From Planifilum fulgidum (GTDB lineage: Bacteria; Bacillota; Bacilli; Thermoactinomycetales; DSM-44946): a stretch of DNA of 51,406 nt. Positions 1 through 51,406 of the stretch are shown one piece after another (positions within the stretch are counted from its first letter, which is position 1; every line of letters begins with the position of its first letter). Both the position numbers and the translations under genes were made by a program. The notes beneath the pieces are model-generated. The model did no database searches. It had not been told where the DNA came from and saw nothing but the letters and a program-made list of their open reading frames with translations. The stretch lies in assembly GCF_900113175.1 (NCBI RefSeq), contig NZ_FOOK01000023.1:1-51406 (forward strand), written 5' to 3'.

Positions 1-204
1 TATAAACGACGGAGTCAGACCATTGAGCGCAGCTTCGCTGACGCCAAAGAACTTCATGGGCTTCGTTATGCACGCTACAGGGGGCTTGCCAAAGTCAGAG
101 AGCAATGCCTCCTTATTGCCGTGGCTCAAAACATCAAAAAAATGGCCTTGCTCCTCTCGAAGAGAGGAAAAGGCTTTGTGATCCGCCTAATTTACCAAAT
201 CTAA
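1..204 (+). mobile_element. IS1182-type transposase, C-terminal end (partial)
   Basis: An open frame runs from the first base to a TAA at 202-204 (67 residues). It contains the signature IERSFADAKELHGLRYAR followed by GLAKVREQCLL and AQNIKKMA, which is the C-terminal part of DDE transposases of the IS1182 group: the catalytic Glu region and the helix after it. The first residues are cut off by the window edge. The family assignment comes from recalled motifs, not from a search. It is probably the 3' end of an insertion sequence whose 5' part lies outside the window. Confidence 0.85.
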
Positions 205-237
205 TTTCCTTTATCTGTTTATTTCCCATAAACATGC

Positions 238-277
238 AACCCCTGGCGCTTTTCTTGCGAAAAGAGCCAGGGGGTTT
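238..277 (+). terminator. Hairpin after the IS transposase
   Basis: CCCCTGGC (240-247) pairs with GCCAGGGG (266-273) around a loop that itself contains a short TTTTC/GAAAA match. It is followed by GTTTGTC, so the U-tract is weak. It lies 35 bases after the transposase stop and fits a terminator at the IS end. Confidence 0.5.
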
Positions 278-289
278 GTCATCAATCTC

Positions 290-315
290 AAACCCCGAAG
301 GATCGGGGTTTCTTC
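290..315. terminator. Hairpin between IS tail and pssA
   Basis: AACCCCG (291-297) and CGGGGTT (304-310) form a compact stem flanked by A and T runs. It sits 5-30 bases beyond the pssA stop and could end transcription from either side. The T-run is better on the plus strand (TTTCTTC). Confidence 0.45.
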
Positions 316-319
316 GTGT

Positions 320-1036
320 TCAGGGCTTCAATTCCTCCGCCGGCTCCTCCGAATTCCTCTGGCGACGGCGATGGACCGTTTGTTTCAAGCCATAGGCCGC
401 GTAAATCGCCAGCGGGAAGAAGACAAATTTGGGGAAATGCTCCGGATACCGCGCCGCAACCACCACCGTCACCACCAGAAACAGCAGAATCACCCAGTAG
501 ATGCGGCGGGGCATCCCCAGATTCTTGAAGTTGGGATACCTGACCCGGCTGATCATCAGATAGGACAGAAGCAACATGCCCAAGATGTGAAACAGCGGAC
601 TGGGCGTCATTTCACTGTAGAGGGCCATCGTCGCCAACACGCCGCCGGCGGCGGTGATGGGCAGGCCGATGAAAAAGCCGGGCAAGCCGGGTTCCACATT
701 GAACCGGGCCAACCGCAAAGCGCCGCAGATGGGAAAAACAGCGGTGATGATCCAGCCGACAACCCCCATATCGTGAAGAACGGCCACGTACATGATCAGC
801 GCCGGTGCCACGCCGAAGGATACCACGTCGGAAAGGGAGTCCAGCTCCTTTCCGAATTCGCTCTGGGCGTTGAGCATCCGTGCGACCCGGCCGTCCAGGC
901 CATCCAAAAACATTCCGATAATCACCATCATCGCGGCGTATTGCCACTGATCGTGAAACGCAAAAATAATCGCGATGATCCCTAAAAATAAGTTCCCGAC
1001 GGTAAACATGTTGGGAAGCGTCTTGACAAACATCAA
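320..1036 (-). CDS. pssA: CDP-diacylglycerol-serine O-phosphatidyltransferase
   Basis: This 238-residue integral membrane enzyme should make phosphatidylserine from CDP-diacylglycerol and serine, the first step toward phosphatidylethanolamine. The CDP-alcohol phosphatidyltransferase motif D-G-x2-A-R-x8-G-x3-D-x3-D is complete: D48-G49, A52-R53, G62, D66 and D70. About six to seven hydrophobic segments follow. The C-terminus is basic then acidic (HRRRQRNSEE). It has its own sigma-A-like promoter just upstream and follows disA by 90 bases. The length and motif fit the Bacillus-type PssA; a related CDP-OH-P transferase such as PgsA is less likely because of the overall N-terminal pattern LPNMFTVGNLFLG. 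Confidence 0.9.
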   Translation of the reverse strand: MMFVKTLPNMFTVGNLFLGIIAIIFAFHDQWQYAAMMVIIGMFLDGLDGRVARMLNAQSEFGKELDSLSDVVSFGVAPALIMYVAVLHDMGVVGWIITAVFPICGALRLARFNVEPGLPGFFIGLPITAAGGVLATMALYSEMTPSPLFHILGMLLLSYLMISRVRYPNFKNLGMPRRIYWVILLFLVVTVVVAARYPEHFPKFVFFPLAIYAAYGLKQTVHRRRQRNSEEPAEELKP

Positions 1037-1114
1037 GGGAACCCCCTCAACTCTTAAATGGACCGGGCCAGCGGGATCCCACCCCTTTCACCATCGATCG
1101 TTCGTTATTTCCCC

Positions 1115-1143
1115 ATTCTATGTTATTTATATATGTCTGTCAA
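1115..1143 (-). promoter_or_regulatory. Promoter of pssA
   Basis: Read on the minus strand: TTGACA (1143-1138), a 17-base spacer, and TAGAAT (1120-1115). This is a near-consensus sigma-A promoter. Its -35 box overlaps the last codons of disA, so pssA can be transcribed independently of radA-disA. Confidence 0.7.
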
Positions 1144-2206
1144 TAAACACTTGCTCCTGTATCCGCTTCAGCCCCTCCCTGATGGTATGCGCCCGGATGT
1201 CGCCGACTCCCTCCACCTCGTCCAATTCTTCGAGGCTGGCCGTCAACACTTTTGATAGATTTTTAAACCGGTCGATCAACTTTTGTATCACCGGGGAGGG
1301 AAGGCGCGGAATCTTGTTCAAAATCCGATATCCCCTGGGAGAGATGGGATCATCCTCAATGTTGACGGTTTCCGGGTAGCCCAGGGCCCGGATGATGTGC
1401 TCATGTTCCAGGAGCTCATCGGAGGACAGGTTTTTCAGCTCGTCCAACACTTCCTCCGGCGCGCGGGAACCGGCATCATAACTGTAATCCTGTATCAGGA
1501 GCTTCGCTTCCTCTTCGATGTTGGACACCAGTTCCTTCAGCTGCATGCTGATGAGCCGCCCTTCGGTTCCCAGCTCGTTGATGTAGGTTTCGATTTCCGC
1601 CTTGATGCGAAGGACCATGGCAATCTGGTGAATGACCGTGGCCACATCGTTCAGGGTCACCAGTTCCTCAAATTCCAGGGCGCTCAGGTTGGTGATGGAC
1701 TGGTCCAGCACCGACTTGTACTTTTCCAGGGTTTGAATCGCCTGATTGGCCTTGGCCAAAATTACGCCGATATCCCGCAGGGTGTAGCGAAACTCCCCCT
1801 GATACAGGGTGATGACGTTGCGCCGCTGGGAAATGGCCACCACCAGCTTCCCCGTCTGGCGGGCGGTGCGCTGGGCGGTGCGGTGTCGGATTCCCGTTTC
1901 CGTCGACCGGATCGAGGATTCGGGAACCAGATGCACATTGGCGTACAGGATCCGTTTGCCGTCATCGCTCAAAATGATGGCTCCATCCATTTTGGCCAGT
2001 TCGTACAGATGGGCGGCGGAAAAGGGGCAATCGATGCGGAATCCGCCATCGGCAATCGCTTCCACCCGTTCATCGTAACCGACGATGATCAATGCTCCGG
2101 TTTTGGCCCCGAGGATGCTGTCCAACCCCTCGCGGAAGGGGGTGCCGGGAGCCACCAGCCGCAATACCCTTTGGACGAAGATCTCCCGCTCCATTTCCTC
2201 CTTCAA
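1127..2206 (-). CDS. disA: DNA integrity scanning protein DisA (diadenylate cyclase)
   Basis: DisA condenses two ATP into cyclic di-AMP and scans DNA for lesions and branched structures. The protein has 359 residues from a TTG start, matching the family length. The DAC domain shows DGA (74-76) and RHRTA (107-111), the two nucleotide-binding motifs. A long helical spine follows, and a C-terminal helix-hairpin-helix DNA-binding segment (about 310-350, with [10 protein letters not shown]). The start TTG (2206-2204) overlaps the radA stop, implying translational coupling; an ATG five codons later is an alternative. The order radA-disA is conserved in Bacillota. Confidence 0.95.
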
Positions 2207-3582
2207 CCAATCGACCCTCCCAACGCCACCTCCAAAGCTTCTTCCACCGATCCCACCCCGATGATCTTAAGTCCCTCCGGCGGGGTGAGGGACCGTAAGT
2301 TTTTCCGTGGAACGATCGCGTTTTGAAAACCCATCTGGCGCGCTTCCGCCAGGCGCTGCTCCAGCCGCGCGACGCTCCGAACCTCTCCGGTCAATCCCAC
2401 TTCTCCCACATACACATCCCGGGGGCCGGTCGGCCGATCGCGAAAGCTGGAAGCGACGCTGACTGCCACGGCCAAGTCGACGGCCGGCTCATAAAGCCGC
2501 ACTCCCCCGACGACGTTCACATAGGCGTCCTGGTTCTGAAGAAACATTCCGAGGCGCTTTTCCAGAACCGCCAGGATCATGGACACCCGGTGGTGGTCCA
2601 AACCGGTGGCCATCCGCCTCGGGGTGGCCAGGCCCGACGGGGACACGAGGGCCTGCACCTCCACGAGGACCGGACGGCTTCCCTCCATGCTGGCGGCGAC
2701 GGCCGACCCGGCCACCCCCGTGGGCCGCTCCGAGAGGAACATCTCCGACGGATTGGCCACCTCCGCCAGCCCGTCCGACTTCATCTCGAAAACGCCCATT
2801 TCATTGGTGGACCCGAAGCGGTTTTTGACCGCCCGGAGGATCCGGTAGGCGTGATGCCGGTCCCCCTCAAAGTAGAGGACGCAATCCACCATGTGCTCCA
2901 GGAGGCGGGGGCCGGCAATCGCCCCCGCCTTGGTGACGTGGCCGACGATGATCACGGTGACCCCCTGTTCCTTGGCCAGACGCATCAGGTGACCCGTGCA
3001 CTCCCGCACCTGGGCCACGCTTCCGGGGGCGGAGGTGATCTCCGGATGGTAAACGGTCTGGATCGAATCGATCACCAACAGTTTGGGCCGGACCTGTTCC
3101 ACCAGGGAACCGATGGCCGAAAGGTCCGTCTCGGCCACGACAAACAGGCGGTCATCCAGGGCATTCAGGCGATCGGCCCGCATCCTGAGCTGTTCCGCCG
3201 ACTCCTCCCCCGACACATACAGGACGGCGGAGCCGCGGGCGGCCAAACGGTGGGACGTCTGGAGCAACAGGGTGGACTTCCCGATCCCGGGGTCTCCGCC
3301 GACCAGGATGAGGGATCCGGGAACCAGACCGCCTCCCAGCACCCGGTTCAACTCCCGGATTCCCGCATCCATCCGTTCCTCCCGGCGCCGTTCCAGCCGG
3401 GTGATGGGCGTCGCCGCCGGTTGGGATTTTCGGCGGAGCATCGCGCCGCCCGGTGTGCGGGCCGCCATCTCTCTCTCTTCAACCATCGTGTTCCACGAGC
3501 CGCACCCGGGACAGCGTCCCATCCACTTGGGGGAAGCATAGCCGCACTCTTGACAAGCAAACGTCGTCCTCGCCTTCGCCAA
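2203..3582 (-). CDS. radA: DNA repair protein RadA
   Basis: RadA is a RecA-like ATPase that promotes branch migration during recombinational repair. From a TTG start it has 459 residues, almost exactly the Bacillus length. The N-terminal C4 zinc finger uses C10, C13, C24 and C27 ([18 protein letters not shown]). Walker A is [10 protein letters not shown] (95-104), the RadA signature KNRFGS is present, and the C-terminus is a Lon-protease-like domain. The TTG at 3582 is chosen because GGGGGGAG precedes it at good spacing. The upstream in-frame ATG at 3621-3619 overlaps a TATAAT box and would give an unusual N-terminal tail. Confidence 0.95.
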
Positions 3583-3884
3583 TGCCGCTCCCCCCGCTTT
3601 CCTCCGGTTTGCTGTCTCCATTATATAGCAAAACGCTGTCCCCACATAACTGTTCCATCAATTTCCGCGAAGCTTGCGGGAAGGTCCTCGCCGGAAAGCA
3701 TTTTCCGAGGATGGCTTTCAGGGGGGGGGAAGGAGGGTTTCCGGAACGTTTGAGGGGATTTTGGAGCGGGAGCATGAAGCGCATTCCTCACTTCCATTCT
3801 GCCACAGAAAGCCGTCCCTGGCCAGCGCCTTTCACGCGGCGGCACCGGCCCTTTGCGCCTTTCCCCTTCCCTTGCGATTCTTGT
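3583..3884 (-). promoter_or_regulatory. radA upstream region with -10 box
   Basis: No gene is seen in these 302 bases. On the minus strand TATAAT lies at 3625-3620, about 38 bases before the radA TTG. No good -35 lies 17 bases upstream (TTATGT at an 18-base spacing is the best candidate), so promoter strength is uncertain. The region separates radA from pdp and implies that radA-disA has its own transcription start here. Confidence 0.45.
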
Positions 3885-5198
3885 TTATTCGGACGGATCC
3901 GTGATCACGACGTCATGGATCAAGGCCGGCTTTTCCGCCCGGTTCCCGATCCGGATCCCGTCCCGGATCTTTTCGACGATCTCGTCGACGTTTTCCCGGT
4001 TCGCATGGATGGTTGCCAGGGGTTCCCCCTTTTCCACCGGATCCCCGATTTTCTTGTGCAGCACCAGGCCCACCGACAAATCGATCTCCGATTCCTTCGT
4101 GGTCCGGCCGGCGCCGAGCATCATCGCCGCAATCCCGATCTGATCGGTGACGATCTCCGCAACCACCCCTTTTTCCTTTGCCGGAACCGGGATCTGATGC
4201 GCCGCCCGCGGGAGCCGGTCCGGATCGTCCACCGCCTTCGGATCGCCGCCCTGGCTGGCGATCCATTCCCGGAATTTCTCCAAAGCCTTGCCGCTTCGAA
4301 GAACCTCCCTCAGCTTCTCTTCCGCTTCCTCCGCCGATCCGGCCTTGCCGGCGAGCATCACCATCTGGCCGCCCAGGGTCAAGCACAGCTCCTCCAGATC
4401 CTTGGGTCCTTCTCCCCGGAGGGTTTCGATCGCTTCCCGCACCTCCAGGGCGTTGCCGACCGCATGGCCGAGGGGCTGACTCATATCGGAGATGACGGCC
4501 GTCGTCCTCCGGCCCAGCCGGTTGCCGATGCTCACCATCGCTTCGGCCAGGGCCCTGGCGTCCTCCAGCGTCTTCATGAAGGCCCCGGAACCGGTCTTCA
4601 CGTCCAGCACAATCGCATCGGAGCCGCCGGCGATCTTCTTGCTCATCACCGAGCTCGCAATGAGCGGGATGGAATCCACCGTCGCCGTCACATCGCGCAG
4701 GGCGTACAATTTCTTGTCCGCCGGCGTCAGGTCGGCCGTCTGGCCGATGATGGCGATTTTATGCCGGTTTACCTTGTCGATGAACTCTTCCTTGGTGTAC
4801 TCCACAGTAAATCCCGGGATCGACTCCAGTTTGTCGATCGTGCCGCCGGTGTGCCCCAGCCCCCTGCCGGACATTTTGGCCACCGGGATGTCCAGGGCGG
4901 CCACCAGGGGGGCCAACACGAGGGTGGTGGTGTCCCCGACGCCGCCCGTGGAGTGTTTGTCCACCTTGATGCCTTCAATGGCCGACAGGTCGACCTGCTC
5001 GCCGGAACGGACCATGGCCATGGTCAGATCCGCCCGCTCCCGTTCGGTCATGCCCCGAAAGTAGATGGCCATCGCCAGGGCGCTGACCTGGTAATCGGGA
5101 ATTTCCCCCTTCGTGTACCCTTCAATGATAAACCCGATCTCTTCCGCGCTCAGTTCCCCGCCATCGCGCTTTTTCTTGATGAGATCCACCATTCTCAT
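3885..5198 (-). CDS. pdp: Pyrimidine-nucleoside phosphorylase
   Basis: This 437-residue enzyme phosphorolyses uridine, thymidine and deoxyuridine to base and (deoxy)ribose-1-phosphate. KHSTGGVGD (81-89) is the phosphate/nucleoside-binding motif, and [11 protein letters not shown] (110-120) is the second family signature. A C-terminal alpha/beta domain carries the usual pyrimidine phosphorylase pattern. It is the last gene of a deoB-deoD-pdp unit, 27 bases after deoD. DeoB downstream in metabolism converts the sugar-1-phosphate to the 5-phosphate, so the three genes form a nucleoside salvage set. Confidence 0.95.
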
Positions 5199-5225
5199 CG
5201 TCGATGCGCTCCCTTTCCCGCGATT

Positions 5226-5933
5226 TTACAAAGTGACGACGGTTTCCAGGGCCAGTTCGATCATGTCGTTGAAGGTGGTTTGCCGCTCCATCGCCGTGGT
5301 CTCCTCTCCGGTCAACAAATGATCGCTGACCGTCAGGATCGTGAGCGCCTCCACGCCGTGTTTCGCCGCCAGGGTGTAAAGGGCGGTCGTCTCCATCTCC
5401 ACCGCGAGCACGCCGTGGTCCATCAGCTTTTGCACAACGGATTGATCGTCGCGGTAAAACAGATCGGAAGTGAAGACGTTGCCCACATGAACCCTCATCC
5501 CCCTGGACACCGCCTGCTCGTAGGCGGTCTTCAGCAGCGAAAAGCTGGCGATGGGCGAAAAGTCCCACCCGCCGAAGGTGTTCCGATTGATGCTGGAATC
5601 GGTGCAGGCTGCCTGGGCAAGGATCAGATCCCTCACCTTTACATGCCGCTGCATGGCGCCGCAGGTTCCGACCCGGATGAGGCGCTTCACCCCGTATTCC
5701 CGGATCAATTCATTGGCATAGATGGCGAAGGAGGGGATGCCCATCCCCGACCCTTGGACCGAAACGCGCCTTCCCTTGTATGTTCCCGTAAAACCGAGCA
5801 TGCCCCGAACTTCGTTGTAGCAGGAGACATCCTCCAGAAAACGCTCCGCGATGTGCTTCGCCCGGAGCGGATCGCCCGGCATCAAGACCGTCTCCGCAAT
5901 TTCACCCGGCTTGGCTCCGATATGCACGCTCAT
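5226..5933 (-). CDS. deoD: Purine-nucleoside phosphorylase, DeoD type
   Basis: A 235-residue hexameric-type (NP-I family) purine nucleoside phosphorylase. Family landmarks are His4 near the start (MSVHIGA), the phosphate loop MPGDPLRAK (18-26), GMGIPS, RVGTCGA, the purine/ribose motif VEMET and the catalytic Asp in SDHL. It acts on (deoxy)inosine, guanosine and adenosine. It sits between deoB (108 bases upstream) and pdp (27 bases downstream) in the same direction, so co-transcription is likely. Confidence 0.95.
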
Positions 5934-6041
5934 GCTCCTTCAACTCCTTTGCGGTGAATGGATGGGTCCGCGCCGATGCCGAAGGGCGCGCACACCCGCA
6001 TCGCTTCCGCGAAAAGTGCCGCGCCGCACCGGCCCGCGTTT

Positions 6042-7223
6042 TTATCGAAGGTCTTCAAGAAAGCTGGTGCCGTTTTCCGGCAGAGGGACGCCGAAATTGT
6101 CCGCGATGGTGGCCCCGACATCGGCAAAGGTTTTGCGCAGGGGCAACTGCTTTCCTCCCGCCAAGAACCGCGGAGAGTAGACGAGGAGAGGCACCAGCTC
6201 CCGGGTGTGATCCGTCCCCTTGAAGGTGGGATCATTGCCGTGATCCGCCGTGATGATCAACAGATCCCTCTCCGTCATCTTGTCCAGCACTTCCGGGAGG
6301 CGCCGGTCGAACTCCTCCAGGGCCCGGGCATAGCCCTGCGGGTCCCGCCGGTGGCCGTACTTCGAATCGAAATCGACGAGATTGATAAAGCTGAGCCCGG
6401 TGAAGGGTTCGTCAAAGGTGGCGACAAACTTGTCCATGCCGTCCATGTTGGATTCGGTGCGAATCGTCCGGGTAATCCCCTCGCCGTCATAGATGTCCGT
6501 GATCTTCCCCAGGGCGATGACCTCCAGGCCGTGATCCTTCAACTCGTTCATGGTCGTCCGGCCGAAGGGTTTCAGGGCAAAATCGCGCCGGTTGGCGGTC
6601 CGGGTAAACTCGCCCGCCTTTGTTCCGACAAAGGGGCGGGCGATGATCCTTCCGATCCGATAGGGATCATCCCGCGTGATCTCCCGGCAGTATTCGCAGA
6701 TCGCGTACAGCTCGTCGAGGGGGATCACCTCCTCGTGGGCGGCGATCTGCAACACCGAGTCGGCGGAAGTATACACAATCAACGCCCCGGTTCTCATGTG
6801 CTCCTCGCCGAGCTCCTGGATGATCTGCGTGCCGCTGGCCGGCTTGTTGCCGATCACTTTCCGGCCCGTTTTGGCTTCGATTCGCCGGATCAGCTCATCG
6901 GGAAATCCCTCCGGAAAGACGCGGAAGGGCTGATCGATATACAGCCCCATGATCTCCCAATGTCCCGTCATCGTGTCCTTGCTGCGGGAAGCCTCTTGCA
7001 TTTTGCCGTAATAGGCCATGGGCCGCTCCGCCGCCGGAATTCCCGGAATCGGGCGGATGTTGGAAAGGCCGAGCTTCGCCATGTTGGGCATGTGGAGTCC
7101 GCCGCACACCCGGGCGATTTTGCCGAGGGTGTCCGCTCCCACGTCATCGAAATCCGCCGCATCCGGCGCCTCCCCGATGCCCACCGAGTCCATCACGATC
7201 AGGTGAATCCGTTCAAAGCTCAC
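6042..7223 (-). CDS. deoB: Phosphopentomutase
   Basis: A 393-residue alkaline-phosphatase superfamily mutase interconverting (deoxy)ribose-1-phosphate and -5-phosphate with two Mn ions. Metal ligands are visible in VMDSVGIGE (D12), ITADHGND and the DHTRE segment. The phosphorylated Thr lies in KDTMTGHWE (T84 by analogy with Bacillus DeoB). The cap domain is complete. The start is GTG at 7223 with AAGGG about nine bases upstream. It heads the deoB-deoD-pdp group. Confidence 0.95.
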
Positions 7224-7414
7224 GTCTCATCCCTTCTCTCTTCCGTAATGCGATTTTCTCGCTGTCACCTACAGTTTCTGCTCCCACAGTCATAAATACC
7301 ACAGTCTGCCTTCAGATCAAAGCGGGATGCGGAGAATTTGTGAACATTTCCGGAAGGGACGGACGGCGCCCTCCCAACCCTCGCGACTCGGCCCTTCCCC
7401 CAAGGCGCCACCGC

Positions 7415-7960
7415 TCATCCCCGCCGCCACCGCGGAAAGATGGCCCCCGTCCGCTGTCTGTACGCCCGGTACGCCTCCCCGAACGGATCGATCATCATCT
7501 GTTCCTCCCGGGGAACGCGCAGGAAAAACAGGATCAAAAGGGAGAGGAGGGGAGACCAGCCCGCGATCCAGTTATGCGGGATCAGTCCCCGGCCTGACCC
7601 CCACAACGTGCTGGACGCATACATCGGATGTCTCACGTTTCGGTAAACTCCCCGGGTGATCAGCTCGTGCCCCTCCCTCAATTCGAGGGCGGGGGACCAG
7701 TTTCTCCCCAAATCCGCATGGGCGCGCCAAAAGAATCCCAGAGCGACGGCGGTGATCCCGATGCCCCGCCAAACCGTCCAGGGCGAGAGCCGGTAATCGG
7801 CAAAGTCGAGGAGCGGAGTGAAGGAATCAATCAACGGAATGAGGACGATTCCGGCCGACATCCGGGCCGGCAGGAACTTCTCCAGCGCCGTTTTGCGGAC
7901 GATCACCATCCGGTTCGACTTCACCCTTCTCCCGTAGGGCAGGCAAATCAACTGCATCAC
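7415..7960 (-). CDS. Isoprenylcysteine carboxyl methyltransferase-like membrane protein
   Basis: A 181-residue protein of the PEMT/ICMT membrane methyltransferase superfamily. The SAM-binding signature is clear: ELITRGVYRNVRHPMYAS (roughly 100-117), then the late acidic motif PREEQMMIDPFGEAYRAY. Hydrophobic stretches lie at about 38-55, 65-80 and 130-150. The N-terminus (MMQLICLPYGRR) begins where relatives normally already have a first membrane helix, so it may be truncated or have a more upstream non-ATG start. The substrate is unknown; bacterial members methylate small lipophilic molecules or remain uncharacterised. It lies upstream of deoB without sharing its role. Confidence 0.75.
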   Translation of the reverse strand: MMQLICLPYGRRVKSNRMVIVRKTALEKFLPARMSAGIVLIPLIDSFTPLLDFADYRLSPWTVWRGIGITAVALGFFWRAHADLGRNWSPALELREGHELITRGVYRNVRHPMYASSTLWGSGRGLIPHNWIAGWSPLLSLLILFFLRVPREEQMMIDPFGEAYRAYRQRTGAIFPRWRRG

Positions 7961-8907
7961 GATCCATCCGGAAAATAAGGGGCGAGCTGAACATCCCGCG
8001 TTACTCCCACATTTAAAACAAGACGCCCTCCCTCAATCGCAAAAAAGATGGAGCCATCGATTATGTTATATCCGTTAGCTGATACTTGGATCTTTTGCCC
8101 GAAGGAAAGGTATGTTGTGGAGTATTATCATGAGGGTGAAAGCTTCTTGGGTTTCTACACAGGTTACATGGTTTTCATCGATCTCCGATAGCGCAAAATT
8201 CCTGGACCGCCCCGAAAATCCCCCGACAAGGCGACGCCGCGATCGCGGGTCCCCGGCGCGCCTCCTTTTGGAGGGAGTGCACGTCTTCGGAGCGATCACG
8301 ATTACTCCCTTTCTTAGTGATTCAGCTTAACTTCCGAACCATTTTCGATGACTTTCCTTTTGACATATCTCTGAAAAGGCTGCATCGGGGTTGTCAGCGC
8401 CAGCACCTTTTGAGAAAAGATCTCTTCCCTGAAAAATGTTTCACCGTCATGCAGCGGGAACAGCTTGCGATGAAACTCAAGTTCATACAAATGATGATTT
8501 GCAACGGCTGCCAAGCGATTTTATAAAATCCTTGGATCAAGATCGATTCCTGATGTCGTTTCTTTTCATTTTCCGATGCGATTGACAGCCATCGCCTTCA
8601 CCTAAGGTCATGCCTCCATATATTTTGCATCCCATAACCTCTTCCGCCCGAGCTCACGCGCATCCGCAGACTCGTTGACAGCAAAAAAATGAGCATTGAC
8701 GATATCCTTCCCTGTCAACGCCGCCAAGGAGCACGTTGTCATCGATAAACAATGCGGAACGTTCATAAACCCTTCAGGACGGGAGAAACACCGGCAATCA
8801 GATCAACCAGCGTTTTCTTCCAGCGCCGTTTCATCCTAAAATAACATTCATCCGTCGACCGGCCAAGGACGCCCCTGGGTGAGAAACCGCTGTGGTTATT
8901 AAAGCAG
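7961..8907. other. Gene-poor stretch between ICMT-like gene and clpC
   Basis: About 950 bases without a convincing gene. Short frames exist on both strands, but none has a good ribosome site plus a recognisable product. One minus-strand frame (8608-8742) has protein-like composition and is listed separately. The base composition is lower in GC than in the flanks, which suggests decayed or acquired DNA. Confidence 0.6.
8608..8742 (-). pseudogene. Short orphan frame, possible gene remnant
   Basis: A 44-codon frame from ATG 8742 to TGA 8608 with protein-like composition (for example DIVNAHFFAVNESADAREL then GRKRLWDAKYMEA). No ribosome site precedes it, and the frame is open upstream only briefly. 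I do not recognise the family. It may be a fragment of a lost gene or chance. Confidence 0.25.
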
Positions 8908-8908
8908 A

Positions 8909-8945
8909 ACCCCTCCCCCGCCGAGAGCGGAGGAGGGGTCTTTTT
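8909..8945. terminator. Terminator after clpC
   Basis: ACCCCTCC...GCGG and CCGC...GGAGGGGT (8909-8939) form a long GC stem directly beyond the clpC stop. The T-run is strong on the plus strand (TCTTTTTC) and weaker on the minus strand (TTCTGCTTTAAT), so it may act in both directions. Confidence 0.65.
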
Positions 8946-11383
8946 CATTGCCGCGAAGGGCTGAGCTCGTTCCCCTCCACGACCAGTTTTCCGTCCTTCA
9001 CGTCGATGCGAACGGTGTCGCCCCGCTTGATCGTGCCGCTAAGCAGCGCTTCGGAAAGCCGGTCCTCGATGTGCTTCTGGATCACCCGGCGCAGGGGACG
9101 GGCTCCGTAGGTGGGATCGTACCCTTCTTTGGCCAAATGTTTCTTGGCTTCTTCGGTCAGGATGAAATCGATGTCCTGCTCCTTCAGGCGCTTCCGCAGT
9201 TCCTCGGCCATCAGCGAGACGATCTGCTGCAGGTGGACTTCCTCCAGGGGATGGAAGACGATCACGTCGTCGATCCGGTTGAGAAACTCGGGACGGAAGG
9301 TGCGCTTCAACTCCTGCAGAACGTTTTCCTTCATATTCTCATAGTCGGTATCATCCCCGGCGGTGAAGCCCAACCGGGAGTTTTTGCGGATGGTGCTCGC
9401 CCCCACGTTGGAGGTCATGATGATCACCGTGTTGCGGAAATCGACGGTGCGCCCCTTCCCGTCGGTAAGGCGTCCGTCTTCGAGCACCTGCAGCAGGATG
9501 TTGAACACCTCGGGGTGGGCTTTTTCCACTTCATCGAAGAGAACCACCGAATAGGGCTTGCGCCGCACCTTTTCGGTAAGCTGTCCCCCTTCGTCGTAGC
9601 CCACGTATCCCGGGGGCGCCCCCACCAGCCGCGCGGTGGAATGCTTCTCCATATATTCGGACATGTCGATGCGAATCATCGCGTCCTCGTCGCCGAACAA
9701 CGCCTCGGCCAAAGCCCGGGCCAGCTCCGTCTTCCCGACGCCCGTCGGACCGAGGAAGATGAAGGAGCCGATGGGCCGCTTGGGATCCTTCAGCCCGGCC
9801 CGAGCCCGACGGATCGCCCGGGCAACCGCTTTGACGGCTTCTTCCTGGCCGATCACCCGCTGGTGCAGGATTTCCTCCATTTTCAGGAGGCGCTCCGATT
9901 CTTCCTCCGCCAACTTGCGCACGGGAATCCCCGTCCAGCTGGCCACCACTTCGGCGATATCCTCCGTCGTCACTTCCGAATCGGTTTTGCCCTGATCCTC
10001 TTTCCAGCGGTTGCGGGTAATCTCCAGCTCTTCCCTCAGCTTTTGCTCCTTGTCGCGGAGAGAAGCCGCCTTTTCAAACTCCTGGCTTTGCACCGCGGCG
10101 TCCTTTTCCTTTTTGATGGCCTCCAGCTTTTGCTCCAGTTCCTTCAGCTCCGGGGGAACCGTATAGGAGCGGAGGCGCACTTTGGAGGCTGCTTCGTCAA
10201 TCAGGTCGATCGCCTTATCGGGGAGATAGCGGTCCGTGATATACCGGTCCGACAGCCGAACCGCCTGGATGATCGCCTCGTCGGTGATTTTCACCCGGTG
10301 ATGCGCCTCATAGCGATCCCGAAGCCCCTTCAGGATGAGGATCGCTTCCTCGGGGGTGGGCTCATCGACGACGATCGGCTGGAACCGGCGCTCCAGGGCG
10401 GCATCCTTCTCGATGTATTTCCGGTATTCATCCAGGGTGGTGGCGCCCACGCACTGCAGCTCGCCCCGGGCCAGAGCCGGCTTCAGGATGTTGGAGGCGT
10501 CGATGGCCCCCTCGGCTCCACCGGCCCCGATCAGCGTGTGCAGCTCGTCGATGAACAGGATGATGTTGCCCGCCTGGCGGATCTCATCCATGATCTTTTT
10601 CAGGCGGTCCTCAAATTCCCCGCGGTACTTGGTCCCCGCCACCACGGTTCCCATATCGAGGGTCATCACCCGTTTGCCCCGAAGGGTTTCGGGAATCTCC
10701 CCGTCGACGATCCGCTGGGCCAGGCCCTCGGCGATGGCCGTCTTCCCGACCCCCGGTTCCCCGATCAGGACGGGATTGTTTTTGGTCCGGCGGGAAAGGA
10801 CCTGGATCACCCGCTCGATCTCCTTGCTCCGGCCGATCACCGGATCCAGTTTCCCTTCCCGGGCGGCCGCCGTCAAATCCCGCGCGAGGCTGTCCAGGGT
10901 GGGGGTGTTGGCGGCGCTGCCGCCTTGATGGGGCGAGATCGCCTCGCTGCTGCCCAAAAGCTGCAGCACCTGCTGCCGCGCTTTGTTGAGACTGACGCCC
11001 AGGTTGTTCAGGACCCGGGCCGCCACCCCTTCACCTTCCCGGATCAACCCGAGCAGGATGTGCTCGGTGCCCACGTAGGTGTGCCCCAGCTTGCGCGCCT
11101 CATCCATCGACAATTCGATCACTTTTTTGGCCCGGGGGGTGTAGGCGATGTTGATGGGATGTCCCTGCCCGCGGCCGATCAGGGATTCCACTTCCTTCTG
11201 GATCTTCTCCAGACCCAGTCCCAATCCGATCAGGGCCTTCGCCGCGATGCCCTCTCCCTCCCGGACAAGTCCCAGCAAAATGTGCTCCGTTCCGATGTTG
11301 CTGTGTCCCAGCCGGACCGCTTCCTCCTGGGCCAGGGCCAGCACTTTTTGCGCCCGTTCGGTAAACCGGCCAAACATCATCAT
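8945..11383 (-). CDS. clpC: ATP-dependent Clp protease ATP-binding subunit ClpC
   Basis: An 812-residue Hsp100 unfoldase that feeds substrates, including arginine-phosphorylated proteins, to ClpP. The N-domain has two Clp repeats (each with GTEHILLGL). The first AAA+ module has Walker [10 protein letters not shown] and Walker [10 protein letters not shown] middle coiled-coil domain (UVR-like, about 415-470) binds adaptors. The second AAA+ module has GPTGVGKTE and [12 protein letters not shown], and ends with the D2 small domain. Three ATGs in tandem start the gene; GAGGTG lies just upstream. It is the last gene of the ctsR operon. Unusually, radA does not follow directly. Confidence 0.97.
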
Positions 11384-11439
11384 CTCAACACCTCGCTCGA
11401 AAGGATTGGTTCCGACTCCTCAGCCTGGTTTAGAACCTT

Positions 11440-12516
11440 TCAAAACCGCCTTTCCTGCGCCAACCGTTCGCGAATCAGCGCGGCTCGCCGCTTGTCGCGC
11501 TCTTCCGGTGTGAGAATCTGCCCCGCCTGATGCTGCAAAAATCCCGGCTGTGTGATCACCATCAGTTCATTCATCACGTGGGCCGACACATCGCGGATCA
11601 GTCCGAGATCAATTCCCAGCCGCACATCCGACAGCCGGCTCATCGCCTCCTTGGAATCGATGACGCGGGCGTTGGTCAAAATGCCGTAGGAACGGTACAC
11701 CCGGTCCTCCAGTTGGATGGGGGAGATTTCCATCAGATGGGCCCGGGCGTTTTTCTCATGCTGGATCAGTTGCTGCACGACTCCCTGCAACTTGTCGAGA
11801 ATTTCATCCTCCGTCAGCCCCAGGGTGACCTGGTTGGATACCTGGTACAGGTTTCCGAGGGCCTCGCTGCCCTCTCCGTAAATTCCCCGCACCGCCAGAC
11901 CCACCTGGGTGATGGCCGGCAGGAGCCGGTTCAGCTGTTCCGCCATGGCCAGCGCCGGCAGATGCACCATCACCGAAGCGCGGATTCCCGTCCCGACGTT
12001 GGTGGGACAACTGGTCAAAAAACCGCATTTCTCATCAAAGGCGTAGTTGAGGCGCTTTTCGAACCAATCATCCAGCTGATCGGCCAGCCGCCAGGCGTCC
12101 ACCAGCTGGAAGCCCGGAAACAGGCACTGGATGCGCAGGTGATCCTCCTCATTCACCATGATGCTGACGGCCTCGTTGCCGCTCAGGATCACGGCGCCGT
12201 GGCGGGATTCCTCCGCCATGTTGAGGCTGATCAGATGCTTTTCCACCAGCACGCGTTTTTCCAAATCGGTCAGATCCGCCATGGAAATCCATTGCGCGTC
12301 GCTGAAGACGGGATTGTCCCGTCCCCGGCGAAAGACCTGCTCCACCCGCTTGAGCACTTCCTTGGCTTGGTACTCGTCGGCAACGGTGGGAAAGGGAAGG
12401 TCGGCCAAGTTGCGCGCAATCCGGACCCGGCTGCTGATGACGATGTCGGATTGGGGGCCTTTTCCTCGCATCCATTCGCTGACGGAATTTCGGACATAAC
12501 GATGGGACACGCGCAT
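11440..12516 (-). CDS. mcsB: Protein-arginine kinase McsB
   Basis: McsB phosphorylates arginines on misfolded proteins and on CtsR, marking them for ClpCP. It is a phosphagen-kinase-fold protein of 358 residues. Nucleotide-binding arginines lie in SSRVRIARNL. The active-site segment is CPTNVGTGIRASVMVHLPAL with the conserved Cys, and the C-terminal phosphoarginine-binding helix region (DVRLGIDLGLI) is present. The ATG at 12516 overlaps the mcsA TGA as TGATG, a coupling arrangement. A GTG two codons later has better spacing from GGGAGG and may be the true start. Confidence 0.95.
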   Translation of the reverse strand: MRVSHRYVRNSVSEWMRGKGPQSDIVISSRVRIARNLADLPFPTVADEYQAKEVLKRVEQVFRRGRDNPVFSDAQWISMADLTDLEKRVLVEKHLISLNMAEESRHGAVILSGNEAVSIMVNEEDHLRIQCLFPGFQLVDAWRLADQLDDWFEKRLNYAFDEKCGFLTSCPTNVGTGIRASVMVHLPALAMAEQLNRLLPAITQVGLAVRGIYGEGSEALGNLYQVSNQVTLGLTEDEILDKLQGVVQQLIQHEKNARAHLMEISPIQLEDRVYRSYGILTNARVIDSKEAMSRLSDVRLGIDLGLIRDVSAHVMNELMVITQPGFLQHQAGQILTPEERDKRRAALIRERLAQERRF

Positions 12517-13043
12517 CAACCTCCCTGACTTTCCAGTTTTCCCTGCAGTTCCCGAATCCGGTCGCGCAGGCGGGCCGCTTCCTCAAATTCCTCGGCTTGA
12601 ACGCGCCGGGAAAGTTCCTCCTTGAGCCGCTCGATCTCCCGATGGATCTTCAACTTTCCACCGGTTCGCTCCGGAACCTTCCCCCGATGGGAGGTGTGCC
12701 CGTGAACCCGGCGGAACAGGGGATCCAGCCGATCCTTGAAGGTCCGGTAACAATCCATGCATCCAAAACGGCCCATCTTGGCAAATTGCCCGTAGGTCAG
12801 ACCGCACGTCGGACAGCGAAGTCCGGTGGACTGAACCCATTCCGGCCGGTTCCCCTGGGAGAGGTCGGGATTGAGAAGACCCGACAACAAATCCTGAAAG
12901 CTGAATCCGGTGTCCAGACCGGTAAATTTCTCCCCTTTTTCCTTGGCGCACACTTCACACAGGTGATACTCCGTCTTCTCGCCGTTGATGATTTTCGTGA
13001 AATGCAGGGTGGCCATCCGCTTGCCGCACTCTTCGCATAACAT
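12516..13043 (-). CDS. mcsA: McsB activator McsA (zinc-finger/UVR protein)
   Basis: McsA is the partner that activates the arginine kinase McsB. In 175 residues it has CxxC pairs: CEECG (3-7) with CEVCA (about 29-33), then CPTCG and CMDCY, giving two zinc sites. The C-terminus carries a UVR coiled-coil motif (EEFEEAARLRDRIREL) that contacts ClpC/McsB. It lies between ctsR (7 bases upstream) and mcsB (overlapping stop/start). Confidence 0.95.
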   Translation of the reverse strand: MLCEECGKRMATLHFTKIINGEKTEYHLCEVCAKEKGEKFTGLDTGFSFQDLLSGLLNPDLSQGNRPEWVQSTGLRCPTCGLTYGQFAKMGRFGCMDCYRTFKDRLDPLFRRVHGHTSHRGKVPERTGGKLKIHREIERLKEELSRRVQAEEFEEAARLRDRIRELQGKLESQGG

Positions 13044-13050
13044 GGCGGCG

Positions 13051-13521
13051 TCACTCTCCTTTTCCCGCGAATAGGATGGTTACCATTGCGCGCATGATCC
13101 GGGCACGAACCTGATCCCTTAGAGGCACCGGCAGCTGCATGACGTCGCGGGCGATGATGCGCCGCATCAGTCGGGCCTCCCGGGGCGTCATCAACTCCTC
13201 CTCCCGAAGCCGATCGATGATGTCCTCCGCCTGGGACTGGCTGATCGACTCGCCGATTTGGCGCAGGAGGACATCGTAGACGCTCCCCGGGGAAGCCAGC
13301 CGCACCCTGCGAATCCGGATGTAGCCGCCGCCCCCCCGTTTGCTCTCCACTATATACCCTTTTTCCACTGTAAAACGGGTGCTAATCACATAGTTGATCT
13401 GCGAAGGAACGCACTGAAACCGGTCCGCCAGCTCGCTCCGCTTGATCTCGATGATCCCGGACCGGCTCTGGTCGAGGATCTTCTTCAAGTGGTGCTCGAT
13501 GATATCCGAAATGCTGGGCAT
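13051..13521 (-). CDS. ctsR: Transcriptional repressor CtsR
   Basis: CtsR represses the clp heat-shock genes and is inactivated at high temperature and by McsB. It has 156 residues. The N-terminal winged helix-turn-helix has the glycine-rich wing KRGGGGYIRI (about 60-69), which is the thermosensor and minor-groove contact. The C-terminal dimerisation and McsB/ClpC-interaction domain follows. A canonical CtsR box lies immediately upstream of the gene, so the operon is autoregulated. The start ATG has GGGGG seven bases ahead. Confidence 0.95.
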   Translation of the reverse strand: MPSISDIIEHHLKKILDQSRSGIIEIKRSELADRFQCVPSQINYVISTRFTVEKGYIVESKRGGGGYIRIRRVRLASPGSVYDVLLRQIGESISQSQAEDIIDRLREEELMTPREARLMRRIIARDVMQLPVPLRDQVRARIMRAMVTILFAGKGE

Positions 13522-13540
13522 CGAACAACCCCCTGTTGAC

Positions 13541-13557
13541 TTTGACTAACTTTGACC
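13541..13557 (-). promoter_or_regulatory. CtsR operator
   Basis: On the minus strand the sequence is GGTCAAA-GTT-AGTCAAA, matching the CtsR tandem heptamer consensus RGTCAAA-N3-RGTCAAA. It lies between the -10 box and the ctsR start, where bound repressor would block RNA polymerase. Confidence 0.9.
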
Positions 13558-13567
13558 TTCACTTTCT

Positions 13568-13595
13568 ATTATATATCCCTCCGCGGGAAATGCAA
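13568..13595 (-). promoter_or_regulatory. Promoter of the ctsR-clpC operon
   Basis: On the minus strand: TTGCAT (13595-13590), a 16-base spacer and TATAAT (13573-13568). It is a vegetative sigma-A type promoter placed just upstream of the CtsR box. Confidence 0.75.
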
Positions 13596-13731
13596 GGGGT
13601 TTTCTGAAAAAATGCGCGTGGACCCTGCTTTCAGGAAACCTCCCGTTACGATCTCCCATCGGTCCTTTCATTACCAGTGTTCCGCCGCCGGGTTGCTTTC
13701 ATACAGCGAAACCGATTTCCGGTAGAGACGC

Positions 13732-13765
13732 AAAAAGCGGCGGGGCACACACCCGCCGCTTTTTC
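13732..13765. terminator. Bidirectional terminator between mgtC-like gene and ctsR
   Basis: AAAAAGCGGCGGG and CCCGCCGCTTTTT form a perfect stem with A and T runs on both sides. It overlaps the stop codon of the MgtC-family gene. Confidence 0.8.
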
Positions 13766-14453
13766 ATCCGGTGCGCACGCCTTTGACGCCTTTTACACGG
13801 CGCACCTCCTCCACGATCCGCGTCGTGGAGATCTCCTCCGAAAGGCGGATCGTGAAGGAGATCTTGATCCGTCCATCCCCCGGATCTTCCTCATCGATGG
13901 TCACCTTGCGAATGCCGGCGCCGATTTCCCTCAAAACGGACGCGAGCTCTCCCAATTTTCCCGGCTCGTCCTTGACCGTGACCACGATCTTTGCAAGACG
14001 GCGGCGCCCGACCACAAGCCTTTCCATCCGGTTCAACAGCTCCAGGCTCACCAGGGCCAGGATGGTGGTCAACACCGCGCCGAACATGTATCCGGCCCCA
14101 ACGGCCAGACCGATGCCGGCCACCACCCAGAGCGAGGCCGCCGTCGTCAGCCCGCTCACCGTCAACCCGTGCCGGAGGATCGTTCCCGCCCCCAAAAAGC
14201 CGATTCCGCTCACCACCTGGGCGGCCAGCCGGGCGGGATCGGCCCGCACGTTTTCCTCCTTAATGAAATCGGAAAATCCGTAAATGGAGATCAGCATGAT
14301 CAACGCCGATCCGAGGCAGACGAGAATGTGCGTCCGAAAACCGGCCGGATGCGCATCCCTCTCCCGTTCCCAGCCGATCAGACCGCCGAGCACCGCCGCC
14401 ATGAACAGACGAAAGGCCGTCTCCCAATAGGGAAGGGTCCACACGCTGTTCAT
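13764..14453 (-). CDS. MgtC/SapB family membrane protein
   Basis: A 229-residue membrane protein of the MgtC/SapB family, with the conserved start RLFMAAVLGGLIGWERE, then GFRTHILVCLGSALIM and the signature VSGIGFLGAGTILR. Four to five hydrophobic helices occupy about residues 1-140. A soluble C-terminal ACT-like domain follows (KIVVTVKDEPGKLGELASVL). Family members are linked to growth in low magnesium and acid and modulate the F-ATPase or phosphate uptake in pathogens; here the role is unknown. The ATG at 14453 is preferred because AAGGCGGTG precedes it. A GTG 30 bases upstream is possible. Confidence 0.85.
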   Translation of the reverse strand: MNSVWTLPYWETAFRLFMAAVLGGLIGWERERDAHPAGFRTHILVCLGSALIMLISIYGFSDFIKEENVRADPARLAAQVVSGIGFLGAGTILRHGLTVSGLTTAASLWVVAGIGLAVGAGYMFGAVLTTILALVSLELLNRMERLVVGRRRLAKIVVTVKDEPGKLGELASVLREIGAGIRKVTIDEEDPGDGRIKISFTIRLSEEISTTRIVEEVRRVKGVKGVRTG

Positions 14454-14501
14454 TTTGTCACCGCCTTGTTCCCAATTCTTCACCGGTCCCCTCGGCGAAA
14501 A

Positions 14502-15194
14502 TCAGGATGGATCTCCGCAACGGTTCAACAAGACGGGTAAAATGTCCGGGAACCGGTCCACCACAACATCGGCATCCTTCAATTCATCCTCCCGGCCGAA
14601 CCGGGTGAATCCGGGATAACGACAACCGATCACCTTCAGGCCGTTGGCCTTGCCCGCCCGGACGTCGGATTTCCGATCCCCCACCATGAACCCGCCGGTG
14701 ACCCCGTGCTCTTCCATCAACATGCGCACCAGTTCTTCCTTGGTTTCCGTTCCGTGGTCCCCCGCCCCGTAAACGCCGGTAAAGAGCGGGCTGAGGCGAA
14801 AGGTTTCCAGCACGCCGTCGAGATAGGAGCGAAGCCCGTTGCTGGCGATAAACAGCCGCCACCCTTCCGCCTTCAGGCGGCGCAAAGTTTCGGCCACCCC
14901 GGGATACAGCCGGCCTTCTCCCCGCCGCAAACCGGCCAGCTCCTCCTCCAGGGTCCAGCGGTCGGCCCTTTTCCTCGTCCCCTCGTCCGCCTCCGGCAAC
15001 AGGCGGGACCAGATTTCCTCCTGGGTCATTCCGAACACCGATTGGATCTCCCCGTCGGACGGGGGATCCCCCCGGTAAAGCCCCTCCTCCCTCAGCCGCA
15101 TGAAAGCCCGGCGGAAAGCGGGCAAGGCCACCGTTTCCGATTGAAACAGCGTCCCATCCATGTCAAATATCGCGGTTTTCTCGCTGCAGCACAC
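14502..15194 (-). CDS. HAD-superfamily phosphatase
   Basis: A 230-residue haloacid dehalogenase-like hydrolase. All four motifs are visible: I, FDMDGTLFQSE near residue 10; II, FIASNG; III, Lys in TETKEELV; IV, VGDRKSDVRAG. A helical cap lies between motifs I and II (subtype IA), as in phosphoglycolate phosphatase, PpaX and beta-phosphoglucomutase; the substrate cannot be told. The GTG at 15194 is chosen because GGAGGAAAAGGAG precedes it. The longer frame upstream encodes an improbable Pro/Arg/Gly-rich tail. Confidence 0.85.
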   Translation of the reverse strand: MCCSEKTAIFDMDGTLFQSETVALPAFRRAFMRLREEGLYRGDPPSDGEIQSVFGMTQEEIWSRLLPEADEGTRKRADRWTLEEELAGLRRGEGRLYPGVAETLRRLKAEGWRLFIASNGLRSYLDGVLETFRLSPLFTGVYGAGDHGTETKEELVRMLMEEHGVTGGFMVGDRKSDVRAGKANGLKVIGCRYPGFTRFGREDELKDADVVVDRFPDILPVLLNRCGDPS

Positions 15195-15425
15195 GTTTTC
15201 GACTCCTTTTCCTCCGGATGATGCGGGGCTTTGATCCCGCGGGGCGATCGCCCCTTTTCGCGAAAACGGCGGCAAAAGCCTTCCTCCGCCCTCGACGGAA
15301 AGAGCCCCCTTCGAAAAAAAGGATCCGCCGAAGCTTTTCCGCTCCGGAGGCCGAGGATCCTCAGCAGTCTCCCGGTCCGTTCGGCAGATCCCTTTCAAAG
15401 CCGGATCGCGCCGGGCGATCCGCTT

Positions 15426-16136
15426 CTATTGAAATCGCTGTTCATACATTTCCTTGAAATGCTCCAAATTATCGGTCACGCACAACACGGAAGGATATCG
15501 TGCCGCCTTGTCAAACTGCCATTCTAGATTGACCGGCCACACAATCAGCTGGATGTCCGACCTCCGGCAACGCTCCACGAAGTCATCCGTGAGATATTCG
15601 ACCCTGAGGGACAGGTAGCGGGCACGGATCTCCTCCATAAAGGGAAAGACAGTGGGGGTGGATCCCCATTGAATCAGCCCCAATTCCACTTCGCTTGATA
15701 GTTTGCGCATGTTGGCGATGGCGTAATGATTGAAGGAGGAAATGAAGACCTGGTCCAACATGTCCGTTTTTTTGAGGACCTCCAGCACGGTCTCCTCCAT
15801 CCCCGGATACAGGTTTCCCAGTTGCTTCAACTCCACTTTCACGGTCATTTTGCCTTTGGCAAACAACAGGGCCTCTTCCAAAGTGGGAATCGTTTCATTT
15901 CTCCCCACGCGGAACCGTTTCAATTCCTCCAAAGTGTAATCCTTGATCCAGCCCTCCCCGTCGGTCATGCGGTCGATTGTCGGGTCATGCATCAGGACGG
16001 GAATACCGTCTTTGCTCAGATGGACGTCCATCTCAAGATGGGTGAATCCGAGATCATAGGCGGCTTGAAACGAAGACATGGTGTTTTCCGGATATCGCAG
16101 GGGATAGCCCCGGTGTGCCACGCCTCTTATTTTCAC
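15426..16136 (-). CDS. Glycerophosphodiester phosphodiesterase
   Basis: A 236-residue GDPD TIM-barrel enzyme that releases glycerol-3-phosphate from glycerophosphodiesters. Catalytic motifs: AHRGYPLRYPENT (7-19), LEMDVHLSKDGIPVLMHD with metal-binding Glu/Asp and the second His, and VELKQ. No signal peptide is seen, so it is cytoplasmic, like the short Bacillus paralogues. The GTG at 16136 follows AGAAAGGAG at a suitable distance; upstream in-frame residues lack family similarity. Confidence 0.9.
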   Translation of the reverse strand: MKIRGVAHRGYPLRYPENTMSSFQAAYDLGFTHLEMDVHLSKDGIPVLMHDPTIDRMTDGEGWIKDYTLEELKRFRVGRNETIPTLEEALLFAKGKMTVKVELKQLGNLYPGMEETVLEVLKKTDMLDQVFISSFNHYAIANMRKLSSEVELGLIQWGSTPTVFPFMEEIRARYLSLRVEYLTDDFVERCRRSDIQLIVWPVNLEWQFDKAARYPSVLCVTDNLEHFKEMYEQRFQ

Positions 16137-16454
16137 AAAAAATGCTCCTTTCTGATGGAAAACGTGCGCAATTTCATTATAGAGAAGAACGGACCATGAA
16201 ACAAAAGGGGAAAGACGCCGGCGGAAAGAGGTGCAACTTCCGGATCCAATGGACTGTTTGCCCATCGAAAAATAGGGAAATAAGTTGATTACATGATTCT
16301 TTCCCCTTTTGCGGAAAAGGAAAACTCTCTCTTCCCTCCGGCTGCGGGATGCCCGAAAAAATGTGCCCGGCCGCCGGGCGGCCGGGATCTCCGGCGCATA
16401 TTTCCGCCACGGGACGTCAGAAATTCTTCCGCAGGAGAAAAGGCGTCCCTTCCC
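16137..16454. other. Intergenic region with terminator
   Basis: No gene is seen in these 318 bases. The recognisable element is the GC-rich hairpin at 16356-16386, listed separately. Confidence 0.6.
16356..16386 (-). terminator. Terminator after the acyl-CoA dehydrogenase gene
   Basis: CCGGCCGCC and GGCGGCCGG form a near-perfect stem (16367-16385). On the minus strand it is followed by GCACATTTTTTCGG, giving a usable U-tract about 70 bases past the stop codon. Confidence 0.7.
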
Positions 16455-17597
16455 TCACATCAAACGGCTCATGACCAGCTTCTGGATCTGGGTCGTCCCC
16501 TCGTAAATGCTGAGCACCTTGGCGTCGCGCATCCACTTCTCCACCGGGAAGTCCCGCATGTAGCCATATCCCCCGAGGATCTGCACCGCCTGGGTGGTGA
16601 CCTCCATCGCCATCTCCGCGGCGTAGGCCTTGGCCATGCTTCCCTCCAGGGCGCAGGACTCGCCCCGGTCCGCCAGCTCGGCGGCCCGCCACACCAGAAA
16701 CCGGGCGGCGTCGATCTTGGTGCGCATGTCGGCGAGCATGAAGGAGATCGACTGGTGGTGGAAAATGGGCCTGCCGAACTGGACGCGCCGCTTGGCGTAA
16801 TCCAGGGCGTATTCGTAGGCCGCCCGGGCCACTCCCACCGCCGCCGCCCCCACGATGGGCCGGGAGTGCTCCAGCATCTTCATCGCGTAGAAAAAGCCCC
16901 GGTTTTCCTCGCCCACCAGGAATTCGGCGGGAATCCGGCAATCTTCAAAGATGACGTCGCCGGTATGGGAAGCCCGCTGCCCCATCTTGCGCTCCTTTTT
17001 TCCCCCGGAAATGCCCGGCGCGTCCTTCGGGACGAGAAAGAGGGAAACCCCGTTGTGGCCGTCCTCCGGCTTCGTTTTGGCGAAAACCAGGTACAGATCG
17101 GCGATTCCCCCGTTGGTGATGAAGCACTTCCGGCCATTTATGACCCATTCGTCCCCCCGCCGGATCGCCCGGGTCCGGATGGCGCCGAAATCGGAGCCGG
17201 CCCCCGGCTCGGTGAGGCAGACGGCCCCGAGGCGGGCCTGCTTCGGATCGCACAGGAAAGTGAGCCACCTTCGCTTCTGCTCCTCCGTCCCGAACCAGTG
17301 GATCAGCCCGGCGGCCAGGGCGGTCACGCCGAAGGAAGTGGCCATCCCGGCGCATCCCCAGAACAACTCCTCCGAGATGATGCAGGAGGTGAGGAGGCTG
17401 TCGACGCCCCCTCCCAGGTATTCCTCCGGAAACCGGTAGGTGATGAGGCCGGCCCGGTGGGCCTTTTCGTACACCTCCCGGGGAAAGCGTTCCTGCTCGT
17501 CGCACTCGGGGGCCACCGGCCGCATCTCCTCTTCGGCGAACCGGCGGGCCAGCCGCTGCATTTGACGCTGCTCATCCGTCATCTGAAAGGAAATCAT
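16455..17597 (-). CDS. Acyl-CoA dehydrogenase
   Basis: A 380-residue flavoenzyme that introduces the alpha-beta double bond into acyl-CoA. Signatures: AVCLTEPGAGSDFGAIRT (first ACAD motif), FITNGG, QFGRPIFHHQSI, VQILGGYGYMRDFPVEKW (second signature) and the catalytic Glu in IYEGTTQIQ. The ATG at 17597 has GGAGG eight bases upstream and overlaps the stop of the CoA-transferase gene as ATGA, so the two are coupled. The exact acyl chain is not readable; medium/short or branched substrates are typical of this length. Confidence 0.92.
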   Translation of the reverse strand: MISFQMTDEQRQMQRLARRFAEEEMRPVAPECDEQERFPREVYEKAHRAGLITYRFPEEYLGGGVDSLLTSCIISEELFWGCAGMATSFGVTALAAGLIHWFGTEEQKRRWLTFLCDPKQARLGAVCLTEPGAGSDFGAIRTRAIRRGDEWVINGRKCFITNGGIADLYLVFAKTKPEDGHNGVSLFLVPKDAPGISGGKKERKMGQRASHTGDVIFEDCRIPAEFLVGEENRGFFYAMKMLEHSRPIVGAAAVGVARAAYEYALDYAKRRVQFGRPIFHHQSISFMLADMRTKIDAARFLVWRAAELADRGESCALEGSMAKAYAAEMAMEVTTQAVQILGGYGYMRDFPVEKWMRDAKVLSIYEGTTQIQKLVMSRLM

Positions 17598-18811
17598 GGG
17601 GATTTTCCTCCCTCCACGATGCCTTCCTCCATAAAGCGGTCGATTTCCTCCCGGCGAAAGCCCATCTCCTGGAGAATTTCGACGGTGTGTTCCCCCCGCC
17701 GGGGAGCCGGCGTCACGGGATTTCCCTCCCGCTTGTCGCGGGAGGACAAAAACCCGCTGTTGGGCATCACCTGAAATCCCTCCGTCGGATGATCCAGCGC
17801 GAAAAAGTTCTCCCGCTCCCGGGCCTGGGCGGAGCGGACGGCTTCGGAAAGGGTGAGGACCGGCGTGAGACAGCAGTCGGCCTCCTCGCCGATGCGGACC
17901 CACTCTTCCAAATTTCGGCTCCGAAACAGTTCCGCCACTTCCCGGTACAATCCGCTCGGGTCATCGGGGGGCGAAAAGCCCCGGTCCCGCCATTCCGGAC
18001 GGCCCACCGCGTCGCAAAAACGATTCCAAAACTTGGGCTCCAGCGCCCCCAGGGCGACGTAACGGCCGTCCGCCGTTTCATACACATGGTAGGCGGTCAT
18101 CGCCCCGCACAAAAGGTGGGAGCCCCGGGTGACCTTCTCACCGCTTTGTTCCAACGCGAGGGGAAAAACCTGCCAGCTGTGCAAAACATCCGTCATGGAC
18201 ACGTCCAGGACCGCCCCTTCGCCGGTGCGCAGGCGGCGGACCCAGGCGGCGAGGATCTGTTCGACGGCCGCCATGCCTCCGGCCAGGTCGGCCACCTGGA
18301 CCGTGGGGATCGACGGCGGACCTCCATACGTTCCGATTCCGTCCAACAGACCGGTTACGGCCGCGTAATTGATGTCGTGGCCCGCCCGGGAAGCCATCGG
18401 GCCATGCTGGCCGTATCCGGTGAGGGAACAGTAGATCAGGCCGGGATGGATCTTGCGGAGCGTCTCCGCATCCAGGCCGAACCGGGCCATCACGCCCGGC
18501 CGGAAGCTCTCCACCACCACGTCCACCTTCGGTATCAGGCGATGAAGGATCTCTCGTCCCGCCTCCGTCTTCACGTCGATCGCCAGGCTCCGCTTGTTCC
18601 GGTTCAGGAGAAGAAAGAGCCGACCCGTTTCCTCGGCAAGGGGGGGCAAATGGCGGGCCGGATCGCCGATGTGGGGATCCTCCACCTTGATCACGTCCGC
18701 CCCCATGTCGGCCAGGCGCATGGTGGCAAAGGGCCCGGGAAGGTAGCGGGAGAAATCCAGCACCTTCATCCCCTTGAGAAAATCCTGCCGTCGGAATTCC
18801 ACTACCTCCAC
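17594..18811 (-). CDS. CaiB/BaiF family CoA-transferase
   Basis: A 405-residue class III CoA-transferase or racemase. N-terminal pattern KVLDFSRYLPGPFATMRLADMGADVIKVE is followed by NRNKRSLAIDVK, the GHDINY segment typical of the alpha-methylacyl-CoA racemase/CoA-transferase group, and LTGYGQHGP. It either transfers CoA to a carboxylic acid or epimerises a 2-methylacyl-CoA before dehydrogenation by the overlapping acyl-CoA dehydrogenase. The coupling with that gene favours a shared substrate pathway. The gene is separated from the thiolase by a terminator-like hairpin, so it may have its own promoter. Confidence 0.85.
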   Translation of the reverse strand: MEVVEFRRQDFLKGMKVLDFSRYLPGPFATMRLADMGADVIKVEDPHIGDPARHLPPLAEETGRLFLLLNRNKRSLAIDVKTEAGREILHRLIPKVDVVVESFRPGVMARFGLDAETLRKIHPGLIYCSLTGYGQHGPMASRAGHDINYAAVTGLLDGIGTYGGPPSIPTVQVADLAGGMAAVEQILAAWVRRLRTGEGAVLDVSMTDVLHSWQVFPLALEQSGEKVTRGSHLLCGAMTAYHVYETADGRYVALGALEPKFWNRFCDAVGRPEWRDRGFSPPDDPSGLYREVAELFRSRNLEEWVRIGEEADCCLTPVLTLSEAVRSAQARERENFFALDHPTEGFQVMPNSGFLSSRDKREGNPVTPAPRRGEHTVEILQEMGFRREEIDRFMEEGIVEGGKSP

Positions 18812-18845
18812 TCCTTTTCGGGAAAGCGTTTACATCCTTGAAAGG

Positions 18846-18878
18846 AAAAAAGCGGGCCCTCGGTGGAAAGGCCCGCTT
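18846..18878 (-). terminator. Terminator after thiolase
   Basis: AAGCGGGCC and GGCCCGCTT (18850-18858, 18870-18878) form a perfect stem. On the minus strand it ends in a TTTTTTCC run. It lies directly beyond the thiolase stop and separates it from the CoA-transferase gene. Confidence 0.7.
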
Positions 18879-18888
18879 CTTTCACCGA

Positions 18889-20040
18889 TCACCCTTCCCG
18901 CTCGATGATGGTGGCGATCGCCATGCCGAAGCCGATGCACATGGTCATCAATCCATAACGGGCTTTGCGCCGCTCCATTTCGTGCAAAAGCGTGGCGGTG
19001 ATGCGGGCGCCGCTCGCCCCCAGCGGATGGCCCAGGGCGATCGCTCCGCCGTTGACGTTCACCTTCTCCCAGGGGGCCCCGGTTTCCTTCTGCCAGGCCA
19101 GCACCACCGAAGCAAAGGCTTCATTCACTTCGAACAGATCGATATCATCCATGGTAAGGCCGGCCTTTTTCAGCACCTTCTCCGTGCAGGGAATGACGCC
19201 GGTCAACATGATCGTCGGATCCACCCCGGCGGTGGCGGTGGCGACGATCCGCGCCCGGGGCTTGAGCCCCAACTCCTCCGCTTTTTCCCGGGAGGCGACC
19301 AGCACCGCCGCCGCTCCGTCGGAAATCTGGCTGGAATTGCCGGCGGTCACCACGCCGTCCGCCTGGAAGGAGGGCTCAAGCTGCGCCATCTTTTCCAGGC
19401 TGGTGTCCGCCCGGGGCGTCTCGTCCTTCTCCATCCGGACCGTCTCCCCTTCCTCCGTCACCACGTCGATGGGAACGATCTCCCGGTCGAACCATCCTTC
19501 CCGCTGGGCGCGCAGGGCCTTTTGATGGCTTTCATAGGAGAACCGGTCCAGCTCCTCCCGGGTGAATCCCCATTGGGAGGCGATCATCTCCGCGGAGAAG
19601 CCCTGAGGAATGATCATGTACCGGTCCGTCAACTTGGAGCTGAAGTTTCCGCCGTCGCTTCCCATCGGAACGCGGCTCATGCTCTCCACCCCGGCGGCGA
19701 TGAACAGGTCGCCCATCCCGGCCATGATTTCGTGGGCCGCCTGGTTCAGGGTCTCCAGGCTGGAACCGCACATCCGGTTGGAACTGACCCCGCAAACTTC
19801 CACGGGGAAACCGGCGATCAAAGCCGCGATCCGCCCGATGTTGAACCCCTGTTCGTCGATCTGCGTGACGCAGCCCATCTTCACGTCTTCCACCCATTCC
19901 GGCTTGATCCCGTTCCGTTCCACGATGGCGGAAAGCACATGGGCCGCCATTTCGTCCGGCCGGGTCCGGCTCAGCAGCCCCTTTTTCCGGCCGATGGGCG
20001 TCCGCACGGCGTCAATGATTACAGCATCCCTCGAACTCAC
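18889..20040 (-). CDS. Acetyl-CoA acyltransferase (thiolase)
   Basis: A 383-residue thiolase. The nucleophilic Cys91 lies in NRMCGSSLET. The C-terminal motifs NVNGGAIALGHPLGASGAR (catalytic His) and TMCIGFGMA (second Cys) are present; the last is GFG rather than the more usual GGG. The enzyme cleaves 3-ketoacyl-CoA in beta-oxidation or condenses acetyl-CoA. Its neighbours (SDR, CoA-transferase, acyl-CoA dehydrogenase) point to degradation. Confidence 0.92.
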   Translation of the reverse strand: MSSRDAVIIDAVRTPIGRKKGLLSRTRPDEMAAHVLSAIVERNGIKPEWVEDVKMGCVTQIDEQGFNIGRIAALIAGFPVEVCGVSSNRMCGSSLETLNQAAHEIMAGMGDLFIAAGVESMSRVPMGSDGGNFSSKLTDRYMIIPQGFSAEMIASQWGFTREELDRFSYESHQKALRAQREGWFDREIVPIDVVTEEGETVRMEKDETPRADTSLEKMAQLEPSFQADGVVTAGNSSQISDGAAAVLVASREKAEELGLKPRARIVATATAGVDPTIMLTGVIPCTEKVLKKAGLTMDDIDLFEVNEAFASVVLAWQKETGAPWEKVNVNGGAIALGHPLGASGARITATLLHEMERRKARYGLMTMCIGFGMAIATIIEREG

Positions 20041-20077
20041 TGGCTTCCTCTCCCCTTTTTCGCTCGAATGAAAAAGC

Positions 20078-20128
20078 CTGATCCCGTCCGTCGGAAAACG
20101 GGCCTTCCTTCTTGCCGGCGGGGATCAG
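20078..20128 (-). terminator. Hairpin between SDR and thiolase genes
   Basis: CTGATCCC (20078-20085) pairs with GGGATCAG (20121-20128); on the minus strand GCTTTTTC follows. The loop is large (35 bases) and includes a smaller hairpin. It may attenuate rather than fully stop read-through from the SDR gene into thiolase. Confidence 0.4.
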
Positions 20129-20955
20129 AAGGTGAACAGTTCAATTCCGCCGGACACATAAAGCTCGATGCCGGTGATGTACTTGGCGTGGTTCGATGCG
20201 AGAAAACAGATGGCATTGGCGATGTCCTCCGGTTCGCCGGGACGCTTGAAGGCGGTGCGCTGGATCATCCGCTCCCGCATCTTGGGATCGATCATCTGGA
20301 AGGCTTCCGTGTTGACAATGCCGGGAACGATCGCGTTCACGGTGATGTTGTAGCGGGCGCCTTCCAGGGCCATGCTCTTGGTGAAACCGATGATTCCCGC
20401 CTTGGTCGTGGAATAGCTGGCTTGCCCGAAACCGCCGATGGTTCCGGCGACGGAGGCCATGTTGATGATCCTCCCCCAGTTTTGCTCCTTCATGATCGGC
20501 CAGACCGCCTTGGTGCAGTTGTAGGCCCCCGTCAGGTTCACCCTCAGATCCCTTTCCCAGAACTCGTCATTCTGGTACTCGATGCGGGAGACGTGGTCCA
20601 GGGTGGCGGCGTTGTTGACAAGGATGTGGATGCCGCCCATCTCTTCCTTCACTTTCTGGAATACCTCGTTCACCTGGTCGCGGTCGGTGACGTCCATCCG
20701 GATGGCCATCGAACGGCGCCCCATTTTGCGGATCTCTTCCGCCGTTTTTTCGGCGTAGACGACCCCGGTCGACTTCATCACCTGGCTCATCGGCCCGTAT
20801 TTTTGCGCCGTTTCGTCGTCATCGATGCTTTCCAGCAAAATGTCGGTGATCACCACGTCGGCTCCCGCCCGGGCCAGGGCCAGCGCGTCGGCCCGTCCCA
20901 ACCCGCGGGAAGCTCCCGTGACCAATGCCACTTTTCCTTCCAGAGAATAGGTCAT
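20125..20955 (-). CDS. Short-chain dehydrogenase/reductase
   Basis: A 276-residue classical SDR. TGASRGLG (13-20) binds the dinucleotide; NNAAT replaces the usual NNAG; the catalytic Ser is in NMASVAG and the Tyr-Lys pair in YSTTKAG. An insertion of about 25 residues after the second strand (around 40-70) makes it longer than typical family members. It probably oxidises a 3-hydroxyacyl-CoA or a related alcohol in the same pathway as the genes that follow. The ATG at 20955 has GGGGGGA seven bases upstream. An operator-bearing promoter lies just beyond. Confidence 0.88.
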   Translation of the reverse strand: MTYSLEGKVALVTGASRGLGRADALALARAGADVVITDILLESIDDDETAQKYGPMSQVMKSTGVVYAEKTAEEIRKMGRRSMAIRMDVTDRDQVNEVFQKVKEEMGGIHILVNNAATLDHVSRIEYQNDEFWERDLRVNLTGAYNCTKAVWPIMKEQNWGRIINMASVAGTIGGFGQASYSTTKAGIIGFTKSMALEGARYNITVNAIVPGIVNTEAFQMIDPKMRERMIQRTAFKRPGEPEDIANAICFLASNHAKYITGIELYVSGGIELFTF

Positions 20956-21044
20956 CGACGATTCCCCCCATCTCATGAAGATGTCGTCTTTTGATCCTTT
21001 TTGCGACCGGTCTGAAAAATCGCGGCGGGATGGCAACATTCATT

Positions 21045-21062
21045 TGAATGAACAATCATTCA
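21045..21062 (-). promoter_or_regulatory. FadR-like (TetR family) operator
   Basis: TGAATGATTGTTCATTCA on the minus strand is a palindrome, TGAATGA-N4-TCATTCA. It matches the Bacillus FadR operator consensus TGAATGA-N4-TCATTCA that controls fatty-acid degradation genes. It lies between the promoter and the SDR start, with further ATGAATG half-sites beside it. No TetR gene lies in the window. Confidence 0.75.
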
Positions 21063-21077
21063 TTTGATTCAATTCGG

Positions 21078-21106
21078 ATTATAAACGATTGAAGAACGAA
21101 ATTCAA
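21078..21106 (-). promoter_or_regulatory. Promoter of the SDR gene
   Basis: On the minus strand: TTGAAT (21106-21101), a 17-base spacer and TATAAT (21083-21078), immediately upstream of the FadR-like operator. Confidence 0.7.
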
Positions 21107-21120
21107 GACTTGTCGGGGGA

Positions 21121-21149
21121 TTGACATTTGTTTTTTGCAGGGATAAAAT
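21121..21149 (+). promoter_or_regulatory. Promoter of the ABC-exporter leader
   Basis: TTGACA (21121-21126), a 17-base spacer and TAAAAT (21144-21149). It is a strong sigma-A type promoter, divergent from the SDR promoter and only about 15 bases away from it, so the two may influence each other. Confidence 0.8.
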
Positions 21150-21187
21150 TTAAAAACTGACATCCCTTGAAAGGAGGTCGACGTCCC

Positions 21188-21352
21188 ATGCGGATGGAAA
21201 TCGCCCAAAAATGCCGCCAATCCGCCGCAATCGCCCAAGCGGCAGCTTTTTGCCGCCGTCGCGGTCTTTTTGGCGTTTTTGCGGATTCCGTCTGCCCAAA
21301 ATCGCATCGATCGCGCGTCGACCTCGGCAGGGGGATGCATCCCGAAGTTTGA
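21188..21352 (+). CDS. Short leader ORF upstream of ABC exporter
   Basis: A 54-codon frame beginning MRMEIAQKCRQSAA, with AAAGGAGGTCGACGTCCC immediately ahead of the ATG, so the ribosome site is close to perfect. The product is Cys/Arg/Ala-rich with no recognised domain. The DNA inside is also self-complementary (AATCCGC near 21223 with GCGGATT near 21285; GCGGCA with TGCCGC), so this may be a structured leader rather than a functional peptide. It is followed by tandem hairpins and a terminator before the transporter gene, which suggests a regulatory role. Confidence 0.4.
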   Translation: MRMEIAQKCRQSAAIAQAAAFCRRRGLFGVFADSVCPKSHRSRVDLGRGMHPEV

Positions 21353-21364
21353 CCGGACAACTGC

Positions 21365-21453
21365 CACAGGTCGACACCGGCCTGTGTTGCCTTCATTGGG
21401 AGTTCCGCGTATCTCGGTCGCCGCACCACAGGCCGTCGCCTGTGGTTTTTTTT
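21365..21453 (+). terminator. Tandem hairpins and intrinsic terminator (putative attenuator)
   Basis: Hairpin 1: CACAGG (21365-21370) with CCTGTG (21381-21386). Hairpin 2: CCACAGG (21426-21432) with CCTGTGG (21439-21445), followed by TTTTTTTT (21446-21453), a classical terminator. The arms share sequence, so CCTGTG of hairpin 1 could instead pair with CACAGG of hairpin 2 and prevent termination. The terminator sits 21 bases before the ABC gene start, on the path from the only visible promoter. Confidence 0.65.
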
Positions 21454-21474
21454 GTCGAAAAGGAGAGGTGAAGC

Positions 21475-22353
21475 ATGACGCAAACCCTGGAAATGCCCTC
21501 TTCGCCCCGGACCGAAACCGTGCCGTCCGACAAAGAGGTGGTGATCGATTGCCAAGACGTGTCCAAACACTTCTACGAACCCGTGGAGGGAAGCCGCTCC
21601 TGGCGCAACCTGTTTCTCGGCGAACGCCGGTTGATCCGGGCGGTGAATCAGGTCTCTTTCCGGGTTTACCGGGGGGAGATCTTCGGTCTCCTCGGCTCGA
21701 ACGGGTCCGGAAAATCGACCATGATCCGCCTGATCGCCACCCTCCTCTTCCCCGACGAGGGGAAGCTTACGGTGTTCGGCAAGGATGTGGTCCGGCACCA
21801 GCATGAGGTGCGCCGCCGCATCAACCGGGTGTCGGTGGAGGCCTCCTTTTTCAAGAAGTTGTCCTCCGTGGAAAACCTTCGCTACACCGCGCGCCTCTAC
21901 GGCCTGTCCGCCGAGGAGGGGGAGCGGCGGGCGCTGAAAATCCTGCGGCGGCTGGGGATATCGGAACGGAAATCCCGCGTGCCCCTGGAAAACCTCTCCC
22001 GGGGGATGCAGCAAAAGGTGGCGATCGCCCGGGCCCTGATGACCGATCCGGAACTGGTGCTTCTGGACGAGCCGACCACCGGACTGGATCCCAAATCGAA
22101 GCGGGACGTCCAGGAGTTCCTGCTGGAGGTGAAAAAGAGCGGCCAAACCACGATGATTCTGACCAGCCACGACATGGACGAAGCGGAAAAGCTGTGCGAT
22201 CGCATCGCCATCATCAGCAAGGGATCGCTGATCGCCCTGGACACTCCGGAAGGGCTGAAACGACAGACCGGAGCCTCCACGATGGAGGAAGTCTTTTTCC
22301 GATGTACCGGAATGGAATGGGAGGATGCACTGGCCGATGAAGACGATGAATGA
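21475..22353 (+). CDS. ABC transporter ATP-binding protein (ABC-2 type exporter)
   Basis: A 292-residue ATPase of the ABC-2/DrrA-like exporter class. Walker A is GSNGSGKST (74-82), the signature is LSRGMQQK, and Walker B is LVLLDEPTTGLD followed by the switch His in LTSHDMDEAE. About 55 N-terminal residues precede the usual core, with a segment (FLGERRLIRAVNQVSF) typical of the group that exports polysaccharides or drugs. The ribosome site AAAAGGAGAGG is good. It is coupled to the permease gene, overlapping its start. The substrate is unknown. Confidence 0.9.
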   Translation: MTQTLEMPSSPRTETVPSDKEVVIDCQDVSKHFYEPVEGSRSWRNLFLGERRLIRAVNQVSFRVYRGEIFGLLGSNGSGKSTMIRLIATLLFPDEGKLTVFGKDVVRHQHEVRRRINRVSVEASFFKKLSSVENLRYTARLYGLSAEEGERRALKILRRLGISERKSRVPLENLSRGMQQKVAIARALMTDPELVLLDEPTTGLDPKSKRDVQEFLLEVKKSGQTTMILTSHDMDEAEKLCDRIAIISKGSLIALDTPEGLKRQTGASTMEEVFFRCTGMEWEDALADEDDE

Positions 22354-23143
22354 ACTGGGCGCCTTGGTCGCCTTCGTCGAACGCAGTTTTCGCCTCGTCA
22401 GGCGGTATCTCGCCTGGGAGGTGGTTTTCCTCTTCTATAACATCATCAACACCTTGACCATCGGATTGATCGGATACACCGCAGAGCCCGAAGCCCGGGG
22501 AGAGACCGTCCTCTTCCTGGTGATCGGCGCCCTCTGCTGGGGATTCATGGCGGTCCTTTTCGAGGAAGTGGCCAACACCATCACCTGGGAGCGGTGGGAG
22601 GGGACGATCGAGTACACCTTCATGGCCCCGATCCGCAGGATCACCCATCTGTTCGGAACCTGCCTCTTCGCCATCCTTTACGGCCTCGTGCGGACCATCG
22701 CCGTCCTGATCGCCGTCGCCTTCTTTTTCGACCTGCCCCTTCAGCAGGCCAACCTGCTGGGCGCCCTGGCGGCAGTCGCCGCCGCCGGTCCCGCCTTCAT
22801 GGGCCTGGGGCTGATCGCCGCCGTGCTGCCCCTTCTCTCCCCCGAGCGGGGAACGCAGGCAACCCACATCATTCAGGGAGTGATCCTGTTGGTCTCCGGC
22901 ATCTACTACCCGGTGTCGGTCCTTCCCGACTGGCTCCAGCCTCTGTCCCTCGTATCACCGGGAACCTACGCCCTCGAGGCGGCCCGGGCCGCCCTGCTGA
23001 AGGGGGCGGGAGTGCCCGAACTGCTTCCCGATCTCCTGCTGCTCCTCGGTTTGGGAGCGATCCTCATCCCCCTTGGACTGTGGATTTTTTCCGTCGCCGA
23101 ACGGTACGCGATGCGGACCGGAAAACTGAAGCGGAGCGGATGA
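22337..23143 (+). CDS. ABC-2 type transporter permease
   Basis: A permease of about 268 residues with six predicted hydrophobic segments (around 25-50, 60-80, 105-135, 140-165, 170-190 and 235-255). The pattern GVILLVSGIYYPVSVLPDWLQPLS is typical of ABC-2 membrane subunits. It pairs with the ATPase, whose stop lies inside its first codons. The start is uncertain: ATGs at 22325, 22337 and 22346 are in frame, and GGGAGG at 22318-22323 suits the middle one best. Confidence 0.88.
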   Translation: MKTMNELGALVAFVERSFRLVRRYLAWEVVFLFYNIINTLTIGLIGYTAEPEARGETVLFLVIGALCWGFMAVLFEEVANTITWERWEGTIEYTFMAPIRRITHLFGTCLFAILYGLVRTIAVLIAVAFFFDLPLQQANLLGALAAVAAAGPAFMGLGLIAAVLPLLSPERGTQATHIIQGVILLVSGIYYPVSVLPDWLQPLSLVSPGTYALEAARAALLKGAGVPELLPDLLLLLGLGAILIPLGLWIFSVAERYAMRTGKLKRSG

Positions 23144-23170
23144 ATTGGCGCCGGGGGTTTTCCCCCTTCG

Positions 23171-23217
23171 GACAAAAAACCGTCACTTCTCTGATCGGAA
23201 AGTGACGGTTTTTTGTC
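23171..23217. terminator. Bidirectional terminator after the ABC permease
   Basis: GACAAAAAACCGTCACTT pairs with AAGTGACGGTTTTTTGTC, a long perfect stem including the A and T runs. It lies about 30 bases past the permease stop. Confidence 0.9.
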
Positions 23218-23348
23218 TTTCGGCCGGTTCCTTCCCGTTGTGTGATATCATAAGAGAGAGCCGGGCGAAACATTTCCAAACCGGCCAAAAAGGACGGAAC
23301 GTCGGATCCGCCAGGATCCTTCGCAATAAGGGAAGGGAGAGGCATCCG

Positions 23349-23999
23349 ATGAAAGACCGCCGCAAACAGTTGAAGCGGATCGCATGGTTCGGCGGAATCG
23401 GTCTCTTCGCGGCTGTTCTCATATGGAAGGCGTTGGACGTCGCCAATTGTTTCCCCGGCGGAGGTCCCGCCGCCTCCAGTGAGAACCCGGAAAGCGAAGC
23501 GGAGATCGCGTGGGAGGTTCCGGAGTTCGAAGCGGTGGACCAGGACGGAAAGCCCTTCAAGCTGTCCGATCTGAAGGGCAAGGTGTGGCTCGCCGATTTC
23601 GTCTTCACCAATTGCAACACCGTCTGTCCCCCGATGACGGCCAACATGGCGCTCCTCCAGAAGCGGCTGAAATTTGAAGGGCTGGATGTGGAGATCGTTT
23701 CCTTCAGCGTCGATCCGGAGCGGGACGATCAAAAGGCGATCCACAAGTTCGCCGAGCAGCACGACGTGGATTTCTCCAACTGGCATTTCCTCACGGGCTA
23801 TCCCTTCGAGAAGGTCCAAAAGTTGTCGCGGGAAACCTTCAAAGCGGATGTCCAGATGGATCCCGAATCGGATCAGGTCATCCACGGCACCCAATTTTAT
23901 CTCGTCGATCAGTCCGGAAAGATTCGGAAGATCTACAACGGAATCAAGCTGGACGACGATGAGATCGTGCAAGACGTCAAGGAAATGCTCGGAAAATGA
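23349..23999 (+). CDS. SCO1/SenC family copper chaperone
   Basis: A 216-residue membrane-anchored thioredoxin-fold protein that delivers copper to the CuA site of cytochrome c oxidase (Bacillus YpmQ/BsSco type). One hydrophobic helix at about 11-27 anchors it. The copper ligands are visible: C89 and C93 in TNCNTVCPP and H179 in QVIHGTQFYL. The start at 23349 follows GGGAGAGG. The adjacent downstream ctaG supports a role in oxidase assembly. An intrinsic terminator separates the two genes. Confidence 0.92.
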   Translation: MKDRRKQLKRIAWFGGIGLFAAVLIWKALDVANCFPGGGPAASSENPESEAEIAWEVPEFEAVDQDGKPFKLSDLKGKVWLADFVFTNCNTVCPPMTANMALLQKRLKFEGLDVEIVSFSVDPERDDQKAIHKFAEQHDVDFSNWHFLTGYPFEKVQKLSRETFKADVQMDPESDQVIHGTQFYLVDQSGKIRKIYNGIKLDDDEIVQDVKEMLGK

Positions 24000-24017
24000 A
24001 GGACGGCCCAGAGAAAT

Positions 24018-24062
24018 CCGGACGGAAAAGCCGCACCGTCTTTTCCCGTCCGAATTTTTTCA
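24018..24062 (+). terminator. Terminator after the SCO gene
   Basis: CGGACGGAAAAG pairs with CTTTTCCCGTCCG (one mismatch), followed by AATTTTTTC. It ends the monocistronic sco transcript. Confidence 0.75.
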
Positions 24063-24136
24063 TCATCAATCGCCAACAATGGCCATAAGAAGCGGGGCCA
24101 TCGAACGCCCGTCCCCCGAAAGGAGGGAGTTACTCC

Positions 24137-25018
24137 GTGGGATTTGAAGAACTGATGCAATTGTTTCGTTATCCGGCCAACTGGAACCTGCCGGGGAACC
24201 TGCTGACGGTTCTGGTGGGGGCCACTTATCTCCTCCTCGTCGGTCCCCTGCGCCGGCTGTTCCCGGGATCGACGCCCGTCCGTCCCGGCAAGAAAATTTG
24301 GTTTTTGAGCGGTTTGCTGCTCCTCTATTTCACACTGGGCAGCCCGCTGGACCTGCTGGCCCATGAACTGTTCAGCTTCCACATGTTGCAGATGTCGCTT
24401 TTGTACCTGGTCCTGCCGCCCTTTTTCCTGCAGGGCATTCCGGACTGGATGTTCCGCGCTCTCTTCCGCATCCCCGGCGCAAAACCGGCGGTTTCCCTCT
24501 TCACGCGCCCGATCGTGGCCCTCTTCGTGTTCAACGGGCTGCTCTCCATCTATCACGTTCCGCGGGTCTTCGACGCCGTCATGGGAGACCAGTGGCTGCA
24601 CGCCGTCGTCCATATTCTCCTCGGAATCGCCGCCTTGTTCTTCTGGTGGCCCATCACCGCGCCGGTGGAGGAGCTGGACCGTTTGAGGAGCTGGAAAAGG
24701 CTCGTCTACATCTTTGCCGGCGGCGCCCTGCTCACCCCCGCCTGCGCCCTGATCATCTTCTCCGACAGCCCCATGTTTGCCCTGTACAAAGAGGGCTCCG
24801 CACTGGCGCCGATCCTGCCGCCTCTGGAGGACCAACAGCTGGGCGGCGTCTTGATGAAAATCATCCAGGAGATCTCCTACGGCATCGCCCTGGGCTACAA
24901 TTTCTTCCTCTGGGTGGAGCAGGAACGGGCCAAGGAGCGGAAAGCGAAGGAAACCGACGCCGCTGCGCCGACGACCTTCGGCGGCGCGGGCGGCAAACCG
25001 CAGGCCAATCCCCAATGA
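24137..25018 (+). CDS. ctaG: Cytochrome c oxidase assembly factor CtaG (caa3 type)
   Basis: A 293-residue multi-pass membrane protein needed for caa3 oxidase expression in Bacillus. Typical features: six to seven helices, the His-rich segment LLAHELFSFHMLQMSLLYLVLPPFFLQG, IYHVPRVFDAVM, and the WWPITAPVEE motif. The C-terminal tail is Ala/Gly/Lys-rich. The start is GTG at 24137 behind GAAAGGAGGGAG. It is followed at once by a strong terminator. Confidence 0.93.
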   Translation: MGFEELMQLFRYPANWNLPGNLLTVLVGATYLLLVGPLRRLFPGSTPVRPGKKIWFLSGLLLLYFTLGSPLDLLAHELFSFHMLQMSLLYLVLPPFFLQGIPDWMFRALFRIPGAKPAVSLFTRPIVALFVFNGLLSIYHVPRVFDAVMGDQWLHAVVHILLGIAALFFWWPITAPVEELDRLRSWKRLVYIFAGGALLTPACALIIFSDSPMFALYKEGSALAPILPPLEDQQLGGVLMKIIQEISYGIALGYNFFLWVEQERAKERKAKETDAAAPTTFGGAGGKPQANPQ

Positions 25019-25022
25019 AACA

Positions 25023-25059
25023 AGAAAAGCGGGTCCTGTGCGGGACCCGCTTTTCTTTA
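25023..25059. terminator. Bidirectional terminator between ctaG and M50 protease
   Basis: AGAAAAGCGGGTCC pairs with GGGACCCGCTTTTCT (25023-25056). It serves the convergent ctaG and M50-protease genes. Confidence 0.85.
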
Positions 25060-26181
25060 TCCCTGCACCGCGGCGGGAGACTGCAGGGGCGCCTGCCCGA
25101 GCACGGCCAACATGAAAATGAGGAAGGCGGCCAAGCCGAAATAGGCGATGCCGTAACCGACACGGGTCAGGGGAGGCACCGAATAATACTCTTCGCTCTT
25201 CAGCAGGCCGGGACTCTCCTCGGAGGACGGGATGTAATCCACCAGCAGATGGAGGCGGACCTTCTCCCCGTCCGTCCCGGCGGGTTGGGTTCGAACCAGC
25301 CGGACCCGTTCGACAGTTCCCCCAAATCCCGTGGCGGTGTGGATGACGCCCAGTCCCGGATAAGCGATCTCGAGGCGGTGCTCCCTCGTCGCCACATCGC
25401 AGAAGAGGGAAAAGGGCAAGTCCCGGCGATGCTCCTCTCCCGGAACCAAGAGGCCCGCCTCCTCAAAGGAGCGGCGCTCCACATCCACCTTGATCACGCC
25501 GGTCACCTTGTTTTGTTTCCCCCTGCGGCGGGCGACATAGAATTCCCAAAGCTGCCAGGCGAAAATCAGCCAAACCAGAAAAAGAAGCGGACTGAAGGTA
25601 TAAAGGACGAGAATGAGGCCCACCACCAGGCCCACAGCCCACAGCCAGCGGGAGATGGCCGTCACGATCCTACCCCCGTCGAGGGGATGAATCGGCAACA
25701 GGTTGAAGAGATTGATCAAAAACCCGATCGCCGCGATGGCATAGAAGGGGAGATAATCCGTCACCACCGCCAGGGCGTAACACGCAACGGCCCCCAGAGT
25801 GCCGACCAGAGGGCCGGCATAGGCGACGAACGCCTCGGTCACCGCATCCCGGGGCTGCTTCTTCAGGGTGATCAAGGCCCCGACAAAGGGGATGAAGGCC
25901 GGCGCCGACACGTCCAGTCCCTTTCGGCGGGCCGCCAGAACGTGACCCATTTCGTGGATGAAGATCATGATCACCAGGCCGATCGCCATCGTCCACGGAA
26001 AGACCAGAGCGTAGGCGCCCACCGACACCAGCATGCTGATCAGCGTTCCTCCGGCCTTCCCCAATTTCAACAGGGGCAGTATAAACTTCAATTTTCCCCC
26101 CAAGCTGAGCAGAAGGGCGGCCAGGCCTCCCGCCCATTTCCAGCCGTTCCGTCTCCCTTTCGAACGATTTTCGTCGTTCAA
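25057..26181 (-). CDS. Site-2 protease-like M50 family metalloprotease
   Basis: A 374-residue membrane zinc protease. The metal-binding HEMGH (76-80) and the third ligand in NLLPIHPLDG (160-169) are intact, on hydrophobic helices as in intramembrane proteases. Between them lies AYAGPLVGTLGA. A cytoplasmic or extracytoplasmic beta-rich domain follows (about 215-340), then one last helix. It resembles YydH/SpoIVFB-like peptidases of unknown substrate rather than RseP, as no PDZ domain is seen. The TTG at 26181 is chosen for GGGAGGA seven bases upstream; the upstream ATG lacks a ribosome site. Confidence 0.85.
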   Translation of the reverse strand: MNDENRSKGRRNGWKWAGGLAALLLSLGGKLKFILPLLKLGKAGGTLISMLVSVGAYALVFPWTMAIGLVIMIFIHEMGHVLAARRKGLDVSAPAFIPFVGALITLKKQPRDAVTEAFVAYAGPLVGTLGAVACYALAVVTDYLPFYAIAAIGFLINLFNLLPIHPLDGGRIVTAISRWLWAVGLVVGLILVLYTFSPLLFLVWLIFAWQLWEFYVARRRGKQNKVTGVIKVDVERRSFEEAGLLVPGEEHRRDLPFSLFCDVATREHRLEIAYPGLGVIHTATGFGGTVERVRLVRTQPAGTDGEKVRLHLLVDYIPSSEESPGLLKSEEYYSVPPLTRVGYGIAYFGLAAFLIFMLAVLGQAPLQSPAAVQG

Positions 26182-26409
26182 ACCATCGTCCTCCCGGTAT
26201 GCTCTGTTTTGGCTCCCCTTCATGTGCCACGGGGAGACCTTCGACAAAAACAGCCTCCATTCCCTTTTTTTCATCGGGATCGCTCACGTTCATGATACCC
26301 TCTTGAGGCGGATTCAAACAATCAAAAAAATGATGAATCTCATCCGTCCGCAAACGCGGCCCCCTCCTGCCGCCCAAGCAAAGAAAGACCGCGCGTGAGA
26401 CTTATAAAC

Positions 26410-26437
26410 AAAAAAACCCTTGTGACCAAGGGTTTTC
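26410..26437 (-). terminator. Terminator of tRNA-Ala
   Basis: AAAACCCTTG and CAAGGGTTTT form a stem with loop GTCA; on the minus strand TTTTTTTG follows. It lies three bases past the CCA end of the tRNA. Confidence 0.85.
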
Positions 26438-26439
26438 AT

Positions 26440-26515
26440 TGGTGGAGCTGAGCGGGCTCGAACCGCCGACCTCCTCGTTGCGAACGAGGCGCTCTCCCAG
26501 CTGAGCTACAGCCCC
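26440..26515 (-). tRNA. tRNA-Ala (anticodon CGC)
   Basis: A 76-base cloverleaf with encoded CCA. Acceptor GGGGCTG pairs with CAGCTCC. The anticodon stem CCTCG/CGAGG closes the loop TTCGCAA, giving anticodon CGC, which reads the GCG codon. The T-arm carries GGTTCGAGC. The GCG isoacceptor suits a GC-rich genome. Confidence 0.95.
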
Positions 26516-26927
26516 ATGTATTCGTTTCGCACGCATCTATCATGTTACACGTTCGGCGGAAAAAAGTCAACCGGAAAAACGGAACAGATCCTCCAGCATT
26601 CCCCCAATAGGACCCCGATGAAAATGAAGGCCGCCGCGCGGCCGACAATGCGCTTCGGCCGCTCCGGCCCAATGTTCCGCTCCCCGCGGGCGCCGGATGC
26701 CTGAACAAACCTCCCGCCGCACATCGACAGCGCGGTGGGGACCCGCGCTCACCCCATGAATTCAAGGTGCGGCCGGCAATCACCCCTTCGTCCGGCCGGT
26801 ATGCCCCGGAAAAGGGGAAGAGTGCGGCAAAAAATTTTGGGGATAAAAGAAAGGGCTTTCCGCCTCGACCCGTCAGCCGGTTTCGGCGGAAAACCCCTTT
26901 CCCTTCACTGCCGGCCGATCGCCGGCG
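26516..26927. other. Intergenic region upstream of the tRNA
   Basis: No convincing gene. One minus-strand frame (26545-26724, 59 codons) encodes a basic N-terminus and a single hydrophobic helix ([13 protein letters not shown]) but has no ribosome site at its ATG. It might be a small membrane protein; support is weak. The tRNA promoter must lie close to 26516 but is not obvious. Confidence 0.4.
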
Positions 26928-27176
26928 TTACTTGCCCACCGCCTCTTTCATCAAGCGGGCGACTTCCCCCTCTTCGGCATGGCGACCGAGCTCCTTTTTG
27001 GAAAAGATCCGCTTTCCGTCCACATCCACCTCGAAGACTCCGCCGCTGGAGGGAACCAGGATCATTTCCCCGATCTGCCCGCGAAACTCGTTGAACAACT
27101 CCTCCGCCACACGGGCGGCATAGGGAGCGTAGTTTCAAGCCATGCAGAACTCGATGCGCACCCGGTATTTGTCCAT
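26928..27176 (-). CDS. SelW/Rdx-family probable selenoprotein (in-frame UGA)
   Basis: Read from ATG 27176, the frame gives MDKYRVRIEFCMA, then TGA at 27137-27135, then NYAPYAARVAEELF and onward to a TAA at 26930-26928: 82 residues if TGA is decoded as selenocysteine at position 14. The downstream part (LVPSSGGVFEV, IFSKKELGRHAEEGEV) is the Rdx/SelW/SelT thioredoxin-like fold, whose CxxU/CxxC redox motif lies exactly here (C11-M-A-U14). AAGGGGTG precedes the ATG at good spacing. Just after the TGA is a hairpin fitting a bacterial SECIS. A naive annotation would truncate it to a 60-residue ORF from 27110. The redox partner is unknown; SelW-like proteins bind glutathione or thioredoxin. Confidence 0.85.
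27099..27137 (-). promoter_or_regulatory. Putative bacterial SECIS element
   Basis: Starting at the TGA (27137-27135), 21 bases later a stem CCGCC (27118-27114) / GGCGG (27108-27104) encloses the five-base loop CGTGT; outer bases CTCC (27127-27124) and GGAG (27102-27099) extend it across an asymmetric bulge. A small apical loop with G among its first two bases about 16-37 bases after UGA is the known bSECIS pattern. The hairpin lies inside coding sequence, as bacterial SECIS elements do. Confidence 0.6.
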
Positions 27177-27261
27177 GTCCTGTCACCCCTTGAAAAAGCG
27201 TTATCCTTCTCTTCTCCGCTGTATGCAGGGTTTCCTCCCGGGGAAATCTTATTCCCCCGAG

Positions 27262-29358
27262 TCAATTCGATTTCAACTTGGCAAGGGCCTTCTTGTAGCG
27301 GTCGTTGCCCGGTTCCAGCTTCACCGCCTTCTCCAGCGCCTTGATCGCCTCGGACTTTTTGCCCTGGGCCGTCAGGATCACCGCCAGCTGATAATGGTAA
27401 GAGGCCCGGTCGGAGTCCAGAACGATGGCCCGCTCCACCGCCTGTTTCGCTTTTTCGAGGTCACCGTAGTAGAAACGGCTCATCGCTTCGTAATAGTAAG
27501 CCTGGGAATAGCGATCATTCAGCTTGGTGGCCGCCTGAAAGCTCTCATAGGCCTTTTTGGCCAAGGCCCGCTGCTTTTCTTTCTTCTCTTTGGCGGAGAG
27601 GCTGGAATCCTTCTCCAGAAGCTCCCGCTTTTTCAGATGGGCCAGACCGAGGGTCATCCGGTATTTTTCATTGGAATCATTGAGCTGAACCGCTTTTTCC
27701 GCATGTTCGATCGACCGGTCGATCTCGCCGAGGCGAAACAGAATGACGGCCAAATCATGGTGATACACGGCGTTGTCCGAGTCCCTCTTCACGGCCTCCC
27801 CGATCAATTCGGCCGCGGTCCTCAGATCTTTCCGGGCAATGAAAATTTTGCCCCGGTGATACAAGTAGGTGGGATTGTCCGGTTCCAGCTGCACCGACCG
27901 ATCGCTCGCCGATTCGGCGGTTTTCAGATCTTTGACGTGATAGGCGTACAAAGCCAGCAAATCATGAAGTTCCGCGTCGTCCGGGAATCGCTTGACCCCT
28001 TCTTGGAGGAGGAGGATGGCGCTCTGATAATCCCCCATCATCTGATAAAGTTCCGCCAGATGAACATAATATTCGCGCTTGCCGGGATCGGCGCTGACCG
28101 CCTTCCTCCCCATCAGGGTGGCCTGAGCTATCTGCTTGTTTTTCTTGGCTTCCACGGATTGACGGTACCATTCCGCCGCCTGTTCGGGATCCTCCTCCAC
28201 ATCCGGATCAAAGACCGCCGAGGATTTTGCATCGGCGGGATCTTTATCGGCAAAGAGCCAGTGATAGCCTCCCAGCCCGGCGAGCACCACGATACACGCA
28301 ACCAGCGCCGCCAACAACCCCTTGGATTTCCAGAAGGGCCGGGAATCGCTTGAACCGGAGGGCGGGGGTTCCCCGGAAACGGGATAGGGAGACTTTCTCC
28401 CCTCGGGAACCAGGCCGGTCCCCGCCGCCTTTTCCGCTCCCGGAACGGGGGCCGCTCCTCTCCGGACGCCCCCGGGCCCCGGAATCCGATCCGCCCCGGC
28501 CGGGAAAGGGGTGACGGACGGAGACCGCCTTTCCGCATCCTTTCCGGCGGCAGTCCCGGGCACGGCAGGAGAAGGGAAGTTCCCCTTCGCCGGTTTCGCG
28601 AATGCGGGCCCGTGCTCCTGCGGAACACCCCCCGCTTCGCCGGATGCCTTCAACAAACCGGCCTCCAGCTGGGCGAGGGACGGCCGCGCCGCGGGATCGG
28701 AGGCGAGGGCCTGCCGAATCGCCCCGTCCCACACGGCGGGGATATCCCCCCGATAGCGGCGAAGCGGCGGAATCGCAGCGCCCTCCGGCGGCGATTGACC
28801 GGTCAGCAGCCGGAAGGCCAGGCAAGCGATGCCGAAAACCCAGTGTTTTTCCACATCCGGGATCTCAAGGCCGGGCAGGCCGCCGGACGCTCCCCCGTAC
28901 AAAAAGCGGATGTTCCCCTCCGTCGTCTCCAGGATGTTGAGGGGGTCGACAACCGCATACTCCCCCTTTGGGGCCAGGCGACGGGCGTGACTGAACACCG
29001 CCGACAGCAGCCTTCGAACTTCCCCGATCGGAAGGGAGCCGGACTGAACCAGGCGATGGGCCAGCAGATTTCCCGACAAGGGGCGAAACACCCAATACAG
29101 CACACCCTCATCGACGAACGCTTCCTCCACCGGGAAAAAGGCTGCGTCATCCCTGGAAAGCATGCGGGCATCCTTTTCCGGCTTCCCGACCGCCAAAATG
29201 AAGCGCGTCGGCTGGAGCTCCCCCCGATCCGCCCCCCAGTCTCCGCTCTCCACCGCCGAATAGTACAAAACCCCTTGAACAAAAGGGAAGGCATCCAGTA
29301 CCCGATATGTATAGCCGATCCAATCCCCCGACTGCTTCATCTTCATAGGATCGCTCAA
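27262..29358 (-). CDS. Pseudokinase-like protein with transmembrane helix and TPR tail
   Basis: A 698-residue protein. Residues 1-250 resemble a Ser/Thr kinase fold without catalysis: where HRDxKPxN is expected there is VVDPLNIL (about 135-142), and DFG is replaced by YGG; no glycine-rich loop or clear ATP Lys is seen, though the late DPAARPSL segment is kinase-like. A Pro/Gly-rich linker (about 255-340) leads to one membrane helix (about 344-366), then seven or so TPR repeats (about 395-690, with pairs such as YQSAILLLQEGVKRFP). It is probably a membrane scaffold. The start is TTG or the ATG four codons later. The upstream gene is a paralogue of its kinase-like part. Confidence 0.75.
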   Translation of the reverse strand: MSDPMKMKQSGDWIGYTYRVLDAFPFVQGVLYYSAVESGDWGADRGELQPTRFILAVGKPEKDARMLSRDDAAFFPVEEAFVDEGVLYWVFRPLSGNLLAHRLVQSGSLPIGEVRRLLSAVFSHARRLAPKGEYAVVDPLNILETTEGNIRFLYGGASGGLPGLEIPDVEKHWVFGIACLAFRLLTGQSPPEGAAIPPLRRYRGDIPAVWDGAIRQALASDPAARPSLAQLEAGLLKASGEAGGVPQEHGPAFAKPAKGNFPSPAVPGTAAGKDAERRSPSVTPFPAGADRIPGPGGVRRGAAPVPGAEKAAGTGLVPEGRKSPYPVSGEPPPSGSSDSRPFWKSKGLLAALVACIVVLAGLGGYHWLFADKDPADAKSSAVFDPDVEEDPEQAAEWYRQSVEAKKNKQIAQATLMGRKAVSADPGKREYYVHLAELYQMMGDYQSAILLLQEGVKRFPDDAELHDLLALYAYHVKDLKTAESASDRSVQLEPDNPTYLYHRGKIFIARKDLRTAAELIGEAVKRDSDNAVYHHDLAVILFRLGEIDRSIEHAEKAVQLNDSNEKYRMTLGLAHLKKRELLEKDSSLSAKEKKEKQRALAKKAYESFQAATKLNDRYSQAYYYEAMSRFYYGDLEKAKQAVERAIVLDSDRASYHYQLAVILTAQGKKSEAIKALEKAVKLEPGNDRYKKALAKLKSN

Positions 29359-29455
29359 CGGCGGAAATCCCCTGAAGGGGAAGGGCCGTCCATCCTCCTT
29401 TCGCCGATGTTGTCAGGCAAACCCAAGCCGCGAATCAAAAACCCGGCGCGCGCAA

Positions 29456-30211
29456 TCAATATTGGACCGACAACGCCGCCGCCGTCCTTTGGAAAATTTC
29501 AGACATCCTCGCCAAAGGGGGCCGCGCGGCCGGGTCGAGGGAACAAGCGCGCATCACCCACTTCTCCAACACCGGGGACACGTCGGATCGGAACGAGCGG
29601 ATGGGCGCCGGATTCGGGGCTTGGGATGTAAGCCGCCTTCCGGTGAGGAGGGCATAGCTCAGGGCTCCGAGGGCGAAGGTGTCGGCGGAACGGCACCGGG
29701 CGAGGCTTTCCTCCGCTTCCCCGCCTCCGGCCGGGTGCGGCAGGAGCGCCAGGGGACCACCGTAGATGAAGCGGATGGCCTTTCCGGAGGTGATCAGGAT
29801 GTTTTGCGGATGGACCACGGCAAACTGGCCTTGCTCATACAGGCGAAGCAAATGGAGCGACACCCCGTGGAGAATCCACAGCGCCTCGTCGAGGGGAAGG
29901 GGCCCGTCCTTTTCAAGGCTGTGCGCAAGCAAAGTTCCTTCCAACCGGTAAAAGACCTGGTACAGGACGCCTCCCTCGACAAACGCCTCCTGGAGGGGAA
30001 AAAGGATATCTTCGTGACGATTCCTTTTGAGCTCATCCGCATCGACACGGGACAAGCCGCCGATGGCGTGAACGAAGCGGGTGCGGGAAAAATCGCCCCC
30101 CTCTTCCTCCGCATAATAGAGCACTCCCTCCACAAAGGGGAATGCCTCCATCACCCGGTACTTCCCTCCGATTTTTTCGCCGGTTTCCTTGATGACCATC
30201 TCCTCATTCAC
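29456..30211 (-). CDS. Stand-alone pseudokinase-like protein
   Basis: A 251-residue paralogue of the N-terminal half of the next gene. Shared landmarks: KYRVMEAFPFVEGVLYYAEE versus YRVLDAFPFVQGVLYYSA, VVHPQNIL in place of HRDxKPxN, FIYGG in place of DFG, and a late SLDPAARPPLA. It therefore also lacks the catalytic Asp residues. No membrane helix or TPR is present, so it is likely cytosolic. The GTG at 30211 with GGGGGA upstream is preferred; an in-frame ATG at 30232 is possible. The two genes are 97 bases apart and probably co-transcribed. Function unknown. Confidence 0.7.
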   Translation of the reverse strand: MNEEMVIKETGEKIGGKYRVMEAFPFVEGVLYYAEEEGGDFSRTRFVHAIGGLSRVDADELKRNRHEDILFPLQEAFVEGGVLYQVFYRLEGTLLAHSLEKDGPLPLDEALWILHGVSLHLLRLYEQGQFAVVHPQNILITSGKAIRFIYGGPLALLPHPAGGGEAEESLARCRSADTFALGALSYALLTGRRLTSQAPNPAPIRSFRSDVSPVLEKWVMRACSLDPAARPPLARMSEIFQRTAAALSVQY

Positions 30212-30473
30212 CCCGCAAAATCCCCCGGGCATCGCCTTCCGATGCTTTTTATATCCACCGTTATTTTTTTGCGACGGAAACCTCCTTCGTCTCCTCCCAT
30301 TCTACCACGAAAGGCATTCTTCGACATCCCCCTTGACCCGCTTCCCGCAAGGAAAAGAAGCTTTTGGCGGCGAATCTTTCCGTGAGGCGGATTCGCAAGC
30401 GTTGAACCCGAACAACCCGCTTTTCCGACGCCGCCCCCGCCCGCAATCCCACGCCTTCGAAGGAGGACTGAAT

Positions 30474-31778
30474 GTGAACAAACGTGCCGTCCGCGGCTGG
30501 ATCATGTACGACTGGGCCAACTCCGCCTTCGCCACGACCATCATGGCCGCGGTGATGCCCATCTATTACGCTGACGTGGCCGGAAAAAACCTGGCTCCCG
30601 CCACGGCGACCGCGTACTGGGGCTACACCCAGTCCATCGCCCTCGCCTTTGTGTTTCTGCTCTCTCCCGTCCTGGGGGCCATCGCCGATGCCACCCGATC
30701 CAAGCGGAATTTTCTTCTCTTTTTCACGCTGATGGGCGTTGGCTCCACGGTGGCGATGGCCTGGATCGACGAGGGGGAATGGCTGTTTGCCTCCGTCCTG
30801 GTCATTCTGGGAACCCTGGCCTTTTCCGGGGGAAACGTGTTCTACGACGCCTTCCTGCCCGAACTGGTTCCGGAAGAGAAGCAGGACATGGTTTCCTCCA
30901 AGGGCTTCGCCTTCGGCTACATCGGCGGCGGTCTGCTTTTGGCCGTCAATCTGGCGATGATCCAGTTTCCCGAAGCCTTTCTGCTGTCCGACACCCTCGC
31001 CGCCACCCGGCTGGCCTTCGTCAGCGTGGGCCTGTGGTGGTTTCTCTTTTCCCTGCCCCTGTTCCGCCATGTCCGCGACCGGGACCTTGGCATCCGCCCG
31101 GACCGGATGGCGCCGGGGATCGTGGCCGAAGGATTCCGGACCGTCGGCCGGACGCTGCGGCGAATCCGGCGTTATCCGGAACTTTTGAAGTTCCTGATCG
31201 CCTTCTGGTTTTTCAGCGACGGCATCAACACGATCATCAAAATGGCCACCATCTACGGCCGGGAAATCGGCATCGGTCAGACGGATCTGATCGCCGCCCT
31301 GCTGATCACCCAGTTCGTGGGCATTCCCTGCACCCTGCTGTTCGGAAAGGTGGCGGAGCGCGTCGGCGCGATGCGCACGCTGATCACCACGCTGGTGATT
31401 TATTTGATCATTGTCACTCTCGGTTATTTCATGAAGACCGCCCTTCATTTCTACCTGTTGGCCATCCTGGTCGGCTTCGTCCAAGGGGGCAGCCAGGCCC
31501 TGGCCCGCTCCATCTTCAGCCGGCTCGTCCCGTCCGGAAAAAATGCGGAGTTTTTCGGCTTTTACGGCCTTACAGGCAAATTCGCCTCCATCTTCGGCCC
31601 CTTCCTTTTCGGCCTCGTCGGACAGCTGACCGGCACCAGCCGGGCGGGCATCGTCTCCCTGGCCCTCTTCTTTCTGGCGGGCATTGTCATCCTGTTGTTC
31701 ATCGACCTGGAGAAGGGGAAAGCCGAGGCGGAAGCGGAATCGGCGGAATCCGCGGCTCCTTCCCCGGCGGCGAGGTGA
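30474..31778 (+). CDS. MFS transporter, UMF1 (Atg22-like) family
   Basis: A 434-residue major-facilitator protein with about twelve membrane helices. The N-terminal signature WIMYDWANSAFATTIMAAVMPIYY is typical of the UMF1 family, related to the vacuolar amino-acid effluxer Atg22. LGAIADATRSKRN is the cytoplasmic loop motif between helices 2 and 3. The substrate is unknown. The GTG at 30474 has AAGGAGG seven bases upstream. The C-terminus is Glu/Ala-rich. It stands alone between divergent and convergent neighbours. Confidence 0.88.
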   Translation: MNKRAVRGWIMYDWANSAFATTIMAAVMPIYYADVAGKNLAPATATAYWGYTQSIALAFVFLLSPVLGAIADATRSKRNFLLFFTLMGVGSTVAMAWIDEGEWLFASVLVILGTLAFSGGNVFYDAFLPELVPEEKQDMVSSKGFAFGYIGGGLLLAVNLAMIQFPEAFLLSDTLAATRLAFVSVGLWWFLFSLPLFRHVRDRDLGIRPDRMAPGIVAEGFRTVGRTLRRIRRYPELLKFLIAFWFFSDGINTIIKMATIYGREIGIGQTDLIAALLITQFVGIPCTLLFGKVAERVGAMRTLITTLVIYLIIVTLGYFMKTALHFYLLAILVGFVQGGSQALARSIFSRLVPSGKNAEFFGFYGLTGKFASIFGPFLFGLVGQLTGTSRAGIVSLALFFLAGIVILLFIDLEKGKAEAEAESAESAAPSPAAR

Positions 31779-31802
31779 TTTCCTCCCCGTTTCCCGGGCA
31801 AA

Positions 31803-32792
31803 TCACTCCGCCACCCGGATGTAGACGCCCCGGAGGCTCCGCCTCCGGGCATATTCGATTTTCTCCCGCACCCGTTCCGACACCGCCGAGGCCCGCACCG
31901 CCGTGCCGGGCGAACGGCCGCTCTTGTCGGATCGGTAAATCAAAGGGTCGACCATCCGGGGTTTGCTGCGGAAATGAAAATCGGCAGCCTGTTCGCTTTC
32001 CTCCACCCGGACCCCTTCATGGAGGCGATCCAAAAGGGCCCTTACTTTCGCATCGCCGCCGGAACGCATCTTTTGGATCATCTGTTCGTCGTCCAGGAAC
32101 CAATCGTCGAAACACAGCGCTCCGATATTCAGACTGCGCCGGATCGCCTCGGCCAGCGTCAGTTGGGCATACGCGTTGAGGGGATCGAGAAAAAAATCGA
32201 TCACTTCCTCCACATACCGGTCCACAAACCACTCCGCCATCTCCGCCGAAGAAACGCCGATCCCTTCCGGTCCGACCGACAGGTCATCCAGGAAGCGTTT
32301 CACCTCGGAAAGGGAAAGACCGCCGTACCGTACCCGATCCCGCAAGGTGTAGTCGATCCGGTCGGCCGACAGGTCGGGAAGGGGTTTCTCCAGCAGAGGC
32401 CATTTTCCGGAAAAAATCGATTCCGGATGGAAGCCGTGCTTTTGCAGGATGGCGGAGATCTCCGACTCCCGCAAAATTCGGCGATGCCACCGTTCATGCA
32501 GATTTTCCTCCCCCTCGCCGTACACGTAATCCACCACGTGGGAGAAGGCCGTATGGCCCACATCGTGCACAAGCCCCGCAATCTGCTCCTCCAGACTGCC
32601 GCCCAACCGACGGATGAGCAACATCACACCCACCGAATGCTCGTACCTCGTCCCATTCCACTCCGGCCTGACCAGATAGCCGGCACCTCCCTGATGAATC
32701 CGCTTCAAGCGCTGAAGGGGAGCCGACCGGATCAGATCGGCCAGCACCCCTTCCACTTCAAAGCAACCATAAAGGCAATCGGTGATTTGCAT
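31803..32792 (-). CDS. HD-domain phosphohydrolase (dNTPase/SAMHD1-like)
   Basis: A 329-residue metal-dependent phosphohydrolase. The HD ligands are visible: His in TRYEHSVGVMLL, His-Asp in GLVHDVGHTAFSHVVD, and Asp in LSADRIDYTLRD. This arrangement is that of YdhJ/YwfO-like proteins and the SAMHD1/dGTPase group, so a nucleotide is the likely substrate. The ATG at 32792 follows AAAGGGAGAA; the longer frame from 32840 lacks a ribosome site. The gene upstream (32842) may be co-transcribed. Confidence 0.88.
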   Translation of the reverse strand: MQITDCLYGCFEVEGVLADLIRSAPLQRLKRIHQGGAGYLVRPEWNGTRYEHSVGVMLLIRRLGGSLEEQIAGLVHDVGHTAFSHVVDYVYGEGEENLHERWHRRILRESEISAILQKHGFHPESIFSGKWPLLEKPLPDLSADRIDYTLRDRVRYGGLSLSEVKRFLDDLSVGPEGIGVSSAEMAEWFVDRYVEEVIDFFLDPLNAYAQLTLAEAIRRSLNIGALCFDDWFLDDEQMIQKMRSGGDAKVRALLDRLHEGVRVEESEQAADFHFRSKPRMVDPLIYRSDKSGRSPGTAVRASAVSERVREKIEYARRRSLRGVYIRVAE

Positions 32793-32841
32793 GATCTTCT
32801 CCCTTTCGAAATCCCTTTGTTTCTCCGTCAAGGGTTTCATC

Positions 32842-33282
32842 TCAGCGGGAAAAAAGCCCGATCACATATTCCGCTTCATCGGAGGAATAGGATTGTCTGA
32901 TGCTTGTGAGGTCTTCTTCTGTCAGGGGGACCACCTGCAGGTTCATCCCGTTTTCCTCAACGAGGCGCTCCACCGTCTTGATCTCATCGATATCGTAAAA
33001 CCTGAATTCGCATTCGTTCCCGGATAAAGAAAAGGAGTAGAACAGTCCGAAACGATCCCGGATTCGACCTGGAAGCAGTTTTACATGATCGATTTCCTCC
33101 CAGGAATAAAGCTTGCTTCCTTTATGATCGTAGTAGATGCCCTCATCGGTCAATTCACAGTAAGGAGACGGATTGGTGGTTTCAATGGCCAGTAAAATCA
33201 AAGTGAGGATAAACACGGGAAGCCCCGCCCCCCAAAACACGAAAAGAAGTTGGGATGGCGATCCAACCATTGTCCCAACCAA
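32842..33282 (-). CDS. Small membrane protein of unknown function
   Basis: About 142-146 residues. A hydrophobic N-terminal segment (FVFWGAGLPVFILTLILLAIE, about 14-33) anchors a soluble domain of alternating strands (ELTDEGIYYDHKGSKLYSWEEIDHVKL), similar in style to bacterial PH-like domains of the YcxB/YdbT group, but I cannot assign it. The start is unclear: TTG 33282 and ATG 33270 are in frame and no good ribosome site precedes either. It directly precedes the HD-domain gene. Confidence 0.6.
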   Translation of the reverse strand: MVGTMVGSPSQLLFVFWGAGLPVFILTLILLAIETTNPSPYCELTDEGIYYDHKGSKLYSWEEIDHVKLLPGRIRDRFGLFYSFSLSGNECEFRFYDIDEIKTVERLVEENGMNLQVVPLTEEDLTSIRQSYSSDEAEYVIGLFSR

Positions 33283-33400
33283 TCATTCAGCCGATCGACC
33301 ATGAATACTCCCTCCTCCCATCCATAACATATCATCCCACCTGAAAAGGAAGGGTCTTTTCCCGTACCTTCGCTGTCCTCGCCCCGCGCCCTGTTTCAGC

Positions 33401-33443
33401 AAAAAAACCGCGTGGCTTGGGAGGAGACATCCCCCCCACGCGG
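33401..33443 (-). terminator. Terminator of OmpA-like lipoprotein gene 1
   Basis: CCGCGTGG (33408-33415) pairs with CCACGCGG (33436-33443); TTTTTTT follows on the minus strand. An almost identical stem ends the second OmpA-like gene at 38888-38926. Confidence 0.8.
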
Positions 33444-33487
33444 CTTGTCCGCACCACGGGGCGGAAGCGATTCCGCCCCGCCACCCC

Positions 33488-34162
33488 CTATTTCGGCTCA
33501 ACCACAAACTCCACCCGCCGGTTCTTCTGCCGGTTGGACTCCGTGTCGTTGGGAACCAGCGGCTCCCTTTCCCCGTAGCCCTTCGCCGTCAGCATCGACG
33601 CCGGCACGCCGAACCGGTCGACCAGCGCCTTTCTCACCGCCTCCGCCCGGCGCTGGGACAATTTCATGTTGTAGGCGTCGCTTCCCTTGCTGTCCGTATG
33701 ACCCTTGATGAGAACCTTGAACTCTTTCCCCCCGTCCTCCTTCAGCGACTCCGCGATCTTCTCCAGCACCGGATATGCCTCCGACCGCAGTTTGCTGGAA
33801 TCAAAATCAAAAAGGATCTTTTCCGGAATCCGGATCAGGGCCCGATCCTCATCCTGCTTGATCTCCACCCCACCGGGCAAATCGATGGGTTGCGGTACAG
33901 GCATCGGTTTTGGAGTGGGCATCGGTTTCGGTGTCGGCATCGGCTTCGGCGTCGGCATCGGCTTCGGCGTCGGCATCGGCTTCGGCGTCGGCATCGGTTT
34001 CGGAGCCTCCGCCTTCTTTGGCGTCTCCATGGGCTCCACCCCGGCTACTTCCTTTTTTTCACCCTTTCCCTCAGGCTCTTCTCCCTCCGACGAGCAACCG
34101 GCTGTCAAAAAAGCGGCCAGCAGCACGCCGATCACCAGTCCTTTGGCAAATCGCTTGCCCAT
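33488..34162 (-). CDS. OmpA-like peptidoglycan-binding lipoprotein 1
   Basis: A 224-residue lipoprotein. The signal peptide ends in the lipobox LTAGC (Cys23). A charged stretch follows, then about six copies of PTPKPM (54-90), a rigid linker. Residues about 110-224 are an OmpA C-terminal domain: ILFDFDSSKLRSEAYPVL, IKGHTDSKGSDAYN, LSQRRAEAVRKAL and NRRVEFVV, including the Asp and Arg that hold diaminopimelate. It should tether the membrane to peptidoglycan. OmpA domains are commonest in diderms and rarer in monoderm Bacillota. A second paralogue lies at 38940. Confidence 0.9.
   Translation of the reverse strand: MGKRFAKGLVIGVLLAAFLTAGCSSEGEEPEGKGEKKEVAGVEPMETPKKAEAPKPMPTPKPMPTPKPMPTPKPMPTPKPMPTPKPMPVPQPIDLPGGVEIKQDEDRALIRIPEKILFDFDSSKLRSEAYPVLEKIAESLKEDGGKEFKVLIKGHTDSKGSDAYNMKLSQRRAEAVRKALVDRFGVPASMLTAKGYGEREPLVPNDTESNRQKNRRVEFVVEPK
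33899..34003 (-). repeat. In-frame 18-base repeats encoding PTPKPM
   Basis: About six tandem 18-base units, each a variant of GGCATCGGTTTCGGTGTC on the plus strand. They are coding, multiples of three, and could change copy number by slippage without breaking the frame. Confidence 0.9.
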
Positions 34163-34668
34163 GTTTCTCCCTCACCCTTTCTCCGTATGTCCTGGGAAAC
34201 CCCGCCCACAGAGCCGACCGGGTTCACCGGCCGCCTTTATCCTTGTCGTCAGCCCCCTTCTCCCGGGTTCATTCACCCCTCGCAAAAAAGAGCGGAAATC
34301 AAAAAAGCCTTCGTCTGAGCAGCTGGTGCAATTGCAACCTGGACATCCCGACGATGGCAGTGCATGAAAGGAATGGGATGACACAAAATATTTTCAATAA
34401 ACCCCAAAGGATTTCCTTCCCGTTCAAATGAATTTCCCAATATTATCCAATACTCGCCGTTGTTCCAAATCCCTTGTGCAAAGACTAAACGGATCCGATT
34501 TACATGTTCAGGAAAATTGCAATGAGAAACCGGTCCATTTTATTAATCAATAGGGCGTCAGATATGGAATTTCCACGCCAGGGCAACCGGTTTCAAAACA
34601 GGATTCGCCGGCTGGTGAAAGCCCTTCAACCCGCACCGCCCCGGGCTTTTTTCGCTCCACAAAATCGG
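34163..34668. other. Intergenic region between OmpA-like gene 1 and siderophore operon
   Basis: No convincing gene. On the minus strand TTGGAA (34468-34463), 17 bases, TAATAT (34445-34440) may be the promoter of OmpA-like gene 1, which would then have a leader of about 275 bases. A 15-codon frame (MSRLQLHQLL) lies in that leader near 34350. The significance of both is uncertain. Confidence 0.35.
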
Positions 34669-34697
34669 TTGACAGGACCCCGGCGACCTGATATAGT
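34669..34697 (+). promoter_or_regulatory. Promoter of the siderophore uptake operon
   Basis: TTGACA (34669-34674), a 17-base spacer and TATAGT (34692-34697), followed at once by a Fur box. Confidence 0.8.
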
Positions 34698-34708
34698 GAT
34701 CTCGAAAT

Positions 34709-34723
34709 TGAGAATCATTATCA
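34709..34723 (+). promoter_or_regulatory. Fur box
   Basis: TGAGAATCATTATCA matches the 7-1-7 Fur consensus TGATAATNATTATCA at all but one position. It covers the expected transcription start region of the ABC operon, so iron-bound Fur would repress it. Confidence 0.88.
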
Positions 34724-34773
34724 CATGTCTTCCGACAAATATCCCGGGTGCCACGCGAAGGGTGGGGGCATAG

Positions 34774-35694
34774 ATGCATCGCCTGTGCGCAAAGGATTTG
34801 CACATCGGATACGGCGATCGCCTCATCGTACAGGACTTGAACATCACGATTCCGGACCGTCAGATCACCACGATCATCGGACCCAACGGCTGCGGGAAGT
34901 CAACGCTCCTCAAGGCGATGACGCGCATCATTTCGCCGCAATCGGGCTCCGTCCTGCTGGACGGCAAGGACATCGCGCGCCAGAGCACCAAAGCGGTCGC
35001 CCAAAAAATGGCGATTTTGCCGCAAACGCCGGAGGGAACCAGAGGGCTGACCGTCGCCGAACTCGTCTCCTACGGCCGTTTTCCGTATCAGAAAGGGTTC
35101 GGAAGGCTGACCAAGCGGGACTTGGAAGTGATCGATTGGGCCCTGGAGATGACCGGCACAGCCGAATTTAAGCATCACCCCGTCGATCGGCTGTCGGGGG
35201 GACAGCGCCAGCGGGTGTGGATCGCGATGGCCCTGGCCCAGGAAACCGACATCATTTTCCTGGACGAACCCACCACCTATCTGGATCTGGCCCATCAGCT
35301 GGAGATTATGGAACTGCTCCAGGACTTGAACCGAAAAGAGGGGCGGACGATCGTCATCGTGCTGCACGATCTGAATCACGCCGCCCGCTTTGCCGACTAC
35401 ATCATCGCGATGAAACAGGGGCGCATCGTCAAAGCGGGCTCTTGTGAAGAAGTGATCAACCCCGAAGTGCTGCGCGAGGTGTTCCAGATCGATGCGGTGA
35501 TCAGCCGGGACCCCCGGACCGGAAAGCCGGTCTGCCTCACCTACAATTTGATCAAAGGAGAAGTGGATCAGGATGAAAAAGTGGCTCAGTCCTCTTCTGC
35601 TGATTTGCTTGATATTCGCCAGCGCCTGCGGGAATCCGTCGCAGGAACCGGAAAAGTCCACGGACGCATCGAAGACGAGAACGTACCAGTCTGA
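34774..35694 (+). CDS. Iron-siderophore ABC transporter ATP-binding protein
   Basis: A 306-residue ATPase of the FecE/FhuC/YusV class. Walker A GPNGCGKST, the Q-loop LPQTPEGTRGLTV, signature LSGGQRQRVWIAMALAQ, Walker B IIFLDEPTTYLDLAHQ and switch His in VLHDLNHA are intact. Homologues end near residue 270. Here the frame continues about 40 residues past that point and overlaps the binding-protein gene by 122 bases, giving a polar tail with no family match. It may be a natural extension or a lost stop codon. First gene of a Fur-controlled operon. Confidence 0.93.
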   Translation: MHRLCAKDLHIGYGDRLIVQDLNITIPDRQITTIIGPNGCGKSTLLKAMTRIISPQSGSVLLDGKDIARQSTKAVAQKMAILPQTPEGTRGLTVAELVSYGRFPYQKGFGRLTKRDLEVIDWALEMTGTAEFKHHPVDRLSGGQRQRVWIAMALAQETDIIFLDEPTTYLDLAHQLEIMELLQDLNRKEGRTIVIVLHDLNHAARFADYIIAMKQGRIVKAGSCEEVINPEVLREVFQIDAVISRDPRTGKPVCLTYNLIKGEVDQDEKVAQSSSADLLDIRQRLRESVAGTGKVHGRIEDENVPV

Positions 35695-36484
35695 AAAGGG
35701 AGCCGTCGAAGTGCCCGCCGAGCCGAAGCGGGTGATCGCCCTCCATCCCTACGCCGGCCATGTCCTGTCCCTGGGCATCAAGCCCGTTGGCGTCGACCAG
35801 TGGACCAAAATGAACCCCCGCTGGGAAAAACAGCTGAAGGATGTTCCGGTGGTATCCGAGGAAAACCTGGAGAAAATCATCGAGCTGAACCCGGATCTGA
35901 TCATCGGCCTCTCCACCATGAAAAATCAGGACAAATTGAATGAAATTGCTCCCACCGTCACCTACACCTACGGCAAACTGGACTATTTGGAACAGTTCAT
36001 CGAGATCGGAAAACTGCTGGGCAAGGAAGAGGAAGCGGTTCAATGGGTGGAGGACTTCAAGAAGCGGGCCAAGGAAACCGGCGAAAAGATCAAGGCGAAA
36101 ATCGGTGAGGATGCCACCGTCACGGTCATCGAAAGCTTTGAAAAACAAATCTATGTCTACGGGGAAAACTGGGGACGCGGCACCGAGGTCCTGTATCAGG
36201 CCATGGGGCTGAAGATGCCGAAAAAGGTGAAGGAGAAGGCGCTGAAACCGGGCTATTATGCCATCTCGGCGGAGATGCTTCCGGAGTTTGTGGGGGATTA
36301 TCTCATCGTCAGCAAATTTGACGACACCGACAACTCCTACATGGAAACAAAAACCTACAAAAACTTGCCCGCCGTGAAGGAGGGACGGGCCTTCGTGGCC
36401 GACGCCAAGGCGTTCCAGTTCAACGATCCGGACACGCTGGACTATCAGCTGGAATTCTTCAAAGAAAAATTCCTCGGGCAATGA
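35573..36484 (+). CDS. Iron-siderophore substrate-binding lipoprotein
   Basis: A 303-residue class III periplasmic-binding-fold protein (FhuD/FeuA/YfiY type). The signal peptide ends in lipobox FASAC (Cys19). The domain begins PKRVIALHPYAGHVLSLGIKPVGVD and contains ELNPDLIIGL and a C-terminal VADAKAFQFNDP. It captures a ferric siderophore outside the membrane. AAAGGAG lies upstream of the ATG, inside the ATPase gene. The following permeases complete the importer; which siderophore cannot be read. Confidence 0.93.
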   Translation: MKKWLSPLLLICLIFASACGNPSQEPEKSTDASKTRTYQSEKGAVEVPAEPKRVIALHPYAGHVLSLGIKPVGVDQWTKMNPRWEKQLKDVPVVSEENLEKIIELNPDLIIGLSTMKNQDKLNEIAPTVTYTYGKLDYLEQFIEIGKLLGKEEEAVQWVEDFKKRAKETGEKIKAKIGEDATVTVIESFEKQIYVYGENWGRGTEVLYQAMGLKMPKKVKEKALKPGYYAISAEMLPEFVGDYLIVSKFDDTDNSYMETKTYKNLPAVKEGRAFVADAKAFQFNDPDTLDYQLEFFKEKFLGQ

Positions 36485-36544
36485 TGCATCCGCCGGATGC
36501 ATCTTCCCCGTTTTTATTCTGACACAGGGGGAGCCGAAACCTGC

Positions 36545-37546
36545 ATGAATCGACCAGCCCTTCCCTTTCCGATCCAGCTCGCGCTTTTTTTCCTGCTGCT
36601 CGCTCTTGCCTTTTTCGGCTCAATCGCCTTCGGCGCGGCGGAAACCTCCCTGCGGGACGTTTGGCTCGCGCTCACCTTTACTGAATCCGGCGAAAAAATG
36701 GACACCCTGCGCGAAATCCGCTTCCCCCGGGAAGTGGCGGCCGCCCTGGTGGGAGCGGCCTTGGCCGTGTCGGGCGCCATCATTCAGGGCATCAGCCGCA
36801 ATCCCCTGGGAGACCCGGGACTGCTCGGTCTCACCGCGGGGGCCAACGCCGCCCTGGCGATGGCCATGGCGTTTTTTTCCGATCTCAACTTTTTCGGAAT
36901 CATGGTCGCCTGCTTTGTCGGAGCCGGAATCGGTTCCCTCACCGTCTTCGGGATCGGCAAAATGCAAAGGGGCGGCCTCTCCCCCTTTCGCCTCGTCCTG
37001 GCGGGAGCGGCCGTATCCACCTTTTTTTATGCCGTTTCCGACGGGATTTCCCTGATTTTCAAAGTGTCGAAGAGTGTGACGATGTGGACCGCGGGGGGAT
37101 TGATCGGCACCACCTGGAACCACCTTTTGTGGGTCTCGCCGGTAGTGCTGATCGGAATCCTGGGGGCCATCCTCTTTTCGCGCCAGCTGACTGTTCTCAG
37201 TCTCAGCGAAGAAGTGGCCGTCGGCCTCGGCCAGAGGATCGAGCAGATCAAGGCGATTCTCTTCTTGATCACGATCCTGCTGGCGGGCGCCGCCGTTGCC
37301 CTGGCGGGAAATCTGGTGTTTGTCGGCCTGCTGGTCCCCCATATCGCGCGCGCCATCGTGGGGCCGGACTACCGCTTCATCATCCCGATCTCCGCCCTCA
37401 TCGGAGCCACCTTCATGCTTTTGGCCGACACCCTGGCGCGGACGGTCAACGCTCCCTTCGAAACACCGATCATCGCCGTGGTCGCCGTCCTGGGTCTGCC
37501 CTTCTTTCTCATCATCGTTCGTAAAGGCGGTCGAGCGTTCTCATGA
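36545..37546 (+). CDS. Iron-siderophore ABC permease (FecCD family) 1
   Basis: A 333-residue permease with about ten helices. Family landmarks: REIRFPREVAAALVGAALAVSGAIIQGISRNPLGDPGLLGLTAGA at the N-terminal third, and VGLLVPHIARAIVGPDYR near the C-terminus. It dimerises with the next gene product. The ATG at 36545 is preferred, with AGGGGGAG ahead of it at rather long spacing; upstream frame residues have no family similarity. Confidence 0.93.
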   Translation: MNRPALPFPIQLALFFLLLALAFFGSIAFGAAETSLRDVWLALTFTESGEKMDTLREIRFPREVAAALVGAALAVSGAIIQGISRNPLGDPGLLGLTAGANAALAMAMAFFSDLNFFGIMVACFVGAGIGSLTVFGIGKMQRGGLSPFRLVLAGAAVSTFFYAVSDGISLIFKVSKSVTMWTAGGLIGTTWNHLLWVSPVVLIGILGAILFSRQLTVLSLSEEVAVGLGQRIEQIKAILFLITILLAGAAVALAGNLVFVGLLVPHIARAIVGPDYRFIIPISALIGATFMLLADTLARTVNAPFETPIIAVVAVLGLPFFLIIVRKGGRAFS

Positions 37547-38571
37547 TTCCGCTTTCGGTTCGTCGCAGGCAAAGATGGTTGATCATCGCGCTGTTTGCAC
37601 TCATTCTCATCACCATCGCGGTCAGTCTGGGGCTCGGCTACGCTTCCCTTTCCTACGATCGCCTCATTCCCACGCTGATCGGGAAGGGCACCTTCAAGGA
37701 GGAATTCATCCTTTTTTCCCTCCGCCTCCCCCGCATCCTGATCACCCTGCTCACGGGCATGGCCCTGGCCCTGTCCGGGGCGATCCTGCAGGCGATCACC
37801 CAAAACGATCTGGCCGACCCCGGAATCATCGGCATCAACTCCGGCGCCGGCATGGCCATCACCGTCTATTTCCTGTTCGCTCCCCTCGATGTGGGGAATT
37901 TCGCCTACCTCATCCCCTGCATCGCCTTCGCGGGAGCCCTCGCGACATCCGCCCTCATCTACATCACCGCCTACGACCGGAAAACGGGGCTGCATCCGAT
38001 CCGCCTCGTCCTGGTCGGGGTGGGCTTTTCCGCCGCCCTCTCCGGGGGGATGGTCCTCCTCATGTCTTCGGCGGAGGAGCAAAAGGTGGACTTCGTCGCC
38101 AAGTGGCTGGCCGGAACCGTTTGGGGAACCGACTGGGCCTTCATCCTGGCGGTCCTTCCCTGGCTGATCCTCCTGGTTCCCTTCACCATGTACAAGATGA
38201 ACCAGATGAATCTGCTCAGCCTGGATGAAGCCCTGGCCATCGGTTTGGGGGTGAGGACCCAGCGGGAACGCCTCCTCCTTCTTCTGGCCGCCGTCGCCCT
38301 GGCGGCGGCGGGCACCTCGGTGACGGGAGGGATCGCCTTTGTCGGCCTGATGGCGCCGCACCTGGCCAAGGTCATGATCGGACACCGGGCGCAGCTGTAC
38401 CTGCCGATCTGCATTCTGCTCGGCGGCTGGCTGCTTCTTCTGGCGGACACCATCGGCCGAAATGCCGTCGATCCCGACGGCATCCCCGCCGGCGTCGTCG
38501 TCTCCCTGATCGGAGCCCCCTACTTCATCTATCTGTTGACCAGAAATCAAGGATTGAACCGTCTCCGGTGA
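37543..38571 (+). CDS. Iron-siderophore ABC permease (FecCD family) 2
   Basis: A 342-residue partner permease. Landmarks: LRLPRILITLLTGMALALSGAILQAITQNDLADPGIIGINSGAG and FVGLMAPHLAKVMIGH. Its ATG overlaps the previous stop (ATGA), implying coupled translation and equal stoichiometry. Last gene of the Fur-controlled operon. Confidence 0.93.
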   Translation: MIPLSVRRRQRWLIIALFALILITIAVSLGLGYASLSYDRLIPTLIGKGTFKEEFILFSLRLPRILITLLTGMALALSGAILQAITQNDLADPGIIGINSGAGMAITVYFLFAPLDVGNFAYLIPCIAFAGALATSALIYITAYDRKTGLHPIRLVLVGVGFSAALSGGMVLLMSSAEEQKVDFVAKWLAGTVWGTDWAFILAVLPWLILLVPFTMYKMNQMNLLSLDEALAIGLGVRTQRERLLLLLAAVALAAAGTSVTGGIAFVGLMAPHLAKVMIGHRAQLYLPICILLGGWLLLLADTIGRNAVDPDGIPAGVVVSLIGAPYFIYLLTRNQGLNRLR

Positions 38572-38887
38572 GCGGACCTCCGCACAAAGGCAGCGGCGTA
38601 AAGGGGCCTTTCGAAGCAGGACCGATCCGCTTTCCGGAAACCGCGACAGCTCGGGATTCGCACCGTTCCTTTTAGTGAGAAGAACCTGCCATATCAAAAC
38701 GCATTCCTTGGTAAGCCAAAACTTTCCGCCGCCGGGGAACCGATTGGTCCTCGAGGAGCGCGGTGACGGATGGCGCGGCCGCCCCTCGCTTTGAAACCTG
38801 TTCCCATTTACCGGGTGAACCCCGCGCATCTCCTTCGCGAAGAGGAGCGCAGCCCTACGATTCCAAAAGGAACCGTCAAACCAAAAA
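38572..38887. other. Intergenic region after the siderophore operon
   Basis: About 315 bases with no gene, no clear promoter and no strong plus-strand terminator apart from the OmpA gene 2 hairpin further on. Confidence 0.5.
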
Positions 38888-38926
38888 CCGCGTGGATGTG
38901 CCCTTCGTGCGGACACGTCCACGCGG
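38888..38926 (-). terminator. Terminator of OmpA-like lipoprotein gene 2
   Basis: CCGCGTGGA pairs with TCCACGCGG; the minus-strand tail is TTTTTGG. The stem shares the CCGCGTGG core with the terminator of OmpA-like gene 1. Confidence 0.8.
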
Positions 38927-38939
38927 TTTCGTTTCCCGC

Positions 38940-39761
38940 TCAGCTCCCCTTCGGCTGAACGACAAACTCCACGCGGCGGTTTTTCTGCCGGTTGGCCTCC
39001 GTATCGTTGGGTGCCACGGGATACTTTTCGCCAAGCCCCTCGGCACTCAAGATTTCGGGGGAAACTCCGTACCGCTCGACCAGTGCCTTCCGAACCGCCT
39101 CCGCCCGCCGCTGGGAAAGCTTCAAATTGTATTCATCGCTTCCTTTGCTGTCCGTATGGCCGTAGATGATCATCTCGTAACCCTTCGCATTCTTCAGGGA
39201 TTCGGCGATGTCCTTCAGGATGGGATACGCCTCCGAACGCAATCGGCTGGAATCGAAGTCGAAAAGAATCTTTTCCTGCACGCGGATGATCGTGCGGTCT
39301 TCGTCGGCCTGGAAAACCGACACTCCCGAACTGGACGGTTTGGGAGGTTTATACCCGCCCGGACCCTTGTAAGGTCCCGGGCCTTTGTATGGCCCAGGCC
39401 CTTGATATGGTCCCGGGCCTTTGTATGGTCCCGGACCCTCATACGGTCCCGGGCCTTTATATGGTCCCGGGCCCTGATACGGTCCCGGACCTTTATATGG
39501 CCCCGGACCCTGATACGGCCCCGGGCCTTTGTATGGTCCCGGACCCTCATACGGTCCCGGGCCTTCATAACCTCCCGAACCCTCGTCATCTCCCGTTTCC
39601 TTGTCCGCCTCTTCGTCGGAGCCGGCCGTCTCCTGATCCGATTTTTGGGAAACGACCTTCTTCTCTCCGGCTTCGGCGGAACGATCCTCCTGACCCGAGC
39701 AGCCGGCGACGACGAGAGCAAAGGAAATCACCGCGATCCAAAACTTCAAAAAATGCATCAT
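38940..39761 (-). CDS. OmpA-like peptidoglycan-binding lipoprotein 2
   Basis: A 273-residue paralogue of the lipoprotein at 33488. The signal peptide ends in VVAGC (Cys21). An acidic segment precedes eleven PGPY units spaced by EG, KG or QG, then a Pro-rich bridge and an OmpA domain: ILFDFDSSRLRSEAYPIL, YGHTDSKGSDEYN, LSQRRAEAVRKAL, NRRVEFVV. The OmpA domains are close to each other while the linkers are unrelated, so the linker was replaced or re-evolved after duplication. AGGAAGGG precedes the ATG pair at 39761. Confidence 0.9.
   Translation of the reverse strand: MMHFLKFWIAVISFALVVAGCSGQEDRSAEAGEKKVVSQKSDQETAGSDEEADKETGDDEGSGGYEGPGPYEGPGPYKGPGPYQGPGPYKGPGPYQGPGPYKGPGPYEGPGPYKGPGPYQGPGPYKGPGPYKGPGGYKPPKPSSSGVSVFQADEDRTIIRVQEKILFDFDSSRLRSEAYPILKDIAESLKNAKGYEMIIYGHTDSKGSDEYNLKLSQRRAEAVRKALVERYGVSPEILSAEGLGEKYPVAPNDTEANRQKNRRVEFVVQPKGS
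39345..39575 (-). repeat. In-frame 18-base repeats encoding PGPY-x-G
   Basis: About eleven tandem 18-base units (variants of GGTCCCGGGCCTTTGTAT on the plus strand) inside the OmpA-like gene 2. Synonymous differences between units show that they are not a fresh expansion, but copy number could still vary. Confidence 0.9.
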
Positions 39762-39913
39762 CCCTTCCTCCATTTTGATGATTTGATGAATAAATGAAAA
39801 GATCCGTTCCCACTATATTTTCGAAAGGAGACCGAAAATTTCCTTCCATCTTTTCGGGAACCCCGCAGGCTGCGGATCAAGCAGAAACCAGGCCGATCCG
39901 GAGGAGCCCAAGC

Positions 39914-39942
39914 AAAAAACCCTCCTCACGACAGGAGGAGGG
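39914..39942 (-). terminator. Terminator of the DAACS symporter gene
   Basis: CCCTCCTC (39920-39927) pairs with GAGGAGGG (39935-39942); the minus-strand tail is TTTTTTGC. It lies 17 bases past the stop codon. Confidence 0.8.
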
Positions 39943-39958
39943 AGAAAATCCATCGGAA

Positions 39959-41104
39959 TCATTTTTTGGAGGACATGTACTTGTCCAGCATCAGGGCGAT
40001 CGCTCCGTCGCCGGTCACATTGGTGGCGGTTCCAAAACTGTCCTGGGCCATGTACAGGGCGATCATCAGGCCAATGGCCTCCTTGTCAAAGCCGAGCATC
40101 GAAGCCAGGATTCCCGTCGCCGCCATCACCGCTCCGCCCGGAACCCCCGGCGCGGCAACCATGATCACCCCCAGCATCAGGATGAAGGGCAGCATTTCCA
40201 AAAAGCCCGGAACGCTGTAGCCGCTGAGAACCGCCATCACGGCCACGGAACAGCTCGTGATCGTGATCGTGCTCCCGGAAAGATGGATGGTGGCACAAAG
40301 GGGAATGCTGAAGTTGGCGACTTCTTCACTCACCTGATTCGCCTTGGTCTGCCTCAGCGTAACAGGGATGGTAGCCGCGCTGCTCATCGTCCCGATCGCC
40401 GTGAAGAAGGCCGGCAACATGTTCTTGAGCAGGACAAAGGGATTTTTCCGGTTGTACAGACCCGCTGCGGTATACAGGACCAGGAGCCACACCCAGTGCA
40501 GCAGCACCGCGACGATGAGAACGATTCCAAAAACCTTCAGGGTGTGGAAAACGGTCCCGGACGCGGCCAATTCCGCAAAAATCCCCGCGATGTAAAAGGG
40601 CAGGATCGGGATGACCACTTTGGAGATGGTCAATTCGATGACGGACTTCCCCTCATCGAAGACCTTCATCAGGCTGTCGCTCTTCACCCTCGTCATGCCG
40701 ATCCCAAAAACAAAAGCGCAAATCAGCGCCGTAAGGACGCCCATCAAGGGTTCGATCTCAAGATCGAGAAAGCCCTTGATCCCTTCCCCTTCCTCCGGGA
40801 CAGACCCCCCGGAGGCGATATAGGGCATGATGAAGGAAGCCACGAGAAAGGCCAAAATCCCGGCCAGCAGGGTGGACACATAGGCGGCACCGACAGTGGC
40901 TCCCAACAATTTTCCGGATTCCTTGCCCAATTTGGAAATTCCGGAAGCGATAAAGAACAAAATGATCAGCGGAACGATGAAATTGATGAATCCGCCAAAC
41001 AAGTCTTTCACCGTGACCGCCAGTCGCACAATCCACTCGATCTGGGTCATTCCGAGCAGTATGCCTGCGACGATTCCCGCGATCAGTTTCACGATCAATT
41101 TCAA
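39959..41104 (-). CDS. Dicarboxylate/amino acid:cation symporter (DAACS family)
   Basis: A 381-residue secondary transporter of the GltP/DctA/glutamate transporter fold. The serine-rich hairpin motif TMSSAATIPVTL (HP1) and the substrate/cation motif DSFGTATNVTGDGA (HP2-TM7 region) are present, with about eight helices. The TM7 motif reads NVTGDG rather than the usual NMDGT, so the substrate may differ from glutamate or C4-dicarboxylates. The TTG at 41104 is chosen for AAGGCGGGA upstream; the longer frame from 41158 lacks a ribosome site. Confidence 0.88.
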   Translation of the reverse strand: MKLIVKLIAGIVAGILLGMTQIEWIVRLAVTVKDLFGGFINFIVPLIILFFIASGISKLGKESGKLLGATVGAAYVSTLLAGILAFLVASFIMPYIASGGSVPEEGEGIKGFLDLEIEPLMGVLTALICAFVFGIGMTRVKSDSLMKVFDEGKSVIELTISKVVIPILPFYIAGIFAELAASGTVFHTLKVFGIVLIVAVLLHWVWLLVLYTAAGLYNRKNPFVLLKNMLPAFFTAIGTMSSAATIPVTLRQTKANQVSEEVANFSIPLCATIHLSGSTITITSCSVAVMAVLSGYSVPGFLEMLPFILMLGVIMVAAPGVPGGAVMAATGILASMLGFDKEAIGLMIALYMAQDSFGTATNVTGDGAIALMLDKYMSSKK

Positions 41105-41930
41105 GAGGCATCCCGCCTTCCTACTAAACTGCATCCTTTGTAAAGTTTGTTTTGTCATACATTGTGTAACATTGTCCCTCTTGATTCAAGTCGATCAGAT
41201 AAAGTCGAAATTGTCAAATGAAGTTAATTTATGGAATTTAGACGTACCTTCTCCTGAACCCATTGAAAACAGATCATGAAGGCGATCCGTCACCTCCCTT
41301 CTCAAGGCGTACCCCGTTTTTCCAATATTCATCGAACCAGACTCCGCCGACCGCAGTAAAACCATATGTTGATGCACGATGCTCTTTAGCCAGACCCGTA
41401 TGACGGACGATTTCCATCAAACTGCGAGGCCTGCGGACAAATTAGCGGAGGATGCACAAGCGGTTTTTGTCCGCCTGGCCGCCATCGGAGGAGAGAAGTC
41501 CGAGAATCTCCCCCGCCGGAGGGCAATTCACAGGGATATTGTCTAATGAATCCCGCGCATCTTCTCTGGTTCGGACCATCCATATAAACAATTAAAGAGC
41601 CGAACTGTAAAAACCGGCCGTTTTTGAAATGTAGCCATTTCCCGGTACGCTATATCTTTTTTCGACATCCCTGATATCCAGAACAGCTATCAATCGTGTG
41701 GATAATTGAAGGCTCATCGCCTGAGCCACAGAGCCGTGCCTCTCAAACCTCAAGGGAACCGCATCGCTCCTCTGGAAGTGGATGGGGGCCAAAAGAAGGG
41801 CCACTGCCATGCACTCTTCAAAGCCATGTGCTCTTCAAATTCGTAAACAAACCCAGCGATTTTCCGCTGGGTTTGTCAATCGCCTCAGATGGTTTTTCAA
41901 CCTTTCCATCCCTGCTATGGTTACCAAACG
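41105..41930. other. Gene-poor stretch at the start of the accessory region
   Basis: No gene is supported. Minus-strand frames between 41290 and 41580 read partly protein-like (LMEIVRHTGLAKEHRAS) but are interrupted by stops, so this could be decayed coding DNA. A clean hairpin AACCCAGCG/CGCTGGGTT lies at 41849-41875 and resembles the IS-end hairpin at 238-277 in its GGGTTTGTC tail. Base composition falls from this point on. Confidence 0.45.
41849..41878 (+). terminator. Hairpin before the lipoprotein gene
   Basis: AAACCCAGCG and CGCTGGGTTT around a short ATTTTC loop, followed by GTCAATC. It could terminate the minus-strand lipoprotein gene at 41931, which ends 53 bases away. Confidence 0.55.
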
Positions 41931-42716
41931 TTATTTGCTTACGAACCTCAGATGATTTTTCAAATCGTTCTCCTTCTCTATCTGCAAAACATCATCAATC
42001 TCTATCTTGGCGGTCAGGAACTTCTCATAATCTATCCGATCTCTGAAATCCACTTTTTTAATGCCACTTTCTCTGATGGAAGGATCATAGTAGAATATCT
42101 CAAGTTCTGCCTGTATATCGTTCTGATTCAGGTACGACACCAACCGGTATACTTCCTCCAATTCCTGCTCCTGGTTCTCTTTTGTCAAAGAAGTGGCCAA
42201 GGCAATTCTTATGGTTTGATGATATCTCTTCGTCTTTTGACGAAGCTCCCGATAGCTGGGAATGGATTTTGCATATCGGTCCTCTATCTCATCAGGCACA
42301 CTCACCGACGTTTCCCAATTGATAAGCGAATCAAATGCCTTCTCAATTTGTGGTCTAAATTCTGCTTCCGCATCTCTGGACAAACGGACTGTAAAATAGT
42401 AATCGTCAAATTGACCATGATCCTCTGAAACCTCAAAGTCCCATTCCTTTTCGTTTTTTAGATGTCCTCTCATGATCCAACGATCCGATACCCAAATGTA
42501 TTGGAGATCATCCACATAAAATTCCTCGCCGTATCGCTCCTTCAAATATTGCTCCGCTTTCTTTTTTACCTCTTGCTTTTCTTCTTCAGGAGGCCCTGTG
42601 AGATTCTTAAAATCCTCAACCAATCTGTCAACAAGATTTTTTTCCGAGGAAATCAGGGAACAGCCGCCGCTAAAAAACAGACACGCAATGAGTACACAAA
42701 ATAACGCTGTTCTCAT
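41931..42716 (-). CDS. Lipoprotein of uncharacterised family A
   Basis: A 261-residue lipoprotein: signal peptide MRTALFCVLIACLFFSGGC with the lipid Cys at 19. The mature part begins with a charged helix (EEEKQEVKKKAEQYLKERYG), then a mixed alpha/beta domain. I do not recognise the family. It is clearly homologous to the C-terminal part of the membrane protein at 49105 (shared YLKERYGEEF versus YLEDKYGEEF, and EQELEEVYRLVSYLNQ versus DEELEKVYRLIQFCRE) and to a decayed copy near 47000. AGGGAG precedes the ATG at 42716. Confidence 0.75.
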   Translation of the reverse strand: MRTALFCVLIACLFFSGGCSLISSEKNLVDRLVEDFKNLTGPPEEEKQEVKKKAEQYLKERYGEEFYVDDLQYIWVSDRWIMRGHLKNEKEWDFEVSEDHGQFDDYYFTVRLSRDAEAEFRPQIEKAFDSLINWETSVSVPDEIEDRYAKSIPSYRELRQKTKRYHQTIRIALATSLTKENQEQELEEVYRLVSYLNQNDIQAELEIFYYDPSIRESGIKKVDFRDRIDYEKFLTAKIEIDDVLQIEKENDLKNHLRFVSK

Positions 42717-42761
42717 CCCCATCTCCCTTTTCAATCAAACCAGTTCACCGGAAACCGTTTT

Positions 42762-42956
42762 GTTTGGCTGAATGACTGCCCCATTCCCCTGTTCATGTTC
42801 TTGAATAGGTGAGGGGAGATTCCAGGACCATCACCCTTCAACAATACATTCTCCACTTACTTCTTTTTATTGATATTGATCCTCCATTTCCTGGGCTTTT
42901 TCTTTCACTCTTCTCGTTTCTTTTTCCTCCTCTTCTTTTAGGATATTGTTTAATTC
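42762..42956 (-). repeat. 195-base direct repeat, copy 1 (with VWA gene tail)
   Basis: Nearly identical to 45318-45512. It contains the 3' end of a VWA lipoprotein gene (about 27 codons ending KEKAQEMEDQYQ, stop at 42868) and the 100 bases beyond, without the rest of the gene. It is a leftover of recombination between tandem copies. Confidence 0.85.
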
Positions 42957-43219
42957 AGCGGCCTTTTCGCCTCTGAAAACGGCGGAACCGATCCGTCCTC
43001 CCGAATGATAAGGTATCCTTCGCATTCTTCATCAGGATCAAATCTTCCTCGGTAAAAAATCGCACAATGATATATCGTTCCGGATATAATAGCCCTTTCA
43101 GTTACAATATTTTCTTTTTCCCCTTCTTTTTTATAAGGGATTACCGCTTTTTTCACTTCCTCAGGTACGGAAGGAAAGGGGTTTATTTGTTTTAACTTAA
43201 GCCGAATTCGCTTGCCCAT
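42950..43219 (-). CDS. Small protein of unknown function
   Basis: An 89-residue frame beginning MGKRIRLKLKQINPFPSV, with GGGAG nine bases ahead of the ATG. It has alternating polar and hydrophobic segments (IYHCAIFYRGRFDPDEECEGYLII) and no signal peptide or membrane helix. Its last codons run into the 195-base repeat, so the original C-terminus may have been replaced. Family not recognised. Confidence 0.45.
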   Translation of the reverse strand: MGKRIRLKLKQINPFPSVPEEVKKAVIPYKKEGEKENIVTERAIISGTIYHCAIFYRGRFDPDEECEGYLIIREDGSVPPFSEAKRPLN

Positions 43220-43781
43220 TTTTCGAGTCTCCCTTTATGCTTCACCTTTGTCTATGAAAACAAACCCTTCACCAAGTTCCATCCGCCCCGGGGCTTTGAG
43301 AACCATCTTTCCATTCTATTCCATGCTTTTCTACCTGTGTTTTCTGCTTTATTCACACCGACTTGTTTTGCATTTGCTGCTGCATTCACGCCTTCTTGCT
43401 TCTTCCCGCAGCTGATTTCGCCGGTGTTCTATCCTCTTCTCATAAAGAAGCATCCCGTTCTCCTCGATCTCCATAACAATCCAATAAGTAGGAAACCCTG
43501 TACACGTTCATGTCTTCCTGCAATGCACGATTTTCAGTTCCTCTTGCACCAGATGATCCAGTTTCTTCGCCGCCGCCAAACTTCCTGCATCCGTGCCCAT
43601 ATATTATGGCCTCCTCCTCCAGGAAAATTGTTACATTCAAGATAATCTGTTATATTACCGGCCATCTACATAAACAATTGCATTACCAGCGAAACCATTG
43701 GCAACCTATAGGGATATCATCGACAAACTAGTGGCTCAACAAAAGCAGGATAAAACAAAGAAAAAGGGAGGGACTAATACT
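43220..43781. other. Stretch of short interrupted frames
   Basis: Apart from the 30-codon ORF at 43508-43600, minus-strand reading gives several short protein-like pieces in different frames (for example KAWNRMERWFSKPRGGWNL ending near 43250). This looks like one or more decayed small genes. No promoter or terminator is clear. Confidence 0.45.
43508..43600 (-). CDS. 30-residue ORF with very strong ribosome site
   Basis: ATG 43600 is preceded by GGAGGAGGAGG at seven bases. The peptide begins MGTDAGSLAAAKKLDHLV and ends HCRKT. The A(A/K)KLDHLVQEE segment faintly recalls the C-terminal helix of Spo0E-like aspartyl-phosphate phosphatases, but the length is too short for the full fold, so it may be a truncated member or unrelated. 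Confidence 0.35.
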   Translation of the reverse strand: MGTDAGSLAAAKKLDHLVQEELKIVHCRKT

Positions 43782-45092
43782 TTAATGATCGTATTGATCC
43801 AGCATCTCTTTTTCTTTCTCCTCTACTCTCTTCTGTTCTTTAATTTTCTCTTCCTCTAGAATCTTGTCTAATTCTTTATAGCGCTTTTCTTCATAACTAG
43901 ATATTTTCTCCCATCTATTGCTGATTTTATCGTACAATTCGTCAGGGTTATGTAATTTCCCCCTTGATTCAAGATAGTCTTTGGCCTTTAGCATTCGAGT
44001 ATTTTCCTCATGATTTGTGCGTGACAACAATGTAGTTAAATCGGTTAATTTCTTCCATTTATCCGTCCATTGTTGCTGGGCATCCAAGTAACTTTTGTTT
44101 CCCCAATCCATCCATTCAACACTTAATCGCCTATATTCCCCTTCCAGATGTTTCTTGAGATCCTCCCCGGTACTAACTGTAGTGTACTTGCCTCCACCGG
44201 CTTCCGCCACCTTCTTCAGAGCCCGCTGTCCTTCATTGTCCACGTCAAAGCCGATGATGTTGACAATCGCCTGGATCTCCGACTCATGCAGCTCCTTCGC
44301 CGCCTTGACCGGATCCCCGCCGCAGGTCTCAATCCCGTCGCTTACCACATAGATGATGTTCTCCACATTCTCCCCCGTCTTCCCGCTCAAATCGTTCTTC
44401 GCCTGCTCGATCGCCGCAGCCAGGGGAGTCCAACCCGTCGGCCGGAACTTGCCCAGGGACTTCTGGAAGGAAGATTTGTCGTAAGCCCCCAGGGGATAAA
44501 CCACTTCGGTGCTCTTGCAAGAAAGCTCCTTATCTTTCTGCTGATTGCTTCCCTTGTGGCCATAAACCCGCAAGGCCACTTGGGCGCCCTCCGGCAGTTT
44601 GGAGACAAAATCATGAATCGCCTTCTTGGCCAGGTCCATCTTCACCCCGCCGCTCACCCGGCCGGCCATGCTTCCGCTCGCATCCAGGAGAATCTCCACG
44701 TTTACCTGTTTGGGCAGCTCTCCTTCCGGAACATTCACGCCTCCCGGCTCTTTAATATTTGTTTTGATCGTGGGGTCTAACGCATCCAGTTCCTTGAGAA
44801 TCGGTTTGTAGTCCTCAGCCAAGAGGGCCACCAGATGATTGTAGGCTTCATCCGCCGTCAGGTTGTCAGGCAGCTTGTCCAGTTCTGCTTTCACCTTTTC
44901 CTCGTCGTACTTGTCTCCTGCATATTTGCCCGGCCCCTCCCGAAGCATCCCTTCCACATCCGTTGCCGCCTGCTTCACCTCCTCTTCATCCGATTTCTTG
45001 TCCGCCTTATCCACATTTTGACCCGAAAGCAGGGAACATCCGCTGCTGAAAACCAAGCAAAGGATTAGCATCCATAAGAGCGCTCGCTTCAT
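43782..45092 (-). CDS. VWA-domain lipoprotein 1 (YwmC/YwmD-like)
   Basis: A 436-residue lipoprotein. The signal peptide ends in FSSGC (Cys19). Residues about 20-110 are an acidic, helical segment. The VWA domain (about 115-310) has a complete MIDAS: DASGS, Thr in GWTPLA and Asp in SDGIETCGG; conserved Cys in LSCKST and ETCGG may form a disulphide. It closely resembles Bacillus YwmC/YwmD. The C-terminal 120 residues are charged coiled coil (EEKRYKELDKILEEEK). It presumably binds a ligand or partner at the cell surface through a metal ion. GGGAGGAAAGG precedes the ATG at 45092. Confidence 0.88.
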   Translation of the reverse strand: MKRALLWMLILCLVFSSGCSLLSGQNVDKADKKSDEEEVKQAATDVEGMLREGPGKYAGDKYDEEKVKAELDKLPDNLTADEAYNHLVALLAEDYKPILKELDALDPTIKTNIKEPGGVNVPEGELPKQVNVEILLDASGSMAGRVSGGVKMDLAKKAIHDFVSKLPEGAQVALRVYGHKGSNQQKDKELSCKSTEVVYPLGAYDKSSFQKSLGKFRPTGWTPLAAAIEQAKNDLSGKTGENVENIIYVVSDGIETCGGDPVKAAKELHESEIQAIVNIIGFDVDNEGQRALKKVAEAGGGKYTTVSTGEDLKKHLEGEYRRLSVEWMDWGNKSYLDAQQQWTDKWKKLTDLTTLLSRTNHEENTRMLKAKDYLESRGKLHNPDELYDKISNRWEKISSYEEKRYKELDKILEEEKIKEQKRVEEKEKEMLDQYDH

Positions 45093-45150
45093 CGCCTTTC
45101 CTCCCAATCTTTTGAAACACTCCATAGGACTTCAAAGTCTTTCATCGAAG

Positions 45151-45178
45151 ATTATATCTGCTCATCCCTTGCGGTCAA
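45151..45178 (-). promoter_or_regulatory. Promoter of VWA lipoprotein gene 1
   Basis: Minus strand: TTGACC (45178-45173), 16 bases, TATAAT (45156-45151). The same promoter and surrounding sequence precede VWA gene 3 (48789-48816) but not VWA gene 2. Confidence 0.75.
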
Positions 45179-45317
45179 CAGAATCATATTACATGTAAAC
45201 AATACGAGCCAACAATGTGAAGCTGGCTCGTGTTGAATCAACTATTTTCCTAGTATATGATATATTTTTTATATCTTTCACTGCTTTAATTTCTGAGACA
45301 TCCCTGATAATCAGAAC

Positions 45318-45512
45318 GTTTGGCTGAATGACTGCCCCATTCCCCTGTTCATGTTCTTGAATAGGTGAGGGGAAATTCCAGAACCATCACCCTTCAACAA
45401 TACATTCTCCACTTCCTTCTTTTTATTGATATTGATCCTCCATTTCCTGGGCTTTTTCTTTCACTCTTCTCGTTTCATTAGCTTCCTCTTCTTTTAGGAT
45501 ATTGTCTAATTC
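45318..45512 (-). repeat. 195-base direct repeat, copy 2 (tail of VWA gene 2)
   Basis: The complete context of copy 1 at 42762-42956: here it forms the genuine 3' end of VWA gene 2 and its downstream region. Confidence 0.85.
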
Positions 45513-46736
45513 AAAATATCGACCCTCTCTATATTTGTTAATTTTAAGCCATCGATCATTTATTTTATTATAAAGCCCGACAAAATCACTTAACTTCCCT
45601 TGGGATTCGAGATAATCTTTCGCATGTAGCATCCGACTGTTTTCTTCATTATTTTTGTCTGAAAACAATGTATCTAATTTACTAAGCTTTTCCCATTTCT
45701 CCCCCCACTGCCGCCAAGCATCCAAGGAACTATCGACTCCCCAAATCCACCATTCATTCCTCAAACGAGTGTATTCCTCTTCCAAATGCTTCCTGAGATC
45801 TTCCCCGCTGTTCACAGTGGTGTATTTGCCTCCACCGGCTTCCGCCACCTTTTTCAGGGCCCGTTGTCCTTCATTGTCCACATCAAAACCGATGATGTTG
45901 ACAATCGCCTGGATCTCCGACTCATGCAGCTCCTTCGCCGCTTTGACCGGATCCCCTCCGCAGGTTTCAATCCCGTCGCTCACCACATAGATGATGTTCT
46001 CCACATTTTCTCCCGAATTCCCGCTCAAATCATTCTTTGCCTGCTCAATCGCCGCAGCCAAGGGAGTCCAGCCCATCGGACGGAATTTGTCCAGGGACTT
46101 CTGGAAGGAGGATTTGTCGTAAGCCCTCAAGGGATAAACCACCTCGGTACTCTTGCAGGAGAGTTCCTTATCCTTCTCCTGATTGCTTCCCTTGTGGCCA
46201 TAGACCCGCAAAGCCACTTGGGCGCCCTCCGGCAATTTGGAGACAAAATCGCGGATCGCCTCCTTGGCCAGGTCCATCTTCACCCCGCCGCTCACCCGGC
46301 CGGCCATACTCCCGCTGGCATCCAGGAGAATCTCCACGTTCACCTGTTTGGGGAGCTCTCCTTCCGGGACGTTGACTCCTCCCGGCTCTTTAATATTTGT
46401 TTTGATGGTGGTATCAAATGTATCCAATTCCTTGAGAATCGGCTTGTAGTCTTCGGCCAGCAGGGTCACCAGATGGTTGTAGGCTTCATCCGCCGTCAGG
46501 TTGTCGGGCAGCTTATCCAGCTCCGCTTTTACCTTTTCCTCGTCGTACTTGTCTCCTGCATATTTGCCCGGCCCCTCCCGAAGCATTCCTTCTACATCCG
46601 TTGCCGCCTGTTTCACCTTCACTTCATCCGATTCCTTGTCCGCATCAGCCTGATCCACATTTTTCCCCGAAAGCAGGGAACATCCGCTGCTGAAAACCAG
46701 GCAAAGGACCAGCATCCATGAGAATGCCTGCTTCAT
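45423..46736 (-). CDS. VWA-domain lipoprotein 2 (YwmC/YwmD-like)
   Basis: A 437-residue paralogue of the gene at 43782: lipobox FSSGC (Cys19), nearly identical acidic segment and VWA domain with the same MIDAS residues (DASGS, GWTPLA, SDGIETCGG). The C-terminal coiled-coil part is much more diverged (WWIWGVDSSLDAWRQW and on to KEKAQEMEDQYQ). The promoter shared by genes 1 and 3 is missing upstream; instead a decayed gene of family A lies there. Expression could depend on read-through from upstream. Confidence 0.88.
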   Translation of the reverse strand: MKQAFSWMLVLCLVFSSGCSLLSGKNVDQADADKESDEVKVKQAATDVEGMLREGPGKYAGDKYDEEKVKAELDKLPDNLTADEAYNHLVTLLAEDYKPILKELDTFDTTIKTNIKEPGGVNVPEGELPKQVNVEILLDASGSMAGRVSGGVKMDLAKEAIRDFVSKLPEGAQVALRVYGHKGSNQEKDKELSCKSTEVVYPLRAYDKSSFQKSLDKFRPMGWTPLAAAIEQAKNDLSGNSGENVENIIYVVSDGIETCGGDPVKAAKELHESEIQAIVNIIGFDVDNEGQRALKKVAEAGGGKYTTVNSGEDLRKHLEEEYTRLRNEWWIWGVDSSLDAWRQWGEKWEKLSKLDTLFSDKNNEENSRMLHAKDYLESQGKLSDFVGLYNKINDRWLKINKYREGRYFELDNILKEEEANETRRVKEKAQEMEDQYQ

Positions 46737-47410
46737 TGCCTTCCCCCCAATCTTCCAAAGTGGGCATCCCTCAATTGCCCTTTACCCTTCTTCGTTTTCA
46801 AATGTCCCCTCATATCCCATGAATCCGTCTGCCAAGCATAATGAGATCATCCACATAAAACTCCCCGACGTATCTCTCCTTCAGATACTGCTCCGCTTCC
46901 TCCTTTACCTTCCGCTTCTCCTCCTCGGAAGGCTCCGCCAATTTCTGCAGTTCTTCAAAGGGATTGGGGATATACTGAGTCGCCCACTCATCTACAACCA
47001 GAGCAATGAGCAGTCACCACAAAAACGACGATCACTTCCACAACAAACCGCTTTCCTCTCGGAAACTCCCGTTCCCGAGTCGATCATCGAAATGATCATT
47101 AGAAGAATCTTGCTAAAGGGAAACCACAGCAATATCGTTCGGTCCAAGGCATACCAGGAAAAGTGTTCCATACGTCGGAGACTGTTTTGTCCGAACGCTT
47201 TTGATCAGGATGGGCGGTTATGGTAACTTCAGTTCCGGCGTTTTGGGTCAAGAAGTGGCACTGTATCTGGTAGCGGCATGGGATCCGGAAGTGATGTTGA
47301 TGAACAAAAGAAATAAGTAAAAAAAAACCGAACCTGCCAAGGCCAAATAATGGATCTGGACCTCATAGTTTTCTTCTGTAATTCAAACAGTAACTTATGC
47401 ACACTTTGCC
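46737..47410 (-). pseudogene. Decayed copy of family A gene
   Basis: Reading the minus strand from about 47230 to 46775, pieces in shifting frames match the family A proteins: RGKRFVVEVIVVFVV (compare the membrane protein at 49105, RGKRDLSFVRNWKGFV), then EEEKRKVKEEAEQYLKERYV and EFYVDDL, then after a frameshift MRGHLKTKKGKG (compare MRGHLKNEKEWD in the gene at 41931). Stops and frameshifts show that it is broken. The remaining bases (47230-47410) show no gene. Confidence 0.7.
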
Positions 47411-48731
47411 TCATTCATTTTTATACTTCTTTTGCATCTCTTCAGCTTTTTCTTCTACTCTTTCCTGTTCTTTATTCGTTTCTTGTTTTAACAAATCATC
47501 CAACTTAAAATATCTTTCTTCACTGTAATTCTCTATTAATTTAGATCGATTCCAAATTTTATCGTCTAATTCGCTTTCAACATCTTCATCTTGTAATTTT
47601 CCAGATGATGCTAAATAATCCTTTGCAGCCAACATCCTCTCTCTCTCTAATAAACTTATGTTGGATGGCTTGGTTAGCGTCAAATAATTCTTCCCATTTA
47701 TCTCCCCATTGATATTCAGCATCCAACCAACTCTTAATTCCCCACAATTCCCACTCCTCGGCAAGCCGTTCATACTCCTTTTCCAAATGCTTTCTAAGGT
47801 CTTCACCCGTGGTTACGGTGGTGTATTTGCCCCCTCCGGCTTCCGCAACTTTCTTCAGGGCACGCTGACCCTCATTGTCCACATCAAAGCCGATGATGTT
47901 CACAATCGCCTGGATCTCCGATTCATGCAGCTCCTTCGCCGCCTTGACCGGATCCCCGCCGCAGGTTTCAATCCCGTCGCTTACCACATAGATGATATTC
48001 TCCACGTTTTCTCCCGTATTTTCGCTCAAATCATTTTTCGCCTGCTCGATGGCCGCAGCCAAGGGAGTCCAACCCATCGGACGGAATTTGTCCAGGGACT
48101 TTTGGAAGGAGGATTTGTCATAAGCCCCCAGGGGATAAACCACTTCAGTGCTCTTGCAAGAAAGCTCCTTATCTTTCTGCTGGTTGCTTCCCTTGTGGCC
48201 ATAGACCCGCAAGGCCACTTGGGCGCCCTCCGGCAATTTGGAGACAAAATCACGGATCGCCTCCTTGGCCAGGTTCATCTTCACCCCGCCGCTCACCCGG
48301 CCGGCCATGCTCCCGCTGGCATCCAGGAGAATCTCCACGTTCACCTGCTTGGGAAGCTCTCCTTTCGGAGCATTGACACCACCTGGGGTTTTAACATTGG
48401 TCTTGATGGTGGGATCCAGACTGTCGTAGACCTTAACATGAGGTTTATAATCCTCGGCCAGCAAGGCCACCAGATAATCGTAAGCCTCGTCTGCCGTCAG
48501 ATTGTCGGGCAGCTTGTCCAGCTCCGCCTTCACCTTCTCCTCGTCGTACTTGTCCCCGGCGTACTTGCCCGGTCCTTCCCGGAGCATCCCTTCCACATCC
48601 GTTACCGCCTGCTTCACCTCCTCTTCATCCGAATTTTTGTCCGCCTGATCCACATTCTTCCCCGAAAGCAGGGAACACCCGCTGACGAAAATCAGGCAAA
48701 GGGCCAGCATCCATAAGAAAGCCTGCTTCAT
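47411..48731 (-). pseudogene. VWA-domain lipoprotein 3, frameshifted at an (AG)6 tract
   Basis: From ATG 48731 the first frame gives the lipoprotein signal (FVSGC, Cys19), the acidic segment and the full VWA domain with intact MIDAS (DASGS, GWTPLA, SDGIETCGG), and ends at 47586 with a foreign tail. The expected coiled-coil C-terminus (ERERMLAAKDYLASSGKL to KKYKNE) continues in another frame to TGA at 47411. The frames switch near 47637-47648, a (CT)6 tract (AG on the coding strand). Gain of one AG, or loss of one base, would restore a protein of about 440 residues. It may be phase-variable, a recent null, or a sequencing error. Confidence 0.8.
47637..47648 (-). repeat. (AG)6 dinucleotide tract in VWA gene 3
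   Basis: Six CT units on the plus strand lie exactly where VWA gene 3 changes frame. Such tracts slip during replication. Confidence 0.85.
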
Positions 48732-49104
48732 CGCCTTCCCCCCAATCTTTTGCAACCCTCCATAGGAATTCCAAGTCTTTCATCGAAGATTATATCCGCT
48801 CATCCCTTGTGGTCAATAGAACTCTACATGTAAAAAAGAAAAAGCATCACCAAGGTTCGGCGATCCCTCCAAATTTAAATTCTAAAATGGAGTCATTCTG
48901 GCAAAAACCAACACTTCCCTCAGACGGCCGTTTAACGTCTTATTTCTGTTAAAACGGATCATCTTATCTTTCTTCAGTGGGCGCAAAAAGATAAATGCAT
49001 TGAGTGTTCTCTCTCCCGTCTGAAACTACATCTTTCCAAGCCTCTTTACCTCATTCAAATTGCAACAAGCAAACGGGCACCCATAAGAGCGACCCATTTG
49101 TAAG
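48732..49104. other. Upstream region of VWA gene 3
   Basis: Apart from the promoter at 48789-48816, nothing is recognised in these 373 AT-rich bases. Confidence 0.5.
48789..48816 (-). promoter_or_regulatory. Promoter of VWA lipoprotein gene 3
   Basis: Minus strand: TTGACC (48816-48811), 16 bases, TATAAT (48794-48789). The sequence from here to the gene start is nearly identical to that upstream of VWA gene 1. Confidence 0.75.
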
Positions 49105-50160
49105 TTACTTTGGAAACTCAAAAAGGTATTTTTCAAGATCCTTCGGCGTCCGGACGGTTTCCGCTTCCTCAGCTATCACAGAAATATTGTGTGTACGATA
49201 GTCAGCATATTCAAGACCCACCTCAATGTCCCTGCCTTTTTCCTTCAACAACCGTTCTTCATAATAGACGATATATATGTCATAATCTTTGATTCCTTTC
49301 TCCCGGCAAAATTGAATCAACCGATATACCTTCTCCAACTCTTCATCCTTGTTGGACTCATTCATGTCCTTAAACAAAAACATTTTTATTAGCACCGGCA
49401 TTTCATCTGGATACTGCTCTCGAACCTCTTGATAGTCGGGAATATTTTTGGGATCAATCTTCTCGGACAACGATTCCGATACAGCAACGTCCAACTCCAT
49501 TTCCCAACGGTTTTGGGGCGGGTACATCTCATCTATCAATGGCTTGATTTCATCTTGAAACTGAACATCCCACAACGATGTGAGATATGTGTCATTCATT
49601 TTCCCATATGAATGTTTGTATCCAGCAAAAATCACACGCTTGTTTTCTTTTGGCCTGACGACGAGGCTGAAATATCCGGACATGGGGCTGTACTCCACCT
49701 CTCCAACCGCTTCAAACTCCTCACCGTATTTGTCCTCGAGATACTCCATTATTTCCCTCTGAACCTTGGCGGGATCCTCCGGAGGCTTGCCGATTTGCTC
49801 GATGTAATTAATAAGCACAAACCGGGCCAAGGCTGCCTTCCCCAACAGCAGACAAAGGGGAACCACGATGACAATGGCGATTTTCACAAACCCCTTCCAA
49901 TTCCGCACAAAGGACAAGTCCCTCTTCCCCCGGTAGATCCCGATCGCCACCACAATCGCGTCGATGACCGACCACATATGAAAAAGGAGAATAATCCACT
50001 CAAGCCAGGATCGCGCGAAGATCGTTTCAGACAAGAGCCATAATGTGACTGCGATCCCAAAAAACCAGAAGCCCTTTTTGGTCTGGCCGTTATAAATCTG
50101 CCCCGCTCCGGGATAGAGCAGGGAAAGGCCCGCAGCTATCAGGATATTGATAATACCCAT
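49105..50160 (-). CDS. Multi-pass membrane protein of uncharacterised family A
   Basis: A 351-residue protein. The N-terminal 120 residues hold about four helices; the first part (LLYPGAGQIYNGQTKKGFWFFGIA) has the TM2-domain look, a two-helix hairpin with a G-x-G-x-x-Y-x-G turn. The rest is a soluble domain homologous to the lipoprotein at 41931 (YLEDKYGEEF; DEELEKVYRLIQFCRE). So the same extracellular or cytoplasmic domain occurs with two different anchors in this cluster. GGGGGGA lies six bases ahead of the ATG at 50160. Function unknown. Confidence 0.75.
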   Translation of the reverse strand: MGIINILIAAGLSLLYPGAGQIYNGQTKKGFWFFGIAVTLWLLSETIFARSWLEWIILLFHMWSVIDAIVVAIGIYRGKRDLSFVRNWKGFVKIAIVIVVPLCLLLGKAALARFVLINYIEQIGKPPEDPAKVQREIMEYLEDKYGEEFEAVGEVEYSPMSGYFSLVVRPKENKRVIFAGYKHSYGKMNDTYLTSLWDVQFQDEIKPLIDEMYPPQNRWEMELDVAVSESLSEKIDPKNIPDYQEVREQYPDEMPVLIKMFLFKDMNESNKDEELEKVYRLIQFCREKGIKDYDIYIVYYEERLLKEKGRDIEVGLEYADYRTHNISVIAEEAETVRTPKDLEKYLFEFPK

Positions 50161-50442
50161 CCATATCCCCCCATGAAATCCCGTCAATTAAGGTTATCGC
50201 GCAACCCTCCCTCATCACTTAACTTTTCATCCACACCATGCTTGTTTAATCCGTAATCACATAAAATAAACAGTTTTTCGTGGCCGTCAATCTTCCTGTA
50301 TCCGCCACCCCTGATCCTGTTCTTTACTCCACACAATTAAAAGAGAGGGTTAAGAAAGCCCATAATTCTTCAGACCTCCTTAATCCTCCTTCATAGATAC
50401 AGATAAATTAATATAAAGAAGAAAATGTTCTTCTTGAATCGC
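50161..50442. other. Intergenic AT-rich region
   Basis: Nothing recognisable in these 282 bases apart from the likely 3' end region of the gene at 50443. Confidence 0.4.
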
Positions 50443-50982
50443 TTAATCGCCACTGAAGTGGACCGGAACCGAAATGGAACCATGATCAAAAAATCCAAAT
50501 TTCTTGCCCGTCAATGTAAAGCGAATCTGTTTGCAGATTTCTTTCAAATCCTCTTCCGTATCCCCTTCTTCCAGTTTAAAATAAGCTATCACAATGTCAG
50601 AATGTTCTTCCATTGGGCCCACATATGGAAATGTTAGACTGTCCCCTATCCAAACGAGTCGCCTTTTTACGTCCTCCGGTATATGCACTTCTAATTGGAT
50701 GTTTGAAACTGATGCCCATACCGAATTGTTATAGAGATCGAAGCTAAGATAGACACTTCGAAATTGATTCGGATGTTTTACTATGTCTTTCGCTTGTTCT
50801 GGACTTATTCCCTTTTGTTGAATAAAATCTTCTTCTGTATAATGTTCCTCCATGTTATCTACTGTAACTTTAGCCCCACTCACTTCCAATATCTGTCCGG
50901 AAACATCAATGAAATATAGCATAAAATAGACCGCAACTAACGTAACAATAACTATCCCTAGGATTAACAGTTTTTTCACCAT
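50443..50982 (-). CDS. Membrane-anchored protein of unknown function
   Basis: A 179-residue protein with an N-terminal anchor helix (KLLILGIVIVTLVAVYFMLYF, about 3-23) and a beta-rich outer domain. Motifs such as YTEEDFIQQKGISPEQAKDIV and VYLSFDLYNNS do not place it in a family I know. GAGGAG lies four bases ahead of the ATG at 50982, and the stop of the upstream amidase-like frame is one base away, so the two are probably one transcript. Confidence 0.6.
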   Translation of the reverse strand: MVKKLLILGIVIVTLVAVYFMLYFIDVSGQILEVSGAKVTVDNMEEHYTEEDFIQQKGISPEQAKDIVKHPNQFRSVYLSFDLYNNSVWASVSNIQLEVHIPEDVKRRLVWIGDSLTFPYVGPMEEHSDIVIAYFKLEEGDTEEDLKEICKQIRFTLTGKKFGFFDHGSISVPVHFSGD

Positions 50983-50983
50983 A

Positions 50984-51343
50984 TCACTCCTCAGCAATAA
51001 ATTTTTCTATCCACTCTAATGGCTTCTTAAGAGCTCTTTCTGAATAATACATGGCCATATCCCAGATTTTATCCGACAGACCCGGTTCCTTATGTTTAGG
51101 AGCTTCTTTTTTCAACCGTACAATATGCAACTTGGTTTTCTTACCCGACTTTAGATGTGCTTTGTAAGTTTCTCTCACTGATTGATTAAACACATCTACA
51201 GTATGTGCCGTATACTTTAATTCTCCATCAACACTGGAGATAACAGTAGTGTGGTCAATTTTACCGTCTCCTCTAAAATCCCAGTATAATAAATCCCCTT
51301 TTTCTACTACTCTACAAGCTATTTCAAAAACATGATCTGCCAA
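50984..51343 (-). CDS. Amidase-like (Amidase_6) domain fragment, probably 5'-truncated
   Basis: A 119-residue frame. EKGDLLYWDFRGDGKIDHTTVISSV followed by YTAHTVDVFNQSVRE resembles the C-terminal half of the putative amidase domain (Amidase_6, NlpC/P60-like): GD(V/L)xYYDxxGDGxxDHT with the catalytic-type His, then TAHT. The N-terminal half with the catalytic Cys is missing. The frame stays open upstream of its TTG into the transposase region, suggesting that the gene was interrupted by the IS at the window edge. Confidence 0.6.
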   Translation of the reverse strand: MADHVFEIACRVVEKGDLLYWDFRGDGKIDHTTVISSVDGELKYTAHTVDVFNQSVRETYKAHLKSGKKTKLHIVRLKKEAPKHKEPGLSDKIWDMAMYYSERALKKPLEWIEKFIAEE

Positions 51344-51357
51344 TGTAAAATGGAAGT

Positions 51358-51406
51358 ATGAGTACGAGACATGAGCTGACAGACGAACAATGGGCTGTGA
51401 TTGAGC
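51358..51406 (+). mobile_element. IS5-type transposase, N-terminal end (partial)
   Basis: ATG 51358 opens a frame reading MSTRHELTDEQWAVIE up to the window edge. LTDEQWAxIE is the hallmark start of IS5-family transposases (PF13340-like N-terminal domain). Only 16 codons are visible, and no terminal inverted repeat can be confirmed. Confidence 0.75.

Follow-up and report, generated by a model that had tools for sequence, protein, structure and literature searches.

The window analysed here, a stretch of 51,406 nucleotides from Planifilum fulgidum (contig NZ_FOOK01000023.1, positions 1 to 51,406), carries on its minus strand a reading frame that runs from an ATG at 27176 to a TAA at 26930-26928 and is crossed by a single TGA, at codon 14 (Table 1). 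Both the frame and the placement of its one TGA at the U of C-M-A-U had been given, with exact coordinates, by the original prediction, which was made from the letters of the sequence. When the TGA is read through, the product has 82 residues, begins MDKYRVRIEFCMAUNYAPYAARV and contains the motif F-C-M-A-U-N. The neighbouring genes, for a TPR protein (27262-29358) and an M50 peptidase (25057-26274), give no hint of a substrate, and DNA similarity reaches beyond selW in a genome of the same genus and is limited to selW in six other relatives (about 1.5 kb per side compared). Genes for SCO1/SenC and for caa3 oxidase assembly (CtaG) also lie in the window and suggest that the organism is probably aerobic. 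One other candidate for UGA readthrough with a hairpin in the window (position 19604, plus strand) was rejected as antisense to an open reading frame at 18889-20040 that looks thiolase-like by eye.

Table 1. Coordinates of the selW features in the window and of the related genes discussed in the text
Feature	Coordinates	Strand	Basis or remark
selW/rdx coding sequence, 82 codons including one UGA very probably read as selenocysteine, plus TAA stop	26928..27176	-	Frame, family matches, UGA-type homologues
UGA codon, residue 14, the U of C-M-A-U	27135..27137	-	
Codons of Cys11, Met12 and Ala13, the C-x-x of the CxxU motif	27138..27146	-	
60-codon ORF from GTG, callable by a finder that treats UGA as stop; without the CxxU motif	26931..27110	-	
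Shine-Dalgarno-like purine-rich stretch AAGGGGTGACA 5' of ATG 27176	27181..27191	-	Judged by eye
bSECIS-like hairpin GCCGCC / loop CGUGU / GGCGGA, nucleotides 16-32 after the UGA	27103..27119	-	Covariation across homologues
Two-UGA SelW	L106 474-719 = G199:C12	-	
Two-UGA SelW	L107 489-731 = G180:C30	-	
selD (L031 361-1415)	about C2:64360-65414		Own genome; UGA in motif GUGCK
selA	C2:65550-66914		622.6 bits; above cut-off in 1/14 control genomes
tRNA-Sec (selC)	C2:80016-80108		Rfam 68.8 bits, gathering score 47; ARAGORN anticodon TCA
selB	C2:83465-85333		360.5 bits, cut-off 242; above cut-off in 2/14 control genomes

The read-through product belongs to the Rdx family, with a domain score above the curated Pfam cut-off (PF10262; 72.3 bits, E = 3.9e-20, cut-off 22.6) and matches to NCBIfam NF041051, 'SelT/SelW/SelH family (seleno)protein' (90.2 bits, cut-off 88), and to TIGR02174 (58.2 bits, cut-off 34.2). 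The proposal that both sides of the TGA belong to one Rdx fold is borne out by this whole-product score. Of the separate parts, the segment after GTG 27110 matches Rdx positions 19-73 by itself (E = 6.1e-12), and the first 22 codons, with the TGA taken as Cys, match positions 1-17 at E = 0.011 and 16.3 bits, which is under the family cut-off of 22.6. Two of the PDB relatives are named SelW and one SelT/selW/selH, and in the one alignment shown, that to 2fa8, U14 corresponds to the second Cys of C-x-x-C. The UGA takes the second redox position of the motif C-M-A-U, and from family and CxxU motif we infer a thioredoxin-like thiol/selenol oxidoreductase.

The lack of selA, selB or selC that the original prediction had named as telling against selenocysteine decoding was not seen; together with selD, all are present in the same genome (assembly of 3.38 Mb, 62 contigs, 99.99% complete), where selD, selA, tRNA-Sec and selB lie on one contig and SelB carries SelB-wing_2 and SelB-wing_3 domains. 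The search for selC covered the window's own genome and 14 control genomes; the tRNA-Sec model gave some match in all 14 controls and one above the cut-off in five, and the own genome has a second match above the cut-off (C41:17414, 50.7 bits). A mechanical list of open reading frames begins the own selD at a later TTG (456), losing its active-site region. Among the alternatives to selenocysteine, the reading of UGA as some other amino acid (a reassigned codon, for example for Trp or Cys) fares best. In its favour, decoding to Cys would also yield an intact C-x-x-C protein, and insertion of Cys via the Sec machinery at low selenium is known in other systems. Against it stand the presence of a tRNA-Sec with selA, selB and selD, the tracking of selA by the UGA-type gene among relatives, and the use of TGA as the stop of 11 of the 13 window genes (picked by eye), an ordinary use that speaks against a reassigned Trp codon. 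We consider reassignment very improbable.

When comparing 61 genomes, the window's own and 60 relatives, we found selA above the cut-off in 20 and UGA-type SelW in 13, which amounts to 13 of the 20 selA-positive genomes against none of the 41 others (Fisher p = 1.2e-8, uncorrected for kinship). In all 13 genomes with UGA-type SelW, selB too is above its cut-off (G023 and G025 giving partial matches) and SelD has a match that contains an in-frame TGA; the SelD motif position was read in nine of these 13, the own genome included, and a second TGA in SelD, where present, lies upstream of the conserved frame. SelW is absent from seven selA-positive relatives (G008, G045, G048, G049, G051, G053 and G058). 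One of them, G008, is of the same order as the window's genome and has selA, selB and a UGA-type selD with no SelW match, and other selenocysteine use was not found in the 15 kb listed around its selA. A same-genus genome that is 67% complete has selB, and selA, SelD and SelW were not found in it. A scan of viral contigs for SelW returned 18 pattern matches, of which none was confirmed, and no relative. In a sample of 398 genomes drawn evenly from the class there were 59 Rdx matches in 55 genomes, of which 56 have an in-frame TGA (two of these have two) and three do not. Among the genomes sampled from this class, an Rdx match thus normally carries the UGA.

Across the homologous loci read, the aligned codon is TGA in 64 of 67 and a Cys codon in the other three, which is beyond chance; these loci include three genes twice, and counted per gene there are 62 TGA and two Cys codons among 64. 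The loci sharing the TGA come from many assemblies and several phyla. Five further loci, all from Pseudomonadota (28 plasmid-collection records matched), have TGC at this position. The alignment of homologues proposed earlier thus gave TGA or a Cys codon at every one of the 67 and five loci, and TGG, which had been named as a sign of sequencing error or a dead gene, at none. The 13 codons that precede the TGA show, relative to the same-genus genome, three synonymous changes and one nonsynonymous (dN/dS 0.032/0.64), and the 68 codons after it 13.5 synonymous and 6.5 nonsynonymous (dN/dS 0.042/0.37); synonymous sites are at or near saturation in more distant pairs. By these counts the frame has been kept before and after the UGA, with small numbers for the part before.

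As had been predicted, the GTG at 27110 opens a frame of 60 residues, and internal initiation there, with the UGA as a true stop, would give this shorter product alone, in a frame that holds most of the Rdx domain. Such a product would lose the CxxU motif, and the 13 upstream codons, which initiation at the GTG would leave out, show the mostly synonymous change just described (again in small numbers, from the same-genus genome). By eye, a Shine-Dalgarno-like stretch precedes ATG 27176 and none is seen before GTG 27110, and we give internal initiation hardly any credence. Equally negligible is the chance of a decayed gene or sequencing error, in which a former Cys codon became TGA by nonsense mutation or through an assembly artefact: UGA is one base from the Cys codons and a UGA-type match is missing from 48 of the 61 genomes, but the same TGA stands at the same codon throughout most homologous loci and the codons after it are under constraint, and in our view the conservation of the TGA refutes it.

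Two of the homologous loci deserve separate mention. In Thermomicrobium roseum (L070, NC_011961.1, 408227-408409), the annotated 'Rdx family protein' begins past the in-frame TGA and is without the CxxU motif, which is the kind of mis-annotation that the original prediction foresaw. A plasmid of Cytobacillus spongiae (L069, NZ_CP089998.1, 369135-372338, in a 690-kb record) has a UGA-type SelW between selD and selA, together with an Hsp20 gene that also sits between them; no gene is listed at this SelW in the gene table, which is known to have gaps.

A stem-loop with a five-base loop had been predicted to begin 16 bases after the TGA, and its 5' arm does start there, separated from the UGA by 15 nt, with a loop of 5 nt in the conserved register. 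In the window's sequence the outermost pair (G-A) is unpaired and the five inner pairs form. As restated in PMC13188914, the bSECIS model has a stem of 4-16 bp, a loop of 3-9 nt with G in the first two loop positions, a spacing of 16-37 nt and a minimum free energy of at most -7.5 kcal/mol; the conserved register here, with 5 bp, a 5 nt loop, G at position 2, 21 nt and -8.8 kcal/mol for the 17-nt hairpin, is within these limits. Taken alone, the window's sequence is ordinary: its five inner pairs were equalled by 4143 of 20000 synonymous recodings, which is not beyond chance, and the 45-nt fold has z = -1.87. The minimum-energy fold of these 45 nt is moved by one step, pairing UGCCGC with GUGGCG around a 4-nt loop (CCGU) and adding an outer 5-bp helix, and in this context the pair probability is about 0.95 for the shifted register against about 0.05 for the conserved one, which is the register taken by the 17-nt hairpin when folded by itself. 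The best selW hairpin of the readthrough scan is an alternative G-U-rich helix that differs from the conserved one.

The case for the hairpin rests on comparison, not on this single sequence. All five inner pairs are intact in 49 of 59 distinct homologous sequences, whereas 500 synonymous simulations, run with this window's codon usage for every species, gave 9.6 on average and 18 at most. Of all cells, 84.7% are paired compared with 71.9% when shuffled, and the 47 doubly changed cells compare with 12.5 in shuffles, a number reached by none of 500; as the 59 sequences are related, the cells do not count as independent events. Four pairs show a double change, a number that was matched by 172 of 500 shuffles and is not unusual. 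Sliding the partner by 1-3 columns lowers the covariation score from 0.406 to 0.058-0.133, and RNAalifold recovers the identical five pairs unprompted. All 59 sequences have G at loop position 2, and each of the 26 Ser codons in the loop is AGY (AGU in 25), while AGY makes up 26% of Ser codons in the window genes and AGU nine of 237. Because Arg, Gly and Ser alternate at this position and the choice of Ser codon is free for the protein, this bias points to selection at the RNA level. The outermost pair fails in 42 of the 59 sequences, and at least one inner pair is broken in 10: in nine the break is at columns 22-32 (A-C in seven, U-C in two), and the tenth, L022, fits only with a shifted hairpin, which it may use. 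The conserved pairs are held by the 45-nt minimum-energy fold in 37 of 59 sequences and by the 17-nt hairpin in 49. On these alignments, the five inner pairs are conserved and covary across homologues. The hairpin named in the original prediction is thus supported by the published bSECIS rules and by covariation, whereas the window's own sequence is not significant by itself and prefers the shifted register.

We conclude that the locus encodes a SelW protein of the Rdx family whose UGA at codon 14 is, with high probability, read as selenocysteine. The selenocysteine gene set of the genome, the conservation of the codon at the redox-Cys position and the covarying hairpin support the earlier suggestion that this organism decodes selenocysteine, and the frame intact on both sides of the UGA, the family and the co-occurrence with selA agree with it, all of them at the level of sequence. 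SelB with Sec-tRNA(Sec) would bind the hairpin starting 15 nt past the UGA and deliver selenocysteine at codon 14, and the finished protein would act as a redox enzyme; without selenium or SelB, the ribosome would be expected to stop after 13 residues.

Each of two genomes of one genus (G180 and G199, two of four genomes compared from their family) has a second SelW copy, in which two UGAs in frame make the motif U-T-G-U instead of C-x-x-U. The UGAs start nine bases apart, and one hairpin follows the second. The proteins of the two species are 75% identical, and of 81 codons 18 differ nonsynonymously and 29 synonymously, with both UGAs and the hairpin kept. These copies may possibly be diselenide SelW proteins. 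UxxU has been reported for a Prx-like family (PMC2398784); for SelW it was not found in the literature searched, parts of which were available in excerpt, and we make no claim that it is unpublished.

As for further selenoproteins in the window's own genome, there was no Fdh-alpha match above the cut-off (none of three matches holds a stop), and none of 11 AhpC/TSA-like matches holds a stop. Directly 3' of selA lies a glutathione-peroxidase-family gene (PF00255, L031 3029-3511) with Cys, not UGA, at what we take to be its redox position. Based on these three families, we suggest tentatively, and as a rather doubtful reading, that the lineage may keep the Sec apparatus for a minimal selenoproteome of SelW and a Sec-containing SelD. 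If so, SelW would be a main reason for keeping the trait, and the organism would offer a clean system for the bacterial role of this protein. In any case, the finding brings in a further, probably aerobic lineage, where UGA-type SelW was found only together with selA and which may be useful for testing what SelW does. It also shows a gene of this type recognised correctly from raw sequence, where annotation can truncate such genes. Knowledge of selenocysteine decoding itself is unchanged.

The original prediction held that selenocysteine use outside anaerobic Bacillota would be notable. This surprise is not supported, because the SelW-like family is published and the literature has many aerobic users of selenocysteine: in a survey covering more than 5200 organisms, 40.4% of selenocysteine users were aerobic and 35.8% anaerobic (PMC5029168), and in our own comparison selA was above the cut-off in about a third of the genomes (20/61). 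SelW-like proteins with the motif CxxU are among the most abundant marine selenoproteins and, with SelD, the most widespread ones (PMC2398784), and a 2006 count has ten SelW-like members in bacteria and lists three selenoprotein families for Firmicutes/Bacillales (PMC1794560). Literature searches for selenoprotein with Thermoactinomycetaceae and for selenocysteine with Planifilum found nothing, and those on five further names of the Thermoactinomycetaceae group found no mention of selenocysteine. Compared with Cys-type Rdx proteins of Pseudomonadota (the Sinorhizobium, Klebsiella, Azospirillum, Neorhizobium and Microvirga loci, and PDB 2fa8), the window's protein has the same domain and motif position; the five loci have TGC for TGA and are 31-34% identical to it, and they can form 2, 2, 4, 2 and 5 of the six hairpin pairs, so that the contrast in the hairpin is not clean. 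Compared with known SelW-like bacterial selenoproteins (PF10262/TIGR02174/NF041051), no structural difference was found and the host lineage is the sole difference, and they are alike in domain, in CxxU, in Sec at the second position and in a host SelD. The gene is therefore a sound and well-supported example of a known gene type and not a new phenomenon.
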